Source: Anaerolineae bacterium
GTDB taxonomy: Bacteria; Chloroflexota; Anaerolineae; B4-G1; SLSP01
Reading direction: 5' to 3'
DNA length: 64,000 bases
NCBI GenBank assembly: GCA_026645815.1
Contig: JAPKMR010000019.1
Span: forward strand, 1-64,000
The position numbers were made by a program, and so were the translations under genes. Of this stretch, positions 1 through 64,000 are shown one piece after another. A model generated the notes under the pieces. That model was not told where the DNA came from and ran no database searches. It was given only the letters and a program-made list of their open reading frames with translations. The number at the start of each line of letters is the position of its first letter. Position 1 is the stretch's first letter.

Positions 1-13
1 GCTCTTCCGATCT
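1..13. other. Illumina adapter remnant at contig edge
   Basis: The first 13 bases, GCTCTTCCGATCT, are identical to the 3' end shared by Illumina sequencing adapters. This is almost certainly untrimmed adapter and not genomic DNA. It marks the left edge of the window as an assembly end. Confidence 0.85.
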
Positions 14-204
14 CCGAACGGAGCGTAGCGGAGTGAGGAATCTCCCGCCTTCGGGCGCCGACCACTTCAGGAGCGGAGACCCTTCGACTCCCCTTCGGCT
101 TCGCTCAGGGCAGGCCACTCCGCTGCGCTGCGTTCTCCTTCGACTTCGCTCAGGACAGGCTGCTCAGGGTGACGGGCGGCAGGGTGACAGGCAGCGGAAA
201 GCGC
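14..204. repeat. Non-coding contig end with imperfect GC-rich direct repeats
   Basis: There is no credible gene here. The stretch holds two imperfect copies of a CCTTCGACT...TTCGCTCAGG(G/A)CAGGC unit (about 87-115 and 137-161), each an interspersed-repeat-like sequence. Repeats at a contig end commonly break short-read assemblies, so this may be why the contig stops here. Confidence 0.5.
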
Positions 205-1305
205 TCATGTAATCACCTTCAGGAACTCCCGATTATTCGGGTACTCCCCCAGCAGCTCCAACAGCTGCCGCAGGGCGCTCTGTGGCGGACGGTTTGCCAG
301 CACCCGGCGCAACTTCTGGATTCGGGGCAGGTCTTCCGGGTCGAGGAGCTTCTCCTCCGCCCGTGTGCTGCTAGCATGGACATCTAGCGCGGGATAGAGC
401 CGCGCTTCCGCTAAATCGCGCCGCAGCACCAGCTCGCAATTTCCCGTGCTCTTGAACTCCTCGTAAATCACCTGGTCCATGCGTGAGCCGGTATCCACCA
501 GGAGCGTCGCCAGCAGGGTGACCGAACCGCCGCCCTCGATGGCGCGCGCCAGCCCAAAGAAGCGCCGTGGTAACTCGAGCGCGCTCGCCTCCAGCCCGCC
601 GGAAAGCGTGCGTCCCGGTCCACCGCCGCGCCGGTTGATGGCGCGCACGAGCCGGGTGAGGCTATCAATCAACACCACGACCTCGTTGCCGCATTCCAGC
701 TCCGTGCGGATGTGCGCGAGCATCAATTCCGTCAGCGCGAGATGGTCGTCCACCCGCTGATCGCTCGAACTGGCGTAGACCTCCGCCTGCACGTGGCGGC
801 GGAAGTAGGTCACCTCCTCGGGGCGTTCGTCAATGAGCAGCACAATGATGCGTGCCTCAGGTTCGACCGCGCGGATGCCCCTGGCAAGCTGCTCCAGCAG
901 CAGCGTCTTGCCCGCCTTGGGCGGCGCCACGATCAGGCCCCGCGTCCCCCTGCCGATGGGTGCGATCAGGTCAATGAGCCGCAAGCCCCGGTCCTCCAGC
1001 GCGCCGAAATCGAAACGCGCGTGTGGGGCGATGGCGACCAGCTCCTCGAACGGCGTCCGCTGCCGGAAGCGTTCCGGCGCCTGCCCGCAGACCTGCGTGA
1101 GCGTCGCCAGCTCGCGACCTGCAGCATCCGCAGCGCCCACGAGCGCCGCGCCCTCGACGAGCGCGTATTCCCGCAGCAGCCTTTCGGGCACGCGTAGCCC
1201 TTCCACGCCCTTCCCGGGATCGAAGAGCACGCCCGCGCTCTGGTCTTTCGACCTGAACGCGTTCAGGCGCAGAATGCCCTGCACGCAATGGTTATCAGTG
1301 TTCAT
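205..1305 (-). CDS. rho: Transcription termination factor Rho, short form
   Basis: Hexameric RNA-dependent ATPase that terminates transcription. Visible are an N-terminal cold-shock-like RNA-binding region (about residues 5-70), the linker RTPFEELVAIAPHARF, the Rho version of Walker A APPKAGKT (127-134), an acidic strand VLLIDERPEEVT, the Q-loop-like LSGGLEASAL and the signature MDQVIYEEFKSTGN. At 366 residues it is shorter than typical Rho (about 420); the N-terminal helical domain is missing. It follows the gene at 1337-1810 after 31 bases and may share its transcript. Because the usual first domain is absent it could be a second Rho paralogue and not the housekeeping copy. Confidence 0.93.
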   Translation of the reverse strand: MNTDNHCVQGILRLNAFRSKDQSAGVLFDPGKGVEGLRVPERLLREYALVEGAALVGAADAAGRELATLTQVCGQAPERFRQRTPFEELVAIAPHARFDFGALEDRGLRLIDLIAPIGRGTRGLIVAPPKAGKTLLLEQLARGIRAVEPEARIIVLLIDERPEEVTYFRRHVQAEVYASSSDQRVDDHLALTELMLAHIRTELECGNEVVVLIDSLTRLVRAINRRGGGPGRTLSGGLEASALELPRRFFGLARAIEGGGSVTLLATLLVDTGSRMDQVIYEEFKSTGNCELVLRRDLAEARLYPALDVHASSTRAEEKLLDPEDLPRIQKLRRVLANRPPQSALRQLLELLGEYPNNREFLKVIT

Positions 1306-1336
1306 ACCTTTTCAGCTCCCAGGTGGGATGCACTTT

Positions 1337-1810
1337 TTACGTGCGTCCTACCTTAATATCATCCTTCAGGGTGGCAATCAACACACACGCACTCCCGCCC
1401 CGCAGAATCGAGTCCTCGATGACGACGCTCACGGGCGCGCCGAGAGCCTCTTCCAGGTTCTCGCTGAGATTCGCCGCCGAACACTCGCACAGCGCCGGTG
1501 ACTTCACCAGCCCCAGCCTCACCAGGTCACAGCCGCAGCTGAAGTAGGTTGCCTTGAGCGTATCCGCGTCCAGGCGTTCGTAGCGGGCTTTCAAGCCTCC
1601 CTGCGATAGCCGTTGGAGGAACTGCTCCAGGTCTGCGCTGTTCTGCCACAGCTCGCGGAAGATGGCTGTCGTGTACGATTGCGCGCACGCCCGCCCGCAG
1701 CTATGCAGCAGCGCACGCTGCCCTTGAGCGTCCAGCGCCTCCAGTCCCTGCTCGAAGCCCGCAAACCAGTACTCCAGGAAATTCCGCAGTTCGCCCGCAA
1801 TCTCATCCAC
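1337..1810 (-). CDS. Cys-rich protein, ATC-hydrolase/4-vinyl-reductase-like fold (putative)
   Basis: A 157-residue protein with paired cysteines: HSCGRACA near residues 37-44, then YFSCGCDLV and LCECSAANLSENLEEALG, ending with a GGSACVLIATL strand. A CxCS-helix-strand-G-x-C tail of this kind recalls small bacterial proteins annotated as L-2-amino-thiazoline-4-carboxylate hydrolase or DUF6144. I recall this pattern from memory and have not searched it. The cysteines suggest metal or Fe-S binding. It lies immediately upstream of rho on the same strand. The function is unknown. Confidence 0.7.
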   Translation of the reverse strand: MDEIAGELRNFLEYWFAGFEQGLEALDAQGQRALLHSCGRACAQSYTTAIFRELWQNSADLEQFLQRLSQGGLKARYERLDADTLKATYFSCGCDLVRLGLVKSPALCECSAANLSENLEEALGAPVSVVIEDSILRGGSACVLIATLKDDIKVGRT

Positions 1811-1843
1811 AGCTCAACCCTCCCACAGAAGGCTTCATCATGG

Positions 1844-1878
1844 GTGTTTTTAGAGGCGCCAGGCGCCCCCAAAAACAC
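1844..1878 (-). terminator. Hairpin terminator after the aldo/keto reductase
   Basis: Outer arms GTGTTTTT (1844-1851) and AAAAACAC (1871-1878) enclose a GGCGCC/GGCGCC inner stem. It lies 20 bases beyond the stop of the minus-strand reductase and just before the next minus-strand gene, so it probably separates two transcripts. The A/T-rich flanks supply a T run on either strand. Confidence 0.65.
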
Positions 1879-1897
1879 TTTTCTTCCAGACGGCGTC

Positions 1898-2893
1898 CTA
1901 CTTCCTGCTCCCGTAATTGAACTGCGTGTGCTCCTCGTTGCGGTCCGTCGCGGGTGGCGGTTCCGGCGAGAGTGCGCCGATTTCCGCCCGCAGTTCCGGC
2001 GTCATCGCAATCTCCAGCGCGCCGAGCGAATCCTCCAACTGCGCCAGATTGCGCGCACCGATAATCGGTGCGGTGACCGCGGGATGGCTTCCCGCCCACG
2101 CCACCGCCAGGCTCACCGGGTGATAGCCGCGCGCCTGCGCGAACGCCGTGAAATCCTCCGCCACCTGCGTCATCCAGCCATCGTGATAGCGGGTCTGGTA
2201 CATCGCATTGCTCACCAACCGTCCCTGCTCGGGGCGGCGATTGACGCCATATTTGCCGCTGAGCAAGCCTCCGCCGAGCGGGCTGTAGGGAATCACGCCC
2301 AGCCCCTCGGATGCCGCCAGCGGCAGAATCTCCACCTCCGCCTGCCGCTTGACCAGGTTGTACATCGGCTGCAAGACCGCAAACGGCGCCCAACCCGCCT
2401 TGGCGGAAATCCCGAGCGCTTTCGCCACCTGCCAGGCGGCGAAATTGCTCGCCGCGGGATAGAGAATCTTGCCCTGCGTGACCAAATCATCCAGCGCCCG
2501 CAGCGTCTCCTCCAGCGGTGTGAAATCGTCGAAGCGGTGGATGAAGTAGACATCAATCCGGTCCGTGCCGAGCCGTTTGAGGCTGCCCTCTACGGCGCGC
2601 AGGATGTGGTAGCGTGTCGCGCCCCGTGCGTTCACATCGGCGCTCATCGGGAAATAGACCTTGCTCGTGATGACGACCTCATCGCGGCAGGGCGCCATCA
2701 GCTTGCCGAGAATCTCCTCCGCGCGCCCGTGTTGGTAAACGTCGGCGCAATCGAAGAAGTTGAGGCCCTTCTCCCGGCAGCGGTGGAACATCGCCGCGGA
2801 AGTCTCCTCGTCGGCATCCCCGCCGAAAGACATCGTCCCAAAACACAGCGGCGAGACCTGCACCCCTGTCTTGCCCAAAAACCTGGTTTCCAT
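1898..2893 (-). CDS. Aldo/keto reductase
   Basis: NAD(P)H-dependent carbonyl reductase of the AKR superfamily, 331 residues from the ATG at 2893, which has GGAGG just upstream. It starts METRFLGKTGVQVSPLCFGTM and shows the catalytic-tetrad context FFDCADVYQHGRAEEILGK (Asp, Tyr), a Lys in VVITSKVYF and the sub-barrel RIDVYFIHRFD. The C-terminal cofactor region is PIIGARNLAQLED. An in-frame extension upstream to 3319 exists only because the minisatellite at 2922-3090 is open in this frame; it is unlikely to be translated. The substrate cannot be told from sequence. Confidence 0.92.
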   Translation of the reverse strand: METRFLGKTGVQVSPLCFGTMSFGGDADEETSAAMFHRCREKGLNFFDCADVYQHGRAEEILGKLMAPCRDEVVITSKVYFPMSADVNARGATRYHILRAVEGSLKRLGTDRIDVYFIHRFDDFTPLEETLRALDDLVTQGKILYPAASNFAAWQVAKALGISAKAGWAPFAVLQPMYNLVKRQAEVEILPLAASEGLGVIPYSPLGGGLLSGKYGVNRRPEQGRLVSNAMYQTRYHDGWMTQVAEDFTAFAQARGYHPVSLAVAWAGSHPAVTAPIIGARNLAQLEDSLGALEIAMTPELRAEIGALSPEPPPATDRNEEHTQFNYGSRK

Positions 2894-2921
2894 ACCTGCC
2901 TCCTCTGCATAGTGGTGCCAC

Positions 2922-3090
2922 GGCATCCTGCCACGCTCGTGGCTGCGGCATCTCCCACGTCTGTAGCCGCGGCATCTCCCGCGTCTGTAGCCGCGGCATC
3001 TCCCGCGTTTGTAGCCGCGGCATCCTGCCGCGCTCGTAGCCGCGGCATTCTGCCGCGCCCGTAGCCGCGGCATCCTGCCGCGTTCTCTCA
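2922..3090. repeat. GC-rich minisatellite, about seven 24-25 bp units
   Basis: Consecutive imperfect units of the form GTAGCCGCGGCATCTCCCGCG plus a variable TCT, TTT, CTC or CCC end. Each contains a CGGCA...TGCCG near-palindrome in the later copies. The array fills the upstream region of the aldo/keto reductase. The two middle units are nearly identical and the outer ones are degenerate. The rest of 2894-3218 shows no gene. Confidence 0.85.
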
Positions 3091-3218
3091 GTATATGCGA
3101 GATCGGAGAAACGTAAATTCCCACGGCGTGCCATTTGCGGCAGAAACCTCTCCCCTTGCGGAATTCAGCGCGCTGCCTCAAAAACCTTGGCGCCTCTGCG
3201 CCTTGGCGCGAGCCTTCC

Positions 3219-3638
3219 CTACCCCGGTAGATTCCGCGATAGCAGCTGAATGTCCGTGCGCACCTGCCAACCCTGCGCCTGCCAGAACGCCAGCGCCGGC
3301 GCATTCGTCCTGAACACAAACAAATGGCACTTATCTATTCCGGCTTTCTGCAGCGCCGCGAGTACGCGCTCGACCAGCTGCCTGCCCACCCCCTGCCGGC
3401 GATATGCAGGAGCTATCGCCAAGTGGTGCAGATAGCCGCGCCGCCCATCGTGCCCGCAGAGCACCGCCCCGACCACCGTTGCGCCCTCTACGGCGATAAA
3501 GCCGTGCCCCGGATTGCGCTCCAGATAGCGTGTGATACGTTCGCGGGAGTCTGCGGCGCTCAAGCCCACCCCCTCCGTCTGCTCCCATAGAGCGGTGACG
3601 GCATCATAATCCTGTGGCGTCATTTCGCGGATGTCCAT
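3219..3638 (-). CDS. GNAT-family N-acetyltransferase
   Basis: Small acetyl-CoA-dependent acetyltransferase of 139 residues from the ATG at 3638. An in-frame ATG at 3650 would add four. The fold elements are MDIREMTPQDYDAV (strand 1/helix 1), GFIAVEGATVVGAVLCG (strands 2-4), the acetyl-CoA loop YRRQGVGRQLVERVL and the C-terminal ALAFWQAQGWQ (the usual xxFYxxxGF element). The acceptor substrate is not predictable; the arrangement is like the YpeA/RimI-type small GNATs. Confidence 0.88.
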   Translation of the reverse strand: MDIREMTPQDYDAVTALWEQTEGVGLSAADSRERITRYLERNPGHGFIAVEGATVVGAVLCGHDGRRGYLHHLAIAPAYRRQGVGRQLVERVLAALQKAGIDKCHLFVFRTNAPALAFWQAQGWQVRTDIQLLSRNLPG

Positions 3639-3704
3639 CGTGAGCCTCACTTTTTACAGCGTACCACAGCCGGTGCGGGATAGACTCACGCCCCTGCCGC
3701 ACGG

Positions 3705-3773
3705 GTGCGTTTCAAAACGGGGAAGAAAATTAATTTTTGGCGGCGGGGCTTTGCCCCGCCGCCAAAAATTAAT
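3705..3773. repeat. Partial MITE-like repeat with perfect 20-bp hairpin
   Basis: It begins with GTGCGTTTCAA (3705-3715), the same end as the element at 54207-54363. It continues through a perfect inverted repeat (arms 3730-3749 and 3753-3772, TTT loop) with core GGCGGCGGGGC. It matches the reverse complement of one end and the central hairpin of the 54.2 kb copy, with the other end eroded. It could double as a bidirectional terminator between the GNAT and DUF4397 genes. Confidence 0.75.
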
Positions 3774-3837
3774 CAAAAGAAACCAATGTAGAGTCTTTTA
3801 GGTCTCAAGCGCCCCAGGAATTCTCGACCTAATTGAA

Positions 3838-3866
3838 AAGGGGAGTCGGAATATCCAACTCCCCTT
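3838..3866 (-). terminator. Rho-independent-like terminator of the DUF4397 gene
   Basis: Arms AAGGGGAGT (3838-3846) and ACTCCCCTT (3858-3866), with an inner GGA/TCC extension, lie 18 bases beyond the minus-strand stop. On the minus strand the stem is followed by TTTTC, which is a short U tract. Confidence 0.75.
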
Positions 3867-3883
3867 AAAAGCCTCATTTCAAT

Positions 3884-4666
3884 TTAGCGCTTGCGCAGTT
3901 TCAGCACCGCGCCGCCGCTCAGGAGCGAGAGGCCTGCCAGGCCCATCAAGATGGGGGTGAAGTCCATCGCGCCGCCGCTCACCGGGAGCATCGCCATCGG
4001 GGCTGCATCCACACTGGGCACCGCGGTCAGAGCGGGGGATCCACCGGCAAGACCCATGGCGAAGATGGTGTAGACCGTCTGATTTGACAACCTCACACCG
4101 GGCACGGAGAGGACCACGGTCGTCGTACCGGCGAGGCGAACCTCCAGATCATAGGTGCCTGCATCCACCGGGAGATAGTCTCCCACGCCCTTGAAGGGTA
4201 CGTTGCCGAAGAGCACCGGACCACCGTTGGCAACCGCGATATCTACGGCGGGAGCATCAGGAGAAGCGTGTACGAAGCGGACGTGCGCCTTTCCTTCGGC
4301 TGGAGTAGCATTGTTGTCTACCAGCACGAGCGGCTCAATGTTGGCGAGCGTATTCACCGCCACGACAGTATAATCCTTGTCAGCTTCTAATCCCAGGTCG
4401 GCTTCAATGACCACGGGGGTAGTGGCGCCTGCAGGAACTACTTTGACATTGTAGGTCGCGGGATCGAGTTCCGCATAAGCAGTGACGCCTTTGAAGGGCG
4501 CATTCGTGAAGGCTTTGATGCTATCATTGACCCACACATCTACCGCGGGAGCATCAGGGGATGCGTGAACCACGCGCACCCGGGCCTTTCCATTGGCTGC
4601 CATGGTCGGCATTGCCATCGCCAACACCAACACTAACGTCAGGACTGCAACTGTAAAGCGTTTCAT
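3884..4666 (-). CDS. Secreted surface protein with two DUF4397 domains
   Basis: A 260-residue extracytoplasmic protein. The signal peptide MKRFTVAVLTLVLVLAMAMP ends near TMAANG. Two DUF4397 units start at KARVRVVHASPDAPAVDVW and at KAHVRFVHASPDAPAVDI. The C-terminus has a hydrophobic helix (about residues 233-254) followed by KLRKR, which looks like a membrane or sorting anchor. The start has AAGGAG at the right distance and a consensus promoter upstream (4737-4765). DUF4397 proteins are wall- or surface-associated with no known activity. The gene stands alone between two terminators, so it is monocistronic and probably well expressed. Confidence 0.9.
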   Translation of the reverse strand: MKRFTVAVLTLVLVLAMAMPTMAANGKARVRVVHASPDAPAVDVWVNDSIKAFTNAPFKGVTAYAELDPATYNVKVVPAGATTPVVIEADLGLEADKDYTVVAVNTLANIEPLVLVDNNATPAEGKAHVRFVHASPDAPAVDIAVANGGPVLFGNVPFKGVGDYLPVDAGTYDLEVRLAGTTTVVLSVPGVRLSNQTVYTIFAMGLAGGSPALTAVPSVDAAPMAMLPVSGGAMDFTPILMGLAGLSLLSGGAVLKLRKR

Positions 4667-4736
4667 TTTACCTATCTCCTTTTTAGTTTTAATAGTTTTA
4701 CTTTTTGTCTGTATTGGATAACCCTCAACTGTGTAT

Positions 4737-4765
4737 ATTGTATACGATTATCTAGTTTTTGTCAA
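4737..4765 (-). promoter_or_regulatory. Consensus sigma-70-type promoter for the DUF4397 gene
   Basis: On the minus strand TTGACA (4765-4760), a 17-base spacer and TACAAT (4742-4737) are separated from the ATG by a leader of about 60 bases. The remainder of 4667-4996 is AT-rich and shows no gene. Confidence 0.85.
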
Positions 4766-4933
4766 TACTTTATCGAGTATTTGTACAGGTTTTATGAGAT
4801 TTTTAGGAATTACCGATCGTTTGAGGCTTTTTTAATGATTACGAAAACACTGCCTGAGAGATGGACTTCAACTCGGATGCATATCTCGTGATGGAAATGT
4901 GACCGGCTTTCAGAGTGGTGGTGGCACTTACCA

Positions 4934-4965
4934 ACATGCCCCCTCTTGATGATGAGGGGGCATGT
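4934..4965. terminator. 12-bp hairpin closing the exporter-to-epimerase run
   Basis: Perfect arms ACATGCCCCCTC (4934-4945) and GAGGGGGCATGT (4954-4965) with an 8-base loop. It lies 31 bases past the stop of the minus-strand MFS gene, so it probably terminates the long minus-strand transcript. There is no strong T tract. Confidence 0.65.
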
Positions 4966-4996
4966 TCTACGCAACCTTGATCTGGAATTGCGCGCT

Positions 4997-6211
4997 TTAC
5001 ACCGATCCGTCAGGCATCTGACATGCCGGCGTGATGACTTCAGGTAGGGTCCGTAGATGCCGCTGTGCGTAGAGGCTAAGCCCTGCCATAATCACCGCAG
5101 CAGCGATACCGGGCGCCCAGGTGCCCAATCTTTCCAGCAGAAAACCGCCTGCAACCGGCGAGATGATTCGCGCGAAACTCCCCAGCGCCGAGGAGAGGCC
5201 TAGCGCACCCCCCACTTCCTCCGGCGGCACGGCTTTGCTTAGCTGGCTGTTCAGCACAGTGTTCAGAATGCCCGAGGCAAGCGAGAGTGGCACAAGTACG
5301 ACCAGCAGTGCGCCGACGCTGGGTGCTGCAGCCCATCCCAACAGGGCGGCTAACAATAAGCCAATACCTGCCAGGGTGAGTCGTCGTTCGCTAAACCGTT
5401 TGGTCAGGGCGCCAATAGCACCGCCCTGAACGATGACAACGACGATTCCCACGTAGGCGAGCACATAGCTCGTGCTTTGCGCGGTCAACGCAAAACGGTA
5501 CAGCGCGTAGGTGGAGAAAATCGTCTCGAAGACGGTGAACGCTAAACGATAGAAGAGTTGCATGTTGAGCAGAGGACCTACACACGGCAGGTGCAGCGCT
5601 TTCCATAGTAGTGGCAAAGAGAAACGTGTCTCAGGGCTGGTGCGCCGTTCCATCTGGTTTTGTGCCGGGAGCGATTCCGGCAACCATAGTAGCACCCCCA
5701 CGAGATTGACTGCTGCAATGGCTGCCGCGATGAAGGCAGGCAGGCTGTAGTTGCCGCCAGCGCTGAGTGCGCCCCCCATCGCCGGTCCAAGGATGAAGCC
5801 CAGACCGAAAGCCGCGCCAATCAGGCCCAGGCCCTTGGCGCGGTCTTTCGAGTCGGTAATGTCGCTGATGTAGGCTTGTGCAAGGGTGATGTCACCCCCG
5901 AGCAAGCCATCCAGAATTCGGCTCAGGAACACCATCCATAACGAGCGGGCAAACCCCAACAACAGGAAACTTCCCAGCGTTCCGATAAGGCTCACGATCA
6001 ACAGGGGACGGCGCCCGTAGCGATCCGAAAGCCGCCCCAGCATCGGCGCGCCAAGCAATTGGGTCACCGCGTTGGACGCAAGCAGGAAGCCGATCACCGT
6101 CGCCGACGCGCCAAACGTATCCGCGTAGTAGGGCAGCAGTGGCAGAATCAGGCTGAAGCCCAGGACATCTACGAAGACGAAGATCAGAATTTGGAGCAGC
6201 TGCTTGCGCAT
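4997..6211 (-). CDS. MFS drug exporter, TetA-like
   Basis: A 404-residue, 12-helix major facilitator antiporter. The MFS motif A GRLSDRYGRRP lies between helices 2 and 3, and the proton-antiporter-type GLILGPxxGG motif appears as LGFILGPAMGG. The N-terminus MRKQLLQILIFVFVDVLGFS fits the TetA/Bcr-like branch. The ATG at 6211 sits 7 bases past the stop of the upstream gene, so translation is probably coupled. Substrate unknown; a tetracycline- or multidrug-type efflux role is inferred from family resemblance only. It is the last gene of the minus run that starts near 12.6 kb. Confidence 0.88.
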   Translation of the reverse strand: MRKQLLQILIFVFVDVLGFSLILPLLPYYADTFGASATVIGFLLASNAVTQLLGAPMLGRLSDRYGRRPLLIVSLIGTLGSFLLLGFARSLWMVFLSRILDGLLGGDITLAQAYISDITDSKDRAKGLGLIGAAFGLGFILGPAMGGALSAGGNYSLPAFIAAAIAAVNLVGVLLWLPESLPAQNQMERRTSPETRFSLPLLWKALHLPCVGPLLNMQLFYRLAFTVFETIFSTYALYRFALTAQSTSYVLAYVGIVVVIVQGGAIGALTKRFSERRLTLAGIGLLLAALLGWAAAPSVGALLVVLVPLSLASGILNTVLNSQLSKAVPPEEVGGALGLSSALGSFARIISPVAGGFLLERLGTWAPGIAAAVIMAGLSLYAQRHLRTLPEVITPACQMPDGSV

Positions 6212-6218
6212 GGCTGAG

Positions 6219-7553
6219 TTACGCTGGCTTTTGGACTTCGTCCATGTAGGCTTTGATCGTTGGCAGACCTGCCATCTTATCATAGAAGAAGTTGTTGACG
6301 ATGTTGATAACTTCTGCGCGTGCGGCTTCCGCTTGTTCGTTCAGGGTTTTGCCCACCTGTTGGCGGCTCAGCAGGTCGCGCAACCGCAGCAGGTAGCGCA
6401 CGATCTCCGTTTCCTTTTCCCCTTCAAGTGCCTCGATGACGGCAACGATCAGGTGATCGGTCTCAGCCAGCAGGTTATCCAGCGGGATGGTTGCCCCCGG
6501 TTGAAAAGCATCATCAATCGTGCGGATGAGCGACCAGACCTGATAGAGGATGGTGGTCGGCTCATCGAAAATCTCGCGCAAGAAAGCGGCTTCCTGATAG
6601 CGTCCTGTCAGGCGGAAGAGGTTGTACATTCGTTTGGCAGCTTTGCCGTAGTTCTGCGGTGTATAACGCAGGTACTGCTGAACCTGTTTCTCCATTGCCG
6701 CGACATAATCTGCCAGAACGTCCGGTGAGACATGCTTGACCAGCTTTGAGAAGATGGGCGCGGATTCGGCTTCGAGGTAGATTTCCTGGAAGTAGGCATC
6801 CAGGTAACCATCGAGTGGGATGATGGCGCCATCGGGCGCCTCCCAGGTCACATCGAGCATGTTGCTGGCGTTGGATAGGCGTTGGTGTATGGGGTCGGCT
6901 ACTACCCAGTCGAGCTTGCACCAACCGGGATCCTGGGCAGCTTGCTCCCAGGTGAGCGTGACGGGCGTGCCATCTGGTAGTTCGGCGACGATGCCACCCG
7001 CTTCGACTTCATTCGCGGTCCAGGCGATGGGGGAGCCTGCGCGCAGGGGGGTTCCTTCTTTCACTATCTCAAAGGGATATGAGCCGAATTTGACCTCGAT
7101 GAGCTGGTAGGTCCCCCCGCGCAGCGTGCTGAGCGCTTTCTCACGCATGATCTCACCCAAAATGCGGCAGGCCTCTTCCCGCGTCGGCGCGATGATATTG
7201 ACGCGTTCGAAGTAATCGCAATCGCCGGGATGGGTTTGAATCTTTGATTGTGCTGCTGAGCCGGAAAGCGCCAGTGCGGTTTCGACGACACCAGGGACGT
7301 CGTGAAACTCCACCAATTTTCCGATCTCACGGAAGCGCGCCAGCTCTGCCGGACTGAAGTCTAGCATGCTGATTTTGTGCCCAAAAACGCCGGTCTTTAC
7401 ATCCATTGTGATGTCATCATCGCCTTTCATTGTCTGGATGGCATCCAGCCAACGGCGGGCTTCATCGGCGTTGATTTGCATTCCCAGTCGTGCAGCACTC
7501 TCGAGAATGCTATCCAGGTCTGGTTGGTTCGGTGTTTCGTGTTTGTCAGTCAC
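6219..7553 (-). CDS. Uncharacterised protein with nucleotidyltransferase-like motif
   Basis: 444 residues, not assigned to a family I can name. A GS-x(n)-DxD pattern, SGSAAQSKIQTHPGDCDYFE (about residues 97-116), resembles the catalytic signature of the nucleotidyltransferase fold. It is followed by a helix APTREEACRILGEIMREKA. The C-terminal half is helical (AAMEKQVQQYLRYTPQNYGK, VRYLLRLRDLLSRQQVGK), as in poly(A)-polymerase-like or minimal nucleotidyltransferases. It starts within the last four bases of the exonuclease gene (7550-7553), a strong sign of co-translation. Enzymatic activity is an inference; a structural search would decide. Confidence 0.72.
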   Translation of the reverse strand: MTDKHETPNQPDLDSILESAARLGMQINADEARRWLDAIQTMKGDDDITMDVKTGVFGHKISMLDFSPAELARFREIGKLVEFHDVPGVVETALALSGSAAQSKIQTHPGDCDYFERVNIIAPTREEACRILGEIMREKALSTLRGGTYQLIEVKFGSYPFEIVKEGTPLRAGSPIAWTANEVEAGGIVAELPDGTPVTLTWEQAAQDPGWCKLDWVVADPIHQRLSNASNMLDVTWEAPDGAIIPLDGYLDAYFQEIYLEAESAPIFSKLVKHVSPDVLADYVAAMEKQVQQYLRYTPQNYGKAAKRMYNLFRLTGRYQEAAFLREIFDEPTTILYQVWSLIRTIDDAFQPGATIPLDNLLAETDHLIVAVIEALEGEKETEIVRYLLRLRDLLSRQQVGKTLNEQAEAARAEVINIVNNFFYDKMAGLPTIKAYMDEVQKPA

Positions 7554-8182
7554 AATGTAGCTCCTTTCATCGTTGTATCATCCAAATTACATGCTTCCTC
7601 GCGCGCGCGCCGCACCTGTGCTTCCGCCAGCACCGCCGCGAAAATCTCTGCTTGATCGCGTGCATCTTGTAGTGCGTTGTGCGTGAGTTTGCGCCCCTCC
7701 AGATAACGGGTGGAGAGGTATTGCATCGAGGTGCGAGTCCAGGAGACTCCCGTCAGTCCCATGTAGAAGGCTTTGATATCCAGCGCTGAGTGCCCAAAGG
7801 GATTGAAGCGCAGAAAATGGTGGAAATACTCGTTCACGAACATCCAGTCGAAAGGGGCATTGAGCGCCACGAAAATGGGCCGGTGTCTGGGAGGTATAGT
7901 TCTCTCTACCCACTCCGCGAACTGCCGCATGGCTTCTCTTGGGGGTGTGCCATTTTCTGTGAGTTCGGCCATCGTCAGATTGGAAATGGCCAAAGCTCCA
8001 GGCACAGCATCCATAGTCACCGGTTGCAGCTCGATGTAGAATCCCACATCGGGGTTCTGCACCAGACACGCGCCGATGGAAAGCATGGAATACCGAATGG
8101 GGTAAGGCCCGGCAGTCTCTACATCTACCGAAATATAGCACTCGGTAGAGATATTGGGCTGAACATTGGGTTTCTCGCTCAT
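7550..8182 (-). CDS. DEDDh 3'-5' exonuclease (RNase T/DnaQ-like)
   Basis: 210-residue exonuclease. Exo I is CYISVDVETAGP (catalytic Asp and Glu), Exo II is FVALNAPFDWMF (Asp) and Exo III is LTHNALQDARDQA (His and Asp), giving a complete DEDDh active site. The fold hydrolyses nucleotides from 3' ends of RNA or DNA. Its position between photolyase and the nucleotidyltransferase-like gene, with a 4-base overlap to the latter, suggests nucleic-acid repair or processing. The DNA versus RNA preference cannot be told. Confidence 0.88.
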   Translation of the reverse strand: MSEKPNVQPNISTECYISVDVETAGPYPIRYSMLSIGACLVQNPDVGFYIELQPVTMDAVPGALAISNLTMAELTENGTPPREAMRQFAEWVERTIPPRHRPIFVALNAPFDWMFVNEYFHHFLRFNPFGHSALDIKAFYMGLTGVSWTRTSMQYLSTRYLEGRKLTHNALQDARDQAEIFAAVLAEAQVRRAREEACNLDDTTMKGATL

Positions 8183-8222
8183 GGCTCCATTCCTTGCTCT
8201 GGTGTTATTTGACTCTGGAATC

Positions 8223-9638
8223 TCATCCCTTGGCGGCTTTGTAGGCTGCCAGCGTGCGTTCCCGCGCCATGCTGTGATCTACGATCGGCGCTGGATAATC
8301 CATGCCAATCATACACCCAATTGCACGTTGTACCTCTTCCGGCATGGTCCACGGGCGATGAATGCCGGCTGCTGGTGCGCCCTGTAGTTCCGGTATCCAG
8401 CGTCGAATGCTTGCACCCTCAGGGTCGAATTTCTCACCCTGCAAGGTGGGGTTGAAGATGCGAAAGTAGGGTGCCGCATCCGTGCCGGTGCCGGCAGACC
8501 ATTGCCAACCCCCATTGTTCGAAGCCGGGTCTCCATCGAGCAATTGCTCCATGAAATAGCGCTCGCCCCAACGCCAGTCAATGAGCAAGTCCTTGGTGAG
8601 GAAGGAGGCTACAATCATCCGCGCGCGGTTGTGCATCCAACCGGTCGCGCGGAGTTGGCGCATCGCCGCATCTACAATGGGATAGCCTGTGCGCCCTTCT
8701 TGCCAGGCGCGGAATTCCTCGGGGTCATTACGCCAGTGAATGGCGTTGAACGCGGGCCGAAAACTACCACGCCGCACGTGTGGAAAGTGGTAGAGGATAG
8801 CGCTGTAGAACTCGCGCCAGAGGATTTCGTTGAGCCAGGTCTCCGCGCCTCGCACATTATCGCAGCGGCGCAGCTGCCCCCGCGCTTCGATGACAGTGGC
8901 TGCTGCCCGCCGCGCTGAAAGCATTCCAAAGCGCAGATAAGGGGAAAGCCTGGAGGTGCCATCGAGGTCCATCCGGTCACGGTTGGTGGCATAAGCACAC
9001 ATCATGTGCTCTATGAAGCGCTCAAGACGCCGTTGTGCCTCTGCCTCGCCAGGGGGGAATTCGCTCGCTTCCGGGTCTGCCAGCTTCGGGGTTTTGCTTT
9101 CCAGGTGTATCCCCCTAACCCCCGGCGGCGTGGGAATCCGCGCCGGAGCAGGTTCCAGTTCATCCAGATTCGGTTGCGAAAGCGATTTCCAGGCACGGCT
9201 AAACGGCGTAAACACGGTGTACGGCGCGCCATCTTGCCGGTGTACGGCATCCGGAGGCATGATGGTTAATCCGCCGTACAGGTGGAGGGTCAGTTTGGAG
9301 GCGACTTCTGCATCGCGTTGCCGTGCATACGGAGAGACGTCAGCTTCCGCGAAGACGGCTTCGGCGCCGGTATCTGCCTGTAACTCTGCCAGCACTTCTG
9401 CCGGATGCCCCTCGCGCAAGATGAGAGCGCTGCCGCGCGCCTGCAGGTCTGCATCCAGAGCGCGCAAGCCTCCCAGCAGGAATGCCAACCGTCTCTCGCT
9501 CATATATCGCGACTGTAGCAGTCCCGGATCGAGAATGAAAACGGGCAGTACCTGCTCCGCGCTTCGCAAAGCCGCTGTTAGCGGCTGATTGTCGCCTAGC
9601 CGCAGGTCACGACGAATCCACCAAATGCCCCTCTCTAT
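8223..9638 (-). CDS. phr: Deoxyribodipyrimidine photolyase with apparent ATA start
   Basis: Light-driven repair of cyclobutane pyrimidine dimers using FAD and an antenna pigment. The Rossmann N-domain opens [17 protein letters not shown]. The FAD domain contains [57 protein letters not shown] and [13 protein letters not shown], all characteristic. The first ATG (9569) would delete the first strand and the RRDLR motif, so translation should begin near 9638. There the in-frame codon is ATA, 6 bases after a perfect AGGAGG (minus strand of 9645-9650). This means a rare ATA start or a base error for ATG. From 9638 the product is 471 residues. Confidence 0.93.
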
Positions 9639-9674
9639 GGCGCACCTCCTTGTGGTTTTAAGTTCAGTCGGCGT

Positions 9675-10616
9675 TTAGCTCAGCGGTGCGCTGAGAGCAT
9701 CCAGGGCAGCAATCTCGTCTTCGGCCAACCGCCAACCCGCTGCGCCGATATTCGACTCCAGTTGCCGCACGTTTTTCGCCCCAGGAATGGGAACCGTACC
9801 TTTGCAGATGGTCCAGTTGAGCGCTACCTGTGCAGGTGATTTGCTGCCATGCGCTTCACCGATTTCTCGCATCAGAGCGATGAGCGGTTGAACTTTCTGC
9901 AGCCGCTCCTGGTCATAAATTCTGCGGCGAGCGCCCGGAGGCGGGTTTTCTGGGGTGTATTTTCCGGTAAGAATCCCTTTGGCAAGCGGGCTATAGGCAA
10001 TGATAGTGACTCCCAGGTCTCGGGCAGTCTGCATCTGCCCATTGCGCTCGGGTTCCCGGTGCAGCAGGCTGTACTCGATCTGATTGGATGCCAGCGGCAC
10101 CCCCCGCGCGGCGAGGGCATTGAAGGCGCGTCCCATTTGAGCCGCCGAAAAGTTTGAGACACCTACGGCACGGGTGAGGCCTGCTTCCACGGCATCTGCC
10201 AGGCTTGTCGCCCATTGTTCAACCGGTAAGGGTGGAAGCGGAAAGTGAACCTGATAGAGGTCCACGCGGGCTAAGCCCAGCCGTTTCAAGCTGCGCTTCA
10301 GTGCGGCGAGCAACCGCGAGCGGTGCAGGCGCCAGGGAAAGGGCATGAACTTAGTGGCGACGATGACATCCTTCTTGCTCTCGTGTACGAACTGCCCAAG
10401 CAGGGTCTCAGAACGTCCCATGCCATAGACTTCGGCGGTATCGAAGAAGGTGATCCCGGCAGCCATGGCGGCATCGAAGACGGCGCGGATGTCGGCATCG
10501 GTATAACCTCCCTTGCCGTAATCCCACATTAGCCGGTCGCCCCATTGCCAGGCGCCGATGCCCAGTTCCGGGATGCGAATATCGGTCCTTCCCAACGTGA
10601 GTGTTGTACTCTGCAT
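9675..10616 (-). CDS. Aldo/keto reductase
   Basis: A 313-residue NADPH-dependent reductase from the ATG at 10616 (GGAGC upstream). Tetrad context: FFDTAEVYGMGRSETLLG (Asp, Tyr), VIVATKFMPF (Lys) and YQVHFPLPP (His). The C-terminal cofactor motif is PIPGAKNVRQLESN. Sequence context GIGAWQWGDRLMW is typical of plant pyridoxal-reductase-like and bacterial AKR proteins. It sits 36 bases upstream of photolyase on the same strand, inside the putative light-induced run. It differs clearly from the reductase at 1898-2893. The substrate is unknown. Confidence 0.9.
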   Translation of the reverse strand: MQSTTLTLGRTDIRIPELGIGAWQWGDRLMWDYGKGGYTDADIRAVFDAAMAAGITFFDTAEVYGMGRSETLLGQFVHESKKDVIVATKFMPFPWRLHRSRLLAALKRSLKRLGLARVDLYQVHFPLPPLPVEQWATSLADAVEAGLTRAVGVSNFSAAQMGRAFNALAARGVPLASNQIEYSLLHREPERNGQMQTARDLGVTIIAYSPLAKGILTGKYTPENPPPGARRRIYDQERLQKVQPLIALMREIGEAHGSKSPAQVALNWTICKGTVPIPGAKNVRQLESNIGAAGWRLAEDEIAALDALSAPLS

Positions 10617-10706
10617 AGTTTTGCTCCAGTTAATTGATGGATGGCGCAGGCGTCTCGAAGTCGCCGCCACCGCATATGCGGTGGCATTCGCTGGTGATGT
10701 GTTTGC

Positions 10707-11054
10707 TCAGATTTCCACCCACACGTTACCTTCTTCGATGCGGGTTGGATAGGTGGGCAGGGCTTTTTCACCGGAGATGGCGCCCATCAATTTGCCCACT
10801 ACCGGAGGCCAGGGTGTCCATTCTTTGGCATCACCCGTCTGTAAGTCAAAGGCGCTGCGGTGTACAGGGCATACGAGCGCACCCGCCTCGATTTTGGCGC
10901 GTTTGAGCGGCGCGCCCATGTGCGGGCATTTGCTCTGCACCGCAAAGATTTGCCCTTCGTAGTGGAGCAGTAGAATCTCCTTATCCTCTATCTGAATCAC
11001 AGCGCGTTCACCTTCCGGTAGCTCTGCCAGTGGTAACACTTTCACCCATTTCAT
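10707..11054 (-). CDS. Rieske [2Fe-2S] ferredoxin-like protein
   Basis: 115 residues from the ATG at 11054. Both cluster motifs are intact: CPHMGAPL (Cys-x-His) and CPVHRSAF (Cys-x2-His). The N-terminus WVKVLPLAELPEGERAVIQI and the strand ILLLHYEGQIFAVQSK match small stand-alone Rieske proteins related to NirD or dioxygenase ferredoxins. It is soluble, with no signal peptide or membrane helix. It could pass electrons to the neighbouring reductase or to an oxygenase elsewhere; no partner is obvious from sequence. Confidence 0.9.
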   Translation of the reverse strand: MKWVKVLPLAELPEGERAVIQIEDKEILLLHYEGQIFAVQSKCPHMGAPLKRAKIEAGALVCPVHRSAFDLQTGDAKEWTPWPPVVGKLMGAISGEKALPTYPTRIEEGNVWVEI

Positions 11055-11093
11055 CTTCCGTCTCCTTGTTTGACTCATCCTACGGTCTTTACT

Positions 11094-11120
11094 GTATCGC
11101 AAAATGGCTGATTGCGATAC
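11094..11120. other. Intergenic 9-bp inverted repeat upstream of the Rieske gene
   Basis: Perfect arms GTATCGCAA (11094-11102) and TTGCGATAC (11112-11120) with a 9-base loop lie in the 103-base gap between two minus-strand genes. No T tract follows, so an operator or mRNA-processing hairpin is as likely as a terminator. Confidence 0.5.
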
Positions 11121-11157
11121 CCAATTTATTCTACGTATATCTACTTTACTTACTATT

Positions 11158-11658
11158 TTAGGGCAGATTCTGATTCCTGCAACCGGTTACGCCCAGGCGG
11201 TACCAGTCTGGCATTGGGCGCCCATGGTTCCATTTCGCAAACCGGCTTTTCTCCTGCAGGTAGAAATTGCGATAGCTCGCGACAGCATCCCCGCATTTGC
11301 AGTGCTCCGGCATGGCAAGTGCGAAGGGCGTCAATCCTTGCGCCGGAAAGACAACCTCATCTACATGCTCGCGACACCAGAGGATGACTTCTCTAGATTT
11401 GTGGTCCTTTCCGTAACGAAAATGGTATTCTGCCGCTAATGCCAGCGCGTGTGTGAACAACCAGTGGAAGTTCTCGCGTGAGCTGCGGGTCCACAGTCCA
11501 CACGGGTGTTGGTAGTGTGTCCAGCGGTACGGTGCGCTGCCATTTTCAAAGGCGGTGCAGAGCATCTGCGCTGATTCTAGCGGCATCTTGACGACATGTT
11601 GGTCGCATTGCATCACCGCTGCTTCGACGGGATCTTCGCTTAGCACAAAAATGTTCAC
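11158..11658 (-). CDS. Conserved phage-type protein, possible pyrimidine-dimer glycosylase relative
   Basis: 166 residues from a GTG at 11658, which overlaps the TGA of the upstream epimerase gene as GTGA. It opens VNIFVLSEDPVEAAVMQCDQ, then HVVKMPLESAQMLCTAF, HYQHPCGLWTRSSRENFHWL and a C-terminal SYRNFYLQEKSRFAKWNHGR. I recall similar proteins in many phage genomes, usually annotated hypothetical or as pyrimidine-dimer DNA glycosylase-like; this needs a profile search. Conserved His, Cys, Trp and Arg suggest an enzyme. Coupling to the epimerase and linkage to photolyase fit a DNA-repair role. A longer ATG ORF to 11829 lies mostly inside the epimerase gene and is not favoured. Confidence 0.72.
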   Translation of the reverse strand: MNIFVLSEDPVEAAVMQCDQHVVKMPLESAQMLCTAFENGSAPYRWTHYQHPCGLWTRSSRENFHWLFTHALALAAEYHFRYGKDHKSREVILWCREHVDEVVFPAQGLTPFALAMPEHCKCGDAVASYRNFYLQEKSRFAKWNHGRPMPDWYRLGVTGCRNQNLP

Positions 11659-12584
11659 GCCAGGCTCTCTTTTCTGAGCAGGTCGCGCAGCGCCGCTTCC
11701 ATTTCGCCGTAGCGGAAGTTGAAGCCAAGCGCCTGCAATCGCCGCGGAACCGCGTTCTGACCATCGAGCAGCACTGTCGCCATCTCCCCGAAGAGTAGAC
11801 GCAGGGCAAAGGCGGGCACGGGCAACCATGATGGGCGTTTCAGCACGTGCCCGAGTGCACCCGCGAATTCTGCGTTTGTGGGCGGGATGGGCGCCGTGAG
11901 ATGGAAAACGCCCTGCGCTTCTTCATGTTTCAGGAGAAAGTGTAGCGCGCTGGCAACATCTGCCAGATGAATCCAGGGGAATCGCTGGCGTCCATGCCCT
12001 AAGGGACCGCCGGCAAAGAAACGGAAGGGCAGGACCATGCGTGGTAGCGCCCCACCACTAGCGTCAAGCACCACGCCTAGACGCACGACCACGCGGCGCA
12101 CGCCCAATGTCTCCACTGGAGCGGTAGATGCTTCCCAAGCCACAGCCACATGGCTCAGAAAATCCGTTCCTGGAGAGGCGTTTTCGTCAATGATTTCGTC
12201 TCCACGTGGACCGTAAATCCCTACTGCCGAAGCTTGCAGCAACACCCGTGGTTTATTGCGCGCATTCTGCAGTGCTTCGGTTATGGCACGTCCCGCGTTG
12301 ACGCGGCTATCCTGAATGCGTTCGCGCCGTGCCGCAGTCCAACGCCCGGCGGCGATGGATTCGCCTGCTAGATTGACGACGCCATCAAGATCCTCGATGG
12401 CATTCCTACATCCTTGCGCCTGGCGTCCATCCCAGCTCAGATATCGTACTCCGGGTTGTGAATGGCGGATGCGCTCGGGATTGCGGCTCAACACGATTAC
12501 TTCGTTGTTGCTGTTCTCCTGGAGCAGCTTGGCTGCAAGCGCTCGTCCAATCATGCCTGTCCCGCCGGTAATCAAGACTCGCAT
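11655..12584 (-). CDS. TIGR01777-family NAD(P)-dependent epimerase
   Basis: 309-residue extended short-chain dehydrogenase of the SulA/YfcH family. The nucleotide-binding loop is MRVLITGGTGMIGRALAAKL. The family-typical VNLAGESIAAGRWTAARRER appears around residues 70-90, and the DUF1731-like C-terminal part LLFGEMATVLLDGQNAVPRR follows. The biochemical reaction of this family is unknown. It is the promoter-proximal gene of the minus run that includes photolyase, and homologues often neighbour photolyase genes. It has its own consensus promoter at 12665-12693. Confidence 0.9.
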   Translation of the reverse strand: MRVLITGGTGMIGRALAAKLLQENSNNEVIVLSRNPERIRHSQPGVRYLSWDGRQAQGCRNAIEDLDGVVNLAGESIAAGRWTAARRERIQDSRVNAGRAITEALQNARNKPRVLLQASAVGIYGPRGDEIIDENASPGTDFLSHVAVAWEASTAPVETLGVRRVVVRLGVVLDASGGALPRMVLPFRFFAGGPLGHGRQRFPWIHLADVASALHFLLKHEEAQGVFHLTAPIPPTNAEFAGALGHVLKRPSWLPVPAFALRLLFGEMATVLLDGQNAVPRRLQALGFNFRYGEMEAALRDLLRKESLA

Positions 12585-12664
12585 CGTCTTTGCTCCTAAA
12601 AACTGAGAGAAATTGTGAGCAGTTTGTGTCAGGCGTGGATTGGCTTCAGCTGCTCACACTTGTG

Positions 12665-12693
12665 AGTATAGCCGATATTTAGCGCCTTGTCAA
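12665..12693 (-). promoter_or_regulatory. Promoter of the photolyase-containing run
   Basis: On the minus strand TTGACA (12693-12688), a 17-base spacer and TATACT (12670-12665) lie about 80 bases upstream of the epimerase ATG. It diverges from the regulator promoter with only 29 bases between the two -35 hexamers. Confidence 0.82.
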
Positions 12694-12722
12694 TATCTTG
12701 GACATAATTTGTATATAAATAC

Positions 12723-12751
12723 TTGACATACACTTGTAGTCATGCTACAAT
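12723..12751 (+). promoter_or_regulatory. Promoter of the cobalamin photosensor gene
   Basis: TTGACA (12723-12728), a 17-base spacer and TACAAT (12746-12751), followed by a leader of about 120 bases that carries no convincing gene. Confidence 0.82.
12734..12750. promoter_or_regulatory. Inverted-repeat operator candidate for the CarH-like regulator
   Basis: TTGTAG (12734-12739) and CTACAA (12745-12750), separated by TCATG, overlap the spacer and -10 of the regulator promoter. A protein bound here would block that promoter. Nearby TTGGACA, TTGTATA, TTGACA and TTGTAG occur roughly every 11-14 bases from 12699, which recalls the spaced direct repeats reported for CarH operators. The assignment is inferred. 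Confidence 0.55.
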
Positions 12752-12881
12752 ATTGGATAATAACCTGTAATGAAATGAAAAGGTCTTTGGCTTGTTGGCG
12801 GCAGTTCAACCGGCGATTCGTGACTGCCGGAGGGCGCCGGGTCGTGAAAGGAAAGCAAGCAAGACGATAAGGAGCCAGGCA

Positions 12882-13862
12882 ATGAGTGCTGAGGTGGAGA
12901 ACTCACAGGCCGAAACTGCAATCTACAACATTGGCGCCGTCACACGAATGACGGATATTCCTGTGGCGACGTTGCGCGCATGGGAACGCCGTTATGATTT
13001 TCCCGTCCCTGCTCGTACCTCGGGCAAGCACCGTCTCTACAGCGAAAGTGAAGTGCAGCAGCTGCTCTGGATCAAAGCGCGGCTTGCAGAGGGCATGCAG
13101 ATTCGCCATGCTATCGAGGCATTGCGGCGGCACGAGGCGCTTTCGCCAACGATTGAACATATTCCTCTTCTTGCTCCCCCGCCTGTTGTAGCTTCGGATA
13201 TCCCTTCTACCTCACTACAGGCTTTGGCGGAAAGATTGCAGCTGGCATTGTTTCATCACCGCATTGACGAAGCCGATAGCATTGTCAATGCGGCGTTGGC
13301 CCTCCACCCGCTCGAGGACCTCACATTGCATGTAGTTACACCCGTGCTCTTTGCTGCTGGTGAGGCATGGGCATCCGGGCGTATTACGGTTGCTACCGAG
13401 CATCTGGCAACCGAGTATCTCCGCCACCGGTTGGCGATGTGGCTTGAGGCAGGCCCGCCTCCGTATGCTACCCCGCCGATTGTTCTGGCTTGTCCTCCTG
13501 AGGAATGGCACGATACCAGCTTGTTGATCTTGGGGGTATTGCTCCGGCGCCGGCGTTGGCCCGTGATTCATTTGGGGCAATCGCTCCCTCTGGCTGACCT
13601 GGCATCCTTTGTGCAGAAAACCGCCCCTCTGGCGGTCATCTTTGTCGCCATGCGCGAGGAATCAGCTGTGAACCTGGCAGGTTGGACTCAGTGGCTTCCT
13701 GAAGCGCTGAGAACGGGGCGCCCCCTGGTTGCCTTTGGCGGCAATATCTTCGTAGAGCAACCGGAATGGCGAGCGCGCGTACCGGGGCTTTATCTTGGGG
13801 ATAGCCTGCAGGCAGGGTTGGAGGCTGTTGACCGGCTGTTACGGGAGCGCACAGGACGTTGA
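12882..13862 (+). CDS. CarH/LitR-like AdoCbl-dependent MerR photoreceptor regulator
   Basis: 326-residue light-sensing repressor from the ATG at 12882 (AAGGAG upstream). The N-terminal MerR winged helix contains IGAVTRMTDIPVATLRAWER and HRLYSESEVQQL (residues 15-60). The four-helix bundle carries the CarH-type W-x9-E-H motif (W163, E173, H174), which packs over the adenosyl group. The cobalamin domain has the E-x-H element (E208, H210) that supplies the lower axial His, then LLRRRRWPVIHLG. In Thermus and Bacillus, dark AdoCbl-bound tetramers repress and light dissociates them. Divergence from a photolyase run fits exactly that role. Confidence 0.9.
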   Translation: MSAEVENSQAETAIYNIGAVTRMTDIPVATLRAWERRYDFPVPARTSGKHRLYSESEVQQLLWIKARLAEGMQIRHAIEALRRHEALSPTIEHIPLLAPPPVVASDIPSTSLQALAERLQLALFHHRIDEADSIVNAALALHPLEDLTLHVVTPVLFAAGEAWASGRITVATEHLATEYLRHRLAMWLEAGPPPYATPPIVLACPPEEWHDTSLLILGVLLRRRRWPVIHLGQSLPLADLASFVQKTAPLAVIFVAMREESAVNLAGWTQWLPEALRTGRPLVAFGGNIFVEQPEWRARVPGLYLGDSLQAGLEAVDRLLRERTGR

Positions 13863-13872
13863 CCCCACAACC

Positions 13873-16374
13873 TTAGAGAACATCTGCCGGATCAATATCC
13901 ACGCGCCAGCCCGGTGGCAGGGGTAAATGCCGCAAGAAAGCTGGCGGATCAAAGTGCCGGAGCAACAGGTGCCAGCGATAGCGCCCTCGTGCCCGCGTAA
14001 AAAACGCTGGCGCAGGCCCCATCAGGTCACTTTCGGGTAGTCCCGCCTGTTTGAGCATTCTTCGTATCTCGGACGCGAGTGTTTTTGCCGCTTCTTCCGC
14101 CTGCCGTGCATCGCTATGTTGGAAGAGCAATCGCGCCAGTCTGAAGAACGGTGGATAACCTGCCGTCTCGCGAAAGGCGAGCTCCCGCCGGGCAAAACCC
14201 ACGGTATCGTGAACCGCAGCATATTGGATGGCATAATGCTCCGGGTGGTAGGTCTGGAGAATAGTGCGTCCCCCCAGTAAGCCACGTCCTGCGCGCCCCG
14301 CAACCTGTGCCAGCAGTTGGAACGTCCGCTCTGCGGCGCGAAAATCTGGCAGAAATAGCCCCACATCCGCCGAGATAATCCCCACGACAGTCACCGCCGG
14401 CAGATCGAGACCCCGCGCCACCATCTGCGTGCCGATAAGGATATCTGCCTGCCCCGTGGCAAAGCGCGTGAGCAAATGCGTATGCGTGGCATGTGTGCGT
14501 GCTACATCGCGGTCCCAGCGCAGCAACCGTGCATCTGGCCAGCGTTCGCCAACCTGTACCTCCAGGCCCTCCGTTCCCAGGCCAAAGGCGCGCACCCGCG
14601 CGGACCCACATGCCGGGCAGCGGGTCGTCATAGGTGTGTGAAATCCGCAGTGATGGCAGGTGAGACTATCTGTTTCACGGTGAAAGGTCAACGGGATATC
14701 GCATTTGGGGCATTGCGCCACCCAACCGCAATCGCGGCAGAAGACGTGTGTTGCTGTGCCGCGCCGGTTGAGGAAAAGAATCACCTGTTCGTGACGCGCC
14801 AGAGCTTGATCCACGTTTTCTTCCAGCACACGGCTGAAGATGGAGCGATTGCCCGCTTTGAGCTCGGCGCGCATATCTACCAGTTGCACCGGCGGCAGCA
14901 CCGTTGTACAGGCTTGTGGCGCCTCTTCGAGTGTGCGATAGCGGTTCTGGGGCAGTTGCAGGTGGAGTTGCCAATCGCTGATTCTTTGCTGGTGCCCCAA
15001 CACACGGCGTGGCATTTGCAATAACCGGTAACGTCCTTCCAGGGCGCGGGAATACGCTTCGAGTGAGGGCGTCGCGCTGCCCAGGAGCAATTGCGCTCCT
15101 GTCAGCTGCGCCAATTTCTCTGCTGCCTCGCGGGTATGATACATGGGAGGCTGACTCTGTTTGTAGCTGCTATCCTCCTCCTCATCCAAGACGATGAGTC
15201 CCAGGTGGGTGAAGGGCGTGAATAACGCTGAGCGCGCGCCTACCAGCACCTGCAAGTCCCCGCTGCGTGCCCGCTGCCAGGTGTCATAGCGTTCACCTTC
15301 GGTCATGGCGCTGTGCCAGACGCCCACTTTGCCGGGGAAGCGCAGCACAAAACGCCGGACGGTCTGCGGCGTCAGGCTGATTTCTGGCACGAGGATGAGC
15401 GCTTGCCGTCCTTGTGTTAGGGTGCGTTCGGTCGCTCGGAGGTAGATTTCGGTTTTACCAGAGCCTGTAACCCCGAGCAGCAGCGCCGGTGTCGGGTCGG
15501 GGCTTTCCAACGCCGCTGCCAGTGTGTCCCACACTTGTTGTTGGTCCGGGAGCAGTGGTGGGGCAGTCGTGGGAACATAAATCATAGCCGTGAGGGGATC
15601 GCGTACCATTTCGGCGCTGCTAAAGGCGAGCAATCCCCGGTTGTGTAGCATTTTGATTTGTGCGGTCTGCGCCCCGGTTTCGGCGCGAATGACCTCAAAC
15701 TCCACAGGACCGGATTCGCGTTCGAGAAATTCGAGAATGGCGCGGTAGCTCTCGATTTTCCGCAAGCCATTAAGCGCCTCGGTCCAGGTATCCCGGGCCA
15801 TGACCAGGGTTGCCAGCTGTACAATCCTGGGTTGGACCTGTGGCAATATCTGTGTGCGTTCTACCTGAATCAAGCCTTTGCGTTGCAACCAGGTCATGGC
15901 TCGTTGCCAGTCTTCTCCGCGCAGCGCCGCGTTGATTTGCTCTCGGCGCAGCGGACCTCGAGCGAACAGCAGCTCCAGGAGCTTGCGCGCACGGGGGGGC
16001 ATGTCATCCGGCGCGGCTGTAACCAATGGCGTGAGGCGCAGCAACTTCTTGGGGCGCAACCCCGGTGGGAGCATGGTGTTGACACAGGTATGGAGCTGGG
16101 TCAGCGTTTCTGTACTCATCCAGCGCGCCAGCTCAAGCAACGCGGGTGTGAGCACGGGTGTGGCATCCAGAAGGCTATCTATGGGAAGGGGATCGGGGAC
16201 AGTGGGATGCTTTGCCAGCGCCATCACAATTCCCGGCAGGCGTTTCTGGCGGAAGGGTACGAGCACCATCATTCCTGGGCGAATTTGCGCCTCCAGGTTT
16301 GCGGGGATGGCATAGTCAAAGAAGGGAGTGGTCTGCGCCTTGACGGGCAGAAAGACGAGCACTTGGGCAAACAT
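13873..16374 (-). CDS. priA: Primosomal protein N' (replication-restart helicase PriA)
   Basis: 833-residue superfamily 2 3'-5' DNA helicase that reloads the replisome at stalled forks. An N-terminal DNA-binding domain opens FAQVLVFLPVKAQTTPFFDY. Walker A is LLGVTGSGKTEIYLRA, Walker B/motif II is LIVLDEEEDSSYKQ (DEEE in place of the common DEEH), and GSATPSLEAYSRAL is motif III. The zinc-binding cysteines are in CRDCGWVAQCPKC and CHHCGFHTPMTTRCPACG. It ends 10 bases from the stop of the convergent regulator gene, leaving no room for a separate terminator. Confidence 0.96.
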   Translation of the reverse strand: MFAQVLVFLPVKAQTTPFFDYAIPANLEAQIRPGMMVLVPFRQKRLPGIVMALAKHPTVPDPLPIDSLLDATPVLTPALLELARWMSTETLTQLHTCVNTMLPPGLRPKKLLRLTPLVTAAPDDMPPRARKLLELLFARGPLRREQINAALRGEDWQRAMTWLQRKGLIQVERTQILPQVQPRIVQLATLVMARDTWTEALNGLRKIESYRAILEFLERESGPVEFEVIRAETGAQTAQIKMLHNRGLLAFSSAEMVRDPLTAMIYVPTTAPPLLPDQQQVWDTLAAALESPDPTPALLLGVTGSGKTEIYLRATERTLTQGRQALILVPEISLTPQTVRRFVLRFPGKVGVWHSAMTEGERYDTWQRARSGDLQVLVGARSALFTPFTHLGLIVLDEEEDSSYKQSQPPMYHTREAAEKLAQLTGAQLLLGSATPSLEAYSRALEGRYRLLQMPRRVLGHQQRISDWQLHLQLPQNRYRTLEEAPQACTTVLPPVQLVDMRAELKAGNRSIFSRVLEENVDQALARHEQVILFLNRRGTATHVFCRDCGWVAQCPKCDIPLTFHRETDSLTCHHCGFHTPMTTRCPACGSARVRAFGLGTEGLEVQVGERWPDARLLRWDRDVARTHATHTHLLTRFATGQADILIGTQMVARGLDLPAVTVVGIISADVGLFLPDFRAAERTFQLLAQVAGRAGRGLLGGRTILQTYHPEHYAIQYAAVHDTVGFARRELAFRETAGYPPFFRLARLLFQHSDARQAEEAAKTLASEIRRMLKQAGLPESDLMGPAPAFFTRARGRYRWHLLLRHFDPPAFLRHLPLPPGWRVDIDPADVL

Positions 16375-16401
16375 GGTTGGTTTCTTATCTCCCCTTGGTA
16401 C

Positions 16402-17958
16402 TCATGGGGGATTATCCACGATTTGGTCCAGCGTCTCCTGCCAGGAAGGAGTGCCCGGGGCGACGCCCTTGACAGCGACAAGGGTGCCTATCGGCGCCCA
16501 TTCGAAGAGCTGCTGGGCATCGCCCACATTCAGAATAATGCAGCCAAAAGAGGCGGGCCATCCCAGCACGCCTTGCGAGAGGCGGTAACCCCCTCGCGTG
16601 ATGGGGAGTTCATGGATACCATTGTAGAACTCTGGTCCTTCCTTGTAAAACCCCATGAAATACGGCATATCCAGGTTCCAGCGTTGTGCGAAAGCGTTTT
16701 CCTCTTTTGTGAGAATCTGGAACAACCCGGCGATAGTGGGCGTTTTTGACATTCCGCTCGAGATGGTGAACTCGAAGTGGAGTTCGCCATCCTGATAGGC
16801 GCGCATTTTTTGCTCCGGCAGATTGATTTCGATGCGCTTATCGAGAACGACGGGTTCTGAAATCAGCACATCCATGGAAGGGATGATGAGTTGTTGCCCG
16901 ATGAGCAGGCTGCGCGAGATGACATCGGGATTGGCTTCAATAAGCCGCCAGAGCGGGAAACCAAAGTTGTAGGCGATATCGAACATGTTATCGTTTGGTT
17001 CGACGATATAGGTCTTCTCCGGGTGGCGCACGTGTGCCATAGCCCGGTGCTCCTCCAGGTTGAGTGCGTTTAGCGTACGGGTAAGAGTCTCACTCACATC
17101 GAGGTAGCGCTCTGCCCCTAGCTGTGGTGCGACTTCTTCCAACCAGGCGCGGATTTGCTCTGCCTCGATATCAAGCTTGATGGCAGGCGGTTCAGGTTCG
17201 GTGTGCCAACTGAGCCATCCGGCTATTTGTGCGGGCGGCGCCTCGAATTCTTCGTGGAAGTCGGTGACTGGATCGTTGACTTCGAGAATAAAGGGCGCAG
17301 CGAGGAGCGCTACGGCGCGGGAATAGGCAGGCTCCGCCGTCTCCAGGTGTGGCGGAAGCGGGCGCAGTTGCAGGTGTAGCTCCGTCTCGCCCCGTTGCAG
17401 GGCATCTAGCAACGCTGTACTGGCAGCGGTGATATCAAGCTCTTGCCCTGCCTGTCCTGGCGTGCCTATGGCGCCTTCCGGTCTGATGCTGAGATTGGCA
17501 TCCACTGGGGTGCGGAAAACGGCTTTGGCGATGGTCTCCATGGCGAGCGTGGCTTTGGCAGGATCGGCAGAAATCGCGACTACCGCTATGTCTTGCCCTT
17601 CCTGGCGCACGCGCCAGGCTGCTTGCAGGCGCTTGACCCAGGTCTCCTCGCGGGCAACTTCAAAGGCTTCGGCGATGGTTGCCGGGATATCGTAGTTCTG
17701 TCCTAAGGCAGCCCAACTAAAGCGCCAGGTCTGGTCAGCTGCCCGCACGGTGATCCCTTCAGCCTGTGGATCAGGTAAGGCGTGTTCCAGGGCAACCTCG
17801 GCCTCAAGCGTGGTCATGCCGCCCACATCCAGACCGTTGACCGTCACGCCCGGAAAGATGCGCTCCGTGTGTTGTCTATCGTAGGCAATAGCGACGCCGG
17901 TGAGAAGAAGGATACCGATCGCCACTGCGATTCCTAACCATCGTAGCCCGCTTTGCAT
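16402..17958 (-). CDS. Membrane-anchored L,D-transpeptidase with LysM and peptidoglycan-binding domains
   Basis: 518 residues. An N-terminal signal anchor LGIAVAIGILLLTGVAIAY precedes two repeats like the peptidoglycan-binding PG_binding_4 domain (residues 35-300; note IFPGVTVNGLDVGGMTTLEA). A LysM motif TYIVEPNDNMFDIAYNFGFP is near 330, and a YkuD catalytic domain is C-terminal. The YkuD signature is complete: HELP (His) and ASFGCIILN (catalytic Cys). It forms 3-3 cross-links or attaches proteins to the wall outside the membrane. The stop lies 27 bases from priA, so the two may be co-transcribed. Confidence 0.93.
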   Translation of the reverse strand: MQSGLRWLGIAVAIGILLLTGVAIAYDRQHTERIFPGVTVNGLDVGGMTTLEAEVALEHALPDPQAEGITVRAADQTWRFSWAALGQNYDIPATIAEAFEVAREETWVKRLQAAWRVRQEGQDIAVVAISADPAKATLAMETIAKAVFRTPVDANLSIRPEGAIGTPGQAGQELDITAASTALLDALQRGETELHLQLRPLPPHLETAEPAYSRAVALLAAPFILEVNDPVTDFHEEFEAPPAQIAGWLSWHTEPEPPAIKLDIEAEQIRAWLEEVAPQLGAERYLDVSETLTRTLNALNLEEHRAMAHVRHPEKTYIVEPNDNMFDIAYNFGFPLWRLIEANPDVISRSLLIGQQLIIPSMDVLISEPVVLDKRIEINLPEQKMRAYQDGELHFEFTISSGMSKTPTIAGLFQILTKEENAFAQRWNLDMPYFMGFYKEGPEFYNGIHELPITRGGYRLSQGVLGWPASFGCIILNVGDAQQLFEWAPIGTLVAVKGVAPGTPSWQETLDQIVDNPP

Positions 17959-18099
17959 GAGACTCCTTCGAGTTTAGCTTGAAGTTGAAAGTTGTTGTCT
18001 GGAACTGGCTCAGCTCAATGCTGCTATTTTACCACTGTAGCGCGTTTATGGGTGCGCAGAAGCCCGCTGAACTGCTACGAATGCCCATCCAGGGACAAC

Positions 18100-19095
18100 T
18101 CAGCGATCATCAAAAGTGAAGGTGTAGACTTGTGTTTCGATACGATCCAGAATGATGCTCACAATTTTGTCGCTGAGATCATACACCACCGACCATTGGG
18201 TGCTATCAGGCTGTGAGACGGTTTGCAGCAGTGCCAATGCATCTGCGGTATCCAGGCGCCCTTCTGTCAGCGTCAGGCTTTCATCAATCGCTCTGTACCT
18301 GGGGCAGGCATTGCGCGGATCATCGCCCGCTGTAGCTAGCAGAAAGTTGGTCGCTGCATGCCAGGGGGCATTATTGGGGATTAAAATCCGCTCTCCCTGA
18401 ACGAATTCTACCAGCACGGCGTTACCGTTGGCATCGGCAATCAGATAGTGGACTGGCGGACCGCCGGTGAAGTCAATGTTGTACTGCTCAAAAAGGGCAA
18501 TCGCTTCATCCACGGTTCTCGCGTGATCCAACAGCTCGCGCATGATGGCAAGGGAACCGATGGTGGGTTTCGCCGGATCCGGGTCGTGCCAGCTGTCATT
18601 GACTGCCGCCATACCCACGACCAATCCCTCTTCGTTCATGCCATCAATGGGGACAAAGGGCGTGTGCAAAAGCGTTTCCTGTTGCTTACGGGGCAATGTG
18701 AGCAAGTTCTCGGCTTCATCTTTATCGAAGCCCAAAAAACCCAGATTGACCAGAGAGATTGAGGCATAACCATCGTCTGGGGTTGTATAGAGAACCAGTG
18801 CCGGGCTATGTTCCCAGTCGAAGTTCCGCCCATAGATCATGTTTTCCGGATCGCCCAACGCGGCGAAGAGCGAGCATCCCCAGGCGTTCTGTGCCGCTTG
18901 CGATTGCCCGATCGTATTGGGATAATTGCCTGTGTAGTGTATGACATAGAGCGGATGATCGGCAATTCGCTTGAGACTGGCAAGCGTTTGCGTAACCGGA
19001 TCAAGGTCCGGTGTCGGCGTAGGCGAGATTGGTGCAGCACAGGCTGCGAGCCATAGGATCAACAGCAAGCCGAGACGAATATGCCGCTTTGTCAT
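18100..19095 (-). CDS. Lipoprotein linear-amide C-N hydrolase (Ntn fold, choloylglycine-hydrolase-like)
   Basis: 331-residue lipoprotein: signal MTKRHIRLGLLLILWLAAC with lipobox Cys19. A nucleophile context NAWGCSLFAALGD is followed by MIYGRNFDWE, the pattern of peptidase C45/penicillin-acylase-type Ntn hydrolases in which the Cys becomes the N-terminal nucleophile. Further family features are GMNEEGLVVGMAAVN and the C-terminal ATNFLLAT. It would cleave a linear amide outside the membrane. The processed Cys would normally be the new N-terminus, which is odd for a lipid-anchored precursor; the lipid part may be lost on maturation. The stop is 11 bases downstream of the GyrI-like gene's reading direction, suggesting an operon. 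Confidence 0.82.
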   Translation of the reverse strand: MTKRHIRLGLLLILWLAACAAPISPTPTPDLDPVTQTLASLKRIADHPLYVIHYTGNYPNTIGQSQAAQNAWGCSLFAALGDPENMIYGRNFDWEHSPALVLYTTPDDGYASISLVNLGFLGFDKDEAENLLTLPRKQQETLLHTPFVPIDGMNEEGLVVGMAAVNDSWHDPDPAKPTIGSLAIMRELLDHARTVDEAIALFEQYNIDFTGGPPVHYLIADANGNAVLVEFVQGERILIPNNAPWHAATNFLLATAGDDPRNACPRYRAIDESLTLTEGRLDTADALALLQTVSQPDSTQWSVVYDLSDKIVSIILDRIETQVYTFTFDDR

Positions 19096-19106
19096 ACTTC
19101 TGCTCC

Positions 19107-19724
19107 TTAACCTTCGGCTCCCTTTACCGGTTGCCGGATCACCGTTTTGAGTTTCTCCGGCGCAGTACGGCGTGGGTCTCCCAGGTAAATCTCGTGGTGC
19201 TTGCCTCGACGTTCATAGCCCTGTTCGGCAATAAAGGTGTGTAGCATGGCAATCGCCGGACCTTCATCGGCGTAGGCGCCCAGATACATGATTTGCGCTG
19301 CCAATCCCTCATCGTAAACTTCAAAACGCACTTGCTCCAGGGCGAGCAGCTTCTTTTTGCGGCGTACCTCGGCGGAGGCACTTTCTACCATCTCGGGGCT
19401 GATCCATTCCGGTTGCATGATCATCATCGTCCAGTCCCAGGCGTCTTTGTCCTCCAGGCTGAATTGGTTCATGTCCGGCACCGACCACAACCCTTCGAGC
19501 GGCATCACACCGTAGTCCAGCCCCACGGATTTCTTGACGGCGAATTTGAGCGTGTATACCAGCGCATAGAGTGTCTCCACCGCTTCCTGATATACCGGGT
19601 TGTTGTTGGGATTGCCGTGCCCATCGAGCATGAGGAAGCGCAGCGGTGGAACTTGCACCAATTCACAGCGTTTGGGCGGATTGTAAAGATGCGCCAGGTC
19701 CTTCTTGAGATCGCGTTTCTCCAT
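19107..19724 (-). CDS. GyrI-like small-molecule-binding domain protein
   Basis: 205 residues with no DNA-binding part. It begins MEKRDLKKDLAHLYNPPKRC, then VPPLRFLMLDGHGNPNN, the hallmark of stand-alone GyrI-like (SRPBCC/BmrR ligand-domain-like) proteins. PEWISPEMVESASAEVRRKK and the C-terminal GKHHEIYLGDPRRTAPEKLK are also typical. These proteins bind or hydrolyse small hydrophobic molecules; the ligand is unknown. The start has GGAGG upstream. It lies just ahead of the amide hydrolase on the same strand. Confidence 0.87.
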   Translation of the reverse strand: MEKRDLKKDLAHLYNPPKRCELVQVPPLRFLMLDGHGNPNNNPVYQEAVETLYALVYTLKFAVKKSVGLDYGVMPLEGLWSVPDMNQFSLEDKDAWDWTMMIMQPEWISPEMVESASAEVRRKKKLLALEQVRFEVYDEGLAAQIMYLGAYADEGPAIAMLHTFIAEQGYERRGKHHEIYLGDPRRTAPEKLKTVIRQPVKGAEG

Positions 19725-19828
19725 GGAAATAACCTCCTGGAAAATGGTTGTGAATCAGATGCGAAAATCCCTGAGGACTCTCGGATAGTCCATACGGGTG
19801 GATGGCGCTTGCTGGAGCGCACATCTGC

Positions 19829-21604
19829 TCATAGGGGCCAAATCACCGGCACCAATAACAGGGCGATAAGATAGAAAACAATCGTGAGCGGTGTGCCGAT
19901 TTTGACGAAGTCGAAGAAGCGGTAACGTCCTGGACCGTAAACGATCAGGCAGGCAGGTTCCAACGGGGTGATGAAGGAGCAGCTCGCGCCGACGGCAATC
20001 ATCACGGCGAAGGTGCGGGGGTTAAATCCCAGGAGTAGCGCCGTTTCCATCGCCACAGGCAATACGACCGCTGCTGCTGCCTGATTGGACATGGGTTGGG
20101 TGAGGAGCATGGTCAGTGCGAAGAAAGCCGTGAGCAACCAGCGTGGATTGGCATCAGGGAGCCAGATGACCAGCTGTTCAGCCAGGAAATCAGCCGCACC
20201 GCTGTTTTGCATGGCGACGCCTAGCGCTAACATGCTGCCGATAACGATGATGGCTTTCCACTCCAGGGTACGATAGGCTTCTTCCGGTGTGATGGTTCGG
20301 GTGATGAAGACGAGCAATACGCCTGCAATGGCAGCGACTGCCAATGGCACAATTTCCAACGCTGCCAGTCCCAATACCAGTGCAAAAGCACCTACTGCTA
20401 TGGGAGCGCGTTGTTGATTGGGGCTTTTGTGTTCTACGGTTCCCACCAGGTGAAAGGTGTTATCCTCGTCCATGGTGGCGAGGTTGGCGCGCGGGCCTTG
20501 CACCAGTAGCTGATCGCCAACCTGCAACCGAACCTGGCTCAGCTTGCGGAAAATACTGTGCCCACGCCGGTTCACACCGAGCACCTGTACCCCATAGCGC
20601 TGCCGAAAGCGTAGTGTTTTCAACGTTCGCCCGATAAGGGGCGAACCGGGCAGCAACAGCGCTTCAGCCAGTTGCATGGTCTCACTCTGCAATCTCGGGT
20701 CGGAGAGTTTGATATCGGACTTGAAGCCCATTCCGTTGACATTGCGAATTTTGAGTAGCTGGTCACGTGGCCCTTCGACGAGCAGCTCATCACCCGCTAA
20801 CAGACGGAGGTTTGCCTGCGGTGGTAGATAGCGATTGCGCTCACGCACCACCCGCAGCACCGCCAGGTCCATATCTTGCCCCAGGGCAGCTTCTGCCAGG
20901 GTTTTGCCCACCAGCGATGATTCGGGTCGCAACATGATTTCTGCTAGGTAGGGGCGAATGCCAAAGGTTTCATCATCGTTGGCATCGCCCTTGCGGACGG
21001 GGATGAGGTGTTGTCCGATGAAGAGCATATAGATAAACCCCATCAGTGCCAGGGGAACGCCCACAGGCGTCAGCTCAAACATCCGCAGGGGTGCCAGGCC
21101 ATATTGTGTCATCAACCCACTGACTACGATATTCGTGGATGTGCCGACCAGCGTTAGTGAGCTGGCGAGAATTGAGGCAAAAGCCAGCGGCATCAGCAAT
21201 TTCGCCGGGCTGATGCGTAATCGTCGCGCCAATCCTAATACGATGGGCGCGAGAAAGGCGGTCGTGGCGGTGTTGCTCATAAAGGCGCTCAGCGTGGTTG
21301 CGACGCCCATAATGACCGCCATGGCGCGGGTAGTGGTGGTGCCGGTGAAACGCTGTAACCACTTGCCGGCGGTCTCCACCATCCCGGTGCGTACCAGAGC
21401 AGCGGTCAACACCAACAGCCCAAAAATCATCACGACTGTTTCGCTGCCGAATCCCGCAAATGCCTGCGCTGGCGAGAGTAACCCGGTCAGCACCAGAATG
21501 AGCACCAGCAGCAGCGCAATCACATCGGTTGGGAGGTGCTCGATTGAAAAGAGAATCACGGCTAGCGCCACGACGCCCAATGTTAACCCAATCTCGAGGG
21601 TCAT
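19829..21604 (-). CDS. SLC13-family anion permease with two TrkA-C domains
   Basis: 591 residues. Hydrophobic helices flank a cytoplasmic middle holding two RCK/TrkA-C domains: one from SSLVGKTLAEAALGQDM to GDELLVEGPRDQL (about 225-285) and one from GSPLIGRTLKTLRFRQR to GDQLLVQGPRANL (about 310-370). The SLC13/ArsB-NhaD architecture includes FMSNTATTAFLAPIVLG and TQPMSNQAAAAVVLPVA, two conserved hairpins. Related proteins carry sulfate, dicarboxylates or other anions with sodium. The TrkA-C pair points to gating by a small ligand. The specific substrate is not predictable. Confidence 0.9.
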   Translation of the reverse strand: MTLEIGLTLGVVALAVILFSIEHLPTDVIALLLVLILVLTGLLSPAQAFAGFGSETVVMIFGLLVLTAALVRTGMVETAGKWLQRFTGTTTTRAMAVIMGVATTLSAFMSNTATTAFLAPIVLGLARRLRISPAKLLMPLAFASILASSLTLVGTSTNIVVSGLMTQYGLAPLRMFELTPVGVPLALMGFIYMLFIGQHLIPVRKGDANDDETFGIRPYLAEIMLRPESSLVGKTLAEAALGQDMDLAVLRVVRERNRYLPPQANLRLLAGDELLVEGPRDQLLKIRNVNGMGFKSDIKLSDPRLQSETMQLAEALLLPGSPLIGRTLKTLRFRQRYGVQVLGVNRRGHSIFRKLSQVRLQVGDQLLVQGPRANLATMDEDNTFHLVGTVEHKSPNQQRAPIAVGAFALVLGLAALEIVPLAVAAIAGVLLVFITRTITPEEAYRTLEWKAIIVIGSMLALGVAMQNSGAADFLAEQLVIWLPDANPRWLLTAFFALTMLLTQPMSNQAAAAVVLPVAMETALLLGFNPRTFAVMIAVGASCSFITPLEPACLIVYGPGRYRFFDFVKIGTPLTIVFYLIALLLVPVIWPL

Positions 21605-21849
21605 GCTGCCTCCATGGCTATTGCGGGCTAAACACTAAATCCGGTCTGCTTTGCCTGATCACTCATGGATGACGAACCGGTGTATTGTGGAGCGTGGCAG
21701 GCGTCAACCTTACCACCAACGGCTTTCGTGTTGTTCATCGTCTTCAAGCTATATTCTAGGGCGAAAATGCCGTGGCACAATTCCCCAAAACACCCTTGTT
21801 GATCATTTCCGCGGGGAGGCGAAGCCGCAATTCGAATAATGATCTATGA

Positions 21850-21881
21850 CTGCTCCCCGGCGGGCAACCGCCGGGGAGCAG
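21850..21881. terminator. 14-bp perfect hairpin with GCAA tetraloop
   Basis: Arms CTGCTCCCCGGCGG (21850-21863) and CCGCCGGGGAGCAG (21868-21881) close on GCAA, a GNRA-type loop. It is 60 bases past the stop of the minus-strand epimerase. The surrounding gap 21605-21941 holds no gene that I can support. No T run is seen, so it could be a Rho-dependent or RNA-stability element. Confidence 0.6.
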
Positions 21882-21941
21882 CAGATGTGACCAACACGCT
21901 TTAAGACCTGCCCGGCAGGATGACCCTGACCGGTTGTTATG

Positions 21942-22985
21942 CTAAAAGAACAGTTTGGCGAATTTTAGCGCACCTTGTCGCCAGGGGGTGCGGTGGGTGA
22001 TACCTGCGGTGTGATCAAAACTATCCACGTTGTCGAGATACCATTGGTAGTTCCGGATCAGCGCTTCGCTATTGGAATACTTGGGAGCGAATCCTAACAC
22101 CCGTTCGGCTTTCTCGATTGAAACGAAGGACTCTTTGCCCACCGTCTCATAAATCCATTTGTAGAGCGGTGAAAGCCCCAGGCTTTCGAGAACTCGTAGA
22201 ACGAAGATAGCGGGTCCTTCCGGTATAGGGACTACGCGCTTGCCGTGACCCGCATAATCCAGCAATGCCTGGAAATCGCTCTTCGGTGTTCCATAGGCTT
22301 TAGCGCCGATGTTGAACGTGTCGTTGGCTTTTTCGCACGGCAGGGTGGCGGCAAGCCAGATAGCATCGCACAAATCCTCTACCGCGAGGTATTGATAGGG
22401 GTTGTTGCCGGCGCCGAGGATGGGGAAGTTCTTGCCATCCTTAGCCCAGTCATAGAGCATGGCGAACACGCCTAGACGCTCTGGTCCGATGAAGGATTTG
22501 GGGCGCAAGATGGGCACACACAACCCTTTGGCGCGATATTCCTGGCAGACCTCCTCAGCCAGGATTTTAGCTTTGCCATACGGCCCTACCCCTTGAAGTT
22601 GGTCGGTTTCGAGCAGCGGATGGTGGTCGGGAATGCCGTAGACTGCGGTCGAGGAAATGTGGATCGCCCGCTCGACCTTGTGGGCGAATGCTGCTTGCAT
22701 AATGTTGCGAGTTCCTTCTACATCCGTGGAGAGGATTTCTTCCGGGGTGTAGAGCGGCAACGCTGCCGCTGTGTGAATCACGATGTCCACATCCTTCATC
22801 GCACGGTTTACCGCCTCGGCATCACGGATATCGCCGGTGACAATATTGACGTGCTCATGCACATCTGGGTAATCGAATGGCACAATATCGAGCGAGGTGA
22901 CCTGTTCACCCTGATTGAGCAAATAACGTACCAGGTTGATGCCCAGAAATCCCGCGCCGCCGGTGATGAGATAAGACTTAGTCAA
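21942..22985 (-). CDS. NAD-dependent epimerase/dehydratase
   Basis: Extended SDR enzyme. The NAD loop [20 protein letters not shown] opens the protein, the active site is HISSTAVYG with Tyr in GPYGKAK (YxxxK), and [13 protein letters not shown] follows. The best start is TTG at 22985, eight bases after GGAGG, giving [10 protein letters not shown] and 347 residues. ATGs at 23000 and 23009 lie upstream in frame, but the first contains the Shine-Dalgarno itself. Relatives act on nucleotide sugars or sterol-like substrates. The C-terminal half, with [20 protein letters not shown], resembles 3-beta-HSD-like members. The substrate is unknown. Confidence 0.87.
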
Positions 22986-23116
22986 ATTCCAGTCCTCCAT
23001 TAGGATCAAATTTGCAAATCTCCCCCATTTTACCGCAATATTCGAGATTCAGGGGCTGACTTTGTTTTCAAACAGGGCTTGGGGTGTGCAACCCGCGCCC
23101 CAAGCCCGCCAGCAAA

Positions 23117-24211
23117 CTATTCCAACCACCGCAATGCCGCGGGATCCAACCTGAAGGCAAGTTCTACCCCTACGTGCGGCGCCGGTTGACGTAAACCCTG
23201 TGTGAAGCTGAGGATTGCGCCGCCGCAGTCGAGCTCGAGCCTGTAGTAGCTGCCGTGAAAGCTGCGTTTGATGACACGCGCGCGCAGGCAACCGTTTTCT
23301 GTTATCTGGATACCCCACGACTGGATGAGCACCGTGCCCGTGCTGCCGGGAGCGGGCAAGGTGACGGTTCCCGCCATCTCCAATACGCCGAAGGGCACTT
23401 CGACGAGCTGCGCGTTTACCACTTTTGCCGGAAAGAGATTCTGTAAGCCCAAGAAGCGCGCCACCCAGGTTGTTGCAGGCGCGGCATAGACGGCTTCCGG
23501 CGTGCCCTGTTGTACCGCGCGCCCCTCGTGTAGCAGAATCACGCGATCCGCTAGCGCGAAGGCTTCCTCCTGGTCGTGTGTCACAGTGATGGCAGTCACG
23601 CCCACCTGCCGGAGGATCGTGGGCAGCTCTTCGAGCAGGCGCTCCCGAAGGTTACGGTCGAGTGCGCCCAACGGTTCATCGAGCAATAGCAAGCGCGGAT
23701 TGGGCGCCAGGCTGCGCGCCAGCGCCACCCGTTGGCGCTCCCCACCCGAAAGGGAATTCACATCGCGGTCTGCGAAGCCTTCCAGACCGACAAGGGCGAG
23801 CATGGCTTCAACAGCTGTCGCCTGGCGGTGGTTCGTCTCGCTGGTGCCAGTGCCGAAGACCCACGACCGGCGCCTGCGCTTTGTTTCTCGGTCTTCTGCC
23901 GGTGCGTAGCGCAAGCCAAATGCTACATTCTCCGCCACCGTCTTGTGTGGAAAGAGCGCATAATCCTGGAACATCAGTACCACACCACGTTTGTGAACGG
24001 GAACGTGGGTGAGGTCCTGCCCCTCAAGCAGAATGCGACCTGCTTCGGGTTCTTCCAATCCCGCGAGGATGCGCAACAGTGTGGTCTTGCCGCTGCCGGA
24101 GGAACCGAGCAAGCAGGCGATTTCGCCCCGCTCGACGGTAAAATCCACGCCGCAGAGCAGCGGAGCGTTATCGTAGGATTTGTGGATGTTGGTCAGTTCC
24201 AGAAAACTCAT
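23117..24211 (-). CDS. thiQ: Thiamine ABC transporter ATP-binding protein
   Basis: 364-residue ATPase from the ATG at 24211, which overlaps the TGA of the SWIM gene as ATGA. Walker A is GSSGSGKTTLL, the Q-loop MFQDYALFPHKT, the signature LSGGERQRVALARSLA, Walker B LLLLDEPLGALD and the H-loop ITVTHDQEEA. A C-terminal TOBE-like domain (about 270-364) is present, as in Fe3+/spermidine/thiamine importers. About 25 extra residues (KRRRRSWVFGTGTSETNHRQ region) lie between the Q-loop helix and the signature. Assignment to thiamine rests on linkage to thiB, thiP, thiN and the TPP riboswitch; the ATPase alone is not specific. Confidence 0.85.
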   Translation of the reverse strand: MSFLELTNIHKSYDNAPLLCGVDFTVERGEIACLLGSSGSGKTTLLRILAGLEEPEAGRILLEGQDLTHVPVHKRGVVLMFQDYALFPHKTVAENVAFGLRYAPAEDRETKRRRRSWVFGTGTSETNHRQATAVEAMLALVGLEGFADRDVNSLSGGERQRVALARSLAPNPRLLLLDEPLGALDRNLRERLLEELPTILRQVGVTAITVTHDQEEAFALADRVILLHEGRAVQQGTPEAVYAAPATTWVARFLGLQNLFPAKVVNAQLVEVPFGVLEMAGTVTLPAPGSTGTVLIQSWGIQITENGCLRARVIKRSFHGSYYRLELDCGGAILSFTQGLRQPAPHVGVELAFRLDPAALRWLE

Positions 24212-25155
24212 GCTTGTTCCTTGATTTTCAGCGGTGATGCTTCTGTTTCGCCTTCTGGGTTGGCTTCGGCAAAGGCAACCACCAACGCGCGTTCCGTGAT
24301 AGCCGGATAGATGCGTTCCAGTTGGGTGCGCAGGTATTGGGTTTCGATGAAATCGGGCAAGCCCACGCGCTTGAGCAATGCCAATGCCACCGGCGGTTCT
24401 GCGATTCGTACGTTGAAATTCGCCAATGCCCGTGCGGAGCCCCAATATTGCCCCAGGCTCTCTGCAAGGGGTGTGACCGGCGCGGCGGCGACGGCATCGG
24501 GCGCCAAAAGCATGGGCGCCTCGTTTTCCGGGTCGCTAGCTGCCCGGCGTTTTCGCAGTTCCGCTGCGACTTGCTCCTTGTTGCGCCCTCGCAGCGTAAA
24601 GAGCAGGAACGGGTCGGCGTCGAAGCGTTCGCCAAGAAGATAATAGACCGCCGCCACGTGCTTGCAGGGATTAGCCCAATCCGGGCACGAGCAGCTGCTG
24701 CCTAAATCGCCACGCGAGGTGGGGAACAGTGGCACTTTTACGGCATTGAAGATGCTCTCGATATCGTCGGGCATTTCACCGTTGAGAAGTTGCGCGGCAT
24801 AGATGGCTTGTCCCGCCAATGCCTCGAACACCGTGCCCCATTGCCCATCGTTGAGTGGATTTAGCTCGATGGTGACTTTATAGGGCGTCGGGCGTGAGCC
24901 TTGTACCCGCGCGGTTACCTTGCCGGGCTGGATGTTGATCTCCAGTACCTGCCCCTTACGCGCATAACTTCGCCCCCGGCTCAGGCGTCCGCTATCCATG
25001 AGCGGTGTGAGTGCCTTGATCCATCGGTGTCCCCACCAGGTGGCAGTGAAATCCCCTCTTTGATTCTTCGCCTTGATGCCATCCGCAGGTCTTGAGCGTG
25101 TGGCTTCATAGCTGGGCCAATAGTCACCGTAATAACTGGAGCGTTTCCGGCTCAT
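24208..25155 (-). CDS. SWIM zinc-finger protein
   Basis: 315 residues. The SWIM motif is CSCPDWANPCKHVAAVYYLL (C-x-C-x6-C-x-H, about residues 164-183). The N-terminus has WGHRWIKALTPLMDSGRLSR, typical of bacterial SWIM proteins encoded beside SNF2 helicases. It probably binds DNA or the helicase. Here it is 68 bases downstream of the SNF2 gene and its stop overlaps the thiQ start, so it is embedded in the thiamine transporter operon. Confidence 0.9.
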   Translation of the reverse strand: MSRKRSSYYGDYWPSYEATRSRPADGIKAKNQRGDFTATWWGHRWIKALTPLMDSGRLSRGRSYARKGQVLEINIQPGKVTARVQGSRPTPYKVTIELNPLNDGQWGTVFEALAGQAIYAAQLLNGEMPDDIESIFNAVKVPLFPTSRGDLGSSCSCPDWANPCKHVAAVYYLLGERFDADPFLLFTLRGRNKEQVAAELRKRRAASDPENEAPMLLAPDAVAAAPVTPLAESLGQYWGSARALANFNVRIAEPPVALALLKRVGLPDFIETQYLRTQLERIYPAITERALVVAFAEANPEGETEASPLKIKEQA

Positions 25156-25223
25156 CCCTCTTTCCTTATCTGTGACAATGCATTTTCATGGATGGTGTTA
25201 CAGAGTATCTGCGACAGTTCTTT

Positions 25224-28200
25224 CTACGTTTCACGCAAGGTGATGATCTCTCGCAGCTCTTCCGTGCTTAGTCCGGCGAGCCAATCCTCGCCTGCACCGA
25301 CCACACTTTGCGCTAAAGCCTTTTTGCTCTCGATGAGCGCATCAATGCGCTCTTCCAGCGTCCCTTCGCAGATGAGCTTGTGGACTTGTACATCGCGCCT
25401 CTGGCCAATCCTAAAGGCGCGATCGGTGGCTTGATCTTCCACGGCAGGGTTCCACCAGCGATCGAAGTGGAAGACATGGTTGGCGGAAGTGAGATTCAGA
25501 CCCACACCCCCTGCCTTTAACGAGAGTACAAACAACGGGGGTCCCTCTTGATCTTGGAAACGCGCCACCATTTTATCGCGTTGTTTGGGCGTTGTGCCGC
25601 CGTGCAGGTAGAGCGTCTCTACACCAAATAACGCTTGCAGATAGTGTTGGAGCCGCTGTCCCATCTCTGCAAACTGCGTGAAGATAAGCGCGCGCTCACC
25701 CATATCCAGTACCTCTTCCAGCATTTCTGTGAGCCGGTCGAGTTTCCCGGAGCGCCCCGGCAGTGCGGAGCCGTCGCCCAGGTAGTGGGCAGGATGATTA
25801 CATACCTGTTTGAGTCGCAACAACGCGCTAAGAATGACCCCCCGTCGCGAAAACTCAGATTTATCCTCAGTTTCAGCCGCTTCTGCCTGGTTGAGGGTAG
25901 TCTCTACCACCGCCTGGTATAGTGTGATCTGTTCTGGCGTCAGTGAGCAGTAAGTCTTGATCTCAATCTTGTCCGGTAAATCCTGAATAATCGTCGGGTC
26001 AGTCTTGAGCCGGCGCAGGACAAAGGGACCTACCATCCCGCGCAACCGGGTGGCAGCCTCGGCGTCCTGATAACGTTCGATGGGCAGGGCAAAACGTTCC
26101 CGGAAGCCACTTTGTGAGCCGAGTAAACCGGGATTGAGAAATTGCATGATGGACCACAGCTCTGAGAGGCGATTTTCAACGGGTGTGCCGGTCAGGGCAA
26201 TGCGTTGCCGTGCCCGAAGCTGGCGCACGGTCTGCGTTTGTTTTGCATGTGGGTTTTTAATGTTCTGTGCCTCATCCAGGATAATGGTGTCCCAGTCAAC
26301 CTTTGCCAGGGTATCTACATCGCGACGCACCAATCCATAGGTGCTGATGATGAGGTCGTGGGCAGTAATAGCCTCCAAGAGATTTGCGCCGCGCTCGCGT
26401 TCTGCCCCGTGATGGACGAGCGCCTTGAGGGATGGACCAAAGCGCTGCACCTCGCGTTTCCAGTTGCCCACAACCGAGGTTGGGCATACCAGCAACGCCG
26501 GTCCCGGTTTTGCTTTTTCGCGTTCTCGCTCGTGTAGCAGCAGCGCAATCGTCTGAATGGTCTTGCCTAAACCCATGTCATCTGCCAGACAGGCTCCCAA
26601 GCCCCAATGCCGCATAGACGCCAACCAGGAAGTGCCCCGCTGCTGATAGGGACGTAATTGTCCCACAAAGCTCCCCGGTTGTGGTACTTCAACGACTTTT
26701 TCCCCATCGCGCAGTTGTTGCAGCAGCTTTGCCAACCAGCCTGTGGCTTGCACGCCGCTTACTGGTAGCCCGTTAAGCTCCGTTGTTGCCCCTTGCGCCA
26801 ATGCCAGCGCCTCGATGAAACCGACCTGCTGTTGCTGCTTTTTCCAGAATGCGATGGCGGCTTCGATTTCTTGCGGTTGCAAGAGCACCCATTGTCCGCG
26901 CACCTGCACCAACGGCATTTTGAGCGCTACCAACCGCTCGAATTCCTCGCGGCTGAGCGCTTCGTCGCCCAGGGCCAGCTCCCAGTTGAAAGAAATGAGT
27001 GCATCGCGGTTCAGAATGCCCTTGCCACTGAGGTTGCCCTCGGCCTTCATCTGGGCGCGGACGGTGAGGCGCGCGTTGGGTTTGTTCCACCATGGCGGCA
27101 CGAGGACGCCAAAGCCGCTGCTTTCCAGGAGTGGCCCCACCTCGCGCAGGAAGGCGAAAGCCTCATCGGCAGAGAGGCTGCAGGCCTGCGGTCGGGCGGT
27201 ACGCAAGCTCTGCTTGATGGGCGGGAAAAGCCGGGCTGCCAGCCCCAGACTGGCTAGCACATGCTCCTGCGCATTTTCGAAGCGGTAGCTGAGATATTCC
27301 AGTGTCCCCCCGCGTGCGGCCCATACCTGTTCCACCGGCACCAATAGGCTTGGGTCGTCGTTAGCCTGGAGGAGATAATGCACCCTCCAATCGGGGCGGC
27401 TTACCTTGCCTGTCTCTTGATCAATTTCCGGTGGCTCCAGCCGAAAACTCAAGCGGAAGGGCGCCTTGGCGCTGCCCTGCAATTGCGCTATCCATGCCTG
27501 CCAGACTTCATAGAGTGTGGCGAGCTCCCGGCGTTCTTTTGCAGTAGCCAGAATGCTGCCCTCGGGTGCCCAGAGCGCGCTCCACCACAGTCCCGCAATG
27601 CCGGTGGGTGGTCTCCGCCGGGCATCGAGATGCGTACGCCCCCAATCGCGCACGGCGATATCCACCAATTGCTTGAGGAAACTCTCCAGCAACGTGTGGG
27701 GTGAGGGCGCCAGCGCAGGATCTGGCGGGGATTTGACCTCGAATAGCGCGCGTGCGACGGGCGGGAGGGCTTCGGTCAGCACTTTCAGGCGTGCGCGGTC
27801 GGACGGGGCATCCCATACCGGCAACCAGAGCGCGCGATAATGCCCTTCGTGCTCTGTAAGGCCTGGCAGATAGGCCTGACGGGCTAACGCCTCCAGGCCG
27901 AATTTAGCCACAGCGCTCCAATAGTGCAGATCATCTCCCCATTGGCGACTGTGCTGGTTCCCCGGCGTGCCTGGCAACGCGATGAGCAAATCCAGGGCGG
28001 TGAGCACATCTAGCACCAGTCCCGTCACCTTCCAGGCGCTCAGACCGATAGGCGCTTCATCTCGGGTTGCATCGTCCGCATCCTCCATGGCTTCCATCAT
28101 AAGCCAGGGGGGAAGGAGTGGGGTGTTGTTGCGTGTTGGAAGGAATATCCCGCAGGTCAATTCCGGTAAAGCGGCCCAGTTGGTAGCGGGTAAGAACTTG

Positions 28201-28403
28201 ACTAAACGGGTGCGTAGGGCATCCGGCGTCGCAGTATGCGGATGAGGTGGAAGTTTCGTCTGGCGACCTCTCGGGCGGGAGCTGGCTTCGGCGCTCTCTG
28301 CCCAAAGAAAGAAGCGTTCATCGAACCAGCTGCCGTGAAAGACTAAGAATGACGTGTCATTCAATGACGTGTCATTCGGCGTGTTTACGATCTCTTCTGA
28401 CAT
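25224..28403 (-). CDS. SNF2-family DEAD-like helicase/translocase
   Basis: 1059-residue bacterial SNF2 (HepA/RapA-type) ATPase. The N-terminal half (to about 580) is a SNF2-associated bacterial domain, including the strand LTVRAQMKAEG. The motor begins LRPYQQRGTSWLASMRHWGL. Motif I is DDMGLGKTIQTIALL, motif II is ILDEAQNIKN, motif III LTGTPVENRLSELWSI, motif V SLKAGGVGLNLT and motif VI DRAFRIGQRRDVQVHKL. With the SWIM protein it forms the common SNF2-SWIM pair, thought to remodel nucleoprotein or aid repair. The start repeats NDTS twice (NDTSLNDTS), from a short tandem duplication at about 28348-28376. Confidence 0.94.
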   Translation of the reverse strand: MSEEIVNTPNDTSLNDTSFLVFHGSWFDERFFLWAESAEASSRPRGRQTKLPPHPHTATPDALRTRLVKFLPATNWAALPELTCGIFLPTRNNTPLLPPWLMMEAMEDADDATRDEAPIGLSAWKVTGLVLDVLTALDLLIALPGTPGNQHSRQWGDDLHYWSAVAKFGLEALARQAYLPGLTEHEGHYRALWLPVWDAPSDRARLKVLTEALPPVARALFEVKSPPDPALAPSPHTLLESFLKQLVDIAVRDWGRTHLDARRRPPTGIAGLWWSALWAPEGSILATAKERRELATLYEVWQAWIAQLQGSAKAPFRLSFRLEPPEIDQETGKVSRPDWRVHYLLQANDDPSLLVPVEQVWAARGGTLEYLSYRFENAQEHVLASLGLAARLFPPIKQSLRTARPQACSLSADEAFAFLREVGPLLESSGFGVLVPPWWNKPNARLTVRAQMKAEGNLSGKGILNRDALISFNWELALGDEALSREEFERLVALKMPLVQVRGQWVLLQPQEIEAAIAFWKKQQQQVGFIEALALAQGATTELNGLPVSGVQATGWLAKLLQQLRDGEKVVEVPQPGSFVGQLRPYQQRGTSWLASMRHWGLGACLADDMGLGKTIQTIALLLHEREREKAKPGPALLVCPTSVVGNWKREVQRFGPSLKALVHHGAERERGANLLEAITAHDLIISTYGLVRRDVDTLAKVDWDTIILDEAQNIKNPHAKQTQTVRQLRARQRIALTGTPVENRLSELWSIMQFLNPGLLGSQSGFRERFALPIERYQDAEAATRLRGMVGPFVLRRLKTDPTIIQDLPDKIEIKTYCSLTPEQITLYQAVVETTLNQAEAAETEDKSEFSRRGVILSALLRLKQVCNHPAHYLGDGSALPGRSGKLDRLTEMLEEVLDMGERALIFTQFAEMGQRLQHYLQALFGVETLYLHGGTTPKQRDKMVARFQDQEGPPLFVLSLKAGGVGLNLTSANHVFHFDRWWNPAVEDQATDRAFRIGQRRDVQVHKLICEGTLEERIDALIESKKALAQSVVGAGEDWLAGLSTEELREIITLRET

Positions 28404-28459
28404 TCCGTCCCCTCATTCGATGGCGCGAACGTGTTTAGCATTGGCCAGCGTTTCCTATC

Positions 28460-30100
28460 CTAAAATGTCTGCATTCCAGGTGGTCTGAAGCGTTCCATTG
28501 CCACGAAACCCACAACACAGACCGCCATCAGAATCGTAGACATTGCCAGCGCCTGCCCATAGTTTAGCGCACCCGGAAGCGAAAGAAAGCGGTAGATGGC
28601 GATGGGCAGGGTAGGCAGTTCGGGGCGTGCAATCATGGAGGTGGCGCCAAATTCTCCCATCGAAACGGTGAAAGCGAAGACGCCGCCCACCGCCAGCGCG
28701 CGCCGAATGATGGGCAAGTCCACTTCTCTAAAGACGTGGTGTGGTGGCGCCCCTAATGTAGCTGCCGCTTCGCGCAGCGCCGGGCGGATAGATTGCAGCG
28801 CCGGTAGCAGACTCCGTACGACAAACGGCAGCGCTACGAGCGTGTGCCCACAGATGATCAGGAACGGCGTCCCGCGTAGTGCCAATGGTGGACGCCCCAT
28901 GCTGATGAGGTAACCCAGGCCTAGCGTCACCGCTGAGGTGCCCAGCGGCAACATAAAGAGCGCGTCGAGCACCCAACCGCCTGGCGCAAGCCGTTGGCGC
29001 AGCAGTGCCAGCGAGGTGAGCAGACCCAAAAACAGTGCGAGCGCCATCGTTGCCAGGGCAAAGCGCACAGAATTCCATATCGCCATAACCGGCGGGACGT
29101 AGAAGATGGAGCGGCGGGGGTTTTCGAAGAGTGCCGTGTAATAATGTAGTCCGCCGTCAAAAGAGCGTGCGCTGAGCGTGAGCAGCGGCGCAATGAGCAA
29201 TAACCCCAGCAGGAATACGGTTGCCGCTACCGTCGCGATTTCGGAAGGACGGCGAGGGCGGTGTTGTGTGGCCCACTGTGGACGTAATTCCAGTGGGCGG
29301 GCTAATCCGGTTTGCAGGTGCGTGTAGATCAATGTGAATACCAGGGTGATCCCGATTTGTAGGAGCGAGAGTGCTGCTGCCAGCGGCAAATTGGCGAAAT
29401 TGATCGTTTGCCGGTAGATTTCCACCTCGAGTGTGGCGAAGCGTGGTCCCCCAAGAATAAGGATCACGCCGAAGCTGGTGAAACAGAAGATGAAGACCAG
29501 CATGGCTGCCGCGCCTAATGCGGGCGCGAGCAGGGGCAACGTCACCTCGCGGAAAGCGCGCCAGGGCGAGGCGCCCAGCGTCCTCGCCGCCTGCTCGAGG
29601 TGCGGGTCGAGATTGGCCCAGAACCCCCCGACCATTCGCAGTATGACCGTGACATTATAGAAGATATGGGCGAGCAAAATCGCCCCCAGCGTGTAGCGCA
29701 GCTCGGATTGGCTCCCCGTCAACGCTGTGAACGCCGCTGCAACGACAACGGTGGGCAGTACGAAGGGCACGGTAGCGAGCGCCTGCAGCAAACCCTTTCC
29801 GGGGAAGTCGTAGTGCGCAAAGACATAGGCCCCTGGTAATCCCAGAAGCAGCGTGAGCGCCGTCGAGAGCAGCGCCTGACCGAAGGTGAAACCCAGCACG
29901 CGCAGCGTCCCCGCGCTCAGAAGGCGGGGCAACACACTGCTGGCATCGTTTTCCGCAAAACTTACGCGGAAAATGGCTGCCAGTGGGTAGAAGTAGAAGA
30001 GAGTGAGGAAAAGAAGGGGGAGCAGGAGGAGCATCCAGGGTTGTAGCTGGCGGGAAGCGTGTGACGCCGGTTGCGTTTCACTTCTGTGCGGGGTTGGCAT
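28460..30100 (-). CDS. thiP: Thiamine ABC transporter permease, fused two-domain type
   Basis: 546 residues from the ATG at 30100, which shares a base with the thiB stop (TAATG). Two homologous permease halves each carry about six helices and an EAA loop: EQAARTLGASPWRAFREVTL (first) and REAAATLGAPPHHVFREVDL (second). The fused arrangement is typical of ThiP and FbpB. A longer ORF to 30136 lies inside thiB and is not needed. It forms the membrane channel with ThiQ and the lipoprotein ThiB. Fe3+ transport is the alternative, but the riboswitch and thiN argue for thiamine or its phosphates. Confidence 0.9.
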   Translation of the reverse strand: MPTPHRSETQPASHASRQLQPWMLLLLPLLFLTLFYFYPLAAIFRVSFAENDASSVLPRLLSAGTLRVLGFTFGQALLSTALTLLLGLPGAYVFAHYDFPGKGLLQALATVPFVLPTVVVAAAFTALTGSQSELRYTLGAILLAHIFYNVTVILRMVGGFWANLDPHLEQAARTLGASPWRAFREVTLPLLAPALGAAAMLVFIFCFTSFGVILILGGPRFATLEVEIYRQTINFANLPLAAALSLLQIGITLVFTLIYTHLQTGLARPLELRPQWATQHRPRRPSEIATVAATVFLLGLLLIAPLLTLSARSFDGGLHYYTALFENPRRSIFYVPPVMAIWNSVRFALATMALALFLGLLTSLALLRQRLAPGGWVLDALFMLPLGTSAVTLGLGYLISMGRPPLALRGTPFLIICGHTLVALPFVVRSLLPALQSIRPALREAAATLGAPPHHVFREVDLPIIRRALAVGGVFAFTVSMGEFGATSMIARPELPTLPIAIYRFLSLPGALNYGQALAMSTILMAVCVVGFVAMERFRPPGMQTF

Positions 30101-31149
30101 TAGCGCAGTACCGCCTCCGTCCATTCCTGAATCCAACGCTCGCGATTCTGCTCGATATCAACAGGACGGAGGACTTCGCGGGTGTACTGCGCAGGCTGTG
30201 CGTGATCTTGGAATACCTGTGGCAGCGCTACCGCCTGATTGGTCGGATAGACCCACATCTGTAGCGGAATATCGGCCTGGAAGGTCTCGCTAAGCGCAAA
30301 GGCTACGAAGGCCTGTGCCAGTTTGGGGGATTCCCCGTTGCGCAGAACCGCGACAAATTCGATCTGCCGGAAGCACATCCCCGGCGTAGTGATGGCGCCG
30401 GTCGGTGGTTCGGTCAACGCGCCCTCGCTGAAGTAGACCTCGGCGGCAGGGCTGCTGGCGTAGCTGACCACCAGTGGGCGTGTCCCCTCACTGTAGGCGC
30501 CGCCGCTGAATTCGGTGTAGTACGCTGTATCCCAACCATCCACCACGAGCACGTCGTTGGCGCGTAGCGCGCGCCAGTAATCGAGATAACCATCCTCGCC
30601 GAATTCCTCAATCGTAGCGATGAGGAAGGCCAACCCCGGTGACGATGACGCGGGATTCTGCACCACAAGCAGTCCCTTGTATTCAGGTAGCGTCAGCGCA
30701 GTGAGGCTTTGGGGTACAGCCAGTCCTGTGCTTTCGAAGGTATCTTTGTCGTAGTTCAGGCACACATCGCCGTAGTCTACCGGGAAAAAGCGGTTTTCAG
30801 GATCAATTCTCAGATTTTCCGGAATATCATCGAGTGGGAGTTGGCTCAGGGGAAGCGCGATATCGGCTTCTAAGGCCCGGCTGAGGAAGGTATTGTCTAT
30901 GCCGTAAATTACATCCGCCTGGGGATTTTCCTTGCTCAGGATAGCCTGGTTGAGCATCGTGCCGGTATCTCCGGCTTTCAGGAATTGTACCGTGACGTTG
31001 TGTTCTGCCTCGAAGGCGGTAATCACCTCCTCACTGATGCTGAAACTATCGTGCGTCATCACGCGTAGCACTTGCGGCTCTGTAGGTTTCGGTGCAGCAC
31101 AGGCAGTGACTAACAGAGCTATGAGACTAAGCAGTGTGATCCATTTCAT
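30100..31149 (-). CDS. thiB: Thiamine-binding lipoprotein
   Basis: 349-residue periplasmic-type solute-binding lipoprotein. The lipobox is LLVTAC (Cys17) in MKWITLLSLIALLVTACAAP. ThiB features are VLRVMTHDSFSISEEVITAF, GDTGTMLNQAILSKENPQAD, DVIYGIDNTFLSRAL and YGDVCLNYDKDTF. It captures thiamine, thiamine phosphate or TPP and hands it to ThiP/ThiQ. It lies 21 bases downstream of thiN. Confidence 0.93.
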   Translation of the reverse strand: MKWITLLSLIALLVTACAAPKPTEPQVLRVMTHDSFSISEEVITAFEAEHNVTVQFLKAGDTGTMLNQAILSKENPQADVIYGIDNTFLSRALEADIALPLSQLPLDDIPENLRIDPENRFFPVDYGDVCLNYDKDTFESTGLAVPQSLTALTLPEYKGLLVVQNPASSSPGLAFLIATIEEFGEDGYLDYWRALRANDVLVVDGWDTAYYTEFSGGAYSEGTRPLVVSYASSPAAEVYFSEGALTEPPTGAITTPGMCFRQIEFVAVLRNGESPKLAQAFVAFALSETFQADIPLQMWVYPTNQAVALPQVFQDHAQPAQYTREVLRPVDIEQNRERWIQEWTEAVLR

Positions 31150-31170
31150 GTAACTCCTCCTGTTTAAGAA

Positions 31171-31845
31171 TCAGGAGTCGTTTGACTCCCGTTTTTGGAG
31201 TTTCGATTCCTTGCTCAAACACCACAGCAACCCTTCTTGCACCGTGACCGTCGCCTCTTCACGCACAAGCTCGTTACTCACACCACGCGCCTGTCCGAAG
31301 TGCAGGGTTTCATCCCGCAACGGATAGGCTAAGCCCGTCGTGCTCACGCCGTGTGCATCGCCGCCCAAGGGAATGAGCGAAACCGTATCACCTGGGCTGC
31401 CGTGTAGAACCCGTGTCTCGCCGCCGCGAATGCAACAAATCGTCCATGCGCCATCCGCGAGGAGCACCTCACGATCCCCCAGTGCAGGAAGCGCGAGCAA
31501 TAACAGGTTGGCGAGCGCCTGATCGGGGCGCCCGCCCAGGGCGCCAAGGACCACGATGGTTTCGGCCGGCTGTTCCGCCGCCCAGAGCAGCGCCAGCTCC
31601 AGGTCGGTCTCATCCTTGGCGGGGGGATGCGCGTGAAACACCGTGCCGGAGGCCTTCAGCTGCGCTCGCACCTTCGGCTCCAGTGAATCCAGATCGCCGA
31701 TGATGTGCTGAGGGATCATTTCGGCATCTAGCGCGTGGCGTGTTCCCCCATTCGCTGCGACAATGATATCCCCCGGACCTATCCAGCGAATGGCATCGGC
31801 GAGGGGGTCATCCATGACCCCGTTGGCAAAAATGATAATGCGCAT
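31171..31845 (-). CDS. thiN: Thiamine pyrophosphokinase
   Basis: 224 residues; converts thiamine plus ATP to TPP and AMP. It shows IIFANGVMDDP, IVAANGGTRHALDAEMIPQH and IIGDLDSLEPKVRAQL (the DLDS catalytic acid motif), then HPPAKDETDLELALLWA (KDxTDxE) and VLGALGGRPDQALANLLLL. The C-terminal substrate-binding domain ends SNELVREEATVTVQEG. It is the first gene after the TPP riboswitch, so imported thiamine is pyrophosphorylated by the product of the same operon. Confidence 0.95.
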   Translation of the reverse strand: MRIIIFANGVMDDPLADAIRWIGPGDIIVAANGGTRHALDAEMIPQHIIGDLDSLEPKVRAQLKASGTVFHAHPPAKDETDLELALLWAAEQPAETIVVLGALGGRPDQALANLLLLALPALGDREVLLADGAWTICCIRGGETRVLHGSPGDTVSLIPLGGDAHGVSTTGLAYPLRDETLHFGQARGVSNELVREEATVTVQEGLLWCLSKESKLQKRESNDS

Positions 31846-31910
31846 GTGACTCCATGAATCATGACCACCACGATGTCGGCGCAGATTGCTGCGCGCCGTT
31901 CCCTTCTCGA

Positions 31911-31948
31911 TAATAAAAATCCCCGCAGGGTTGTCGCCCAGCGGGGAT
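31911..31948 (-). terminator. Rho-independent terminator of the TPP riboswitch
   Basis: On the minus strand ATCCCCGC (31948-31941) pairs with GCGGGGAT (31926-31919), followed by TTTTTATTA. It lies between the TPP aptamer and thiN and is the probable expression platform: TPP binding would favour this stem and switch the operon off. Confidence 0.85.
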
Positions 31949-31961
31949 GATTTTTGATAAG

Positions 31962-32070
31962 GCTTCTTCCTCCGCCGGCATGACCCGGATCAGGTTGCGC
32001 TTGCTATCGCAAGCGTAAGGGTCGGCGCGGCATGCTCAGCGCCCTCTCAGCCCGTTCCCCGGACTCCCCT
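31962..32070 (-). promoter_or_regulatory. TPP (THI-box) riboswitch
   Basis: Read on the minus strand it starts GGGGAGTCCGGGGAACGGGC, then CTGAGAGGGC (the CUGAGA pyrimidine-sensor motif). Near the 3' end it has ACCTGATCCGGGTCATGCCG and GGCGGAGGAAG, the conserved THI-box elements. The variable P3 arm includes CGCTTGCGATAGCAAGCG, a small perfect hairpin. It sits between a promoter and thiN, with a terminator directly after it, so it controls thiN-thiB-thiP and probably the rest of the operon. Confidence 0.95.
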
Positions 32071-32126
32071 GGCAATGGTCATCGTTTTAGTGTGCCATGG
32101 AGGTGTCATCTATGCCCCCACGATAT

Positions 32127-32155
32127 TTTGTATTATAGCATCATTATGGTATAAT
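32127..32155 (+). promoter_or_regulatory. Promoter of the tRNA-Gly gene
   Basis: A perfect -10 TATAAT (32150-32155) lies 10 bases before the tRNA 5' end, the spacing expected for a stable-RNA gene. The -35 is weak: TTTGTA at a 17-base spacing or TTGTAT at 16. It is interleaved with the opposing thiamine promoter. Confidence 0.65.
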
Positions 32156-32160
32156 GTCAC
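32132..32160 (-). promoter_or_regulatory. Promoter of the thiamine operon
   Basis: On the minus strand GTGACA (32160-32155), a 17-base spacer and TATAAT (32137-32132). Transcription would begin about 55 bases before the aptamer. It overlaps the divergent tRNA promoter. Confidence 0.78.
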
Positions 32161-32165
32161 TACGT

Positions 32166-32236
32166 GCGGGCGTTGCATAATGGTAATGCCTTAGCCTTCC
32201 AAGCTAATGATACGGGTTCGATTCCCGTCGCCCGCT
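32166..32236 (+). tRNA. tRNA-Gly (anticodon TCC)
   Basis: 71-nt cloverleaf: acceptor GCGGGCG/CGCCCGC, D arm GCATAATGGTAATGC, anticodon arm TTAGCCTTCCAAGCTAA with anticodon TCC, and T arm CGGGTTCGATTCCCG. CCA is not encoded, so it must be added post-transcriptionally. Confidence 0.95.
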
Positions 32237-32244
32237 TCGTAAGG

Positions 32245-32317
32245 GGGCCCATAGCTCAACGGTTAGAGCAGCCGGCTCATAACCGGTCGGTTCCGGGTTC
32301 AAATCCTGGTGGGCCCA
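32245..32317 (+). tRNA. tRNA with CAT anticodon (elongator Met or Ile2)
   Basis: 73-nt cloverleaf: acceptor GGGCCCA/TGGGCCC, D arm GCTC-AACGGTTA-GAGC, anticodon arm CCGGCTCATAACCGG with anticodon CAT, and T arm CCGGGTTCAAATCCTGG. It is not an initiator: the anticodon stem lacks the three G-C pairs and the acceptor is fully paired. The choice between elongator Met and lysidine-modified Ile2 cannot be settled by eye. The gene ends TCA, not CCA. Confidence 0.92.
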
Positions 32318-32330
32318 TCAGGAAGTATCA

Positions 32331-32360
32331 CTAACGGCCCGTTTATGAGCGGGCCGTTAG
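32331..32360 (+). terminator. 11-bp hairpin after the tRNA pair
   Basis: Arms CTAACGGCCCG (32331-32341) and CGGGCCGTTAG (32350-32360) lie 14 bases after the second tRNA and 63 before prfA. No T tract follows. It may mark tRNA processing or partial termination before prfA. Confidence 0.6.
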
Positions 32361-32423
32361 CCATGTTTAGCGCTATTGAAGTTAATGCCCCTAACCGGGC
32401 TTATGAGGATGGAGTAGAACACC

Positions 32424-33491
32424 ATGTTGGAACGATTCGCGGCGTTAGTAGAACGCTTCGAGGAACTGAATCACCTGATGGCGGATCCGGCGCTGGCTCA
32501 GGATTATGAAAAGATCACGGAGTATGCCAAAGAGCGCGCCGACCTGGAACCCAAAGTCGCGCTTTATCAGGCATACAAGCGTGCTGCGGAGACGCTGGAA
32601 CAGACTCACGAGCTGCTGCACGAGGAAGAAGATTCTGAATTGCGCGAGATGGCGCATGAGGAGATTGCGCGCCTGGAAGCCGAGCAAGAAGCGTTGGCGC
32701 TGCAATTGCAGCAGCTACTGCTGCCCAAAGACCCCCGTGATGAGAAGAACGTGATTATGGAAATTCGCGCGGGCGCCGGCGGCGATGAGGCAGGTCTCTT
32801 TGCCGCTGAGTTGTTCCGTATGTACACGCGCTACGCGGAGCGTCAGGGGGGCTGGAAGACGGAGATCATCAGCGAGAACCATACCGGCATCGGTGGTTTC
32901 AAAGAGGTGATTTTCGAGATTCGGGGTAAGGGTGTGTATTCGCAGCTTAAATACGAGAGCGGTGTGCACCGTGTGCAGCGTGTGCCGGTGACGGAATCCA
33001 GCGGGCGCATTCATACCTCGACGGTGACGGTAGCCGTGTTACCAGAAGTGGATGAAGTCGAAGTCGAGATCAACCCCAAGGACCTCGAAATTACCACTTA
33101 TGGTTCTTCAGGTCCTGGCGGTCAGCACATGCAGAAGAACGAGACCGCGGTGCGCATCGTACACAAACCCACCGGCCTCGTGGCGACTTGTGAAAATCAG
33201 CGTTCATTAACGCAGAACAAGCTGCAAGCTATGGCAGTCTTGCGTGCGCGTCTCTATGAAATCGAGCGCCAGAAGCGCGAAGATGAACTTGAAGAAACGC
33301 GTCGCTCCCAGGTCGGCACCGGCGAGCGCAGCGAGAAGATTCGTACCTACAATTTCCCCCAGAATCGGGTCACGGATCATCGTGTGGGCGTAAATAGCTA
33401 TAATCTCCCCGCCGTCATGGAAGGAGATTTTGCATTGTTCATCGAAGCGCTGGCGCTCGACGAGCAGAACCGCAAGCTGGCAGAATTGTAA
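32424..33491 (+). CDS. prfA: Peptide chain release factor 1
   Basis: 355 residues; recognises UAA and UAG stops on the ribosome. The catalytic loop GSSGPGGQHMQKNETAVR contains GGQ, whose Gln is the target of PrmC methylation. The codon-recognition domain includes the RF1 signature region RVPVTESSGRIHTSTVTVAV; the PxT-type motif is PVTE here by position. The length is normal for the family. It follows the two tRNA genes and may be co-transcribed with them. prmC is not adjacent. Confidence 0.96.
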   Translation: MLERFAALVERFEELNHLMADPALAQDYEKITEYAKERADLEPKVALYQAYKRAAETLEQTHELLHEEEDSELREMAHEEIARLEAEQEALALQLQQLLLPKDPRDEKNVIMEIRAGAGGDEAGLFAAELFRMYTRYAERQGGWKTEIISENHTGIGGFKEVIFEIRGKGVYSQLKYESGVHRVQRVPVTESSGRIHTSTVTVAVLPEVDEVEVEINPKDLEITTYGSSGPGGQHMQKNETAVRIVHKPTGLVATCENQRSLTQNKLQAMAVLRARLYEIERQKREDELEETRRSQVGTGERSEKIRTYNFPQNRVTDHRVGVNSYNLPAVMEGDFALFIEALALDEQNRKLAEL

Positions 33492-33540
33492 CGCACGCCT
33501 CGACTGGCTGTGAGTTTACGCGTCACTGACTTTCTGCAAG

Positions 33541-33842
33541 CGTGATTTTCGTGGACGGGGCAAAAGCCCACAGGTGGGTTTCGCCGTCCACGGAAATCAC
33601 AAAAAACCACCCTCTGTGTCTCTTTGGCGCGTCAAAGTGTCTAAACGCATGGTCTCACCAATCTGACCGCGGTTGTACTCAACCGCTTGAACTTCCCAAT
33701 AAGGGGTGCTCAGCACACCCTTTGTCCTATATCCCCGCCCAAAGGGTGCATTTCAACTTTGGGGCAAAAGCAAGACGGATATCGTACAAATGCCTTTCTT
33801 TGATTGATTTTTAGCGGCGGGGCAAAGCCTCGTCGCCAAAAA
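33541..33842. repeat. Composite intergenic repeat, two modules of a MITE-like family
   Basis: First module: hairpin arms GTGATTTTCGTGGACGG (33542-33558) and a near-complement at 33584-33600, then a run shared with 50797-50909 (CAAAGTGT, GTCTCACCAATCTGACC, GAACTTCCCAATAA, TTTGTCCTATA). Second module: 33746-33842, starting GTGCATTTCAACTTTGGGGC and ending in a GGCGGGGCAAAGCC hairpin, closely matching 54207-54305. No gene is supported here. The hairpin may also terminate prfA. Confidence 0.82.
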
Positions 33843-33848
33843 CACTGC

Positions 33849-33877
33849 TTGACATTTGTTTGTAACTATCCTAAAAT
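33849..33877 (+). promoter_or_regulatory. Consensus promoter of the eut microcompartment operon
   Basis: TTGACA (33849-33854), a 17-base spacer and TAAAAT (33872-33877), directly after the repeat module. It is the only strong promoter seen before the first shell gene at 34221. Confidence 0.85.
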
Positions 33878-33883
33878 GAAATT

Positions 33884-34220
33884 TACATGAGTAAATTACG
33901 CACTGGACATTCTACTATTCTCACTAAAATGACTTCACTGAAAACATCCGGTCAGCCACGTATATTTACCTGGACCCTTCAGAATGCTTCTCTTGCGTAA
34001 GTGGTTGTTTTGCCTTCACAGAAGAATCCCGGCAAGCTCTCCATTCAAAGCTGGGCTGTTTCATAGGTCAGTGTGATTGCTAGAATGTGCTTTTATACGG
34101 GCGCGGCGCTCGCGAGGGAGTTTTTGTTGGGCGACTCGCTTTGAGTTCACGGTTTGATTGCCTCCTGTGTGCCCGATTTCTGCTTGTGGCTTACCAATCA
34201 CTATCTTTAAGGAGCTCGTT
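33884..34220 (+). other. Long untranslated leader of the eut operon
   Basis: About 335 bases lie between the promoter and the first start codon and hold no gene. I see no cobalamin aptamer consensus and no EutV-type paired hairpins. There is a weak stem around GGGCGCGGCGCTCGCGAGGG (34099-34118). The length suggests a regulatory leader, but its mechanism is not evident. Confidence 0.45.
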
Positions 34221-34511
34221 ATGACCATACAGTTGATTGCGCTGGGTATGATTGAGACCAAGGGCTTGGTGGGCGCGATTGAAGCGGCTGATGCCATGGT
34301 CAAAGCCGCCAATGTCAAGCTCATCGGCAAGGAATATATCGGCGGCGGCTATGTCACGGTGATGGTGCGTGGTGATGTGGGTGCGGTCAAAGCTGCAACT
34401 GATGCTGGCGCCGCTGCGGCGCAGCGTGTGGGTGAGCTGGTCAGCGTTCACGTCATTCCTCGCCCCCATGGTGATGTGGAGTTCATTCTGCCTAAAGCGC
34501 AGGAGGATTAG
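34221..34511 (+). CDS. eutM: BMC-H hexameric shell protein (EutM/PduA-like)
   Basis: 96-residue single BMC domain forming hexamers that tile the microcompartment shell. It starts at the ATG at 34221 (AAGGAG upstream). Hallmarks are [20 protein letters not shown], the strand [20 protein letters not shown] (pore-lining GGG loop), [16 protein letters not shown] and [10 protein letters not shown]. The protein is identical over 90 residues to the second BMC-H at 40781-41074, despite many synonymous differences. Being first in the operon fits its need as the most abundant shell part. Confidence 0.95.
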
Positions 34512-34528
34512 AAACAGGAGCTCCACGT

Positions 34529-35986
34529 ATGCCGCCTACCGGGCGCGAACTGCTCAGCGTGGGGATTGATGTTGGTACCACGACAACACAGATTGTTTTC
34601 TCCAGGCTTCGGGTGCATGATGTTGCCCGCCTGGGGCAGGTGCCACGCATTCAGGTAAATGCCAAGACTGTTCTTTACCAAAGCCCTATCGCTTTCACCC
34701 CACTTCTTACATCCGAAGAAGTGGATGTATCCGCGCTTACCGCCATCGTGCGGGAGGAATACCGGCGCGCCGGTATCGCCCCTGAGCAAGTTGAAACCGG
34801 TGCGGTGATTGTCACCGGTGAAATTGCCCGCGCGAATAATGCCGATGCCATCCTCAAGGCTCTCGCGCATCTGGCGGGCGACTTCGTTGTCACCGTGGCG
34901 GGTCCCAATGTGGAAGCGCAAATCGCAGGGCGGGGCGCCGGAGCGGCGGAGTATTCTACAGAGCATTATGCCCAGGTCACCAATGTGGATATCGGTGGCG
35001 GAACCGCCAACGCGGCGATATTCCGGGGCGGTGAACATCTCTCCTCCTCGGCGCTCGCAGTAGGTGGGCGACAAATGGTGGTGGAGAAGACTTCTGGCAT
35101 TGTGCGCTCTATTGCGCCCCCTGGGCGGAGCATCATTGAGGCTCTCAGTCTCCCCATCCGTGAAGGTCAGCGCGTAGAACCGGAGACATTGGAACGCTTT
35201 TGCAACTGTATGGCGGACCTCATAGCCGACCTCATTGAGGGCGAGGTCAGTGCCTTGGGGCAGCGGCTTCAGCTCACGCCACCTTTGCGCGGGGCAAAAC
35301 AATCTTCCGTTGTCTTCTTCTCCGGCGGGGTGGGTGCTTATTATTATGACCCCATCGAAATTCACGGCTTGGCGGATGTGTTGGTGCATGATGATGTGGG
35401 TCCGCTTTTCGCTCAATGCCTGCGTCTCCACCCGCGCATCCGTAGGTGCAATGTGCAGCGTCCCGCCGAGACACTTCGCGCCACGGTGATGGGAGCTTCG
35501 AATGAGACGGTCACGCTGAGTGGCAGCACTATCTGGGTGGCGCGGGATTGGCTCCCGTTGCGCAACCTGCCGGTGGTACGACCACAGCTCACTTCTGCGG
35601 AATTGTTCCAACCTGATCGTCTGGTTGAGGCGTTGTCTTATGCCGGGCAACGTTGGGATGTGGAAAGGGGGCAACGGGCTTTGGCTTTGGTGCTTGACCT
35701 GCCCGCGCGCTTGAATCATGACGGCTTGACCGCCATCACCCAGGGCGTCGTGCGCTACGTTGAGGCGCGCCATGATCGGGTCACTGGTGTGCCGCTGGTC
35801 CTGGTCCTTGAGCGCGATTACGCCCAAGCGCTAGGGCAGAGCGTCCACGCTCAGAAGCCCGACTTGCCCTTGCTCATCATAGATCAAATCGGGTTGGGTG
35901 AGGGTGATTTCATTGATATTGGGCTACCGCTTCTGGGGGGGCGTGTGGTGCCGGTCTCGGTGAAAACGCTCGTCTTCTATCACTAA
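34529..35986 (+). CDS. eutA: Ethanolamine ammonia-lyase reactivase EutA
   Basis: 485 residues, actin/Hsp70-like ATPase. It releases damaged cobalamin from ethanolamine ammonia-lyase so that fresh AdoCbl can bind. The phosphate-1 motif is GIDVGTTTTQIVFSRL and the phosphate-2 motif NVDIGGGTANAAIF. YSTEHYAQVTNVDIGGGTAN and GRSIIEALSLP are family-typical. It lies 17 bases downstream of the shell gene, with CAGGAG before the ATG. It precedes eutB, as in enteric eut operons. Confidence 0.94.
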   Translation: MPPTGRELLSVGIDVGTTTTQIVFSRLRVHDVARLGQVPRIQVNAKTVLYQSPIAFTPLLTSEEVDVSALTAIVREEYRRAGIAPEQVETGAVIVTGEIARANNADAILKALAHLAGDFVVTVAGPNVEAQIAGRGAGAAEYSTEHYAQVTNVDIGGGTANAAIFRGGEHLSSSALAVGGRQMVVEKTSGIVRSIAPPGRSIIEALSLPIREGQRVEPETLERFCNCMADLIADLIEGEVSALGQRLQLTPPLRGAKQSSVVFFSGGVGAYYYDPIEIHGLADVLVHDDVGPLFAQCLRLHPRIRRCNVQRPAETLRATVMGASNETVTLSGSTIWVARDWLPLRNLPVVRPQLTSAELFQPDRLVEALSYAGQRWDVERGQRALALVLDLPARLNHDGLTAITQGVVRYVEARHDRVTGVPLVLVLERDYAQALGQSVHAQKPDLPLLIIDQIGLGEGDFIDIGLPLLGGRVVPVSVKTLVFYH

Positions 35987-36035
35987 GGGACCCTCCGCAA
36001 GCAGTTCTGGCTTATTGTCTTTAAGGTGAACTATC

Positions 36036-37403
36036 ATGCTCCTACGCACCAGGCTTTTGGGTCAGACTTATGAATTCGGCGACATCAAGGAATTGCTCGC
36101 CAAAGCCAACGAGGAAAAATCTGGCGACCGGCAAGCCGGTATTGCGGCAGCTACCGTGACCGAACGCGTGGCTGCCAGGTTTGTGCTGGCTGAAGTCCCA
36201 CTTGCAGTGTTGCGTGAGAACCCTGTTATCCCTTACGAGATGGATGATGTGACGCGCGTCATTCAGGATGCTGTCAATGAGACAATCTACAACGAGATTA
36301 AGGGATGGACGGTTGGGGCATTCCGTGAGTGGTTGTTAGCTGACACGACCACCACTGACATGATCCGCCGCGTGAGCCAGGGGTTGACGGCGGAGATGAT
36401 TGCTGCCGTGACCAAGTTGATGTCGAACATGGACCTCATGTATGGCGCGAGCAAGATTCGCTTTACCGCGCATGCGAATAACACCATTGGCTTGAAAGGC
36501 ACCCTTGCTTCGCGCTTACAGCCCAATCATCCCACCGATTCTGTGGCAGGAATTCGCGCGGCAGTTTACGAGGGTCTCTCTTTTGGTTCTGGCGATAGCG
36601 TCATTGGCATCAACCCCATGGATGACTCTGTGGATAGCGTCATGCGCCTGCTGGAGATGACCTACGAGGTCATCCAGAAATGGCGCATACCTACCCAGAA
36701 CTGTGTGCTCGCACACGTTACCACGCAGATGGAGGCGCTCAGGCGCGGCGCCCCTTGCGGTTTGGTCTTTCAGAGCTTGGCGGGGTCGCAGAAGGCCAAT
36801 GAAGCCTTTGGCATCACCGTGGAAATGCTGGATGAGGCTTATGCTCTTGCGCAGAAATACTGCGCTTCTACGGGTCCCAACTACCTCTACTTTGAGACCG
36901 GGCAGGGTACCGCGCTCTCTGCCGATGCCCACTATGGTGCTGACCAGCTCACGATGGAGGCGCGTATCTACGGACTGGCGAAGCGCTACAAGCCTTTCCA
37001 GGTGAATACCGTGGTGGGCTTTATCGGCCCGGAATATCTCTATGATGCTGTGCAGATTACCCGCGCGGGTCTGGAAGACCACTTCATGGCCAAACTCACC
37101 GGGGTTCCCATGGGTTGTGATGCCTGTTATACCAACCATGCCCGCGCTACCCAGAATGACATTGAAAACCTGGCGGTGCTTTTAGCGGCGGCAGGTGTTG
37201 ATTACTTTATGGGCGTACCCATGGGCGATGATACGATGTTGAGCTATCAGTCCACCAGTTATCACGATACTGCTGCCTTGCGGCAGCTCTTGGGCCTGCG
37301 CCCGTTGCCCGAATTCGAGGCATGGCTGGAGCGTGTTGGCTTGATGCAAGATGGCATTTTGACCGAGAAAGCGGGGGATGCCTCATTCTTCCTCCGGCAA
37401 TAA
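36036..37403 (+). CDS. eutB: Ethanolamine ammonia-lyase large subunit
   Basis: 455 residues; with EutC and AdoCbl converts ethanolamine to acetaldehyde and ammonia. It contains the family sequences GDRQAGIAA, LMSNMDLMYGASKIRF, TIGLKGTLASRLQPNHPTD, GINPMDDSVDSV (cobalamin and substrate region), PTQNCVLAHVTTQMEALRRG and YFETGQGTALSADAHYGADQ. The length and start agree with the family. It begins 49 bases after eutA with AAGGTG upstream. Confidence 0.97.
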   Translation: MLLRTRLLGQTYEFGDIKELLAKANEEKSGDRQAGIAAATVTERVAARFVLAEVPLAVLRENPVIPYEMDDVTRVIQDAVNETIYNEIKGWTVGAFREWLLADTTTTDMIRRVSQGLTAEMIAAVTKLMSNMDLMYGASKIRFTAHANNTIGLKGTLASRLQPNHPTDSVAGIRAAVYEGLSFGSGDSVIGINPMDDSVDSVMRLLEMTYEVIQKWRIPTQNCVLAHVTTQMEALRRGAPCGLVFQSLAGSQKANEAFGITVEMLDEAYALAQKYCASTGPNYLYFETGQGTALSADAHYGADQLTMEARIYGLAKRYKPFQVNTVVGFIGPEYLYDAVQITRAGLEDHFMAKLTGVPMGCDACYTNHARATQNDIENLAVLLAAAGVDYFMGVPMGDDTMLSYQSTSYHDTAALRQLLGLRPLPEFEAWLERVGLMQDGILTEKAGDASFFLRQ

Positions 37404-37414
37404 GGATTTGATTG

Positions 37415-38323
37415 ATGAATCAAGTGACGGTGGATATCGAAGCCATTGTGCAGGCAGTTGTAGCGGAGCTGCGCAAACAAGGCGGCGCCTCCGCTGCTGT
37501 CGGGACGTCCCCCGTCAAGGCGGCGCCCGGCGAATTGGTCATTGACCTGCCCGATCCTACCTTGCCGGAATTCCGGCGCGCCATTGGGGTGGGGCATCCC
37601 CACGACCTGGAGGGTTTGCGCAATCTCTGCGCCACGACCACCGCACGCCTCGGTGTGGGTCGAGCTGGACCTCGCCCCCGTACCAGCAGTTTGCTGCTCT
37701 TTCAGTTCGATCACGGTATCACACAAGACGCCATCTACGGTGAGGTTTCTGAACCGGTGAAGGAGAAGTTGGGCCTTTTCACGGTGACGACACAGGTCAG
37801 CAATCGGGATGAGTATCTTCTGCGCCCAGACCTGGGACGCAAGCTCTCCGATGCTGCTAGAAAGACCATTGCCGAGCGTTGCGTCAAAAAACCGCAGGTG
37901 CAGGTTGTCGTTGGCGATGGTCTGAGCGCGGCAGCAGTGAATAATAACGTGCCGGAAATCTATCCCGTCATCGAGCAGGGCCTCAAGAGCGCTGGCATTA
38001 GCATGGGGACGCCCTTCTTTATTCAAAATGCCCGTGTTGGCGTCATCAATGATGTTAATGAGGTCGTCGGCGCGGATATGGTGGTGATTTTGTTGGGTGA
38101 GCGACCTGGTCTGGGCGTGGCTGACGCGCTCAGCGCCTACATGGGCCACAAGCCCGGTCCCGGCAAGACCGATGCCGAGCGCGATGTTGTCTGTATGATT
38201 ACCTATCATGGTGGCACCAATCCATTGGAAGCGGGCGCCTATGTGGTAGAATTGATTAAACAGACCTTGAAGTACCAGGCTAGTGGCATAGAGCTCAAGT
38301 TGAAGGCTTCTGGTGGGGAATAG
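37415..38323 (+). CDS. eutC: Ethanolamine ammonia-lyase small subunit with encapsulation helix
   Basis: 302 residues from the ATG at 37415; a TTG one codon earlier is possible. EutC completes the cobalamin-binding site. Recognisable are RIGVGRAGPRPRTSSLLLFQ-like LGVGRAGPRPRTSSLLLF, DHGITQDAIYGEVSE, VVVGDGLSAAAVNNN and LIGERPGLG as LLGERPGLGVADALSAYMGH. The first 20 residues, VDIEAIVQAVVAELRKQGG, form an amphipathic helix joined by a Pro/Ala-rich linker to the enzyme, which is the layout of microcompartment-targeting peptides. It starts 11 bases after the eutB stop. Confidence 0.95.
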   Translation: MNQVTVDIEAIVQAVVAELRKQGGASAAVGTSPVKAAPGELVIDLPDPTLPEFRRAIGVGHPHDLEGLRNLCATTTARLGVGRAGPRPRTSSLLLFQFDHGITQDAIYGEVSEPVKEKLGLFTVTTQVSNRDEYLLRPDLGRKLSDAARKTIAERCVKKPQVQVVVGDGLSAAAVNNNVPEIYPVIEQGLKSAGISMGTPFFIQNARVGVINDVNEVVGADMVVILLGERPGLGVADALSAYMGHKPGPGKTDAERDVVCMITYHGGTNPLEAGAYVVELIKQTLKYQASGIELKLKASGGE

Positions 38324-38365
38324 CTGCCCCTATTCTATTGCAGATTGCCCCACGGGAGGGATTTT

Positions 38366-39022
38366 ATGGCTGTTCTCGATCCCATTAAGCCACATATTCT
38401 ATCGGCGCGGTTGATTCCTAACGTGCACCCCGATTTCGCGGCGCAGTTGGGCCTTCACCCCGATCAGCGCAGCCTGGCGCTCGTCACGTGTGACATGGAT
38501 GATGCCCTATACATCTCGCTTGATGAGGCGACAAAGATGGCTGAGGTGGAGGTAGTCTACGCGCAGAGTTTCTACGCCGGCTCCAACTATGCCTCTGGTC
38601 CCCTCTCGGGTGAGATTATTGGCATTCTGGCAGGACCCGACCCTGCGGAAGCGCGTGCGGGCCTCAACGCCTGTACCGCTTATGCCGAAGCCGAGGCCTG
38701 GTTCTACTCCGCCAATACGGATGACACGCTGATCTTCTTTCCGCATACCATCTCGCGTTCTGGAAGCTACTTGAGTCAGGTGGCGGGGGTGCCCATTGGA
38801 ACACCGCTGGCATATTTGATTGCGCCCCCCATTGAGGCAACCTTCGCCATTGATGCGGCGCTCAAGGCTGCTGAGGTGACCCTGCGCGTTTGGTGGAAAC
38901 CCCCTTCGGAGACGAACTTTTCGGGGGCGTTGCTCTCGGGGACGCAGAGCGCTTGCCGGGCAGCCAGTATGGCTTTCCAGGAGGCTGTTCTCGATGTTGC
39001 CCGCAATCCGCACAAGTTCTAA
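38366..39022 (+). CDS. eutL: BMC-T shell protein EutL
   Basis: 218 residues from the ATG at 38366 (GGGAGGG five bases before). A tandem permuted BMC protein forming trimers with a gated central pore. EutL traits are LSARLIPNVHPDFAAQLGL, YAQSFYAGSNYASGPLSGEI, GILAGPDPAEARAGLNAC, FFPHTISRSGSYLS and the C-terminal ATFAIDAALKAAEVTL. It probably lets larger molecules such as cofactors cross the shell. Confidence 0.95.
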   Translation: MAVLDPIKPHILSARLIPNVHPDFAAQLGLHPDQRSLALVTCDMDDALYISLDEATKMAEVEVVYAQSFYAGSNYASGPLSGEIIGILAGPDPAEARAGLNACTAYAEAEAWFYSANTDDTLIFFPHTISRSGSYLSQVAGVPIGTPLAYLIAPPIEATFAIDAALKAAEVTLRVWWKPPSETNFSGALLSGTQSACRAASMAFQEAVLDVARNPHKF

Positions 39023-39063
39023 GAGGTAGAATGGAAATCAGGAGTAACGGTTAAGGAGGGCTT

Positions 39064-40554
39064 ATGCCTGAAACATACGACCTGGATCTACAATCCATTC
39101 AGGAAGCGCGTTGCCTGGCGGTGGCGTGCCGTGAAGCCCAACGGCAATGGGCGCTGGCGGATCAGGCTACCGTGGATCGCGTCTGCCAGGCGATGGCGGA
39201 GGCGGCTTTTGCCGATGCTGCGCGCCTGGGGCAGTTGGCGTATGAGGAGACCGGCTACGGTGTGCCGCTCCACAAGCGTCTCAAGAATGAATTTGCCAGC
39301 CGTCAGGTTTGGGAGTCCATCAAAGACCTCAAGACAGTTGGCGTCATCGGGCGCGATGACCGGCGTAAGCTCATCGAGATTGCCTGGCCCATGGGGGTCA
39401 TCGCTGGCTTAACGCCTTCGACCAACCCCACATCCACGGCAATCTACAAGGTCTTGATTTCAGTCAAGGCGCGCAATGGCATCATCATCGCCCCACATCC
39501 GTTGGCAAAGCGATGCACTCATGAGGCTGTGCGGGTCATGGCTAAAGCAGGTGAAGCCGCCGGGATGCCGCCTGGACTGGTGAGCTGTATGCAGCACATC
39601 ACACTTGATGGCACTCAGGCGCTGATGCACCACTATGCTGTCTCGCTGATTTTGGCGACGGGCGGCGGACCGATGGTGCGGGCAGCGCACAGCGTTGGCA
39701 AGCCTGCGATTGGCGTGGGACCTGGAAACGTGCCCGTCTATGTAGATCGCAGCGCTGACATTCCCAAAGCCGCCGCTGATATCGTTAACAGCAAAGCCTT
39801 CGATTGCTCTGTTATCTGTGCTACCGAACAATCAGTAGTGGCAGATAAACCCATCGCAACGCAACTGCGCGCAGAGATGGAAAAGCAAGGCGCATACTGG
39901 GTCAACGCTGAGCAGAAGGCGGCTTTGGAGCGCACGCTTTTCTTCCCTGATGGCAGTATCAATGCGCGCAGCGTGGGCAAGACGCCTCAGAAGCTGGCGC
40001 AGATGGCGGGAATCGTCGTTCCAGGCTCTGCTCGCGTGCTGGTTGCGGAACTTGAGGGCGTGGGAAAAGAGTATCCTCTCAGCCGGGAAAAACTCACTAC
40101 CGTGTTGGCTTTCTTTGTAGAGGATGGTTGGCATGCTGGTTGCGAGCGCTGTATCCAGCTGCTCAAATTTGGCGGCGATGGGCATTCGCAAGTGATTCAT
40201 GCTCGGGATGAAGAAGTGATTCTAGCTTTTGGCTTAGAAAAACCCGCTTTCCGTATCATCGTCAACTCCTGGGCAACGATGGGCGCTATCGGCGCAAGCA
40301 CGGGTGTCGCACCTGCGTTGACGCTGGCGCCCGGCGGTTTGGGTGGCGCCATCTCGAGCGACAACATCACGACCACACACCTGCTCAATATCAAACGGGT
40401 GGCGTATGAACTGGTTCCGCCTTCCGCGTTGGCGCGGACTCCTGCACCCGATGTCACAGGATATGCTGCCCCGGCGCCGGTTCTCCCTCAGGATGACGCC
40501 GTGCTTGAGGAAATCGTGCGCCGTGTGCTGGTGCAGCTAAACGCGGAGAGGTGA
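39064..40554 (+). CDS. eutE: CoA-acylating acetaldehyde dehydrogenase EutE
   Basis: 496 residues; oxidises acetaldehyde with NAD+ and CoA to acetyl-CoA. The catalytic Cys lies in [18 protein letters not shown]. Other motifs are [39 protein letters not shown] and [20 protein letters not shown]. The last 20 residues, [20 protein letters not shown], form an amphipathic helix behind a Pro/Ala-rich linker and look like a C-terminal encapsulation peptide, similar to the EutC N-terminus. Family members usually carry it at the N-terminus, so the position is worth noting. The sequence is also related to the aldehyde-dehydrogenase half of AdhE. Confidence 0.95.
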
Positions 40555-40558
40555 TATA

Positions 40559-41074
40559 ATGACCGCATCACGTCTGTGCAAGGCTGTGACCCAGAGCGGC
40601 AGGCCGTGTCGCAATCGCGCGTTGGAAGGCTCGGATTATTGTCGCTTGCCGGCGCATCGGGCGCTGGCGCAGACGGAAAAAACCGCAGCAATATCGGAAT
40701 CCGGTGTCGAAAGGTCTGTTATTCCTACTCTGGCGCTATCAATGGCTGTGCCAGAACCATTTCAGGAAAAGGAGTCGGGTATGACAAACGTACAGTTGAT
40801 TGCACTCGGTATGATTGAGACCAAGGGATTGGTGGGCGCCATCGAAGCCGCCGATGCTATGGTCAAAGCAGCCAATGTCAAGTTGATCGGCAAAGAATAC
40901 ATTGGCGGCGGTTATGTCACGGTGATGGTGCGCGGCGACGTAGGCGCGGTCAAGGCAGCGACGGATGCGGGCGCAGCTGCGGCGCAGCGTGTGGGTGAGC
41001 TCGTCAGTGTTCATGTCATCCCTCGCCCTCATGGCGATGTGGAGTTCATCCTGCCCAAAGCGCCGGAAGCATAG
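40559..41074 (+). CDS. BMC-H shell protein with N-terminal Cys/His extension; two possible starts
   Basis: The long form (171 residues, ATG 40559, GGAGAGG seven bases before) has an N-terminal small zinc-motif-like segment: C7-x9-C17-x10-C28-x4-H33 with [18 protein letters not shown] 40-residue linker and a complete BMC-H domain follow. A second in-frame ATG at 40781 has its own strong AAAGGAG six bases upstream and would give an ordinary 97-residue shell protein. Both products could be made. The domain is identical over 90 residues to the BMC-H at 34221-34511. The extension begins four bases after the eutE stop. Confidence 0.88.
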
Positions 41075-41146
41075 TCGTCAGTGTGGCTTAATGCGTGGGC
41101 TGGTCGCGGTGAGTAGCCGGCGCGATAGCCTAAAAGGAGCCGCAGG

Positions 41147-41833
41147 ATGAAAAAACGGTTGATTACCGCGGCTGATATTCGCTGCCTGAAAGATGCGGGC
41201 AAGCTACAGCTCGTGGTTGCCAGGGGCGAGCTGGTCACACCGTTAGCGTTCGATACCGCACGAGAATTGGGGATAGCCATCTGCTACGAGGGTGACGGCG
41301 TTGGAGCTGAGCTGCCTGTCTGGAGTGGAGCAGCTCAACGTGTGCGCCGTGAGCTGTCACAAACGCCTTCTGTTCCCATGTCCGCCTCTCCTCCTTCGGC
41401 GTCGCAAACGGATGCGCTGGAAACCCGTGTGCGGGAAATCGCCGCCGCATTGCTAGCCCAATCTTACGCGCCGGCATCGAGCTCGCCGGTGCGCCATATC
41501 ACGGGGCGTGGCTTGCACCTGGAACCGTTTCCCTTTGATGTTGGGCATCCAGAGATGGATATCCGTGTGCTGGATGTCGTGACTGGCGCGCACGGTTCGC
41601 CCATCGCAGGGGGGATGATGTCTTTCCGCAAAGGCAGTTTCCCGTGGACGCTGAACTATGATGAGCTTGAATACGTCATCGAAGGGGAATTGCACATCGG
41701 GACGTCGCAGGGCACGGTGATAGGCTTACCAGGGGATGTGCTTTACGTTCCCAAGGGGACGAGCATTACTTTTGGGACGCCCGAATGGGCTAAGTTCTTC
41801 TACGTGACCTACCCGGCGGAATGGGGCGGGTGA
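41147..41833 (+). CDS. eutQ: EutQ, cupin acetate-kinase-like protein
   Basis: 228 residues. The N-terminal segment MKKRLITAADIRCLKDAGK resembles the phosphotransferase-associated/BMC-targeting start of EutQ, then an Ala/Ser/Pro-rich linker (85-100). The C-terminal cupin runs from HITGRGLHLEPFPF to YVTYPAEWGG, with ELEYVIEGELHIG and LPGDVLYVPKGTSITF. EutQ homologues have been reported to make ATP from acetyl phosphate or to support shell assembly. No phosphotransacetylase is encoded nearby, so the acetyl-phosphate role is doubtful here. AAAAGGAG precedes the ATG. Confidence 0.92.
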   Translation: MKKRLITAADIRCLKDAGKLQLVVARGELVTPLAFDTARELGIAICYEGDGVGAELPVWSGAAQRVRRELSQTPSVPMSASPPSASQTDALETRVREIAAALLAQSYAPASSSPVRHITGRGLHLEPFPFDVGHPEMDIRVLDVVTGAHGSPIAGGMMSFRKGSFPWTLNYDELEYVIEGELHIGTSQGTVIGLPGDVLYVPKGTSITFGTPEWAKFFYVTYPAEWGG

Positions 41834-41864
41834 CGCATGTCAGTCCTCCTTCTAAGGCAAAAAT

Positions 41865-42677
41865 GTGAATCCTGAACTTACTGCATATTTGAACGCTGCT
41901 GATGATGCGCTCAAGCGTCCCGGAATCAATGGCTATCGCGGTCCGGTCCACGTCGGCGTGGATTTGGGCACGGCGTATACGACGCTGTTCGTCCTGGATG
42001 AGCACTACCAACCGCTCATCGGGGCTTATCGCTTTGCGGAAGTTGTGCGGGATGGCTTGGTGGTAGATTTCGCAGGTGCGACGAAACTGCTTCGAGAGCT
42101 CAAACGGGAAGTGGAGTCGCGGTTGGGCTTTGAATTGACCTCCGCAGCCACGACCTATCCGCCGGGCGTGCCTCAGGTCGAGGTGCGCGCTACCCGCTAC
42201 GTGGTGGAATCTGCGGGCATGGAATGCACTGGTGTGGTGGATGAGCCAACCGCTGCGAATGCCATCCTCCAGGTAGAGAATGGCGCCGTCGTAGACATCG
42301 GTGGTGGAACCACGGGTATTGCCATCATCCGCGAAGGTCAGGTCATTTATACTGCTGATGAGGCGACGGGCGGTGTGCATTTCACCCTCGTGCTTGCTGG
42401 CGCGCATCATATCTCCTTTGGGGAGGCTGAGGCGCTCAAAATCAACCCTGAGAAGCAGGAGCGGTTATTCCCCATTGTCCACCCGGTGATGGAGAAGGTG
42501 GCGACGATTATCTCCCGGCATATTGCCGGTTACCCGGTAGAGACGCTCTATTTGGTGGGGGGAACCAGCGCTTTCAAGGGGATTGCTGAGGTCATTGCGT
42601 CGGTGACGGGGGTGCACACTTTTGTGCCCACAAATCCGCTTTTTGTGACTCCATTAGGTGTGGCAAAGTATAACTGA
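41865..42677 (+). CDS. eutJ: EutJ, Hsp70/actin-like chaperone
   Basis: 270 residues from a GTG at 41865. The ATPase motifs are VGVDLGTAYTTLFVLD (phosphate 1), VVDIGGGTTGIAI (phosphate 2) and YLVGGTSAFKGI (adenosine). TTYPPGVPQVEVRATRYVVE and CTGVVDEPTAAN are EutJ-typical. It probably assists folding or assembly of the compartment enzymes. This gives the operon two different actin-fold ATPases, EutA and EutJ. No clear Shine-Dalgarno is seen, so translation may depend on eutQ upstream (31 bases). Confidence 0.92.
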   Translation: MNPELTAYLNAADDALKRPGINGYRGPVHVGVDLGTAYTTLFVLDEHYQPLIGAYRFAEVVRDGLVVDFAGATKLLRELKREVESRLGFELTSAATTYPPGVPQVEVRATRYVVESAGMECTGVVDEPTAANAILQVENGAVVDIGGGTTGIAIIREGQVIYTADEATGGVHFTLVLAGAHHISFGEAEALKINPEKQERLFPIVHPVMEKVATIISRHIAGYPVETLYLVGGTSAFKGIAEVIASVTGVHTFVPTNPLFVTPLGVAKYN

Positions 42678-42692
42678 GCATAAGAGGTGCTT

Positions 42693-43316
42693 ATGGCTGA
42701 TGATTTTCAACTACGCGCTTACTGTTACCTGGACCGTATGCAACCCCAGTATGCGGCTTTTGTAGGCACCATCACACAGGGTGACTTGCCCATAGAAGGG
42801 ATGGCGAGCCTCTATGTGGAAATGGCGCCCGGAAACTGGGTTTTCCGCGTGGTGGATATTGCGGTCAAAGCCACTGATGCCAAGCCCGGCGCCCAAATTG
42901 TTGAGCGCGAGTTCGGCATGTTCGAGATTCACTCGCTCTCACAAGAGGATGTGATTCAGGCAGGACAGATGGTACTGCAACAGCTGGGGTTAAAGGTCAC
43001 GGATCGCAAGAAACCGGAAATCGCTTCGCTGCAGGTGATTACCAACGTCAACCCCTATCAGGCGCAGCTGCTCAACCGCTTCGCCCGGGGTATGATGTTG
43101 GTGCCTGGACAGACGATGTTGGTGATGGAATGCGCGCCGGCAGCCTATATTAACCTGGCAGCCAATGAGGCGGAGAAAGCGGCGCCGGTTAGCTTGATGC
43201 ACATCAGCTCGGTGGGACGCTTCGGACGGCTTTGGATGGCGGGCACTGAAGCAGATATCCTTGCCGCGCGCGATGCTGCGGTGGCTGCTCTCAATGCGGT
43301 TGAAGGCTCTCCGTAG
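42693..43316 (+). CDS. Divergent tandem-BMC (BMC-T) shell protein
   Basis: 207 residues from the ATG at 42693 (AAGAGGTG upstream). Two degenerate BMC-like halves: VVDIAVKATDAKPGAQIVER with FGMFEIHSLSQEDVIQAGQM, and AANEAEKAAPVSLMHISSVG with GRLWMAGTEADILAARDAAV. Each has the xxALKAxxV helix and the G-xx-xDVxxA strand-helix of the fold. The opening AYCYLDRMQPQYAAFVG is unlike EutL. From memory it resembles the BMC-T of Rhodococcus/Mycobacterium-type compartments. It is the last gene of the operon, 16 bases after eutJ, and ends before a strong terminator. Confidence 0.75.
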   Translation: MADDFQLRAYCYLDRMQPQYAAFVGTITQGDLPIEGMASLYVEMAPGNWVFRVVDIAVKATDAKPGAQIVEREFGMFEIHSLSQEDVIQAGQMVLQQLGLKVTDRKKPEIASLQVITNVNPYQAQLLNRFARGMMLVPGQTMLVMECAPAAYINLAANEAEKAAPVSLMHISSVGRFGRLWMAGTEADILAARDAAVAALNAVEGSP

Positions 43317-43355
43317 CGCCTCAGGCGTCAAGGCGGTTGCTTTACCTTGCCCTCT

Positions 43356-43398
43356 AAGGTTTTTCGCGACGCGGCACTGCCGCGTCGCGAAAAACCTT
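43356..43398. terminator. 20-bp perfect hairpin between eut and trpB (bidirectional terminator)
   Basis: Arms 43356-43375 and 43379-43398 pair perfectly (AAGGTTTTTCGCGACGCGGC and its complement) with an ACT loop. The AT-rich base provides T runs in both directions. It sits between convergent operons: 40 bases after the last eut gene and 12 bases beyond the trpB stop. Confidence 0.88.
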
Positions 43399-43409
43399 CA
43401 AAAATGTGA

Positions 43410-44744
43410 CTATATTTCCGGCAAACAAGCCAGGCTTTCCGCCAGTTTTTCCTCGGTGTGATTGTAATCCACCATTTCCCCTGTCAGGTATGTCTGGTAG
43501 GATGTCATATCCATAAAGCCGTGCCCACTAAAGTTGAAGAGGATGACCCGTTCCTCGTTCTTTGCTTTGGCGTCAAGCGCCTCATCAATGGCGGCGCGGA
43601 TGGCATGGGAGGTCTCCGGTGCGGGAATAATGCCCTCATTACGGGCGAAGAGCATCGCCGCCTCGAAAACGGTCAGCTGGGCATACGAGCGCGGCTCGAT
43701 GAATCCGAGGTCCACAGCTTGAGAGATGAGGGGCGCCATGCCGTGATAGCGTAATCCACCTGCATGGATGCCCGCAGGCATAAAGGTGTGTCCCAGCGTG
43801 TGCATTTTGACCAGTGGGGTGAGTTTGGCGGTATCACCGTAGTCATAGGCATATTTGCCCAACGTGAGCGTGGGGCATGCTGCCGGTTCGACGGCGACGA
43901 AACGGGTGTTGCGCCCGTTGCGCAACCGCTCACCCAGGAACGGGAAAGCGATGCCGCCGAAGTTGCTTCCCCCACCCACACAGCCAATCACCACATCGGG
44001 ATAGGCGCCCGCCTCATCCATCTGCTGCAGGGCTTCCTGCCCGATGACGGTCTGGTGGAGCAGAACATGGTTGAGCACGCTGCCCAGTGAATACTTGGCG
44101 CCGGGATCTTTGACGGCGACCTCCACCGCCTCACTGATGGCGACGCCCAGACTACCGTTGGTCTCGGGGTCTTGCGCCAGGATTGCGCGCCCGGATTCGG
44201 TCTCATTGCTGGGACTGGGCGTCACCCGTGCGCCAAAGGTTTCCATGAGCACCCGACGGTAGGGCTTCTGGTAGTAGCTCACCTTCACCATGTACACCTG
44301 GACATCAATTCCCAGGAACGCGCCCGCCATCGCGAGCGCTGCGCCCCACTGCCCCGCCCCGGTCTCGGTCGTGAGGCGGGTGATGCCCTCTTTGCGGTTG
44401 TAGTAGGCTTGCGCCACAGCCGTATTGGGTTTATGGCTACCCACTGGACTGGCGCCCTCGTACTTGTAATAGATTTTGGCCGGCGTACCCAGCGCTTTCT
44501 CCAGGCGTACCGCGCGGCGCAATGGGGTCGGGCGCCAGAGCTTGTAGATTTCGCGCACTTCATCAGGAATCGGAATATAGCGGTCGCTGGCGACTTCCTG
44601 CTCTATACACGCCATAGGAAACAGCGTTGCCAGATCCTCCGGCGTCAAAGGTTGGTGCGTCATAGGATGCAATGCCGGCGGCGGCGGCGTGGGCAGGTCG
44701 GCGATCAGATTGTACCAACGGGTAGGCAGATATGGCTCGGACAT
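43410..44744 (-). CDS. trpB: Tryptophan synthase beta chain, TrpB2 type
   Basis: 444 residues from the ATG at 44744 (AAGGAG upstream). PLP enzyme joining indole and serine. The Schiff-base Lys is in [14 protein letters not shown]. The TrpB2 subgroup is marked by the N-terminal extension [56 protein letters not shown] and the glycine loop [11 protein letters not shown]. TrpB2 enzymes often occur without a TrpA partner and may salvage indole. There is no trpA nearby; trpS lies 95 bases upstream on the same strand, so both may respond to the Trp T-box. Confidence 0.94.
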
Positions 44745-44839
44745 GGGTTCTTCTCCTTCTATTTTTGAGTTTAGATTCATCGGACGTTATATAAAGCATC
44801 AGGCTGTGGGATGGTGGCTACGCCTCTACCCCTTCGCTT

Positions 44840-45901
44840 TCACTTGAGCCGGAATGGCGCGGCGTTCTCCAGGGCGCGGCGCAGACGGGCGCCGGTCATA
44901 CCCATCGCATCGTAGACCAGGTCCAGGGTGATGCGCGCTTCCGCCTGCATCTTGCGGGTGCCTTCGACCAACACTTCCTCGACGAGACCGGGTTGCGCTT
45001 CGTAGGCGGCGCGCCGCTCGCGGATGGGATCGAGGAAGGCGTTGATAGCGCGGGCCAACTTGCGCTTTACCTCCACATCACCCACTTTGCCCAGGAGATA
45101 GCGCTCTTTGAGGTCATTGATCTCTTCCACATTGGGGTTGAAGGCGTCGTGATAGATGAAAACGGGGTTACCCTCTACCCGCCCGGGAATATCGGCGCGC
45201 ACGCGATTAGGATCGGTATACATGCCGCGCACTTTTTCCTCCACCGTCTTGGCGTCATCGGAGAGCATGATGGCATTTCCCAGGGATTTGCTCATCTTTG
45301 CCTGCCCATCGGTTCCGATGAGGGTGGGAACTTCGCCGATCATGACCTCAGGAACAGGGAAGACCTCGGCATCGTAGAGCCGGTTGAAACGCCGGGCAAT
45401 TTCGCGCGTGATTTCGACATGCGCTTCATTATCTTTCCCAACCGGCACCAGGTGTGCGCGTGGCAGCAGGATATCCGCGGCTTGCAACACCGGATAGCCG
45501 ATCAGGCCAAAGGGCACAGTCTCATCATCCATGTTTGCCGCGCGCGCCATATCCTTGATGCTCGGCAGGCGGCTAAGACGGGGCAATGTGACCAGGTTGC
45601 CGAAGAGCTGCGCCAGCTCAAAGGTCTCGCGGACGGCAGATTGCAGGAAGATGGTGCTGCGCTCAGGGTCAATGCCTACGGCAAGATAATCGAGCACCAC
45701 ATCGTAGATGTTTTGTGCCAACCCGCTCACGTATTCCTTCTCAGGGCGCGTGGTGAGCGTGTGCAGGTCGGCGATGATGAAATAACACTCATACTCATCC
45801 TGTAGCGCTACACGATTCTTCATGCTGCCTACATAATGCCCCAGGTGCAATTTCCCTGTAGGGCGGTCTCCGGTCAGAATACGTTTACGTTGGGTATTCA
45901 T
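44840..45901 (-). CDS. trpS: Tryptophanyl-tRNA synthetase
   Basis: 353 residues from the ATG at 45901 (AGGAGG seven bases before). Class I synthetase charging tRNA-Trp. Motifs: [19 protein letters not shown] (HIGH-type, HLGH) and [12 protein letters not shown] (KMSKS). Other family parts are [31 protein letters not shown] and [18 protein letters not shown]. It is preceded by a complete T-box leader whose specifier is TGG. Confidence 0.96.
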
Positions 45902-46007
45902 AAGTTCCTCCTGTTGGTATGAAAAAATGATAAGGCGATAAGCGTTATGGCTGGGAAGTGGGCTTGAGTTTTTAACTTCAACGATTGGCAAGCAGTTTCC
46001 GGGAAAC

Positions 46008-46318
46008 AAAAAAACGCCCATCCCTTGCCAGGGACGAGCGTTTTGCCCGTGGTGCCACCCTAATTGGACTGTCTAAACAAAAAACGCGCCGATGCGCGTC
46101 TTAAGCCAGCCCCACTCTTTTCAGGTACAGCCTTTTCGGCGATACCTTGCGCCCTGATAACGGTGACGCTTCCGGCTCGGACTACTGAGAGGCACTACCT
46201 CTGTTCGGCGAGCAGCTCCCGGGTCCATTCAATATCGGCGCTGGTGCCGGGCTTCCACCTTGCCCCGGCTCTCTGGAACCTCGCTGCGACATTTACTCTT
46301 CCCGATCACAGCCTCTAA
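46008..46318 (-). promoter_or_regulatory. Trp-specific T-box riboswitch with terminator
   Basis: On the minus strand the T-box GGGTGGCACCACGGG occupies 46060-46046. Stem I includes AGAGAG then GGTGGAAGCCCGGC. The specifier context is GAA-TGG-ACC, with TGG at 46227-46225, a tryptophan codon. The terminator is AACGCTCGTCCC/GGGATGGGCGTT (46042-46013) followed by seven T. Uncharged tRNA-Trp would favour the antiterminator and allow trpS, and perhaps trpB, to be transcribed. Confidence 0.95.
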
Positions 46319-46326
46319 CACATGTA

Positions 46327-46355
46327 TTTATAGCACGGAACCAGAATGTTGTCAA
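46327..46355 (-). promoter_or_regulatory. Promoter of the trpS T-box transcript
   Basis: On the minus strand TTGACA (46355-46350), a 17-base spacer and TATAAA (46332-46327), just upstream of the T-box leader and just beyond the stop of the glycosyltransferase gene. Confidence 0.85.
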
Positions 46356-46381
46356 GTGGTTTGGGGTTGATTTTCTCCCAC

Positions 46382-47263
46382 TTACTTGGTAGTCTCGACG
46401 CGCTGCCAGAGCTCCGTGAACTGCATCTTCTTGATCCGCACGTTGATGAGCACCAGCAGCCATAGATGCAGGCGGGCGAAGAAGAGCAGCAAAGACCACA
46501 GAAATTCGCGCGCGTTGCGGGGATATTTCAGCGCCAACCAGGTACCGTAGCGGATTTCCAGCCACGCCGAGCGCATCTGCACCGGGGAGCGGCGCACATA
46601 GTCCTGCGCATAGCCCCCTGCCGAACGCACTTTTTGCCTGAGCCAGTCCTTATAGGTGGTGGGATATTTCACACGCACCAGCGCCTCGGGTGCGTAGCCG
46701 ATGCGATAGCCTTTCTCCGCGATACGATGCGAGATGACCGCATCCTCCGAAAGTGCATCTGCCGGAACGGGTTCCAGTACCGTGCGGCGCACTGCGAAGA
46801 GATAACCCGAGCAGACAAGGAATTTGCCTGCTTTAGCGCGCGCCAATCGCACCGCATGGGCGCTGTCGGTGAGGAGCTGCGACCAATAACCCAGCAGCGT
46901 ATCGCGTGCGTTGGCGCTGATAGGGCGTCCGCTTGCGGCTCCAACCTGCGGATTCTTGAAAGGTCGCAATAAGGCTTCCAGGGCGCCGGGTTCTACAACG
47001 ACATCGCCATCGCTGAAGACGATGATTTCTCCCTGTGCGGCTTGCAACCCGAAATTCAGCGCGGTGGGTTTGCCGCGTTGCGGGTCGAGCACATGTCGCA
47101 CAACGGGATAGCGTTCGGCATAACCCTGCACCACTGCCGAAGTTTCCGGATCGGGCGTTACAACTAGCAGTTCTGCATCTTCCGGCAGCTGCGCCAGGAA
47201 TGCTTCGATGGCTTTGCCAATAGTTCTTGGCTCGCGATAAGCGGTGATGAGGATGCTAATCAT
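46382..47263 (-). CDS. Family 2 glycosyltransferase
   Basis: 293 residues from the ATG at 47263, overlapping the TGA of the upstream methyltransferase gene as ATGA. GT-A fold: ISILITAYREPRTIGKAIEA, VLDPQRGKPTALNFGLQAA and the DxD-type metal site VFSDGDVVVEPGA. The ED acceptor motif is in DALSEDAVISHRI, and QKVRSAGGYAQDYVRR corresponds to the QxxRW region. One C-terminal hydrophobic segment SLLLFFARLHLWLLVLINV suggests membrane association. The sugar and acceptor are unknown. Confidence 0.9.
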   Translation of the reverse strand: MISILITAYREPRTIGKAIEAFLAQLPEDAELLVVTPDPETSAVVQGYAERYPVVRHVLDPQRGKPTALNFGLQAAQGEIIVFSDGDVVVEPGALEALLRPFKNPQVGAASGRPISANARDTLLGYWSQLLTDSAHAVRLARAKAGKFLVCSGYLFAVRRTVLEPVPADALSEDAVISHRIAEKGYRIGYAPEALVRVKYPTTYKDWLRQKVRSAGGYAQDYVRRSPVQMRSAWLEIRYGTWLALKYPRNAREFLWSLLLFFARLHLWLLVLINVRIKKMQFTELWQRVETTK

Positions 47264-48183
47264 GCGGCGCCCCATTGCTTAAAGGGTTTCAATGCTGCCG
47301 CGATGGCGCGAATGTGTTCGGGTGTGCTGCCACAGCAACCGCCCAAAATCCGCACACCCGCTTCTGTTACAAAACGCACCGCGTAGTCTGCCATCGCTTC
47401 TGGGGAGACTTCGTAGACCAGGGCGCTGTTTTCGGTGTGCGGCAGACCGGCGTTAGGCTTTGCCATCAGCCGCGCTTCAGGCGCAACCGCGCGCATTTTG
47501 AGCACAGCTTCCAGCGTCTCGCTCAGTGTCCGCCCACAGTTGGCGCCGGCGATAGTGACGCCAAGATCCAGCAACACTTTGATTGCCTGTTCCGGTTTGA
47601 CGCCAAACATCGTGCGTCCTCTGGTATCGAAACTCAGGGTGACCGCGATTGGTAACACGCTCACCGAACGGATTCCCTCGATCGCGGCGCGAGACTCTTC
47701 CAGGTCGCTGAGCGTCTCGACGATGAAGGCATCTACTCCGCCCTCCGCGAGCGCAGCTGCTTGTTCCGCAAAGGCGTCCATGGCAACCTCATACGGCAGC
47801 GTGCCCACCGGCGCTAGCAGCTCTCCGGTAGGCCCCAGATCGCCGAAGACGATCCGATCGCCGAAGACGATCCGATCGCCAAATTCCTCTGCGACGCTGC
47901 GCGCCAGCTGTGCTCCGGCAAGGTTGATTTGCCGCACCTGGTCATCCAGGCCTTCCCGTTTCAGCCGTATCCGCGTACCCCCAAAGGTGTTCGTGTAGAT
48001 GAGGTCTGCGCCCGCTTCGCAATACTGCCGGTGCAGGGCCTTGACCGCATCGGGATGCGTGAGATTCCAGACATCGGGAGCACTGCCCGGTGGTAGTCCC
48101 ATCTGTTGCAACATCGTGCCTGCTGCACCATCTGCAACGATAACGCGCTGCTGTGATAACCGTGTGATTAGCGATGTGTTCAT
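47260..48183 (-). CDS. Homocysteine S-methyltransferase domain protein
   Basis: 307 residues from the ATG at 48183. Only the homocysteine-binding barrel of the MetH/BHMT family is present; the folate and cobalamin domains are absent. Zinc ligands are Cys in TIAGANCGRT and the pair in ILGGCCGSTPEHIRAIA. It starts VIVADGAAGTMLQQMGLPPG and has DLIYTNTFGGTRIRL. The methyl donor may be betaine, S-methylmethionine or another protein. An 18-base tandem duplication (47838-47873) inserts DRIVFG twice before DLGPTG. It is coupled by overlap to the glycosyltransferase, an unexpected partner. Confidence 0.9.
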   Translation of the reverse strand: MNTSLITRLSQQRVIVADGAAGTMLQQMGLPPGSAPDVWNLTHPDAVKALHRQYCEAGADLIYTNTFGGTRIRLKREGLDDQVRQINLAGAQLARSVAEEFGDRIVFGDRIVFGDLGPTGELLAPVGTLPYEVAMDAFAEQAAALAEGGVDAFIVETLSDLEESRAAIEGIRSVSVLPIAVTLSFDTRGRTMFGVKPEQAIKVLLDLGVTIAGANCGRTLSETLEAVLKMRAVAPEARLMAKPNAGLPHTENSALVYEVSPEAMADYAVRFVTEAGVRILGGCCGSTPEHIRAIAAALKPFKQWGAA

Positions 48184-48205
48184 TAGCCTTCTTGGGGACT
48201 GGTCT

Positions 48206-48862
48206 TCACGTCTGGCGCCGTTCGAGATAGGTCGCCAGCCGTTTGAGCTTGTTCCAATCATTGCGCAGTGCATAGACTACAGCGAGATGTGTCAACCAGC
48301 GCAGCGGGCAATCAGGCATCGCCGCGAGCATCTCGAAGACTTTGACCGCGACATCATCTGTACGCCGGGCTTTGGCGAGCGCGTTTGCGGTCTGCTCGAG
48401 CATTTGCCGGCGTGTGGGTTGAGCCGTCGGGGGTTTGGCAGCCTGGGCGCGGGTTGTGATCGCCAGCTGGCGCGATTTCTCGAGAATTCCGAGCACCTGC
48501 TCCGCGGTGAAGGGCTTGATGAGATAGGCAGCTACCCCCGCTTCAACCGCCTGTTTTAGCGTAATCGCATCTTTCTCTGCCGAGACGATGATACAGATGA
48601 GCTCCGGGTGCCGGGCGTGCATTCGGCGAACGGCTTCTAAACCACTCATCTCCGGCATGTTGACGTCCACCAGGGCAATATCGGGTTGGTGCCTGCTGGC
48701 TAGTTCGACGGCCTCGCGTCCATTGCGCGCTACCGCGATGACTTCGACGTCGGGCGCCAGTGAAAGGATCATTTGCATGCTGCGCCGTGTTTCCGGCGCA
48801 TCATCGGCGATCAAGATGCGCATGACGATATTCTGAGCACGTGGTGCTGATATAGAATTCAT
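48206..48862 (-). CDS. Response regulator (receiver domain plus helical C-terminus)
   Basis: 218 residues if it starts at the ATG at 48862, 205 from the ATG at 48823. The receiver domain is MRILIADDAPETRRSMQMIL with acidic DD, phosphoacceptor Asp in IALVDVNMPEMSGLEA, Thr/Ser in CIIVSAEKD and Lys in AYLIKPFTAEQ. The C-terminal 70 residues (from about RRQMLEQTANALAKARR) are helical and not a known DNA-binding output. A run DDVAVKVFEMLAAM followed by a basic WNKLKRLATYLERRQT may act by protein contact. No histidine kinase is adjacent. Confidence 0.87.
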   Translation of the reverse strand: MNSISAPRAQNIVMRILIADDAPETRRSMQMILSLAPDVEVIAVARNGREAVELASRHQPDIALVDVNMPEMSGLEAVRRMHARHPELICIIVSAEKDAITLKQAVEAGVAAYLIKPFTAEQVLGILEKSRQLAITTRAQAAKPPTAQPTRRQMLEQTANALAKARRTDDVAVKVFEMLAAMPDCPLRWLTHLAVVYALRNDWNKLKRLATYLERRQT

Positions 48863-48921
48863 AGTGCTCTCGGCAGTATCTGCTTCTACTAGATCTTCCT
48901 CGAAGGTGATGGCGTGGTTCT

Positions 48922-50574
48922 CTACTTGACCATGGGCACCCATAAGCCCTTGGTCTTAGCGCATGCGATGGCTTCGTCGTAGCCCGCATCTGCGTGCCGC
49001 ACTACACCCATTCCGGGGTCGGTGGTGAGGACGCGCTGCAGGCGTCGCGCTGCGGCTTCTGTTCCATCCGCGACGATCACGACGCCGGCGTGCTGCGAAT
49101 AGCCGATGCCGACGCCCCCGCCATGGTGGAAGCTCACCCAGGTTGCTCCCCCTACGGCATTGATCAGGGCATTCAGGATGGGCCAATCGGAAATGGCGTC
49201 CGAACCATCCTTCATGGCTTCGGTCTCGCGATTGGGGCTGGCGACGGAACCTGCATCCAGATGGTCGCGCCCGATGGCGATGGGGGCGCTGATGCGACCC
49301 TCCGCAATTGCCTGATTGAAGGCCAACCCGGCTTTGGCGCGGTCGCCATAGCCCAACCAGCAGATGCGCGATGGCAAGCCCTGGAAGGCGACTTGCTCTT
49401 GTGCCATCTTGATCCAACGCGTCAGGTGTTCATCCTCCGGGAAGAGGTCCAGGATGATCCGGTCGGTTTCGTAGATATCGTTGGGGTCGCCAGAAAGCGC
49501 CACCCACCGGAAGGGTCCTTTGCCCTCGCAGAAGAGGGGGCGAATGTAGGCGGGCACGAAGCCCGGATAACTGAAAGCATCCGCAAGCCCGTTATCGAAG
49601 GCGCGCTGGCGCAGGTTGTTGCCATAGTCGAAGACAACCGCGCCGCGTTTTTGCATCTCTACCATCGCCGCGCAGTGCTCGGTCATGGTGCGGATCGCTT
49701 CTTGCTGGTAGCGCTTGGGATCGGCTTGGCGCAATGCCACCGCTTCTTCCAGGCTCATGCCGTTGGGGACATAACTGGAAGGATCATGTGCTGAAGTCTG
49801 GTCTGTGACCATATCGGGCACGATGCCACGCCGCAGCAGTTCCGGGAAGATATCGCCCGCGTTGCCGATGAGACCGATAGAGCGCGCCTCGCCGCGTGCG
49901 GTGTATTCCGCTACCCGGCGCAGTGCTTCATCCAGGTCGTCGCTAATCTCATTCAAGTAGCGGTGATGCAACCGGCGCTCGGCGCGCCAGGGATCTACTT
50001 CCACGCACAGCCCTACGCCTTCGTTCATGGTGATTGCAAGAGGCTGCGCGCCGCCCATCTCTCCCAGTCCCGCTGTCAGGATGAATTTCCCTTTGAGGGA
50101 TGCGTCCTGACCATAGTGCTGCTGCGCTGCCGCGCCAAAGGTCTCATAGGTGCCTTGCAGGATGCCCTGCGTGCCGATGTAAATCCATGAACCGGCGGTC
50201 ATCTGCCCGTACATGATCAGCCCTTCGCGCTCCCATTTATCGAAGTTCTCCTGTGTGGCCCATGCTGGGACAATATTGGAGTTGGCGATCAGCACCCGCG
50301 GTGCGTCTTCATGGGTCTTGAAAACCACTACCGGTTTCCCGGATTGCACCAGCAGGGTATCATCCATGTCCATGCGCTGGAGTGTTTCGAGGATGGCATC
50401 AAAGCATTCCCAGTTACGTGCGGCTTTGCCCCGCCCACCGTAAACGATGAGATTCTGTGGGTCGCCTGCCACTTCGGGATCGAGATTGTGTTGGATCATG
50501 CGGAAGGGGGCTTCCAAAAGCCAGTTCTTGCAGTGCAGTTGCGTGCCTCGCGGGGGATGAATCACACGTTGCAT
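48922..50574 (-). CDS. hutU: Urocanate hydratase
   Basis: 550 residues, full length. NAD+-containing enzyme of histidine degradation converting urocanate to imidazolone propionate. Family sequences: [77 protein letters not shown], the catalytic loop [17 protein letters not shown] and [25 protein letters not shown] precedes the ATG. The other hut genes (hutH, hutI, hutG) are absent from this window, so the pathway must be completed elsewhere or is partial. Confidence 0.97.
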
Positions 50575-50750
50575 AGATTTGCCTCCTTAGGTTGCTGTTG
50601 ACCTGTCTGCCCTTTGGGTTCACCGGTTGTGCTTTGTGAGCTGCCGGCGCCTGATGTTTGCACCTTATTTACCGGTTCGCTTTTTGTGCTCTCTTTCAGT
50701 ATAACACGAAAGTGGGTATACGATAGAATCACAAAGGGTAAATACGCCGG

Positions 50751-50909
50751 CTGCGTTTCAACTTCAGGATTTTCGTGGACGGGACGCAGACCCGTCCACG
50801 AAAATCACAAAAAAAATACCTCTGCGTCTCGCTGACACATCAAAGTGTGTAAACGTATTGTCTCACCAATCTGACCTCTGAACTTCCCAATAATTTGTCC
50901 TATACTCGA
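50751..50909. repeat. MITE-like intergenic repeat copy
   Basis: It begins TGCGTTTCAACTTC (50752-50765), then a 16-bp perfect hairpin (arms GATTTTCGTGGACGGG 50768-50783 and complement 50791-50806), then about 100 bases alignable with 33600-33730. The remaining parts of 50575-51028 hold a promoter and a palindrome but no gene. Compared with the 33.6 kb copy it lacks the internal CGGTTGTACTCAACCG segment. Confidence 0.82.
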
Positions 50910-50924
50910 ATACACCCAAGTGAT

Positions 50925-50952
50925 TGACAGAAAGGGGTTTACTTCTACAATC
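50925..50952 (+). promoter_or_regulatory. Promoter of the methyltransferase gene
   Basis: TTGACA (50925-50930), a 16-base spacer and TACAAT (50947-50952), about 75 bases before the likely start. Confidence 0.8.
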
Positions 50953-50967
50953 GAAATATCTGCCAGT

Positions 50968-50985
50968 GTGAAGAATCTTCTTCAC
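50968..50985. promoter_or_regulatory. Palindromic operator candidate downstream of the promoter
   Basis: GTGAAGAA-TC-TTCTTCAC is an 18-base palindrome centred about 25 bases after the -10, where a bound repressor would block transcription. No cognate regulator is identified. Confidence 0.5.
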
Positions 50986-51028
50986 CTGGTGGCGTGGCTA
51001 AGCTGGTGCTGGGGAGGAATTGGATCGG

Positions 51029-51772
51029 ATGAGCTTTGATCTGAACAAGGCAGCAGAACGGGGTAATCCCTCGTTTGTGTGGCGCGCCGGGCAAGATCGC
51101 CGCCTGGCGATGGTAGACCGTGTCGCGCCGCTTCAGGGGCGCCGTGTACTGGATATCGGTTGCGGTGTGGGCATGTATACCTCAGCTTTCCGTCAGCGGA
51201 CGCCGGAGGTCTTTGGCATCGAAGTGGAATTTGCACGCGCCATAGAAGGGCGAGAACGTGCGCGGGGCATCGCGCAGTCGGTGGGTGAAACCTTGCCCTT
51301 TGCCGGCGCCAGTTTTGATGTGGTTTTTTCGCATGAGGTGCTGGAGCATGTGCGCGATGACGGCGCTTGCGCGCGCGAGATGGTGCGCGTCACCCGCCCG
51401 GGAGGGCGCATTGTCATCTTCGTTCCCAATCGCCTGTACCCCTTTGAGACGCACGGCATCTACGTCCGGGGACATTACCGCTTCGGCAATATTCCGTTGG
51501 TCAACTGGCTACCCACCCCCTGGCGCAACCGGCTTGCGCCCCATGTGCGCGCGTACACGGCGCGCGGTTTGCGGCGCTTGTTTGATGGCTTGCCGGTCAG
51601 GGTAGTCTTGCACACGGTTATTTTCCCCGGCTATGATAACATCGTCGCGCGCAAGCCGGCTCTGGGACGCTTGCTGCAGCGCTTGACCTATGCCTTGGAA
51701 CGCACACCGTTGCGGGCTTTTGGGCTTTCGCATTTTCTGGTTTTGGAGCATCTTCCAACGCACGCGGGGTGA
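51029..51772 (+). CDS. Class I SAM-dependent methyltransferase
   Basis: 247 residues from the ATG at 51029; a TTG at 51020 is only two bases from the Shine-Dalgarno and is disfavoured. Motif I is VLDIGCGVGMYTSAF and motif II falls around FGIEVEFARAIEG. Post-I is SFDVVFSHEVLEHVRDD, with RVTRPGGRIVIFVPNRLYPF as motif III. The C-terminal half with FETHGIYVRGHYRFGNIP resembles UbiE/Methyltransf_11 enzymes acting on lipids or glycans. The substrate is unknown. Confidence 0.88.
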   Translation: MSFDLNKAAERGNPSFVWRAGQDRRLAMVDRVAPLQGRRVLDIGCGVGMYTSAFRQRTPEVFGIEVEFARAIEGRERARGIAQSVGETLPFAGASFDVVFSHEVLEHVRDDGACAREMVRVTRPGGRIVIFVPNRLYPFETHGIYVRGHYRFGNIPLVNWLPTPWRNRLAPHVRAYTARGLRRLFDGLPVRVVLHTVIFPGYDNIVARKPALGRLLQRLTYALERTPLRAFGLSHFLVLEHLPTHAG

Positions 51773-51863
51773 TTTTGGGTTGCCAGGCGATTTCCGCTGC
51801 TGAAGCTCAGCCTTGGATAGCCGGTAGCTGGGGTAGTCGGGAATGACCAGGAGCTAAACAGAT

Positions 51864-54071
51864 ATGGCGTCGAATGCTTCGCTTCCTGTAGCATCAGATG
51901 CGCCGCGGCTGATAGTCGCTGTGCGTGATGAGAGTGACCTGCGTTTCCTGCTGCCCGTCGCCTGTGATTTGGTCCGCGCCAGAAAAGGCATGGTTTATTT
52001 GCTGACCATTGCCGAGAGTGGCAAGCCGCCGACCTGGCTCAAGTTGCCGGATGCCTCGGACCAACCTCCGGTTGAGGTCATTATCCGCTCGGGACGCGAT
52101 ACTGCCGAGATCATCCTGGAGGAAATCAGGCAGCTTAAGCCCGAGGCGCTCTTGCTGGGTTGGCATGGTGGGCTGGGGCGCGGGCGCTTCCTGATGGGGC
52201 ATACTTTGGATCCGGTCATGCAGAGCGCGCCGTGCGATGTGCTGTTGCTTCAGGATCGGGAGCTGCCGGCGATCAAGCGCATCCTGATTCCTGTGGCGGG
52301 GGGACCCCACGCACCCCATGCCTTTGCCATCGCTCGCCGTCTGGCGCCGGAGGCTGAGATCACGGCGTTGACGGTAGCAAATCAACGCCTGGGGGAAGCG
52401 GCAAAGGTAGCGGCGCAGCAACGCCTGGAGGCTTTGCTGCACGAGATTGATGAGCCACCCACCACCCATTCGGTGGTGGTGCAAGCGGCCAATCCCGCGG
52501 AAGGGATTCTTGCCGAATCTGCCAGGGACTACGATTTATTGATCCTCGGCGCGGGCGATGAGGGCATCATTGGGCGTTTTCTCTTCGGTGATGTACCGCA
52601 GACCATTCTGCTCAACGCGCCGATTCCGGTGATGATTCTTCGCCGTCGCATCACTTCACTGAATTCACTCTCCCGCCGTCTCTGGACCAAGGTTCACGGC
52701 TTGTTTCCAGCATTATCCGTGCCGGAGCAGGCGGAGATCTACCGCTCCATGCGCCGGGGGTCGCGCCCCAGTGCAGATTTCATCGTGATGATCACCCTCG
52801 CCGCCGCCATTGCAAGTCTGGGGTTGTTGCTCAACAGCCCCGCTACTATTATTGGCGCTATGTTGGTGGCGCCGCTGATGACGGCGATTCTGGGCATGGG
52901 GTTGAGCATTGTCTTGGGCGATATGCGTTTCTTCTGGAGCGCCCTGGGCACCGCGGCGCGCGGGATAGCGTTGGCGGTGAGTATGGGTTTTCTTGTTGCC
53001 CTGATTGTCCCCGGTAGCGAGCTGACTCAAGAGATTCTGAGTCGCGGCAATCCCAGCCTTCTGGATTTGGGCATTGCCCTGATCTCCGGTGCTGCGGCAT
53101 CTTACGCCATTAGCCGCAAAAGCGTCTCGGCATCCCTGGCGGGGGTTGCCATCGCGGTTTCTTTGACGCCGCCGTTGGCGACGATAGGCATCTGCTTGCA
53201 AGCGGGCGAGTGGATCTTGGCGGGCGGGGCCTTGTTGCTGTTTTTGACCAATATGATCGCCATCATTGCCTCTGGCGGTTTGATGTTCTCGCTGCTCGGC
53301 TTTCGCCCGGAATTGGGGCGTAGCAAGATTTTTCACCGTGGGATGCGTGGCGTGCTGGTGTTGTTGTTATTGGTGATGTTGCCCTTGTGGGTTCTGACCA
53401 CGCGCTCGTTGCAACAGCTGACTCTCAATCACCAGATTGAATCTGCCTTGCAGGCAGAGATAAGGCAGATACCTGATGCGCAGCTGTTGCGTTGGGAGCT
53501 GCTCTCGACCGAAGATGATGGGACTCTGCAAATTGAAGTCAGCCTCACTGTGCCAAGGGAGCTGGTTCATGGTGAAGCGCGTGCCCTGCAAGAACGCCTC
53601 GCAGAGCAGATTAACCGTCCCGTGGCGCTCTCGCTGAGCACCTTATCAACGACGCGCCTGCGCGCTTTCGTTCCCCCCACTCCTACGCCCACTCTGGCGC
53701 CCACTCCCACCGGAATGCCCACCACCACACCTACTGCTACGCCAACGGCGACCGCGACCGCGACCGCCACACCAACTCGCACGCCTACGCCCACTTTGAC
53801 GCCTACGCTTACCCCGATGCCGACGGCATCGCCGACCGCGACGCCCTTTATCCTGGTTGTGAGCGATGTGGGTGCGGCAGGACTGCGGGTGCGCTATTCG
53901 CCTGATGGTCTGGAGGTGGGGCGCCTGCCGGAGGGAACGGTGGTGATTGTCACCGGCGGACCGGTGACCGTCGCGGGGGCCGTTTGGTATCAAGTCCAGA
54001 CCCTCGATGGGACCTTGGTGGGTTGGGTGAGCGCCACCTATCTACTGAACGCCGCCGGCGCGGCGCCTTGA
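51864..54071 (+). CDS. USP-DUF389 membrane protein with C-terminal SH3-like domain
   Basis: 735 residues with unusual order. Two universal-stress-protein-like domains (about 12-125 and 135-255; note LLLGWHGGLGRGRFLMGHTL and LLILGAGDEGIIGRFLFG) precede a DUF389/TIGR00341 domain with about six helices (300-480; SPATIIGAMLVAPLMTAILG). Then comes a low-complexity Thr-Pro linker (about 600-655) and a bacterial SH3 domain (GAAGLRVRYSPDGLEVGRLP ... GWVSATYLL). USP domains are cytoplasmic while the SH3 and linker should be outside, so the protein would sense on both sides. It stands alone as a gene. The role is unknown. Confidence 0.87.
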   Translation: MASNASLPVASDAPRLIVAVRDESDLRFLLPVACDLVRARKGMVYLLTIAESGKPPTWLKLPDASDQPPVEVIIRSGRDTAEIILEEIRQLKPEALLLGWHGGLGRGRFLMGHTLDPVMQSAPCDVLLLQDRELPAIKRILIPVAGGPHAPHAFAIARRLAPEAEITALTVANQRLGEAAKVAAQQRLEALLHEIDEPPTTHSVVVQAANPAEGILAESARDYDLLILGAGDEGIIGRFLFGDVPQTILLNAPIPVMILRRRITSLNSLSRRLWTKVHGLFPALSVPEQAEIYRSMRRGSRPSADFIVMITLAAAIASLGLLLNSPATIIGAMLVAPLMTAILGMGLSIVLGDMRFFWSALGTAARGIALAVSMGFLVALIVPGSELTQEILSRGNPSLLDLGIALISGAAASYAISRKSVSASLAGVAIAVSLTPPLATIGICLQAGEWILAGGALLLFLTNMIAIIASGGLMFSLLGFRPELGRSKIFHRGMRGVLVLLLLVMLPLWVLTTRSLQQLTLNHQIESALQAEIRQIPDAQLLRWELLSTEDDGTLQIEVSLTVPRELVHGEARALQERLAEQINRPVALSLSTLSTTRLRAFVPPTPTPTLAPTPTGMPTTTPTATPTATATATATPTRTPTPTLTPTLTPMPTASPTATPFILVVSDVGAAGLRVRYSPDGLEVGRLPEGTVVIVTGGPVTVAGAVWYQVQTLDGTLVGWVSATYLLNAAGAAP

Positions 54072-54206
54072 AAAACGGATTGATCTTCGCTGCGTGTTTG
54101 CGGCCTAAAGGCAGCCCCTAGACCAGGGAATGAAGTGTAATGAAGTGTTTTGTGGTGGGGCCTCGCCTCATCACAAAAACACCTTCCGGAAAGCAAATCT
54201 GACCGG

Positions 54207-54363
54207 GTGCGTTTCAACTTTGGGGCAAAAGCAAGGCGACCATCATACAAATGTCTTTCTTTGGTTGATTTTTGGCGGTGGGGCAAAGCCCCACCGCCAA
54301 AAATCAATTTTTCCTGCGCCCTGTAGGGGCGCCTGAGATTTTCGCTCCCGTTTTGAAACGCAC
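54207..54363. repeat. Complete MITE-like element with 11-bp terminal inverted repeats
   Basis: A 157-bp element bounded by GTGCGTTTCAA (54207-54217) and its exact complement TTGAAACGCAC (54353-54363). Inside is a hairpin of GGCGGTGGGGC/GCCCCACCGCC flanked by TTTTT/AAAAA (about 54269-54305). ATCTGACCG flanks both sides (54197-54205 and 54366-54374). It has no coding capacity, so any mobility would need an outside transposase. A further AAGTGTTTT...AAAACACTT hairpin precedes it near 54143-54184. The gap 54072-54446 holds no gene. Confidence 0.8.
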
Positions 54364-54446
54364 TCATCTGACCGCAATACTCAGTGAGATGTTACATCGT
54401 GCTACAATCTCTGGATAGGTTCTATGCAGTATTAAGGAGTCTGACA

Positions 54447-56810
54447 ATGGTCAAGCGAGGTCTGCATCTATTGACGTTGGTAGTTATGGTTATGGCTTTG
54501 TCGCCTGGGTGGGCACAAGCTGAAGCCGTTTCCCCTCAGGTTCTGGCACAGGTTTTCTTCTCTGGAAACCTGCAAGCGTTACCCTTGCCGGTGCTGGCGC
54601 ATTGGCAGAGCGCTGTGAGTGTAGAGATCGTGCTGGTTATCGCGCCGTTAGCCGATGTACAGCGTACGGGACTCCCTTTCCGCGTGTTGGATGCCGAAGC
54701 GCAGCCCGGCGCTTATTACCTGGCGCACCGGCGACCTGAGCGCGCCGCCGCGTTGCGCCTTGATGCGCTTGATATCGGGCGTCCCCTTCTCGTGGATGGT
54801 CCACGGTTGCTGGTGCGGGCAACGCAGGCGCAGGCAGAACACTTGATGCCTCTGGGATTTGAGCTGCAGGCGTTGGGCGATGTGCCCTTGATCCTGGCGC
54901 CAGCTCCGGCGGCAACAGCAGCAGCCTTGGCGCACGATGAAACTCTGGTCGGGGAGATTCTCGCTCAGGTGCTGACGCGGACATTGTATAGCTCTGTCGG
55001 TGGTTTGAGCGGCGAAACTGCTGTCACCGTGGGTGGGGCGCCTTATACCATTACGACGCGTTACACCAATTCCGGGACGCCCATCACCAAAGCCACGCAA
55101 TATGCTTACGAACAGTTGCAGGCCCTGGGACTTTCTGTGAGTTATCATTCCTGGAGTAGTTCTGGCTATAGCAATCGCAACGTGATTGGTGTCATTCCTG
55201 GCACTACCCAACCCGGTGAGATTGTCTTGATTACTGCCCACCTGGATTCGGTCTCCGATGCGCCCGGCGAAAACCCTGCCCCTGGCGCCGATGATAACGC
55301 CAGCGGTTCGGCGGCAGTGCTATTGGCTGCGGATATTCTCAGCCGCTATGACCTGGATCGCACGGTGCGTTTTGTCCTCTTCACCGGCGAAGAGCAGGGA
55401 CTCCTCGGCAGCTATGCGTATGCGACGACGGTCTACAATGCTGGCGATAACATTGTGGCGGTCTACAACATGGATATGCTCGCCTGGGATGACCTGGGCG
55501 GGCCTGACCTCGATCTCTTTACCCGCACTACCTCTAACCCGGGTTATGCCGGCGATATAGTCATTGCCAACACGTTTACCAGCATCGTGAACACGTATGC
55601 ATTGGACCTGACCCCGCACATCCGCAAAACGGGAATGGGTTCCAGTGACCACTATCCATTCTGGCAGCGTGGTTTCCCGGCAATTCTGGCAATCGAGGAT
55701 TACACGGGCGGGGATTTCAACGACTATTATCACACCACCGATGACCTGTTACAGTACATCAACATGCCCTACTTTGTTGATTTTGTCAAAGCCTCCATGG
55801 GGACCGCGGCGCGCCTGGCGGGTGTGACGCGCCGTTATCCTTTTGAAATCACCACCCTGGCAACGCCTGACCCGGTGACTGCGGGAGAGCTCTTCACCTA
55901 CACCGTGCTTCTCACCAACACCGCTCGCTCAGCGACCACGGGCATGGTCGTGCGCACCACGTTGCCTGCCGGTGTTACTTTCCTCGGCGCCAGTGACGGG
56001 GGTAGTCTTGAAGGGGATACCGTGTTCTGGCGCAATCAGACCTTGACAGTGGGAGCAACCTTGCCTTTTACGGTTCGAATGCGTGTGGGCTGTGTCCCTT
56101 CTGGCACCTTGTTGGCAGGCGGCGCGACGCAGGCAACGGCGCTGAGTTGGCCCGTGGCAGCGACCGGCGTGCCTGTGACGGTGACTACAACGGCTTCTAT
56201 GCCCGGAGCGGCTTTCAGCTTCCCCGAACCGGTCATTCGCGATTATCCTGTGGCTTTCGCTAACCTGAGCCAGAATGCTACCGCTTATCTGTGGGATTTC
56301 GGCGATGGTGTAACGACCACAACCACGTCCCCGGTGCATACGTATATAGCAACCGGCAGCGTGACGGCGACTTTGACCGCGAGCAACAGCTGTTTTTCGG
56401 ATACGGTGGCGCACCGTTTGGCCGTTGGGGAGTATGGCGTGCTTCTGGCGCCGGAGGTCTCGGAGGCGTATGTGAGGCCCGGCGCGGCTGTGACTTACAC
56501 CCTATGGTTGACCAACACCGGCACGGTGACTGATACCTACACGCTCAGCCTCTCCGGCGGCGTATGGCCCAGTGTGCTCTCGGCGGCGGAGGTAGGACCC
56601 CTGGCGCCAGGCGCCGCGGTGATGATCACTGTCGCTGTGACAGCACCGCTGACAATACTTCCTGGCAACCAGGACACGCTGCTGCTCACCGCGGTTTCGC
56701 AGCAAGATCCTCAGGTTCAGCCCGCAAGTGCAACCGCACAGCTGCGCACCCGGACGTTATGGGTGACGTATTTGCCGTTGGTGTTACTCGATTTCCCCCC
56801 TCTCCGTTGA
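54447..56810 (+). CDS. Secreted M28-family metallopeptidase with DUF11 and PKD modules
   Basis: 787 residues from the ATG at 54447 (AAGGAG). Signal peptide MVKRGLHLLTLVVMVMALSP ending at AQA. The M28 aminopeptidase domain (about 190-450) has the two-zinc ligands: H265 in TAHLDS, D282 in GADDNASG, E315/E316 in FTGEEQG, Asp in YNMDMLAWDD and His in YYHTTDD. A DUF11-like domain (about 475-570, LTNTARSATTGMVVRTTLPA) and a PKD domain (DFGDGVTTTTTSPVHTYIAT) follow. The tail has a second DUF11-like part and ends TYLPLVLLDFPPLR. It would trim peptides at the cell surface. Confidence 0.92.
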   Translation: MVKRGLHLLTLVVMVMALSPGWAQAEAVSPQVLAQVFFSGNLQALPLPVLAHWQSAVSVEIVLVIAPLADVQRTGLPFRVLDAEAQPGAYYLAHRRPERAAALRLDALDIGRPLLVDGPRLLVRATQAQAEHLMPLGFELQALGDVPLILAPAPAATAAALAHDETLVGEILAQVLTRTLYSSVGGLSGETAVTVGGAPYTITTRYTNSGTPITKATQYAYEQLQALGLSVSYHSWSSSGYSNRNVIGVIPGTTQPGEIVLITAHLDSVSDAPGENPAPGADDNASGSAAVLLAADILSRYDLDRTVRFVLFTGEEQGLLGSYAYATTVYNAGDNIVAVYNMDMLAWDDLGGPDLDLFTRTTSNPGYAGDIVIANTFTSIVNTYALDLTPHIRKTGMGSSDHYPFWQRGFPAILAIEDYTGGDFNDYYHTTDDLLQYINMPYFVDFVKASMGTAARLAGVTRRYPFEITTLATPDPVTAGELFTYTVLLTNTARSATTGMVVRTTLPAGVTFLGASDGGSLEGDTVFWRNQTLTVGATLPFTVRMRVGCVPSGTLLAGGATQATALSWPVAATGVPVTVTTTASMPGAAFSFPEPVIRDYPVAFANLSQNATAYLWDFGDGVTTTTTSPVHTYIATGSVTATLTASNSCFSDTVAHRLAVGEYGVLLAPEVSEAYVRPGAAVTYTLWLTNTGTVTDTYTLSLSGGVWPSVLSAAEVGPLAPGAAVMITVAVTAPLTILPGNQDTLLLTAVSQQDPQVQPASATAQLRTRTLWVTYLPLVLLDFPPLR

Positions 56811-56841
56811 TGAGTGGGCATCGTGCTTGTCTTACTCAGAG

Positions 56842-56878
56842 AGAGTTTTTGGGCACGCGGAGCGTGCCCAAAAACTCT
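56842..56878. terminator. 17-bp hairpin terminator after the M28 gene
   Basis: Arms AGAGTTTTTGGGCACGC (56842-56858) and GCGTGCCCAAAAACTCT (56862-56878) with a GGA loop, 31 bases past the stop. Confidence 0.82.
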
Positions 56879-56944
56879 AAGCTGACGCGTCAGCCGCTGA
56901 CGCTCAGCCGAAGATAGTCTCCTTCGTTTGCTGAAAACGAGAAC

Positions 56945-56981
56945 GTTTTGAGGAGCGATATTGCGCGCCGCTCCTCAAAAC
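56945..56981. repeat. Second intergenic inverted repeat
   Basis: Arms GTTTTGAGGAGCG (56945-56957) and CGCTCCTCAAAAC (56969-56981). Same T-rich/GC/A-rich design as the other intergenic hairpins here. The rest of 56811-57279 shows no gene and no clear promoter. Confidence 0.7.
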
Positions 56982-57279
56982 CGCCCCTTGTGAGCTCCCC
57001 TGAAGTGTTTTGTTTTCTTTTCGAAACACGACCTTAGCTTGCTAAGCCTTCACTTTTGAACCTTTTGACGAAAACCGCGACTATATACATAGGCTTTATT
57101 TATGCAGGCAACCTTAGTCTTCTATGGGGGTGTCGTGTCAAGTCTTGAAGCACACACGATCGTGGATTGCACGAGCTGTGTTTTGATGAGGAGGTGCTAT
57201 TGATTCGATTGGCTACACACAATTTGTATAACCCCAGGTATTTATGCGTCTCAAACCATTGAAAGGAGAACGACATTTT

Positions 57280-60200
57280 ATGTATAAGCGGACTTTGTTG
57301 AATGTGCTGGTCGTCATGACCATGCTGCTGGGAGTCTTCTCGACCCCTCTGGCAGCACAACCCGCGGCGGCGGCTTCGGTTCAAGCCCCACCCCCTCCGG
57401 CGGATGCCAAAGCCAACCCCGAACAAGCCAAACCGGCGGAACGCGCCAACCAGGCTTTGACTGGATTGGAAGGCCCTGCCAAGGGTGAAGAGATAGGAAC
57501 TTGTGGGGCAGGGTTAAATGCTACCTGGCCTGGCCCTGATGGTTTCGGCTATGGGGGCAGGGTGGTAACCTACAGCTGGGTGGATATCTCCAGCACTGGT
57601 ACGCCAATCACGGGCCTTGCGGATGATAATACTCAAGGTCCATTCGCCATCGGTTTTAACTTTCCCTTCTATGGGGGCACGCAGACACAGTTTTATGTAA
57701 GCTCCAACGGTTACATGACCCTTGGGAGCACAACCAGTAGTCTTACCAATCAATGCCCCTTGCCGAACAGCACTGCTCCCAATAACACCATCGCGCTGTT
57801 GTGGGATGATCTCAACTTCACCATCAGTGGTAACGTCTACTATGAGCACTTTGCCACCTGCCCGGTGGGTAGTGGGGAATGCACGATTGTTTCTTATCAC
57901 AACGTGGCGCACTATAGTGGTGCAGCTGGCTCTGCGGGCACCTGGCAAGCCATTCTCTATGCGACTGGCGCCATCCGCCTGCAATTCCTGGATAGCGGCG
58001 TTGAGCTGGGTTCCTCTTCAACTACAGGTATCGAAGGCAACGATGCCGCTGCCAATCATGGGCTAACTTTCGCCTGCGATACGGGCAACTCGGTTGCCGA
58101 TGAGCTGGCGATTGAGTTCGCCGTTTCAGATGTGCTCCTGACCCTGGAAAAAACGGCGCCCGGTGCTGTGATTAGCGGTCCCATTGAATACAGTATTGTG
58201 TTCGATAATGTTGGCATGGGCACTGCTGAAGGGGTGACGCTGACGGATGTGATTCCGGCGGGGACGGTCTACGTTCCTGGCAGCGTTACCGGCGGCGCGA
58301 CCTATGATTCCGGCACTAATACCATTTCCTGGGCCGGTGACCTGGCATCGAACAGTCCGGTGACAGTCACTTTTGCTGCGGATCTCGATGCTGTGACTTG
58401 TGGTGCTGAGGTGACAAACACCGCCGTATTGGAACATAACGGCGAGCAAATCACTGCATCTGCCACCACAACTATCTGGGAGTATGAAGCCTACGCTTCC
58501 GACTTCGAGGCAAACAACGGTGGCTTCAGCGGTGAAGGTTCATGGGCTTGGGGCGTTGTGGGTCCCTATGGCGGCACGCGCCCTGATTTCCCGGCAGGCG
58601 CCCATTCCGGCGCCAATGCCTGGGCAACCAACCTCACCGGCGACTATGGCACCAGCGAGACCATCGCGCTGACCTCCCCGCTGATTGACCTCAGCCCGCT
58701 GCAGGGCACCACGGAACTCAGCTGGTGGCAATGGCTGCGCACTGAGCAGGGTTACGACTATGCCACCGTGCAGGTGCGCGGCGGCGGCGCCGATTGGACC
58801 GACATCTATGGTCCGGTTAGCGGCGCTATTGACCTGGCGTGGGCGCGCTATGCTTATGACCTTTCCGCTTTCGCTGGCGCAAGCGATTTTCAGGTGCGTT
58901 TCTTGCTGGAAACGGATAGCTCGGTGACATACCCCGGTTGGTACGTGGATGATGTCGCCATCTACAGCTGTGCGCCGGTTGCCGGGCTTTACCTGGGACC
59001 GAACGTGGTGGAGGCTTCCGGTTGCAATGGCCTGGAGCAGCTCCACACCCTCTCGTTGGCCAACTGGACCGGCATCTCGGGTACTTTCAATCTGAGCTAC
59101 ACGATTGATCCCGTCTACGGCACGCTCACCGGTCCGGCAAGCCTAACCCTGGATCAGGGCGAGACGCAGTCCTTCGATGTCACCCTGAACCCGGCGCTGT
59201 GTCTGCCGAACCAGGTCTTGCTCGAGGCTTCGGTGACGGCGGAAGGCAACAGCTACAGCGATACGTCCCTCATCGAGAAAACTATCGTCAGTGGCGAATT
59301 CTGGGATGCCAAGGCGCCCATGACCGGGCAGGGCTTGTACGACCACGCCGTGGTGGATGGCGGCGACGGCGGCATCTATGCCTTGGGCGGCAATGGCGTT
59401 GGCTTAAGCCTCAATTATCGCTATGATATCGCGACCGATACCTGGGCTGCTCGTGCGTCTATCCCAACGGATATGCGCATCATTGACGCCGGGCAAATCG
59501 GCGGCGTGATCTATATCCCCGGCGGTTATGATGGCGCAGCATTTGCCACTACGCACCAGGCATACAACACTGCGACGGATGCCTGGAGCACGGGCGCGGC
59601 AGCGCCACGGCCGGTCGCCGGCTATGGCGTAGCCGCCTGCGATGGCAAACTCTATCGTGTGGGTGGCGCCGAAAATGCGACCTGGCCCAATGGCTCTACC
59701 GGTGCTGAAGTTTACGATCCGGGGACCAACGCCTGGACGACCCTGGCGCCCATGACCACGGGACGCACCTGGCCCCTCGTCGCTTGTGTGGATAGCAAAC
59801 TCTACGTGGCTGGCGGTCTGGATGCGGCAGGCAACGATACCGGCAAGGCTGAAGTCTACGACATCGCGACCAGTACCTGGAGCGATGCGGCAATGGCGGA
59901 CATGCCGGCGACCTGGTGGGGCGCGGGTATCTTCGTGAGAGATGGGCAGATCTACGTGGCGGGCGGTACCCGCAATGCCGAAGCTACGGCGGCGGTGGCG
60001 ATTTACGATCCCGCGACCGATACCTGGAGCAACGGGATCCCATTGCAAGACACGCGCTTCCGGTTGAAGGCGGCGAGCGGCTATGTCATCGGCGGTATGG
60101 AGCCAGTTTGGACCGGACATCCAACCAACGAATATCTGGATAGTTGTCCCATCTGTGATGCAATGGGAGCGCTCGATGGTCATGTCTATGACTACGATGG

Positions 60201-63200
60201 CGCGATGCTGCCTTGCCAGGACGCGACCGTCTCCATCCAACCGGGCAATATCGAAGTACCGGTGGATGCTACCGGGTACTACACCGTGGCCCTGGTCCCC
60301 TTCGATTACGAAGTGACGGCTTCGGCGACGGCTTATCCGGAACCTGCTATGGCTAACGTCACGATTCTGGAAGCCGAAACCGTTACGCAGGACTTCGTTC
60401 TCACTCGCCCGGATATCGAGGTCAGCCCGACCAGCTTCAGTGAAAGCCTGGTCGCGCCGGATAGCGTGACCCGGCAGATCACGATTGGCAATCTGGGAAC
60501 CTACCCCTTGTCCTTTGAGATCTTTGAAATGGGATCCGGTAAGGGGCAGGTTGAGGCAAAACCGGCGTATACCGTGGTGGAACAAAAGGGCGCAGTGGAG
60601 ATTGATCCCCAAGCGCTGTCCGAGCTCGATGCTAAGGGCGCGACGGATTTCTTCGTGAAGCTGCGCGCCCAGGCTGACCTGAGCGCCGCTTACGAAATCA
60701 AAGACTGGAGCGAGCGCGGTTGGTACGTCTACAATGCCTTGCAGGCTGCGGCGAAGGCGCAGGCGCCGATCATCGCTTTTGCGCAGGAGCGCGGCCTGGT
60801 TTATAAGACCTACCTCGCTAACAACTCGGTCTTCCTTTACCAGGCGACCCTGGATGACCTCAACCAGCTGGCGGCGCGCAGCGATGTCTACCAGATTCGG
60901 GCCAATCACACGTACGTGATTGAAGAGAATGTGCCCGCGCAAGACGAACCGCGCACCGTTTACTGGAACATGGATGAGCTCGAACCCAACTCCGGCTTGT
61001 TCGGTATGCAATCGCGGCAGGTGTGGGAGCAGTTCGATATTCGCGGTGAGGGCATCGTCGTCGCCAACATTGATACGGGCGCGTTCTTGGAGCACGCGGG
61101 CCTCGACCGCCAGTACCGTGGTAACCTCACCGGCAATATCGGCGGACCCTACGAGCACGACTACAACTGGTACATGCCCACTTCTGGCTGCGGCGATGGT
61201 TCCGCTCCCTGTGATAACAACGGGCACGGCTCCGGTACCATGGGTATCATGGTCGGTGAGACGGAAGACCTGACGGAACAGGTGGGTGCGGCTCCGGGTG
61301 CGCAGTGGATTGCGTGCAAGGGCTGCGAAACTACCGGTTGCTCGGATGCGGCACTTACGGGTTGTGCGGACTGGATGGTCGCTCCGACCCGCATCGGCGG
61401 TGCGGATCCCAATCCGGATATGCGCCCCAACGTCGTCAACAACTCCTGGGGCGGCGATGGCTGTGATGGTTGGTACCAGGACTACGTGAATGCCTGGCGT
61501 GCGGCGGGTATCTTCCCGGCGTTCTCCGCGGGCAATACCGAGGCTTGTGATGCCGTTGGTTCGCCCGGAGACAACCCCGGCGCCTTCGGCACCGCGGCGC
61601 ACAGTTCCGCCGGTTTGAACCAGTACGCGGGTGGTCCCAGCTGCTACTATCCTGATCCCAGCTGTGATCCCGATGCGCACGAGGTTGACCCACACCTCAA
61701 CTCGCCGACCTTTGGGCGCACGACCGGTAACACGGCGGGTGCCTACTACAACTTGAGCGGCACCTCCGGCGCCAGCCCGCATACCGCTGGTTGCGTGGCG
61801 CTGATGTGGTCCGCAAATCCCAGCCTCATCGGTCAGATTGACGAAACCTTCCGCGTTCTCGAACAGACGGCGGATCGCACCTGGACCGACTCCCAGAACG
61901 AGGGCGGCTGTGGTAAACCTGCCTGCGCGGGCAGCGATCCCTATCCCAACTATGAGTACGGTTGGGGCTATCTGGATTGTCTCGCGGCGGTGGAGGAAGT
62001 CTACAGCCCCGATGTAGCCTGGATTTCCGTCGCGCCGATCACCGGCACGGTCGGGATGGGTGGCTCGCAGCTGGTGGATGTGACCTTCACCTGCACCATC
62101 ACGGAGGCGCAGCAGGCGCAACCGCTCATGGCGCAGCTGCTCATCAACAGCAATGACCCCTGCGAACCGCGCGTGACGGTGGATGTGGAGCTCTACTGCA
62201 CCGGGCAGGATCCCTTCCCCACCTGGACCAAAGAGGTCACCGTCAATGGCACTCCCTCTAGCCCCGTCACCGGTCCCCACGTGGTTCGCCCTGGCGATAT
62301 CATCGTGGTAACGGATTACGTGGGCGCGGCGTTCTCCGCGAACATCACGGGTACGTTGACTGAAACCTGGGGTGCCGCGCTTTCCCTGGTGAGCTATGAC
62401 ACCAGCGGCGTGGGCGCGGTGACGGTGGGCGCTAACAGCCTGAGTTGGACCCTGACCGATGTGGCGCCCAACACGGCTTACCCCATCGTCAAGACCTTCG
62501 AGGTGCTCTACGGTGAGTGGATGACGGATCAGATTCTGGAGAGCTACTCCGTAGTGGATGAGGGTGTACATCTCAACGATGTCATCGTCGAGATCAACCG
62601 CTATCAACCGGCGATGACCCTCGATATCAGCAGTGTGACCGAAGCGTACAGCGGCGACACGGTGGCGGTAACTGCCGTCATCAACTCGAGCGGCAACTTC
62701 CGCGGCGAAGCAATCCTCACCGACACGTTGCCCACCGGCATGACCTTCGTGCCCGGCACGCTGACCGCGGATTATGGCCACACCTGGGAAGACACCGGCA
62801 TCATCTACTGGACCAACATCACACCGACCGTGAAGGCTGATATCATGGTGGGTGTCCTCTCGCCCGATAGCGACGCAATGGCTGACTTTGTCGCCATGAT
62901 TGATGGCTTCACCGGCATCACCGCGCAGCGCATCGCTGGCGACCTGAGCACGATGACCGTGGCGCAGTTGTTGCCCTACAATGTCATCGTCTCCAGCAAC
63001 AATAACCAGTGGAGCGCCGGCGGCGGCAATCCCAACATCGGCAATATCCTGGCGGATTATGTGGACGCGGGCGGCAAGATTGTGATGTCGCAATACGCCT
63101 GGGATAACGAAGGTTGGGACTTGACCGGACGCTTGATGAGCGAGGGTTACACACCCTACGCCATGGCAACTGGCGCGGGTGGCGCGGCAACGCTCGGCAC

Positions 63201-63717
63201 CTTCGACAACACCCATCCTATCATGGCGGGTGTCAGCAGCCTGGCGGTGAGCGGAACCTATGGCCACATGATCGTCCCGACAACGGCGGGCGCTCAGTGG
63301 GTGGCTAGCTGGAGCACCGGTCAGCCTCTGGTCTACACGCAAGGTGATGCCGTGGTCGGCTTCAACTTCTTGTATGAATGGGGCGACCCTGATTACCCCT
63401 GGACTGGCGACGGTGCACTGCTGCTGGAAAACAGCATCAACTGGCTGGTCGCGCAGATGTCTGAGCCGATGCCGGCAGTCGTGACCCTCAACTTCGATGT
63501 GGTCGTTACGGGTACACCGGGTGATATCATTGACAACGTCGCGCACCTCAACTGGGGCGCCGACTGGACGGATGACCTGCACTCGGTTCTGATTCTCGAG
63601 CCTTCGGCGGTGACGGTGTTGGCGTTTGGCGCCAATGCCCCGTTGCTCATCGGCCTGGCAGCCACGAGCGCCCTGGCCCTGGGCGGTTTGGTTTGGAGGC
63701 GCAAGCGGATGCGTTAG
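57280..63717 (+). CDS. Giant surface subtilase (S8) with kelch repeats and multiple beta modules
   Basis: 2145 residues from the ATG at 57280 (AGGAG 11 bases before); signal peptide ends near PLAAQPAAAAS. Order: beta-sandwich with FYVSSNGYMTLGS (about 80-285), DUF11-like domain (285-385), MAM/jelly-roll-like domain (about 405-560), five or six kelch units (about 685-940; YDPGTNAWTTLAPM), and a carboxypeptidase-regulatory-like fold (about 965-1045). The S8 protease has Asp1265 in VVANIDTGAF, His1316 in NNGHGSGTMG and Ser1496 in SGTSGASPHTAG. Further DUF11 and glutamine-amidotransferase-like parts precede a C-terminal helix and RRKRMR anchor. Probably a cell-surface protease. Confidence 0.92.
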   Translation: MYKRTLLNVLVVMTMLLGVFSTPLAAQPAAAASVQAPPPPADAKANPEQAKPAERANQALTGLEGPAKGEEIGTCGAGLNATWPGPDGFGYGGRVVTYSWVDISSTGTPITGLADDNTQGPFAIGFNFPFYGGTQTQFYVSSNGYMTLGSTTSSLTNQCPLPNSTAPNNTIALLWDDLNFTISGNVYYEHFATCPVGSGECTIVSYHNVAHYSGAAGSAGTWQAILYATGAIRLQFLDSGVELGSSSTTGIEGNDAAANHGLTFACDTGNSVADELAIEFAVSDVLLTLEKTAPGAVISGPIEYSIVFDNVGMGTAEGVTLTDVIPAGTVYVPGSVTGGATYDSGTNTISWAGDLASNSPVTVTFAADLDAVTCGAEVTNTAVLEHNGEQITASATTTIWEYEAYASDFEANNGGFSGEGSWAWGVVGPYGGTRPDFPAGAHSGANAWATNLTGDYGTSETIALTSPLIDLSPLQGTTELSWWQWLRTEQGYDYATVQVRGGGADWTDIYGPVSGAIDLAWARYAYDLSAFAGASDFQVRFLLETDSSVTYPGWYVDDVAIYSCAPVAGLYLGPNVVEASGCNGLEQLHTLSLANWTGISGTFNLSYTIDPVYGTLTGPASLTLDQGETQSFDVTLNPALCLPNQVLLEASVTAEGNSYSDTSLIEKTIVSGEFWDAKAPMTGQGLYDHAVVDGGDGGIYALGGNGVGLSLNYRYDIATDTWAARASIPTDMRIIDAGQIGGVIYIPGGYDGAAFATTHQAYNTATDAWSTGAAAPRPVAGYGVAACDGKLYRVGGAENATWPNGSTGAEVYDPGTNAWTTLAPMTTGRTWPLVACVDSKLYVAGGLDAAGNDTGKAEVYDIATSTWSDAAMADMPATWWGAGIFVRDGQIYVAGGTRNAEATAAVAIYDPATDTWSNGIPLQDTRFRLKAASGYVIGGMEPVWTGHPTNEYLDSCPICDAMGALDGHVYDYDGAMLPCQDATVSIQPGNIEVPVDATGYYTVALVPFDYEVTASATAYPEPAMANVTILEAETVTQDFVLTRPDIEVSPTSFSESLVAPDSVTRQITIGNLGTYPLSFEIFEMGSGKGQVEAKPAYTVVEQKGAVEIDPQALSELDAKGATDFFVKLRAQADLSAAYEIKDWSERGWYVYNALQAAAKAQAPIIAFAQERGLVYKTYLANNSVFLYQATLDDLNQLAARSDVYQIRANHTYVIEENVPAQDEPRTVYWNMDELEPNSGLFGMQSRQVWEQFDIRGEGIVVANIDTGAFLEHAGLDRQYRGNLTGNIGGPYEHDYNWYMPTSGCGDGSAPCDNNGHGSGTMGIMVGETEDLTEQVGAAPGAQWIACKGCETTGCSDAALTGCADWMVAPTRIGGADPNPDMRPNVVNNSWGGDGCDGWYQDYVNAWRAAGIFPAFSAGNTEACDAVGSPGDNPGAFGTAAHSSAGLNQYAGGPSCYYPDPSCDPDAHEVDPHLNSPTFGRTTGNTAGAYYNLSGTSGASPHTAGCVALMWSANPSLIGQIDETFRVLEQTADRTWTDSQNEGGCGKPACAGSDPYPNYEYGWGYLDCLAAVEEVYSPDVAWISVAPITGTVGMGGSQLVDVTFTCTITEAQQAQPLMAQLLINSNDPCEPRVTVDVELYCTGQDPFPTWTKEVTVNGTPSSPVTGPHVVRPGDIIVVTDYVGAAFSANITGTLTETWGAALSLVSYDTSGVGAVTVGANSLSWTLTDVAPNTAYPIVKTFEVLYGEWMTDQILESYSVVDEGVHLNDVIVEINRYQPAMTLDISSVTEAYSGDTVAVTAVINSSGNFRGEAILTDTLPTGMTFVPGTLTADYGHTWEDTGIIYWTNITPTVKADIMVGVLSPDSDAMADFVAMIDGFTGITAQRIAGDLSTMTVAQLLPYNVIVSSNNNQWSAGGGNPNIGNILADYVDAGGKIVMSQYAWDNEGWDLTGRLMSEGYTPYAMATGAGGAATLGTFDNTHPIMAGVSSLAVSGTYGHMIVPTTAGAQWVASWSTGQPLVYTQGDAVVGFNFLYEWGDPDYPWTGDGALLLENSINWLVAQMSEPMPAVVTLNFDVVVTGTPGDIIDNVAHLNWGADWTDDLHSVLILEPSAVTVLAFGANAPLLIGLAATSALALGGLVWRRKRMR

Positions 63718-63742
63718 GCTTAGAGCTAGGCTTAACGGCGCA

Positions 63743-63779
63743 TGCTAAGCTTTAGCGGCACTTGCTAAGCTTTAGCGGC
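63743..63779. repeat. Two tandem 20-bp repeat units
   Basis: TGCTAAGCTTTAGCGGC occurs at 63743-63759 and 63763-63779 (20-base period), each containing the near-palindrome CTAAGCTTTAG. A degenerate third copy may precede at 63724-63740. Confidence 0.75.
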
Positions 63780-63808
63780 GCGCAAAGATCCGCGTTGGGA
63801 TGTTCGTT

Positions 63809-63837
63809 CCGTGCGCCTCGGTTTCCGAGGCGCACGG
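63809..63837. terminator. 13-bp hairpin terminator after the giant subtilase
   Basis: CCGTGCGCCTCGG (63809-63821), TTT loop, CCGAGGCGCACGG (63825-63837), about 90 bases past the stop. A CTCTTCT pyrimidine stretch follows; no long T run. Confidence 0.75.
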
Positions 63838-63955
63838 CTCTTCTAGCCCCTTGTGGGTACCCGGAGCCGGGAGAGACGGGCTAACCGTCGCCTTTGTGCA
63901 CTTCAAAGCGTGAGTTGTGTTGGCTTACCTGCTCGAAGATAGGTCAAAGGAGGTG

Positions 63956-64000
63956 TTGGCGCTGCAATTGACGGCTTCCGTATTGTCGTTGGATTCTCAC
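63956..64000 (+). CDS. Possible start of a truncated gene at the window edge
   Basis: AAAGGAGG (63946-63953) is followed by an open frame from TTG 63956 or TTG 63968 to the window end, beginning LALQLTASVL. There are too few codons to judge. The preceding 63838-63945 shows nothing else. Confidence 0.2.
   Translation, partial: MALQLTASVLSLDSH

Follow-up and report, generated by a model that had tools for sequence, protein, structure and literature searches.

Two overlapping genes in the window, the 64,000-nucleotide stretch of Anaerolineae DNA analysed here, form a real, selected two-gene module. One encodes a predicted exonuclease related to Cap18 of CBASS, and the other a protein whose predicted fold is of the nucleotidyltransferase type found in giant viruses and virophages. 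Both identities are new relative to the initial annotation of this DNA. That annotation had proposed a tail-adding and tail-trimming pair for RNA or DNA, and we likewise infer such a role. In our preferred reading, to which we assign a probability of about 0.45 with the identity of both proteins included, the nucleotidyltransferase (NT) would add to 3' ends and the exonuclease (EXO) would trim them, on DNA sooner than on RNA.

Both genes are encoded on the reverse strand. EXO (7550..8182 (-); 210 aa, ATG start) precedes NT (6219..7553 (-); 444 aa, GTG start), and the TGA stop of the former overlaps the start of the latter by 4 bases (7550..7553 (-)). The sequence AAAGGAG lies 7 bases ahead of the NT start. 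A DEDDh exonuclease and a 444-residue GS...GDCD protein with a four-base overlap had been described initially, and we confirm them at these positions and on this strand. Measured against two near relatives (L040 and L041), dN/dS was 0.059 and 0.067 for NT and 0.089 and 0.093 for EXO; both genes are under purifying selection.

A DNA photolyase gene (8223-9569 (-)) lies on the same strand 40 bp upstream of EXO, and an MFS transporter gene lies downstream of NT. Among 96 loci, the photolyase neighbour is restricted to L040 and L041, which also keep the remaining gene order of the window. Because these two assemblies repeat that order, photolyase and MFS flanks included, misassembly of the window genome (4.94 Mb, 92% complete, 6% contamination) is unlikely. 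A DNA-repair operon that includes the photolyase is retained as no more than a hint. Elsewhere in the window, a GC-rich 24-bp tandem repeat of 6.8 copies (2917-3082) lies within an open frame for an aldo/keto reductase (1898-3319(-)); it is in the 5' part, beyond the segment that Pfam matches.

The putative catalytic residues of EXO (D20, E22, D112, H168, and D173; DEDDh, span 7664..8125 (-)) do not vary among the 14 relatives aligned. Pfam matches were to Rv2179c-like (E 5e-8) and RNase_T (5e-7). The sole solved structure with a good match was PDB 7T2S (E 1.4e-43), identified as E. coli Cap18 in passages of PMC12345164 and PMC11208441, and the PADLOC effector exonuclease model PDLC00753 matched at E 7.2e-69. 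By sequence, EXO is a Cap18-family DEDDh enzyme with predicted 3'-5' exonuclease activity.

The initial annotation had not recognised the family of the second protein, and for sequence families this stands. NT matched nothing in Pfam, PF01743 included (searched up to E 10, with filters that drop most matches above 0.1), and nothing in NCBIfam or PADLOC up to E 1. Against PHROGs (to E 1) there was one chance-level match (PHROG 25324, E 0.03). PDB sequences, queried with NT alone and with profiles of 16 and 68 rows, gave chance-level matches only, and the profiles did not reach Mg662, a Megavirus protein considered below. Adenylosuccinate synthetase, Sestrin, and MIC60, matching at chance level, were rejected as relatives. 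Scans of IMG/VR with the NT protein and two profiles yielded no relative and hence no bridge to viral sequences.

Enzymes of the Pol-beta type share a pattern of GS, DxD, and a later Asp. GS occupies residues 98-99 of NT and GDCD residues 110-113, and the motif G98-S99 ... D111-x-D113 (GSAAQSKIQTHPGDCD; 7215..7262 (-)) is invariant in 91 of 91 homologues. The initial annotation had singled out these GS and DxD residues, and their conservation bears it out. Conservation and the NT tree were both computed from 105 rows cut to 91 at 95% identity, with one partial sequence (L039) excluded. The residues invariant throughout were G98, S99, A101, Q102, P109, D111, D113, K213, D215, W216, K304, and R308. 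D215, within PGWCKLDW (6909..6911 (-); 91/91), is the candidate third catalytic Asp; its place in the sequence and on strand 213-220 of the structural model suggests a third metal ligand.

As regards fold, NT did prove recognisable. An AlphaFold2 model of the window protein (16-row alignment, pLDDT 83.4, pTM 0.81) retrieved three Mg662 entries with Foldseek (E 8.5e-6 to 3.7e-5), the next match reaching only 5.7e-3. VIA-align gave the same entries Z 20.3, 20.2, and 18.6 (rmsd 3.5-3.6 over 287-304 residues) and the next chain 7.9; the best was 4ams (Z 20.3, rmsd 3.6, 300 residues). A second model, of a Calothrix NT member (68-row alignment, pLDDT 83.1), aligned to Mg662 with Z 20.1, 19.8, and 17.6, the best being 4xul (rmsd 3.6, 301 residues). 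With Z 20.3 and 20.1 from two separate models, the initial guess of a nucleotidyltransferase-like protein is supported, and we assign NT a predicted nucleotidyltransferase (Pol-beta superfamily) fold of the Mg662/virophage type. The model places an all-helical C-terminal domain at about residues 262-441 (6231..6770 (-)).

A viral structure library (BFVD) gave 15 matches to the window model at E <0.001, the best at 9e-13. They include Zamilon V6BPH6, mavirus, Yellowstone Lake virophage 5, Qinghai Lake virophage, and several giant viruses. The Calothrix model had 17 viral matches at E <0.001, of which one, chloriridovirus W8QN57, was rejected as kin for its TM-scores <0.2. The models thus indicate a fold shared by NT and the Mg662/virophage proteins, a likeness we state at the level of fold and not as common descent. 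The core of the Calothrix model also aligned to poly(A) polymerases, TUTases, cGAS, and a CD-NTase (Z 6.1-7.1), rows that weigh little alone because helical coincidences reach Z 10 in that list. We took TRPML, kinesin, and Hpt rows as such coincidences, and FAM46 and DncV rows of the window model (Z 6.4-6.8) as weak core similarity only, not as family membership. This fold would fit polymerisation, synthesis of a second messenger, and modification of proteins alike.

A table in PMC3671162 (2013) lists Sputnik V21/OLV5 with no detectable domains, function unknown, and no other homologs, and a table in PMC3991649 gives Zamilon ORF7 (442 aa) as a V21 homologue. Our Zamilon match V6BPH6 is likewise 442 aa, and one Fadolivirus match is named 'V21 virophage-like protein'. 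From this length and this name, V6BPH6 would be ORF7, apparently the homologue of Sputnik V21, and the V21 family would have the NT fold. According to the PDB entry title, the Mg662 structure was solved with GTP, and the literature searched contained no text on Mg662 function.

The distribution of NT is sporadic. It was found in 17 of 301 genomes of the window's phylum and, with the window genome included, in 16 of 48 of its order and 3 of 5 of its genus. Phylum samples around a Calothrix, an Acidimicrobiia MAG, and an Armatimonadetes MAG had it in 2 of 194, 3 of 198, and 4 of 151 genomes, respectively, centre genomes included. One scan of genome contigs detected relatives at 296 loci, of which the best 80 were kept; the nearest named loci among these are Chloroflexota MAGs. 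None occurred on 72,556 plasmid records or on 50,697 phage records. Identity of ~55-65% across phyla together with this patchy presence suggests horizontal transfer or repeated loss. Cultured carriers of the pair are Bellilinea caldifistulae (L053), Levilinea saccharolytica (L096), and Nostoc strains (L114, L115).

The pair is conserved beyond the window genome, as the initial annotation had raised for checking, and NT is often found without EXO. Within the best 80 of 296 loci, which lie nearest the window and so overstate linkage, EXO adjoins NT in 66: upstream on the same strand in 56 and downstream on the opposite strand (convergent) in 10. Nine of the ten convergent loci are cyanobacterial and one (L074) is from Chloroflexota. 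The remaining 14 of these best 80 had no EXO (9 where each flank was 1 kb or longer, 5 where flanks were shorter). Some of the 80 come from genomes that the phylum sample also contains (L053 with L024; L079 with L025).

The even phylum sample gave the adjacent pair in only 4 of 17 NT-bearing genomes. At its 16 loci besides the window, EXO was upstream on the same strand in 2, divergent in 1, and absent with full flanks in 12 (among them the partial NT match L039); the last locus was cut by a contig end, and its genome (G255) has EXO at the margin of a different contig. In 10 of the 17, no EXO match reached E 1e-5, which suggests that EXO is accessory to NT. The order sample divided by family: across ten loci, window included, the six of the window's family had EXO beside NT, and the four of family f2 had none within 1.5 kb. 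A set of 18 NT-bearing genomes, nearly all without a known adjacent EXO, contained EXO in 6 (4 already known beforehand), with one (G361) convergent beside NT. By these counts, the two genes are strongly linked close to the window and among cyanobacteria, and only weakly elsewhere.

The two genes also co-occur at the level of genomes. In the phylum sample, EXO was present in 7 of 17 genomes with NT and in 6 of 284 others (odds 32, p 7e-7), at a cut of >100 bits set in the gap between 119 and 58 bits and among related genomes that are not independent. Dropping the 100-bit cut and using E 1e-5 alone gave EXO in 25 of 301 genomes, split as 7 of 17 that have NT and 18 of 284 that lack it. Three arrangements occurred over all loci (upstream same strand, downstream convergent, and divergent), and the NT tree requires at least 11 changes among them. 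For the EXO tree we hand-picked 54 of the 91 distinct rows for spread; the tree has a very long branch (L134). On it, a single clade of all linked EXOs was rejected (35 rows versus 19; p-AU 0.002), subject to long branches and a bootstrap still unsettled. EXO of the cyanobacterial type shares 30-34% identity with that of the window and forms one clade with four unlinked EXOs; all 12 rows come from NT-bearing genomes, and three of the four unlinked ones were sought in such genomes only.

EXO and NT genes therefore associate repeatedly. Association of a Cap18-type exonuclease with a nucleotidyltransferase outside CBASS probably arose more than once. These data bear on the idea of incidental pairing, in which an accessory NT gene shares an operon with an exonuclease by chance. 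That NT is often alone, and that the best 80 of 296 loci overstate linkage, would fit it. Three arrangements, EXOs of more than one lineage, and odds of 32 are nevertheless hard to explain by inheriting one chance event, and we give this idea hardly any credence.

The surroundings of the pair showed no further constant partner. Besides NT, EXO, and overlapping shadow frames, no open-frame family occurred in more than 9 of 96 loci, and the families in 5-9 of 96 reflect local synteny. We inspected 125 open frames, picked by length and not called as genes, flanking the pair at 37 loci. Among the 25 of 161 families listed, they include sigma-70 factors, DnaG, glycyl-tRNA synthetase, and transporters. 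PADLOC matched ten families among these 125, with 1-3 members each by raw count and no run of defence genes. The commonest (MzaA, RT_UG29, and DnaG-like, 3 each) are probably cross-matches, the last surely to DnaG. These neighbours speak against a defence island. A replacement nuclease at EXO-less NT loci was also sought, and ten scanned neighbours included one PIN-domain gene. In two related genomes, a ComEA-like gene (SLBB plus helix-hairpin-helix) lies downstream of a stand-alone NT (L034 5638-6321 (-); L036 5682-6374 (-)). The pair is near a DnaG gene at L044, L101, and L113, the first of which has sigma-70 and glycyl-tRNA synthetase genes close by as well; the three share one chromosomal site.

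Relatives of EXO, by comparison, do occur with defence genes. An EXO match was present on 95 plasmid records. Five were opened, of which four were annotated, and their genes are 49-51% identical to EXO. On one (L162) the Cap18-like gene is accompanied by a CBASS cyclase, an ATPase, and an MTA/SAH nucleosidase, and on another (L159) by SAVED, nucleotidyltransferase, ThiF, and Mov34 genes. Two more (L158 and L160) encode a protein matching a PADLOC TIR effector, L158 also HORMA; their incomplete gene tables show no cyclase. In one Chloroflexota genome without NT (G016), a Cap17-like gene lies beside the Cap18-like exonuclease, and this locus (L173) is probably CBASS.

The main rival to our reading builds on these contexts: the pair would be a CBASS-like signalling or abortive-infection module, with NT making a nucleotide signal in place of the CD-NTase and EXO serving as ancillary nuclease. 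Besides the ~50% identity to plasmid genes, of which two of five opened sit with a CBASS core and two with a TIR effector, and the Cap17-like neighbour in G016, it draws on the weak resemblance of the NT core to cGAS and CD-NTases (Z 6-7) and on the sporadic presence of NT in four phylum samples and its own order. Set against it are the lack of a conserved effector or third gene at NT loci, the lack of a defence-gene run among the 125 flanking genes at 37 loci, and the absence of NT from the plasmid and phage records. An hhalign comparison of NT with one CBASS cyclase, a single sequence on the cyclase side, gave a probability of 0.1%. The operon itself contains no CBASS effector, its flanks being photolyase and MFS genes. 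A search for SAVED (PF18145) elsewhere in the window genome gave no match, as did its control. We consider this module unlikely.

In E. coli, a catalytically dead Cap18 left phage protection unchanged, as recounted in a passage of PMC9122588. Text in PMC11208441 terms Cap18 a DNA exonuclease, and in the review PMC10419184 its substrate is given as ssDNA or ssRNA. A Cap18-like gene of Borgs is described in PMC11208441 as clustered with endonuclease III. When the flanks of EXO were scanned in six phylum-sample genomes with EXO and without NT, three showed nothing telling. In 2 of 3 f40 genomes (L178/L179; G147 and G067), an HhH-GPD DNA glycosylase gene adjoins the Cap18-like gene; in the third (G271), its scanned neighbours are aldehyde dehydrogenase and PEP carboxylase. 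G147 and G067 are small Chloroflexota genomes. A DNA-repair role for Cap18-like enzymes outside CBASS is possible.

Our preferred reading of 3'-end addition and trimming can be drawn up from these elements. NT would transfer nucleotides, template-free, onto the 3' end of a nucleic acid, EXO would remove 3' nucleotides from ends of that class, and the pair would thereby set the state of those ends. DNA ends from damage or invading DNA seem a slightly likelier substrate than RNA ends, because the literature presents Cap18 as acting on DNA and because DNA-repair genes adjoin some of the Cap18-like genes. The photolyase upstream in the window and the Cap18-like genes beside HhH-GPD genes are hints in the same direction. 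As the EXO partner is often missing, NT would be useful on its own too.

The same two activities could serve RNA, as tailing and trimming of 3' ends in tRNA, mRNA decay, or small RNA. This is suggested by poly(A) polymerases and TUTases among the NT core matches, by the match of EXO to an exoribonuclease domain (Rv2179c-like, E 5e-8), and by the GTP in the title of the Mg662 entry. The window genome encodes a PolyA_pol/CCA-type enzyme elsewhere, so NT was rejected as the cell's CCA/poly(A) enzyme; as NT is also missing from most relatives, it would not be a general housekeeping tailing enzyme. Passages of PMC11208441 calling Cap18 a DNA exonuclease also count against RNA, though ssDNA or ssRNA is given in PMC10419184. 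We regard the RNA reading as quite unlikely.

Pol-beta-fold enzymes also include NMPylating transferases. NT might accordingly modify a protein or metabolite, possibly as a toxin or regulator acting with EXO, and the overlapping two-gene module would suit such a function. NT without any EXO is common, however, and PADLOC has no match for NT; furthermore, the helical C-terminal domain is common to NT and Mg662, which is named a nucleotidyl transferase. Modification of this kind is very unlikely in our judgement. An obligatory toxin-antitoxin pair with EXO as the antitoxin was rejected, since stand-alone NT is common.

The pair may also work in bacteria as a system of its own, directed at DNA that is foreign or damaged, in which a virophage/giant-virus-type NT would replace the CBASS cyclase next to Cap18. 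We hold this reading to be rather doubtful. Were it true, the V21/Mg662 fold would gain a cellular setting, and viral orphan proteins would gain a function by analogy. Independently of that reading, a sizeable bacterial family without a Pfam entry (296 loci in one scan) is now placed, by predicted fold, in the Pol-beta superfamily. It is tied by that fold to virophage and giant-virus proteins, for which the table in the 2013 paper (PMC3671162) gave no known homologues. Cap18-type exonucleases are now associated with a nucleotidyltransferase outside CBASS. With the pair present in cultured bacteria, this fold is open to activity tests in a cell. The open-licence PMC literature, a scope that leaves aside subscription journals and preprints, contained no paper that we could find on the bacterial EXO-NT pair.

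Comparison with known systems sets the module apart from each of them in part. NT shares a type of catalytic core with poly(A) polymerases, TUTases, and CCA enzymes (Z 6-7 for the first two), but has no Pfam match, and this fold match is far weaker than that to Mg662. Like the CBASS core, the pair sets a nucleotidyltransferase next to a Cap18 nuclease; unlike it, NT loci are without a conserved effector or third gene, and NT is not recognisable as a CD-NTase by sequence. EXO shares family sequence and catalytic residues with Cap18 of CBASS (E. coli, 7T2S), whereas its partner is NT rather than a CD-NTase plus effector, and no CBASS gene was found nearby. Compared with Mg662 of Megavirus chilensis (4AMS, 4AMQ, and 4XUL) and the virophage proteins, NT is just 9-16% identical, with no match by sequence profiles, and it stands on bacterial contigs with ~65 extra N-terminal residues and an exonuclease partner. 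From residue 66 to the end, in both core and helical domain, its predicted structure resembles theirs.

Follow-up and report, generated by a model that had tools for sequence, protein, structure and literature searches.

The window, that is, the whole stretch of 64,000 nucleotides that was analyzed, carries an eut locus on its forward strand, in which genes for BMC-H, EutA, EutB, EutC, EutL, an acylating acetaldehyde dehydrogenase (AldDH), a second BMC-H, EutQ, EutJ and BMC-Tdp follow one another; the last gene, which is our main subject, encodes 207 residues (Table 1). The translation of AldDH ends in a helix resembling an encapsulation peptide. No alcohol dehydrogenase was found in the eut locus.

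Table 1. Features of the eut locus in the window, with the matches on which each assignment is based
Feature	Position	Strand	Basis
BMC-H hexamer 1 (EutM-like)	34221..34511	+	PF00936, 104 bits; NF012018, 141 bits, above cut-off; Shine-Dalgarno AAGGAG before ATG
EutA, reactivase	34529..35986	+	PF06277, 539 bits
EutB, ethanolamine ammonia-lyase large subunit	36036..37403	+	PF06751, 703 bits
EutC, ethanolamine ammonia-lyase small subunit	37412..38323	+	PF05985, 255 bits
EutL, other trimer (BMC-Tsp)	38366..39022	+	TIGR04502, 339.3 bits, cut-off 300
Acylating acetaldehyde dehydrogenase (AldDH)	39064..40554	+	TIGR02518, 564 bits, cut-off 620
BMC-H hexamer 2, in-frame Cys/His N-terminal extension; core may alternatively start at 40781	40559..41074	+	PF00936
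EutQ-like protein	41147..41833	+	PF06249, 110 bits
EutJ	41865..42677	+	NF011660, 357 bits, above cut-off
BMC-Tdp, tandem permuted BMC, stacking-class gated trimer	42693..43316	+	Profile, structure-sequence and Foldseek matches

The two BMC-H proteins (34221–34511 and 40781–41074) are identical at 88 of 88 residues, and their genes differ at 34 of 264 nucleotides. Because so many nucleotides differ despite the identical residues, the protein identity appears to be held by selection or by an old conversion and not to reflect recent duplication. The extension of the second BMC-H (40559–40780; about 75–85 residues) has a Cys/His motif with a weak match to HGG_STG/DUF5763. Similar motifs are seen in BMC-H extensions of other Chloroflexota and of Nitriliruptoria; elsewhere the extensions are of low complexity and free of the motif. 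An AAGGAG and an in-frame ATG at 40781 suggest that the gene may also give a second, short BMC-H product.

The initial annotation had described the product of the last gene as a divergent double-BMC protein unlike EutL, and our analysis bore this out. Pfam detects a weak BMC domain (PF00936) in the second half of the protein alone, at 19.6 bits against a curated cut-off of 24.5, which explains its odd look. The NCBIfam CcmP model (NF053796) matches with 251.8 bits (E = 5e-75), a score that lies below its curated cut-off of 340 bits and so does not make the protein a CcmP proper; the EutL model TIGR04502 (cut-off 300 bits) does not match it. Among PDB sequences, the protein matches CcmP (E = 3e-60), HO-5816 (E = 3e-58), CsoS1D (E = 1.5e-47) and the RMM proteins MSM0275 (E = 3e-41) and MSM0271 (E = 1e-40). 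These matches cover its whole length, residues 6–205 giving full-length alignments to CcmP and HO-5816 and a similar one to CsoS1D, and the identity is 47–48% to CcmP and HO-5816 and 38–40% to MSM0271 and MSM0275. With E-values down to 1e-60, a chance resemblance to stacking double-BMC proteins is ruled out. The structure prediction agreed: an AlphaFold2 monomer model, for which 32 relatives were used, had a mean pLDDT of 76.5, with residues 1–28 poor, and its top Foldseek matches were HO-shell BMC-TD, CcmP, CsoS1D and RMM trimers, with TM-scores of about 0.8, compared with about 0.37 for EutL. We conclude that the protein is a second BMC-T of the stacking class BMC-Tdp, which is another class than that of EutL and includes the RMM trimers. 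A second BMC-T beside a gated EutL trimer had been supposed from the beginning, and the EutL of this locus is indeed a true one (Table 1).

In CcmP, Glu69 and Arg70 shift conformation such that the central pore opens or closes, and a stack of two trimers makes a barrel (PMC5853799); modelling of CsoS1D treats its chamber as an air-lock for bulky anions (PMC13316943). The equivalent pair in the window protein, Glu71-Arg72, is identical in all 125 aligned sequences, which come from eut and SPU loci and from CcmP, HO and RMM proteins. Because the pair is invariant and its CcmP equivalent gates the pore, gating by Glu71 and Arg72 is well supported, and face-to-face stacking would be expected from the family. 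A pseudohexamer would then consist of three BMC-Tdp copies, and a pair of these trimers, face to face, would form a chamber with central pores for which Glu71 and Arg72 may act as the gate. Within an EUT3-type ethanolamine compartment, the trimers would be facet tiles, next to the BMC-H hexamers and EutL.

The opening of the protein and its NEAEKAA segment had also been likened to the BMC-T of RMM compartments, and a mosaic shell with an actinobacterial-type trimer had been proposed. The resemblance is real but unspecific, as NEAEKAA is also present in CcmP, HO-5816 and HO-3341. We drew RMM sequences from 345 Actinomycetes genomes, using matches to MSM0271 and MSM0275 to recognize them, and calculated an unrooted maximum-likelihood tree of 95 proteins. 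The RMM families formed two supported clades (100/99 each; jointly 100/96), and the window protein lay outside both, in an EUT3/SPU6 clade (54 rows, 100/98) with members from Chloroflexota, Actinomycetota and Spirochaetota. As the tree is unrooted, EUT3/SPU6, RMM and CcmP/HO each appear as one side of a branch. Given that the structural class is common to both and that the identity to MSM0271 and MSM0275 is 38–40%, one could imagine that the trimer was acquired from an actinobacterial RMM compartment and added to an enteric-type eut shell. We regard this as extremely improbable, since the protein falls outside the RMM clades, CcmP and HO-5816 are closer to it, and its nearest relatives in Actinomycetota (Nitriliruptoria, Nocardioides, Kineosphaera and Actinotalea) are encoded in eut-linked EUT3 loci and not in RMM loci. 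Tree position and identities thus contradict an RMM origin.

The window has EutA, EutB, EutC, AldDH and BMC-Tdp in one locus, the combination that marks the EUT3 type, and BMC-Tdp in EUT3 loci is already described by Sutter et al. 2021 (PMC8217296). Its AldDH, which scores below the TIGR02518 cut-off, is mostly 55–76% identical to the AldDHs of other EUT3 and SPU loci. EutL was found in eight of 400 Chloroflexota genomes, six of which have EutL and BMC-Tdp on one contig, 4–5 kb apart; in G259 the contig stops right after EutJ, at the expected position of BMC-T, and in G329 both genes are present on different contigs. The two lie 3.4–5.7 kb apart in all 25 EutB-bearing loci, a figure that is conditional on these loci having been picked by their BMC-T. 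The order EutA-B-C-EutL-AldDH-BMC-H-EutQ-EutJ-BMC-T is kept across Chloroflexota, Actinomycetota and Spirochaetota. The pair that had been read as a mosaic therefore comes close to being shared by all eut loci of the phylum: it is standard in Chloroflexota, and our loci add members to a published locus type. Apart from these, a third kind of locus (L021, L024, L030, L032, L033 and L052) has a BMC-Tdp that is 73–76% identical, together with EutJ and a distant aldehyde dehydrogenase (31–32%); no eut or SPU enzymes were detected there.

In 20 of the 25 relatives' loci, EutN lies directly upstream of EutA. The contig of the window (C110) has no match to PF03319, the domain of the BMC-P pentamer, and the locus is also without EutT and without Qn behind BMC-T; most relatives have all three. 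EutT is absent from the interval between EutQ and EutJ (41833–41865), as it is in loci L001 and L002. Most relatives have EutT between these two genes, and so does G005, which belongs to the same genus. A search of the whole genome placed all four of its BMC-domain proteins inside the window locus and its sole significant PF03319 match on another contig, C183. There, the pentamer gene is part of an SPU-type locus with the order RpiB-DeoC-EutN-AldDH-Qn, the contig starting inside the Qn gene. About 20 other Chloroflexota SPU loci have BMC-H, usually EutJ, and BMC-T between AldDH and Qn; in C183 there is a gap of 34 bp at this place and no BMC-H, EutJ or BMC-T. Helices at the N-termini of DeoC and RpiB and at the C-terminus of AldDH look, from their sequences, like encapsulation peptides. 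Qn (L091 3–251; L107 5072–5401, 109 residues in the latter) consists of a domain similar to the EutQ N-terminus and an encapsulation-peptide-like helix, and its usual place is directly behind BMC-Tdp. C183 is unlikely to be a contaminant contig: its GC content of 58.1% equals that of the window (58.1%), and between its SPU stretch and that of the sister genome G001 the identity is about 90%, in agreement with the 90–92% between the eut loci of the two genomes.

The eut and SPU loci are complementary, with the facets in the former and the vertices in the latter. What is new here, in draft MAGs, is that the window locus is without pentamers and that these are in a separate SPU locus without facet proteins. 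Taken jointly, the BMC-Tdp class, the EUT3 locus type and this split of the shell genes over two loci seem to us likely to hold. Among 48 genomes of the order, pentamer genes were found in every one of the five that belong to the genus and in one besides. The five are draft MAGs of 77–93% completeness (with 6% contamination in G000), in which an absent gene may be unassembled. Given that EUT3 is a published type, that EutN is so often found next to EutA and that every genome of the genus is a draft, the window might hold an ordinary EUT3 locus whose pentamer, EutT and Qn are merely missing from the assembly, with no split shell at all. This is unlikely, however, because the eut locus is flanked on both sides by more than 20 kb of the same assembled contig, the prfA neighbourhood upstream is conserved in L002, and the gap is common to the window, G001 and G002, with pentamer genes found elsewhere.

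Two related species repeat the split. In G001, whose BMC-T is 99% identical, contig C36 carries RpiB-DeoC-EutN-AldDH-Qn-EutN-EutN between unrelated flanks; no facet gene is present on it, and all BMC domains of this genome are on eut contigs. In G002, whose BMC-T is 94% identical, the BMC domains are in the eut locus only, which has no EutN, and the pentamer genes are on contig C261 only. When C261 was aligned to C183, about 1.59 kb (rpiB and deoC) proved to be cleanly gone between the start of rpiB and eutN, and AldDH to be gone between EutN and Qn. What has been kept is EutN-Qn-EutN behind the old rpiB promoter region; one DeoC is left, on another contig. No other single argument for a role of the pentamer genes in the eut shell is as strong as their survival in G002, where the SPU enzymes have gone. 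The genus as a whole does not depend on SPU pentamers, because G005 and G007 have retained a EutN with their eut genes. G005 has its own EutN in the eut locus and, in addition, an SPU locus with a deletion scar (L109 6516–7045, contig C100), in which AldDH residues 1–87 are joined to a BMC-T remnant of residues ~110–205 without any Ns. In G007, EutN adjoins EutA and no SPU pentamer was found.

We also considered that two separate compartments might be formed at different times, or that facet genes of the SPU locus might lie in the unassembled part, as C183 ends inside the locus. We find this quite improbable: in G001 a single contig holds all the SPU genes from RpiB through to the third EutN and includes no facet genes, and the outlasting of the SPU enzymes by the pentamer genes in G002 is easiest to understand if these serve another shell. 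The simplest reading is one shell out of two half-loci, for which the eut locus would supply the facet tiles and the SPU-type locus, with DeoC, RpiB and a second AldDH, would supply the pentamer vertices; we infer that this shell brings together proteins encoded by the two loci. To the full form of this reading we assign a probability of roughly 50%: the shell would be physically shared, the EUT3 locus having lost its vertex genes and the SPU locus its facet genes, and it would enclose both ethanolamine ammonia-lyase and deoxyribose-phosphate aldolase, each of which feeds acetaldehyde; in one species the SPU enzymes would later have been deleted and the vertex genes left. Judging from the draft MAGs, two pathways that produce acetaldehyde probably share one shell in the window species and its nearest relatives. 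Our literature search, which was thin on subscription journals, found no paper on shared shells of this kind and none on eut compartments of Chloroflexi. If the shared shell is true, the complementary loss of vertices and facets would be an example from nature of one shell serving two compartments, for which a single genus shows intermediate states, and it would reveal directly which shell parts of different compartment types are compatible.

Ethanolamine ammonia-lyase yields acetaldehyde, as DeoC does, and encapsulated AldDH converts it to acetyl-CoA; in known compartments, CoA is recycled inside by a phosphotransacylase and NAD by an alcohol dehydrogenase. No PduL-type PTAC was found in nine genomes of this kind, and no Pta in G000, G001, G002, G003 and G005. 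Because both are absent from these genomes, a passage of CoA or acetyl-CoA through the shell is probable, with BMC-Tdp as the obvious candidate route. EutL would most likely be the entry for the small substrate, ethanolamine, and BMC-Tdp would most likely let larger molecules through, for instance CoA/acetyl-CoA or NAD(H). The correlation has an exception in Kineosphaera limosa, where a Pta gene follows 1.4 kb behind the same BMC-Tdp, and this weakens the idea of CoA passage. Genomes without the CoA-recycling phosphotransacylase of better-known compartments would offer a simple system for studying the cargo of a large gated pore.

Among known proteins, CcmP of the beta-carboxysome and HO-5816 of the Haliangium shell resemble the window BMC-Tdp most, by whole-length homology, by the Glu-Arg gate and by identity. 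The window protein differs from CcmP in that His18 of the CcmP ligand pocket is Tyr20, and its score for the CcmP family stays under the cut-off. With EutL it shares two BMC domains, a trimer and the operon, but the BMC-T class, the low Foldseek score and the lack of a EutL-model match set the two apart. The RMM trimers MSM0275 and MSM0271 belong to the same stacking BMC-T class and keep the gate pair; they differ in forming separate supported clades and in their lower identity. At the level of loci, the window agrees with the EUT3 type of Sutter et al. (PMC8217296) in its eut signature enzymes, in a BMC-Tdp whose clade neighbours SPU6, and in EutL, which is found in the loci analyzed here and in the published EUT modules; it is unlike EUT3 in being without pentamer, EutT and Qn. 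The same paper describes SPU6 with an EUT-module satellite, where the main locus is SPU and the satellite brings EutA, EutB, EutC and EutL. That arrangement is similar in that a single genome has both sugar-phosphate and ethanolamine enzymes and in that the BMC-Tdp and AldDH are related. The window genome differs from it in that none of the facet tiles is in the SPU locus and all of them are in the eut locus.
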